Shown in pieces: positions 1 through 9,168 of a DNA stretch of 9,168 nt (positions are counted from its first letter, which is position 1; each line of letters opens with the position of its first letter). Source of the DNA: a bacterium (lineage in GTDB: Bacteria; UBP15; UBA6099; DSWB01); the NCBI GenBank assembly GCA_020061125.1, contig JAGUYV010000039.1, forward strand, positions 1 to 9,168, read 5' to 3'. The position numbers and the translations under genes were made by a program. The notes below the pieces were generated by a model, which was given only the letters and a program-made list of their open reading frames with translations, was not told the DNA's origin and ran no database searches.

Positions 1-1104
1 GATGCGCAGCGCGAGATCCGCGACCTGCGCGCGGGCCGCCCCCGCCGCTTCGTTCCGCGCCGCTGCGAGTCCTGCTTCGCCTGCAATCTGGTGTGTCCCC
101 AAAAAGCAAACCCGGCCCAGTTGTTCCTCGATGCCTTCCACGCGGAACTCCAGCGCAAGGGCACGCCCGCGTGGGCCGATTACTTCCAGCCGCACGACCC
201 GGACAATTTCAGGCAGTTCATCACCGCGCGCATGCCCGTTGCAGAACGGCGCCTGATCGAAAAATGGGCGGACCGCTCGCCCTGCGAGGAATTCGTGTAC
301 CCGGGCTGCAATGTGATCGCAGCGCCCTACCTCACCCGGGCCTGGTTTCTCAAGGATCTCAACATCCGCGGCGGCCTGGACCTGTGCTGCGGAGAAATGT
401 ACTACCGCACGGGCATGGTCGAGCGGCTCGAACAGCAGGCGCGGCGGCTCGCGGATTTCGTGCGCGAGCTATGCGCGAAACGCATGATGATTCTGTGCAC
501 TGCGGGATATAACCTTTTTACCAACATCCTGCCCCGCCACGGGTTCGATGCGGACATCGAGATCACGCCGTACCTGCCATGGCTTTGGGAACAGATTCAG
601 AGCGGCGGCATCCCCATCGTGAACAAGCTGAACATCACAGCCACGATCCAGGAGTCGTGCCACGCCAAGATCATCGGAGACGAATACATGGACCTTCCAC
701 GGCGCATTCTTGCGGCCTGCGGCGTGGAAGTTGTGGAAAAGAAACAGAACAGAGACTGCGCGTTCTGCTGCGGCATCGGCGGCGGGTTCCCGCCGGGCAG
801 CGGATACCACCCCGTGGATGTGACCCGGGCCACGCTTCGCGTGGCGCACGAGGCCGCGCGCACGCGCGCTCACGCCCTGGTGTGCTACTGCGCGGGATGC
901 ATGCAGAGCCTGTGCGCGGGCATGGCCGCGTACCCCGCGCGCATGCCCGTGTACCATCTGTTCCAGGTGGTGCAGCAGGCCTCGGGCGAGATGCCCGAAC
1001 TGCGCGTCAACGCGCAGCGCGGCCGTCTGCATATTCAGGGCATGCTCACCCGCCAGGTCCCACGGCTGCTGAACCCGAAACGGAAACCCTTGACGCAGCC
1101 ATGA
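1..1104 (+). CDS. Hdr/GlpC/GlcF-like iron-sulfur protein with two CCG domains (5' end outside window)
   Basis: The frame is open from the first base, so the gene begins upstream; 367 codons are visible and it ends in TGA. Numbering from the window edge, a 4Fe-4S ferredoxin motif C22-x2-C25-x2-C28-x3-C32-P is followed by two cysteine-rich CCG domains like those of HdrB/HdrD, GlpC, GlcF and LutA. Domain 2 is complete: C220, C256-C257-G258, C297-x2-C300. Domain 1 has C103, C129-C130-G131 and C166, but the last expected cysteine is G169. Family members pass electrons between a flavoprotein and quinone, thiols or other Fe-S carriers, usually at the inner face of the membrane. A second ferredoxin motif, normal in this family, could lie upstream of the window. 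The next gene, 63 nt downstream on the same strand, is a flavoprotein oxidoreductase, so an electron-transfer partnership is likely but inferred. The exact substrate or acceptor cannot be read from the sequence. Confidence 0.88.
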   Translation, partial: DAQREIRDLRAGRPRRFVPRRCESCFACNLVCPQKANPAQLFLDAFHAELQRKGTPAWADYFQPHDPDNFRQFITARMPVAERRLIEKWADRSPCEEFVYPGCNVIAAPYLTRAWFLKDLNIRGGLDLCCGEMYYRTGMVERLEQQARRLADFVRELCAKRMMILCTAGYNLFTNILPRHGFDADIEITPYLPWLWEQIQSGGIPIVNKLNITATIQESCHAKIIGDEYMDLPRRILAACGVEVVEKKQNRDCAFCCGIGGGFPPGSGYHPVDVTRATLRVAHEAARTRAHALVCYCAGCMQSLCAGMAAYPARMPVYHLFQVVQQASGEMPELRVNAQRGRLHIQGMLTRQVPRLLNPKRKPLTQP

Positions 1105-1167
1105 CAAAATCGGTATGAATCAGTAACCGGGCAGAACACGCCGAATCAAACGCCGGAGGTATACGCC

Positions 1168-2496
1168 GTGTCGAGAATCGTGAAGGAAGCGGATGTTGCG
1201 GTTATTGGATCCGGGCCGGGCGGCGCCACCGTGGCGCGGCAGATGGCGCGCGCGGGCAAGAAAGTCGTGCTCCTCGAATGGGGCCGCGACTGGCGCAACA
1301 GCCCCTTCTACGGCACCCACACGGGCTGCCTCATGTACACCGATAAAATGGGCATGCTGCTCACCAAAGAGAGACTCAACATCGTGCGCGGCATCATGAC
1401 CGGCGGCTCCTCGAACCTTTTCTGCGGCACTGCGTCCCGGCCCCCGGCCTGGCTGCGCGACAAGTACGGCGTGAACATTGACGCCGAAGTCAGCGAAACC
1501 ATAGACGAACTCAAGATCGGCCCTCTGCCCGACAAATACATCGGCGAAGCCTCCAAACATGTGCTGGATGCGGCCCTGTCCCTGGGCCTGGACTGGGAGC
1601 CGTATCCCAAGTTCATGAACCCGGACAAGTGCAACGGAGGCTTCAAGTGCGGCAGCGTGTGCATGCTCGGGTGCAGCTGCGGCGCCAAATGGACCGCCAA
1701 CGAATACATTGACCAGGCCGTGCTCGCGGGCTGCGAATTGATCACCGGCGTGCGCGTGCGCCGCGTGATCCACGACGGAACCAATGCGCACCGCGTGGAA
1801 GGCCGCCTGTACGGCATGACTCCGATCGAGGTGCGCGCCAGAGTCGTGGTCCTGTGCGCCAGCGGCATCGGGTCGCCGCGCATCCTGCAGCAGTCGGGCT
1901 TCATGAAAGCGGGCCAGGGCATGCTCATGGATCCCACGGTCATGGTGTACGGCGCATACGACGGCCCGGGCACCTACGCGGACCCGCAGATGTCCGTCGG
2001 CTCATACGACGACAGCAACGGCTACATCTTGAGCCACCTCATGGATCCCTGGCTGCTGTATCCAATGATCATGATGCTCAAGGGGCCGGGCTACGCCCTC
2101 ACCTTCCCGCGCTACAAGCGCACTCTCGGCATCATGATCAAGGTCAAGGACGAAGTGGCGGGCGGCGTATTTCCGGACGGCTCTATCAGCAAGCCCATGA
2201 CCGTGCGAGACAAAGAGCGCCTGCGCCACGCGGAAAATGTGTGCCACAAAATCCTCATCCGCGCGGGCTGCAATCCGCGCACCATATTCACCACGCCCCT
2301 GCGCGGCACTCACCCCAGCGGCACCGTGCGCATCGGCGAAATGCTCGACTCCAACCTCAAGCTCCACGAGCTGAACAACATGTATGTGTGCGACGCCAGC
2401 ACCTTCCCCGAAGCCCTGGACCGCCCCATCGTGCTCACGGTCATCGGCATGGGCAAGCGCCTGGCCGCGCACCTGCTGAAAACGCATTTTGCGTGA
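1168..2496 (+). CDS. GMC-family FAD-dependent oxidoreductase with cysteine cluster
   Basis: The 442-residue protein oxidises an unknown alcohol, sugar or polyol using FAD. It starts at GTG, 8 nt after GGAGG (1155-1159). The FAD dinucleotide fold is GSGPGG (14-19) with acidic E37 at the end of strand 2. The GMC signature TGGSSN lies at 78-83. The C-terminal GMC domain has HPSGT (382-386, catalytic His382) and a conserved Y-V-C-D-A-S segment near 400. A cysteine cluster C155, C161, C165, C169, C171 followed by GAK resembles both the C-x2-GC-x2-GAK motif of alcohol-oxidising GMC enzymes and the 3Fe-4S ligands of bacterial FAD glucose dehydrogenase. At about 440 residues it is shorter than typical 500-600-residue GMC enzymes. 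The second catalytic His/Asn appears replaced by R419. There is no signal peptide, so it is probably cytoplasmic. It follows the Fe-S gene by 63 nt, suggesting an operon in which electrons leave through Fe-S centres and not to oxygen. The family call is firm; the substrate is unknown. Confidence 0.9.
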   Translation: MSRIVKEADVAVIGSGPGGATVARQMARAGKKVVLLEWGRDWRNSPFYGTHTGCLMYTDKMGMLLTKERLNIVRGIMTGGSSNLFCGTASRPPAWLRDKYGVNIDAEVSETIDELKIGPLPDKYIGEASKHVLDAALSLGLDWEPYPKFMNPDKCNGGFKCGSVCMLGCSCGAKWTANEYIDQAVLAGCELITGVRVRRVIHDGTNAHRVEGRLYGMTPIEVRARVVVLCASGIGSPRILQQSGFMKAGQGMLMDPTVMVYGAYDGPGTYADPQMSVGSYDDSNGYILSHLMDPWLLYPMIMMLKGPGYALTFPRYKRTLGIMIKVKDEVAGGVFPDGSISKPMTVRDKERLRHAENVCHKILIRAGCNPRTIFTTPLRGTHPSGTVRIGEMLDSNLKLHELNNMYVCDASTFPEALDRPIVLTVIGMGKRLAAHLLKTHFA

Positions 2497-2532
2497 CCGT
2501 TGCCCTGGCGAACCCGTCGCCGGGAGGAGAAT

Positions 2533-3552
2533 ATGGGATTCCGTTTCTTTCGCAGAATCAGAATTGCTCCGGGCGTGACTCTGAATTTGAGCAAATCCGG
2601 ATTGTCCACATCTTTCGGACCCCGCGGCGCGAAATTCACGGTTGGCCCCCGCGGCACGCGCCAGACCGTAGGCATCCCAGGCACGGGCCTGTTCTACACC
2701 ACCACACAGTCTTACAACAAGAAACAGCCGCCCCGGACGCAGGCACCGACGACTCCGGCACAATCTTTAAATATCGGCTTTTTCAAGAGCCTCGTGATTC
2801 CCGCGGATGAGAAATCGTTTGTCGAGGGGTGCAAGGCGCTGCTGCAAAATGATTTGCAGGCCGCGCATGCGCATTTCGCCCAATCGGGCAGCGCAGACGC
2901 GTGCTTTATGGCTGGCGTCATCGCCCTGAAACTGGACATGACGGCCGATGCGGAACAACGCCTCCAGACCGCGCTCCAGAGAAAGGAATCCCTGGGTGCG
3001 CTGCTCAACAAATACGGCATCGAAGCCGGGGCGAGCATTCCGATCACGGATGAGATCTCCGCATTCGTTCAGGCCGATGCAAAAGGCGCGCTGCTGATTC
3101 TAACGGAAGTTTACCAGGAGCGGAAGAATTTTGACGCAGCGCTCAATTGCCTGTTCGACTTAAGGAAATTCGATCCCGAAGACATTCTTGTGAAGCTGTC
3201 GTTGATTGAAATCTATTTTGAAACTTTCGAGTCGGACAAGAACCGGCTCCAGTCCATTCTTAACCTGTCCAATGGAATTGAAAACCTCCCGGCCATTCAC
3301 ACGGCCATCCTGCTGTACCGCGCAAGCGCGCTGCGGCTTCTGGGTTTGAACCAAGCGGCAAAGGACATACTGACCGGCGCCTTGAGAAAGCGAAAAGATC
3401 GCTCCGTGGATCTTCTGCACGCAATCCATTACGAACGCGCGCTGGTGTACGAAAACCTCGGCAAGCCGCAGCTTGCAAGAAAAGATTTTGAAAAGATATT
3501 CGCGGTGAATCCGGAATTTGAAGATGTTGCGAAACGGCTCGGGCTTGGTTGA
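2533..3552 (+). CDS. DUF4236 domain protein with C-terminal TPR-like helical repeats
   Basis: The 339-residue start was chosen at ATG 2533, 3 nt after a strong GGGAGGAG (2522-2529); an in-frame TTG at 2500 lacks such a site. Residues 1-55 match the short glycine-rich DUF4236 domain (function unknown): M-G-F-R start, N-L-S-K-S-G near 18-23, two GPRG turns (29-32, 38-41) and PGTG at 49-52. A proline/threonine/glutamine-rich linker (about 58-75) leads into helical repeats; the clearest TPR unit is at about 297-328 (A-x2-Y-E-x-A-x2-Y-E-N-L-G pattern). No signal peptide or membrane helix is visible. DUF4236 often sits at the N-terminus of otherwise varied proteins, and TPRs usually mediate protein contacts, so a scaffolding role is possible but inferred. 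The gene lies 36 nt after the GMC gene and could be co-transcribed. Its second half (from about 3100) is noticeably more AT-rich than its neighbours. Confidence 0.85.
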   Translation: MGFRFFRRIRIAPGVTLNLSKSGLSTSFGPRGAKFTVGPRGTRQTVGIPGTGLFYTTTQSYNKKQPPRTQAPTTPAQSLNIGFFKSLVIPADEKSFVEGCKALLQNDLQAAHAHFAQSGSADACFMAGVIALKLDMTADAEQRLQTALQRKESLGALLNKYGIEAGASIPITDEISAFVQADAKGALLILTEVYQERKNFDAALNCLFDLRKFDPEDILVKLSLIEIYFETFESDKNRLQSILNLSNGIENLPAIHTAILLYRASALRLLGLNQAAKDILTGALRKRKDRSVDLLHAIHYERALVYENLGKPQLARKDFEKIFAVNPEFEDVAKRLGLG

Positions 3553-3623
3553 TTTTTCCGCTAAAATCAGCTGAAAGATGTGTTTAAAAAATCCAACAAA
3601 AATTAATTTTTTTGCCGCGGCCG
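3553..3623. terminator. AT-rich convergent intergenic gap, possible weak bidirectional terminator
   Basis: These 71 nt separate two convergent genes. A perfect AT palindrome A5-TTAA-T5 lies at 3598-3611 and continues into a T run to 3613, giving a T tract on + and, read from the other strand, a T tract after an A run. A second small stem, GATTTT/AAAATC with a 6-nt loop, lies at 3551-3568. Neither has the GC-rich stem of a classical intrinsic terminator. The position between convergent operons is the main argument for a terminating role. Confidence 0.3.
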
Positions 3624-4559
3624 TCAGTAGCGGGCGTGTTTCATGGCGCGGACGCGGTCCAGGGGCCAGAACTGGACCCAGGCTTTGGCGACCACATTTT
3701 TGCGCGGCACGAAGCACAGGCCGTCCTGTTTTTTATAGGGCCATTCGGCATCGGGGCAGAAGCGGCTGTCGCTGCTGTTCCATCTGTTATCGCCCATGAA
3801 GAACAAGGAGTCTTTGGGCACTTTGACCCTGGGGAAGTCGGGCTGGTAAGGCGCGCCGTGTTCCTGGTTCAGGTACGGCTCGTCCAGCGCTTTGCCGTTG
3901 ACGAAGGTGACGCCCCGGCGCACTTCCACGGTGTCGCCGCCCACGGCGATGAGGCGCTTGATGTAGTTGGTGATGCTGACATGCTTGTAAACGCCCAGGT
4001 TGTAGGTTTTGCGATCAGCCTCGCGCGTGGATTTGAAGATCACGATGTCGCCGCGCTGCGGGTCCCCGAGCCGGTACTTGAGCATGGACCCCATGAGGCG
4101 GTCGTTTTCATAGAAGGTGGGGATCATGGACCCGGAGGGGATGTAAAAGGATTGCAGGAACAGGGGGCGCACAATGAACATGGCGACCACGAAAGCGATG
4201 ACCAGGGACTGGATCATGTCGCGCGCCCACTGCTTGGGCGTGGGGGCCACGCTGATCACGGTGGAGGCGTTGCCGAAGGGCGTTTCCACGGTCACCGGCG
4301 CCTTGCCCACGGGCCGGGCGGGCTTGATCTTGATGATGGCGATTCCGTTTTTGGCCTGGACTTTTTCTTCGAGCTTGAGCTTTTTGCAGCGGAAAGTGAC
4401 GGGGATTTCTTCCTTGATTTTGCGTTTGGATTTGGCGCCGGCGCCGCCGGAAGGAACGAACATGCAGCGCACGGTGGACTCCTGCTGCCCGTCGGACACG
4501 ATTTTGTCCGGGGACGCAGAGAGATCCACCGTGTACTTGCTGCCGGAATCGCTGGTCAA
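3624..4559 (-). CDS. lepB: Signal peptidase I with N-terminal Ig-like extension
   Basis: Type I leader peptidase cuts signal peptides from exported proteins at the outer face of the inner membrane by a Ser-Lys dyad. Numbering from the TTG start: one membrane helix at about 115-135, then P-S-G-S-M with nucleophile Ser144, the R-G-D-I-V-I-F box (169-175), Y-I-K-R with general base Lys201 followed by V-G-G-D, and the M-G-D-N...D-S-R box (255-266). Residues 9-105 are unusual: a beta-rich stretch with an A-S-P-D-K-I-V-S-D-G start resembling invasin/Big_1-type Ig-like domains. With a single helix in the usual orientation, this domain would face the cytoplasm. The gene begins 6 nt after the rplS stop and in the same frame. 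The TTG start lies in a hairpin without a clear Shine-Dalgarno; an alternative GTG (4472, codon 30) has AGGAG at good spacing but would cut the Ig-like domain. Last gene of the operon. Function certain, start uncertain. Confidence 0.93.
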   Translation of the reverse strand: MTSDSGSKYTVDLSASPDKIVSDGQQESTVRCMFVPSGGAGAKSKRKIKEEIPVTFRCKKLKLEEKVQAKNGIAIIKIKPARPVGKAPVTVETPFGNASTVISVAPTPKQWARDMIQSLVIAFVVAMFIVRPLFLQSFYIPSGSMIPTFYENDRLMGSMLKYRLGDPQRGDIVIFKSTREADRKTYNLGVYKHVSITNYIKRLIAVGGDTVEVRRGVTFVNGKALDEPYLNQEHGAPYQPDFPRVKVPKDSLFFMGDNRWNSSDSRFCPDAEWPYKKQDGLCFVPRKNVVAKAWVQFWPLDRVRAMKHARY

Positions 4560-4579
4560 GGCGGGTTATTTCCCGCCTT
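4558..4579 (-). promoter_or_regulatory. Hairpin enclosing the rplS stop and the lepB start
   Basis: On the minus strand AAGGCGGG-AAATAA-CCCGCCTT forms a perfect 8-bp stem with a 6-nt loop. The rplS TAA stop is in the loop, and the first two bases of the proposed lepB TTG start are in the 3' arm. No T run follows, so it is not a classical terminator. It could slow entry to lepB or make its translation depend on ribosomes finishing rplS; this role is inferred. Confidence 0.5.
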
Positions 4580-4955
4580 TGCCGGCTTTGGCGCCATCTT
4601 TCTTGGAGATGATGCGGTCCTTGAGGCGCGCGGATTTGCCCACGCGGTCGCGCAGGTAGTACAGCTTGGCGCGGCGCACAACGGCCTTGCGCACGACTTC
4701 AACCTTGGCCACGCGGGGCGAATGCAGGGGGAAGGTTTTCTCCACGCCCACGGAGAAGGACAGTTTGCGCACGGTGATGCTGCGGTGGATGCCGCCGCCC
4801 TTGTCCGCGATGACTGTGCCCTGGAACACCTGGATGCGTTCCTTGTCGCCCTCGATGATGCGGTGGTGCACTTTCACCGTGTCGCCGATTTCGCACTGCG
4901 GCAGTTCTTCCGCGGGTTTGGCATATTGTTTTTCAAATTCTTCAAGAAGTCCCAT
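4566..4955 (-). CDS. rplS: 50S ribosomal protein L19
   Basis: The 129-residue protein is a large-subunit component near the 30S/50S interface. Family marks in order: I-G-D-T-V-K-V-H (about 23-30), the E-R-I-Q-V-F-Q-G-T-V strand (39-48), G-V-E-K-T-F-P-L-H-S-P-R (70-81) and the basic R-R-A-K-L-Y-Y-L-R segment (94-102). The C-terminal tail is rich in Lys, Gly and Ala (K-D-G-A-K-A-G-K-G-G-K) and slightly longer than in many bacteria. ATG is preceded by AAAGGAG at suitable spacing, which lies inside the end of trmD; the two genes overlap by 14 nt. rplS following trmD is one of the most conserved bacterial gene pairs. Its TAA stop sits in the loop of a hairpin that runs into lepB. Confidence 0.98.
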   Translation of the reverse strand: MGLLEEFEKQYAKPAEELPQCEIGDTVKVHHRIIEGDKERIQVFQGTVIADKGGGIHRSITVRKLSFSVGVEKTFPLHSPRVAKVEVVRKAVVRRAKLYYLRDRVGKSARLKDRIISKKDGAKAGKGGK

Positions 4956-5703
4956 CGTGTTTCTCCTTTCCGTAGCCGAGAGACTTGAGTATGGCGATGT
5001 CTTTGTCCGAAAGCGCGGCCTTTTCGAGCAGGTCTGGCCTGCGCCGGAGCGTGAGTTCCAATTTCTTTGCGCGGCGCCACGCGATGATGTTGGCGTGGTG
5101 ACCGCTGGGCAGGACTTCGGGCACTTTCCACCCGGCGAACTCGGCCGGGCGCGTGTAGAGCGGCGCGCCCAGGAGGCCGTCGCTGAAAGTGTCTTCCTCC
5201 ACGGATTCGGGCTTGCCGACTACGCCGGGAACAAAGCGCGCCGCGGCGTCTATGATGACCAGGGCGGGCAGTTCGCCGCCCGTGAGCACGAAGTCGCCGA
5301 TGCTGATTTCCCGTGCCCGGAAGCGTTGCCGCACCCGGTCGTCCACGCCTCCGTAGTGGCCGCAGATGATGATCTTTTCCGGCTCCGCGGCCAGTTCCCT
5401 GGCCAGCGCGTTGTCGAGCACGCGGCCGTGGGGCGAAGTCATGTACACTGGGGTGTCCGGGCCGGCGGCGCAGAGGCCGAAGACATGCTCCACGGCGCGG
5501 AACAGAGGCTCTGGCTTGAACACCATGCCCGGCCCTCCGCCGTAGGGCACATCGTCAACCGTGCGGTGCCGGTCGTCCGTGAAATCCCGCAGGTCGTACA
5601 CATGGGTTTTGACAAGGTCCTTTTCCCGGGCGCGGCCCAGGATGCTTTCCGAGAGAACCGCATCCATCATCTGCGGAAAGATGGTGATGATGCGGCAAAT
5701 CAT
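4942..5703 (-). CDS. trmD: tRNA (guanine37-N1)-methyltransferase
   Basis: TrmD transfers a methyl group from S-adenosylmethionine to N1 of G37 in tRNAs, preventing +1 frameshifting; it is a SPOUT trefoil-knot homodimer. The 253 residues are of normal length. Visible marks: R-D-F-T-D-D-R-H-R-T-V-D-D-V-P-Y-G-G-G (39-57), S-P-H-G-R (90-94), I-S-I-G-D-F-V-L-T-G-G-E in the knot (133-144), R156 and D171 matching catalytic R154 and D169 of the E. coli enzyme, and Y-T-R-P (183-186). One oddity: the usual R/H-Y-E-G-I-D-E-R segment reads H-Y-G-G-V-D-D-R, so the position of E. coli Glu116 is Gly118 (codon GGA). The ATG overlaps the rimM stop as ATGA, which indicates translational coupling; only a weak AGGGA lies upstream. 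The 3' end overlaps rplS by 14 nt. Confidence 0.98.
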   Translation of the reverse strand: MICRIITIFPQMMDAVLSESILGRAREKDLVKTHVYDLRDFTDDRHRTVDDVPYGGGPGMVFKPEPLFRAVEHVFGLCAAGPDTPVYMTSPHGRVLDNALARELAAEPEKIIICGHYGGVDDRVRQRFRAREISIGDFVLTGGELPALVIIDAAARFVPGVVGKPESVEEDTFSDGLLGAPLYTRPAEFAGWKVPEVLPSGHHANIIAWRRAKKLELTLRRRPDLLEKAALSDKDIAILKSLGYGKEKHDGTS

Positions 5704-6209
5704 ACGACGAAATCCCTGTTGACGATCATGATCCCGCGATCGAGGTCAATGCTTGCGATGGCCTGGCGCGTGGCGGGCACCAGCACATGGTCCCTGCCTC
5801 CGGGTTTGAGAATCCAGTAGACATCCGTGGATCCCGCCGGGGTGATCTGGTCCAGCGTTCCGAGGTGTTCGCCTTCGGCAGTCTGCACCCGCAGCCCTTC
5901 GAGCTGGTAGTAGTAGTACTCGTTTTCACCGGCCGGGGGCACGCACTCCTCGGGGACTTTGAGCAAAGCGCCCCGGAGTTGCCCGGCGGCGTCCCGGTCG
6001 TCCACTCCTTCGAGCTTGAGCATTACATGCCCCGGCTTCAGGCGCACGCTCTGCACGGAAAAGCGCCGGGGTTCGGAGCGCTCCCTGGCCGCAAAGAGGA
6101 ATTCGAGATCCTCGAAGCGCGCGGGGTCGTGCGTGATGGGTTCGACCTTGAGCCAGCCTGCAAGCCCGTGCGGGGCGAGCACCCGGCCCACCAGAACGAG
6201 CGCGCTCAT
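5700..6209 (-). CDS. rimM: 16S rRNA processing protein RimM
   Basis: This 169-residue protein assists maturation of the 30S head and binds S19. The N-terminal RimM domain shows V-G-R-V-L-A-P-H-G-L-A-G-W-L-K-V (7-22), the family G-x-I-x-x-x-H-G-x-x-G pattern. The C-terminal PRC-barrel begins near the tyrosine run E-Y-Y-Y-Y-Q-L-E-G-L (about 96-105) and includes S-T-D-V-Y-W-I and L-V-P-A-T, then I-D-L-D-R-G near the end. The start ATG overlaps the khpA stop as ATGA, and its own TGA overlaps the trmD ATG in the same way, so it is translationally coupled on both sides; no strong Shine-Dalgarno is seen. Placement next to rpsP and trmD is the standard bacterial arrangement. Confidence 0.97.
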   Translation of the reverse strand: MSALVLVGRVLAPHGLAGWLKVEPITHDPARFEDLEFLFAARERSEPRRFSVQSVRLKPGHVMLKLEGVDDRDAAGQLRGALLKVPEECVPPAGENEYYYYQLEGLRVQTAEGEHLGTLDQITPAGSTDVYWILKPGGRDHVLVPATRQAIASIDLDRGIMIVNRDFVV

Positions 6210-6436
6210 CCGATCAGTTCGATGGAAACCTTCTTGCCCTCTTTGACGGCCGCGGCGCGCACGATTGTGCGGATGGCGTTGATGATGCGGCCGTGCTTGC
6301 CGATGACTTTGCCCACATCGGACGTATTCACCTTGATTTCATACACCACGGCTTTCTCGCCTTCCACTTCCATGACGCTCACTTCCTCGGGCACATCCAC
6401 TATGGCTTTGACGAGGTATTCCAGCAGTTCTTTCAC
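6206..6436 (-). CDS. khpA: KH-domain RNA-binding protein
   Basis: The small single-KH protein (76 residues from this start) binds RNA; in Gram-positive bacteria KhpA acts with KhpB/EloR on cell-length control and RNA, and its role elsewhere is less clear. The G-x-x-G loop is V-I-G-K-H-G-R (44-50) followed by the I-x-x-A-I-R helix. The start chosen is GTG at 6436: GGAGG lies 8 nt upstream, and the resulting M-K-E-L-L-E-Y-L-V-K-A-I-V-D opening matches the family. A TTG 15 nt further up (6451) stays in frame, but starting there would put the Shine-Dalgarno inside the gene. It lies 41 nt after rpsP and its TGA overlaps the rimM ATG by 4 nt. This slot between rpsP and rimM is the usual home of this gene. 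Confidence 0.95.
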   Translation of the reverse strand: MKELLEYLVKAIVDVPEEVSVMEVEGEKAVVYEIKVNTSDVGKVIGKHGRIINAIRTIVRAAAVKEGKKVSIELIG

Positions 6437-6477
6437 GGGGGCCACCTCCAACGGTGTGCTTGCCGGGATTCGCGTTG

Positions 6478-6726
6478 TTATCCGATCTTGATTCCTTTCT
6501 CCTTCATGAGTTTCTTGACGGCCAGCGTGGGCTGCGCGCCTTTGCTGATCCAGTCCTTGAGCTGCTCTTCCTGCAGCACGATGGATTCCGGGTACTGCCT
6601 GGGGTTGTAATGGCCCAGGATTTCCAGGAATCTGCCGTCGCGGGGGTAACGCTTGTCAGCGGCCACCACGCGGTAGTGCGGGGCTTTTTTTGCGCCCATT
6701 CTTGTGAGACGGATTGTTACGGACAC
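6478..6726 (-). CDS. rpsP: 30S ribosomal protein S16
   Basis: This 82-residue small-subunit protein is needed for 30S assembly. Its N-terminus is highly typical: I-R-L-T-R-M-G-A-K-K-A-P-H-Y-R-V-V-A-A-D, then R-D-G-R-F-L-E-I-L-G-H-Y-N-P. The second half has W-I-S-K-G-A-Q-P-T with a V-K-K-L helix and a short basic tail. It starts with GTG, with GGAGGTG just upstream at good spacing. It begins 31 nt after the ffh stop and is followed 41 nt later by khpA, so co-transcription with both is expected. Confidence 0.98.
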   Translation of the reverse strand: MSVTIRLTRMGAKKAPHYRVVAADKRYPRDGRFLEILGHYNPRQYPESIVLQEEQLKDWISKGAQPTLAVKKLMKEKGIKIG

Positions 6727-6757
6727 GGTTCACCTCCAGAGCTGTGCTGTGTCGTGG

Positions 6758-8098
6758 CTATGGCGCCAGGTTTCCGAGATTCTTAAGATCGAAGCCCGGG
6801 GGTAGCTTGCCCCTGGACATCTGGCTCATCATTTTTTTCATCCAGTTGAACTGCTTGAGCAGGGCGTTGATCTCCTGGATGCTTGTGCCGCTTCCGCGTG
6901 CGATGCGGCGCTTGCGGCTGGCGTTGATGATGTCGGGATTGCGGCGTTCCTTGACGGTCATGGAATTGACGATGGCTTCGATGCGGCCCATCTGCTTGTC
7001 GGCCATGTCCATGTTGAGCTTGCCGGCCACGGCGCTCATGCCGGGGATCATGCCCAGCAGCTTGCCCACGGAACCCATTCTCCGCACCTGCTTGATCTGG
7101 TCGAGAAAATCCTCGAAATCGAATTTCTCCTTGCGGATCTTTTTCTCGAGGGCGCGCGCCTTTTCCTCGTCCATGGTTTCCTCGACGCGCTCAATGAGCG
7201 AGACGAGGTCGCCCATCCCGAGGATGCGGTTCACGAAGCGGTCGGGGTGGAAGGGTTCGAGATCCTCGGGCTTTTCGCCGGTGCCGATGAACTTGATGGG
7301 CTTGTCCGTGACATGGCGCACGGACAGGGCCGCGCCGCCGCGCGCGTCGCCGTCCATTTTGGTGAGGACGAGGCCGGTCACGCCCACGGGCACGAAGCTG
7401 TTGGCGATGTTCACTGCGTCCTGCCCGGTCATGCCGTCCAGGACCAGGAGCATTTCCGTTGGCTCGACCGCGTCGCGGATATTGCGCGCCTCGTCCATCA
7501 TGGCTTCGTCAACATGCGTGCGGCCTGCGGTGTCTATAAAAAGGCAGTCGAACCCGTTGTCCCGCGCATGCTCTTTGGCGGCGCGGCTGATTTCCACCGG
7601 GTCCTTGATGTTTTCGGGGAAGAAGAACGGCAGGTTGTTCTGTTCGGCCACCACGCGAAGCTGCTCGATGGCGGCCGGGCGGTACACATCAACGGGGGTA
7701 AGAAGGACTTTCTTGCCCTGGCGGCGCAGCATGCGCCCGAGCTTGCCCGTTGTGGTGGTCTTGCCCGAACCCTGGATGCCGCACATCACATACACCGACG
7801 GCTTGGCCGGGGCAACCTGCAGGCCTTTGCCCTCGCCGCCGAGCAACTCGACAAGCGCATCCTTGACGATTTTGAAGAAGGTCTGGTGCGGGGTGAGGCT
7901 GGTGAGCACTTCCTCGCCCAGGGAGCGCTCCTTGACCGTGGCGATGAACTGGCGCGCCACATCAAAGTTCACATCCGCATCAAGCAGGGTGAACCGCAGC
8001 TCGCGCATGGCCTCCTGTATGTTGGCCTCGCTGATGCGGCCCTGGCCGCTCATCTTCTTGAAGATGCCGCCCAGCTTCTCTGAAAAGCTCTCAAGCAT
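6758..8098 (-). CDS. ffh: Signal recognition particle protein Ffh (SRP54)
   Basis: This 446-residue GTPase, with 4.5S RNA, binds signal sequences on nascent chains and delivers ribosomes to FtsY and the Sec translocon. The N domain is about 1-90. The G domain carries the P-loop G-I-Q-G-S-G-K-T-T-T (107-116), D-V-Y-R-P-A-A (137-143), D-T-A-G-R (189-193) and T-K-M-D-G-D-A-R-G-G (246-255). The M domain from about 325 has the S-R-K-R-R-I-A-R-G-S-G-T-S RNA-binding segment (394-406) and a methionine-rich helix M420-M427 for signal-peptide contact. Length and all motifs are normal. It is the first gene of the minus-strand operon; its ATG lies about 85-90 nt from a plausible -35 box, with a leader containing two hairpins and only a weak GGCGGG/GGGATGG ribosome site. 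A 4.5S RNA gene was not found in the window. Confidence 0.98.
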   Translation of the reverse strand: MLESFSEKLGGIFKKMSGQGRISEANIQEAMRELRFTLLDADVNFDVARQFIATVKERSLGEEVLTSLTPHQTFFKIVKDALVELLGGEGKGLQVAPAKPSVYVMCGIQGSGKTTTTGKLGRMLRRQGKKVLLTPVDVYRPAAIEQLRVVAEQNNLPFFFPENIKDPVEISRAAKEHARDNGFDCLFIDTAGRTHVDEAMMDEARNIRDAVEPTEMLLVLDGMTGQDAVNIANSFVPVGVTGLVLTKMDGDARGGAALSVRHVTDKPIKFIGTGEKPEDLEPFHPDRFVNRILGMGDLVSLIERVEETMDEEKARALEKKIRKEKFDFEDFLDQIKQVRRMGSVGKLLGMIPGMSAVAGKLNMDMADKQMGRIEAIVNSMTVKERRNPDIINASRKRRIARGSGTSIQEINALLKQFNWMKKMMSQMSRGKLPPGFDLKNLGNLAP

Positions 8099-8111
8099 AC
8101 GAAACCATCCC

Positions 8112-8125
8112 GCCTGCCGTCAGGC
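8112..8125 (-). promoter_or_regulatory. Leader hairpin just upstream of the ffh start
   Basis: A perfect 5-bp stem GCCTG/CAGGC with a 4-nt loop lies 14 nt before the ffh ATG. Its downstream arm overlaps the start of the weak ribosome-binding stretch GGCGGGATGG, so folding could limit initiation. The stem is short and could be chance. Confidence 0.3.
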
Positions 8126-8135
8126 ACACAAAATC

Positions 8136-8151
8136 CGCACCTGTGGGTGCG
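8136..8151 (-). promoter_or_regulatory. Hairpin at the predicted 5' end of the ffh transcript
   Basis: A perfect 6-bp GC-rich stem CGCACC/GGTGCG with a 4-nt loop. If the proposed minus-strand promoter is right, transcription would start at about 8153 and this would be a 5'-terminal stem-loop, a type known to protect mRNA from decay. No T run follows, so it is not a terminator. Confidence 0.4.
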
Positions 8152-8159
8152 AACATATA

Positions 8160-8188
8160 AGTTTAATATGCCGCACCCGGTTTGTCAA
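8160..8188 (-). promoter_or_regulatory. Candidate sigma70-type promoter for the ffh operon
   Basis: On the minus strand a perfect TTGACA (8188-8183) is followed after 17 nt by TAAACT (8165-8160), which matches 4 of 6 bases of the -10 consensus. The predicted start near 8153 gives a leader of about 55 nt. The -35 is strong and the -10 moderate. Confidence 0.5.
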
Positions 8189-8200
8189 TTTTCTCTCTAT

Positions 8201-8217
8201 TACAGGTATTTCCTGTA
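8201..8217. promoter_or_regulatory. Perfect 17-bp dyad, candidate operator
   Basis: TACAGG-TATTT-CCTGTA is a perfect 6-bp inverted repeat with a 5-nt centre. It lies between the two candidate divergent promoters, one base from the + strand -35 box and 12 nt upstream of the ffh -35. It would lie outside both predicted transcripts, so a DNA-binding dimer site fits better than an RNA hairpin. The regulator is unknown. Confidence 0.45.
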
Positions 8218-8218
8218 C

Positions 8219-8247
8219 TTGTTGAGGGTATTATATTACATTACAAT
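8219..8247 (+). promoter_or_regulatory. Candidate sigma70-type promoter for the sialidase-fold gene
   Basis: TTGTTG (8219-8224) and TACAAT (8242-8247) are separated by 17 nt in an AT-rich stretch unlike the surrounding sequence. The predicted start near 8254 leaves a leader of about 30 nt carrying GGAGG (8275-8279). Confidence 0.5.
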
Positions 8248-8283
8248 GAGAAACGCCACACCCCGAAAAGGTCCGGAGGCCCC

Positions 8284-9168
8284 GTGATTGTGAGCGAACT
8301 GCGGATACGGAATGTGGAGCACGCCGTGCTGCTCCAGAGCCGGGATTCCGATCTTCTGAATCCTTTCCCGCTCGCCCTGCCCGGCGGCGGTTTCGCTCTG
8401 GTCTTTCAGAAAGCGGAGCGGCTCGTGGCGCCGGGACGCCGGGATTTCGCGGCGTCCAGCGCGGTGTGCATGGCGCAGGCGGACACGCCCGAACAATGGG
8501 CGGATGCGTCCGCGGACGAGATTCCCGGTAGCCGGGGTTTCGGCCAGTGCCCGGCCCTGCACCACACAGGCGGCGGCCGCTTCGTTTTGCTCGACTGGCG
8601 CTGGGGCCTGTTCCCGGACAACGAAAAACCCATATACGGGTTCCGCGTCCCCGGATGGGACGGCTGGGCCGGATTCGGCGAATGCGCCGCGCGCACGGCC
8701 GCTCCGGAAAATGGATCCTGGGCGTTCGGCCAGCCATCCGTGATTGATCTGGAAAATGAAAAAATCGTGCGCACCGGACCGTGCATTGTGGCCATGGATG
8801 ACGGCGCGCTGCTCGCCCCGGCGTACTGCGCGGACCCGTTGAACAATCAGTTCACGAACCATGTATTCATGCTGCGCTCAACGGACGCAGGCCAAACATG
8901 GTCGCAATGGGGAACCCTGGACCGGCGCGACAAGCAGTACGCGCCCCTCACCGAGACCGTGGCCGCGCGCACGGGCGGCGATTCTCTGTGCGCACTGATT
9001 CGCACCACCAACAAATTCGATTTCGCACTGTGCTCACGCAGCAGCGACGCGGGCCGCACATGGTCCCTGCCAGAGCGCACCGATTTGCAGGGCCACGCCA
9101 CGGACATGGTTGCGCTGCCGGACGGCGAACTCCTGGCCGCCCTGGCCCTGCTGCCGGACGCCGAAGGC
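8284..9168 (+). CDS. Sialidase-fold (Asp-box/BNR repeat) protein, 3' end outside window
   Basis: The open frame runs 295 codons to the window edge. The start is GTG 8284, 4 nt after GGAGG (8275-8279); a second GTG two codons later (8290) is 10 nt away and equally possible. Two clear Asp-boxes, S-x-D-x-G-x-T-W, lie at residues 199-206 and 253-260, with hydrophobic strands between them, as in the six-bladed beta-propeller of sialidases and related glycoside hydrolases. The N-terminal F/Y-R-I-P arginine motif of true sialidases is not seen; the equivalent area reads L-N-P-F-P-L-A-L. No signal peptide or membrane segment is present at the N-terminus, so the visible part suggests a cytoplasmic protein, unlike typical secreted sialidases. 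It may act on intracellular sugar products, but the substrate is unknown. It is transcribed away from the ffh operon from its own promoter region. Confidence 0.82.
   Translation, partial: MIVSELRIRNVEHAVLLQSRDSDLLNPFPLALPGGGFALVFQKAERLVAPGRRDFAASSAVCMAQADTPEQWADASADEIPGSRGFGQCPALHHTGGGRFVLLDWRWGLFPDNEKPIYGFRVPGWDGWAGFGECAARTAAPENGSWAFGQPSVIDLENEKIVRTGPCIVAMDDGALLAPAYCADPLNNQFTNHVFMLRSTDAGQTWSQWGTLDRRDKQYAPLTETVAARTGGDSLCALIRTTNKFDFALCSRSSDAGRTWSLPERTDLQGHATDMVALPDGELLAALALLPDAEG

Follow-up and report, generated by a model that had tools for sequence, protein, structure and literature searches.

Enzymes of the GMC family have mostly been studied as oxidases or as periplasmic cytochrome-linked dehydrogenases; the Gluconobacter fructose dehydrogenase is periplasmic and cytochrome c-linked. 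In the locus analysed here, a GMC gene follows a gene for a CCG-domain iron-sulfur (Fe-S) protein. Fe-S GMC dehydrogenases and CCG-linked flavoproteins are both already known. Like the present pair, GlpABC, LutABC and GlcDEF couple a flavin dehydrogenase to a CCG Fe-S protein. To our knowledge, their flavoproteins are not GMC enzymes; the flavoprotein of this locus is a GMC protein according to Pfam, and it therefore departs from systems of the GlpABC/LutABC/GlcDEF type in this respect. The explanation that we favour, with a probability of roughly 55%, is an Fe-S GMC dehydrogenase whose electrons would leave through a surface cluster for an Fe-S protein dedicated to it, with the CCG protein as the most likely recipient at this locus.

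The window, that is, the whole stretch of 9,168 nucleotides that was analysed, is one entire contig (G000:C495) of a genome that is 79% complete and whose phylum is represented by seven genomes in the collection used. The CCG gene (1–1104) and the GMC gene (1168–2496) are co-directional on the plus strand and lie 63 nt apart. The sequence was re-read, and the coordinates, the gap and all five cysteine positions given in the first-pass annotation were correct. Since the window is a whole contig and the first open reading frame runs off its start, the 5′ end of the CCG gene is missing. A ribosome-binding site (GGAGG, 1155–1159, plus strand) is located 8 nt upstream of the GTG start codon at 1168. 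A search of positions 900 to 2700 turned up neither promoter-like nor terminator-like sites, which agrees with, but does not prove, the two genes forming one operon. Directly 3′ of the GMC gene and on the same strand, positions 2533–3552 encode a DUF4236 and TPR protein. The minus strand carries, at 3624–8098, a signal peptidase I gene with an N-terminal extension (Pfam-checked), followed by genes that by their appearance are putative rplS, trmD, rimM, a KH protein gene, rpsP and ffh; a gene for a BNR/sialidase-like protein (8182–9168) is cut at the contig end.

The GMC gene encodes a GMC-fold flavoprotein of 442 aa, in which GMC_oxred_N (PF00732, 60.1 bits) and GMC_oxred_C (PF05199, 40.0 bits) both exceeded their curated cut-offs. 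Its FAD-binding Rossmann motif GSGPGG, together with the next strand (residues 8–39; 1189–1284, plus strand), was recognized by Pfam DAO and FAD_binding_2. The AlphaFold2 model reached a pLDDT of 92.4, with the lowest confidence (about 70) in the loop that carries the cysteine patch. Searches of this model with Foldseek and VIA-align returned [3Fe-4S] fructose and glucose dehydrogenases as the top eight PDB fold matches, with a small structural lead over cholesterol oxidase (Z 37.2 vs 35.5), and the best PDB sequence matches were entries of the Burkholderia FAD-dependent glucose dehydrogenase (FAD-GDH; hereafter BcGDH). The top fold match was the Gluconobacter fructose dehydrogenase (8jej, 8k6k, 9jqa; Z 37), a member of the DET-type class that is only about 17% identical to the window protein.

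Alignment placed the catalytic His382 (2311–2313, plus strand) on BcGDH His476, and His was found at this position in 64 of 65 subfamily members. The second catalytic residue of BcGDH, Asn519, corresponds in the alignments to Pro420 (2425–2427, plus strand), and 62 of the 65 have Pro here. Judged by sequence, the window protein is thus a GMC protein by fold and catalytic His but lacks the standard catalytic pair, and standard GMC alcohol oxidation is not to be assumed because Pro420 stands at the second catalytic position. In addition, His105, the covalent-FAD residue of BcGDH, is replaced by Leu84, and Cys86 (1423–1425, plus strand; Cys in 34 of 65 members) is aligned to BcGDH Ala107.

BcGDH (DET-type; 6a2u, 8grj) carries a surface [3Fe-4S] cluster that lies, crystallographically, 12–13 Å from FAD N5 with Ala107/108 between them (PMC6719666). 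It shares with the window protein the GMC fold, the catalytic His and a Cys-rich loop at the same place. The patch of the window protein, comprising C155, C161, C165, C169 and C171 (1630–1680, plus strand), is the proposed Fe-S cluster site, as suggested by its conservation in 65 relatives and by the alignment of the BcGDH ligands. A profile-profile alignment to BcGDH and two of its relatives (E 9e-37) placed C165 and C169 on Cys218 and Cys222, and C161 at Cys212/213. Two of the three BcGDH ligands are thereby matched, whereas the spacing of the first ligand differs (C161, x3, against C212-x5-C218-x3-C222): the window protein reads C-x3-C-x3-C-x-C, plus C155, where BcGDH reads CC-x4-C-x3-C. 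This alignment bore out the alternative register mentioned in the first-pass annotation, which had put forward C155-C161-C165 as the ligand triad. The triad itself was rejected, because the profile alignment disagrees with it and most proteins of the window's close clade lack C155 and have C171 instead. Unlike the three-ligand pattern of BcGDH, most subfamily members have a fourth patch cysteine.

The window protein also differs from BcGDH in other respects, being about 100 residues shorter, with Leu84 for the covalent-FAD His and Pro for Asn519, and its gene has no adjoining small subunit or cytochrome c gene. Neither a small subunit nor a cytochrome c of the kind found in three-subunit enzymes was detected in the window, nor any open reading frame with two or more CxxCH motifs, and PF13618 (Gluconate_2-dh3 small subunit) was absent from the source genome at its 79% completeness. 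The window protein is therefore placed outside the three-subunit DET class. In the known relatives L140 and L141, both the small subunit and cytochrome c are annotated.

A genome collection was scanned for relatives; the single window protein gave no matches, and a three-sequence profile recovered the subfamily. Its hosts include Syntrophobacteria, Desulfobacteraceae, Chloroflexi, Spirochaetes, SAR324, Dehalococcoidia and others; sulfate reducers and further lineages that are mostly anaerobic are among them. In one desulfobacterial phylum, 45 copies were found in 27 of 395 sampled genomes; in the Chloroflexi phylum, 5 of 400 genomes had one copy each. Five cysteines within 17 residues are unusual, being reached in 71 of 20,000 shuffles of the GMC protein. 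In the alignment of 65 subfamily members, Cys was present at position 155 in 49, at 161 in 59, at 165 in 55, at 169 in 60 and at 171 in 14 proteins. Counted per protein, 60 of the 65 have three to five patch cysteines (three in 5, four in 53, five in 2) and the remaining five have none (4) or one (1), suggesting that these residues are gained or lost as a set. As many Cys-poor proteins never arose in 20,000 trials of column shuffling (permutation p<5e-5, phylogeny ignored), and the proteins that lost all patch cysteines are spread over separate parts of the tree. The four GMC genes of L111, L125, L126 and L136 have lost them together, in more than one lineage; C169 is replaced by Asp in all four and C155 by Trp in three.

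Hardly any protein has C155 together with C171 (one or the other in 61 proteins, both in 2), as expected for the exchange of one ligand. The window's clade is fully supported on the tree, and there C171 takes over from C155; within it, both cysteines are retained only by the window protein and by that of L009. C165 is absent in L008 and L010, the latter being the member with a CCG neighbour, and the Photobacterium protein (L004) keeps the patch cysteines without an Fe-S neighbour.

It is improbable that the patch is instead a structural zinc or disulfide site in an ordinary GMC oxidase or dehydrogenase. Such a site would fit with the facts that it is not unusual for GMC proteins to have cysteines in this loop, that some members lack the patch cysteines and that the genome encodes another GMC protein with its own version, C-x5-C-x3-C. 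However, the loop coincides with the crystallographic [3Fe-4S] loop of BcGDH (PMC6719666), Fe-S neighbours are enriched around the genes, and the hosts are mostly of anaerobic lineages, where an oxidase is unlikely if oxygen is absent. Since the patch behaves in an all-or-none manner and aligns with the BcGDH [3Fe-4S] loop, and since Fe-S GMC enzymes are the top matches in both sequence and structure, we infer an Fe-S-wired GMC dehydrogenase, and an Fe-S cluster in the window protein is likely.

The protein encoded upstream (1–1104, plus strand) is a CCG-domain Fe-S protein of the EtfD/HdrBC/GlpC-like kind (Pfam CCG above cut-off), truncated 5′ at the contig edge. A small profile built for it matched EtfD (9ojn, E 2.6e-26), HdrB and HdrC, in line with the earlier assignment of this neighbour as an Hdr-type Fe-S carrier. 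Compared by alignment with the full-length relative encoded in L010 (392 aa), it lacks about 33 residues at its N-terminus. One ferredoxin-type motif, CESCFACNLVCP (C22, C25, C28, C32; 64–99, plus strand), provides one predicted [4Fe-4S] site; the L010 relative has two such motifs, so the first was presumably lost with the 5′ cut, its region lying beyond the contig edge. Noncubane-type ligands are present in both CCG domains. In the first half (307–510, plus strand) they comprise C103, C129-C130 and C166, and the set is incomplete because Gly169 replaces the last Cys (CPxC in L010). The second half (658–900, plus strand) has the complete set C220, C256-C257, C297 and C300, following the noncubane [4Fe-4S] pattern of HdrB and fitting the ligands of EtfD cluster D2 (PMC13083937). 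For this protein, AlphaFold2 gave a low-confidence model (pLDDT 55, from three sequences), which was left out of the analysis. The CCG protein of the window resembles EtfD, HdrBC, HdrD and GlpC (9ojn, 5odc; PMC13083937) in its two CCG halves, its complete second noncubane-type set and its ferredoxin-type motif, and differs from them in having no obvious membrane part and in the missing last Cys of the first set. The usual flavoprotein partners of these proteins are ETF, HdrA or GlpA, not GMC enzymes.

A conserved GMC–CCG pairing, looked for in the neighbourhoods of close homologues as the earlier annotation had suggested, was clear at only one other of about 60 loci compared and was rejected as a general rule. 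That locus, L010 from a Desulfobacteraceae host in a different phylum, has genes for a CCG protein, an amino-acid permease, PALP, an AhpC-like protein, GMC and MR_MLE, all in one direction. A distant CCG protein was seen in L015. No CCG protein was found near most close relatives (L006–L009, L011, L012, L090, L091, L129–L131), and a close CCG homologue was absent altogether from several of their genomes. Of the earlier proposal that an Fe-S-wired GMC dehydrogenase feeds an Hdr-like carrier, the Fe-S site gained support from the conserved patch, the BcGDH loop and the top matches, and the conserved CCG pairing did not.

This rarity bears on a rather unlikely alternative in which the GMC protein holds an Fe-S cluster, the CCG gene lies beside its gene by chance and the electrons are taken up by a soluble ferredoxin or some other carrier, as in relatives whose GMC gene adjoins that of a ferredoxin-tailed protein. 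In genome G001 (L005), CCG homologues are located on contigs C6 and C84 and the GMC gene on C14, and a ferredoxin-tailed protein adjoins GMC directly more often than a CCG protein does, both of which speak for an incidental arrangement. On the other side, the two genes of the window are co-directional, 63 nt apart and have no terminator-like site between them, and both families share one gene cluster in the different phylum of L010. For the CCG protein as partner of the window GMC protein, we put the chance slightly below even.

Fe-S neighbours of other kinds recur around the GMC genes. A ferredoxin-tailed protein (about 300–340 aa, Cys-rich, ending in a 2[4Fe-4S] tail and lacking any Pfam match in its N-terminal part) was directly adjacent in ten loci (L016, L092, L095, L096, L104, L107, L110, L118, L132 and L144), in nine of them as the immediate same-strand neighbour, L144 being the tenth pair. 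The family was enriched at rank 1 (9/117) over ranks 2–6 (9/444; p 0.005). Its specificity for GMC was rejected, as five of six copies examined were full-length and away from GMC genes and the family as a whole has many members. Genes for double-cubane-type reductases, comprising HgdB-like subunits and a BcrA-like activase, were found close to GMC at 19 of 62 loci and at some of these form tight operons with it; in L019, the genes for GMC, U500, HgdB1, HgdB2 and BcrA overlap or abut. A conserved protein of about 500 aa is encoded between the GMC and HgdB/BcrA-like genes (L017, 7295–8755; L018, 7444–8931; L019, 1704–3209) and also in tight operons of this type in L108, L112 and L113; its L019 copy had no Pfam or NCBIfam match. 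In L005 (346–9263), two HgdB1/HgdB2/BcrA sets flank genes for CdhC-like and CooC/ParA-like ATPase proteins just upstream of the GMC gene.

These reductase genes, and the Pro at the second catalytic position, would be in keeping with an enzyme that runs in reverse, with electrons passing from reduced Fe-S carriers through the cluster to FAD and on to reduce a substrate, in concert with ATP-dependent double-cubane-type reductases. We give this direction little probability: no HgdB-type gene lies in the window or near close-clade members, the catalytic His is kept, and we know of no biochemical precedent for it among GMC enzymes.

In the favoured explanation, the enzyme is an oxidative Fe-S GMC dehydrogenase. 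Its cluster would be held in the loop that carries [3Fe-4S] in the Burkholderia glucose dehydrogenase and the Gluconobacter fructose dehydrogenase, with C161, C165, C169 and C171 as the likely ligands and C155 as a spare or alternative. A hydride would be transferred to FAD while His382 takes the proton, and FADH2 would give up its electrons by way of the surface cluster to a dedicated Fe-S protein rather than to oxygen. The best candidate acceptor in the source genome would be the adjacent EtfD/HdrBC-like CCG protein, which would hand the electrons on to a quinone or a disulfide; among the relatives, this role would fall to other Fe-S proteins.

The conserved four-Cys patch and the occurrence of relatives in anaerobic lineages, often beside Fe-S proteins, suggest that a known enzyme family has a branch, undescribed so far, that works without oxygen. 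Tentatively, we propose a mainly anaerobic Fe-S GMC branch with four cysteines for a [4Fe-4S] cluster, Pro in place of the His/Asn partner of the catalytic His, and electron exchange with dedicated Fe-S partners of the CCG, ferredoxin-tailed or ATP-dependent double-cubane type rather than with oxygen, quinone or cytochrome c. In open-licence papers on GMC enzymes with heterodisulfide reductase, double-cubane proteins, hydroxyacyl-CoA dehydratase or [4Fe-4S], this subfamily was not found described; nor were the combination of GMC with CCG, four cysteines of which one is exchanged, the lack of the second catalytic residue or the presence of Fe-S neighbours. If real, such a branch, common in some anaerobic lineages as the desulfobacterial counts show, would be an extra electron entry point to anaerobic catabolism and a source of oxygen-insensitive enzymes for bioelectrodes, and it would raise the question of how GMC chemistry runs without the second catalytic residue.

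Recurrent neighbours in the window's close clade are a PALP enzyme of the D-cysteine desulfhydrase family, an M28 peptidase, an amino-acid permease and an MR_MLE enzyme. Because close relatives sit in such amino-acid catabolic clusters, we would guess at a small alcohol or a hydroxy or amino compound as the probable substrate. The second GMC protein of the source genome (L002, 1489–2937; G000:C226) carries its C-x5-C-x3-C, the ligand spacing of BcGDH, before GAK and, as judged by eye, has Asn, not Pro, at the second catalytic position.
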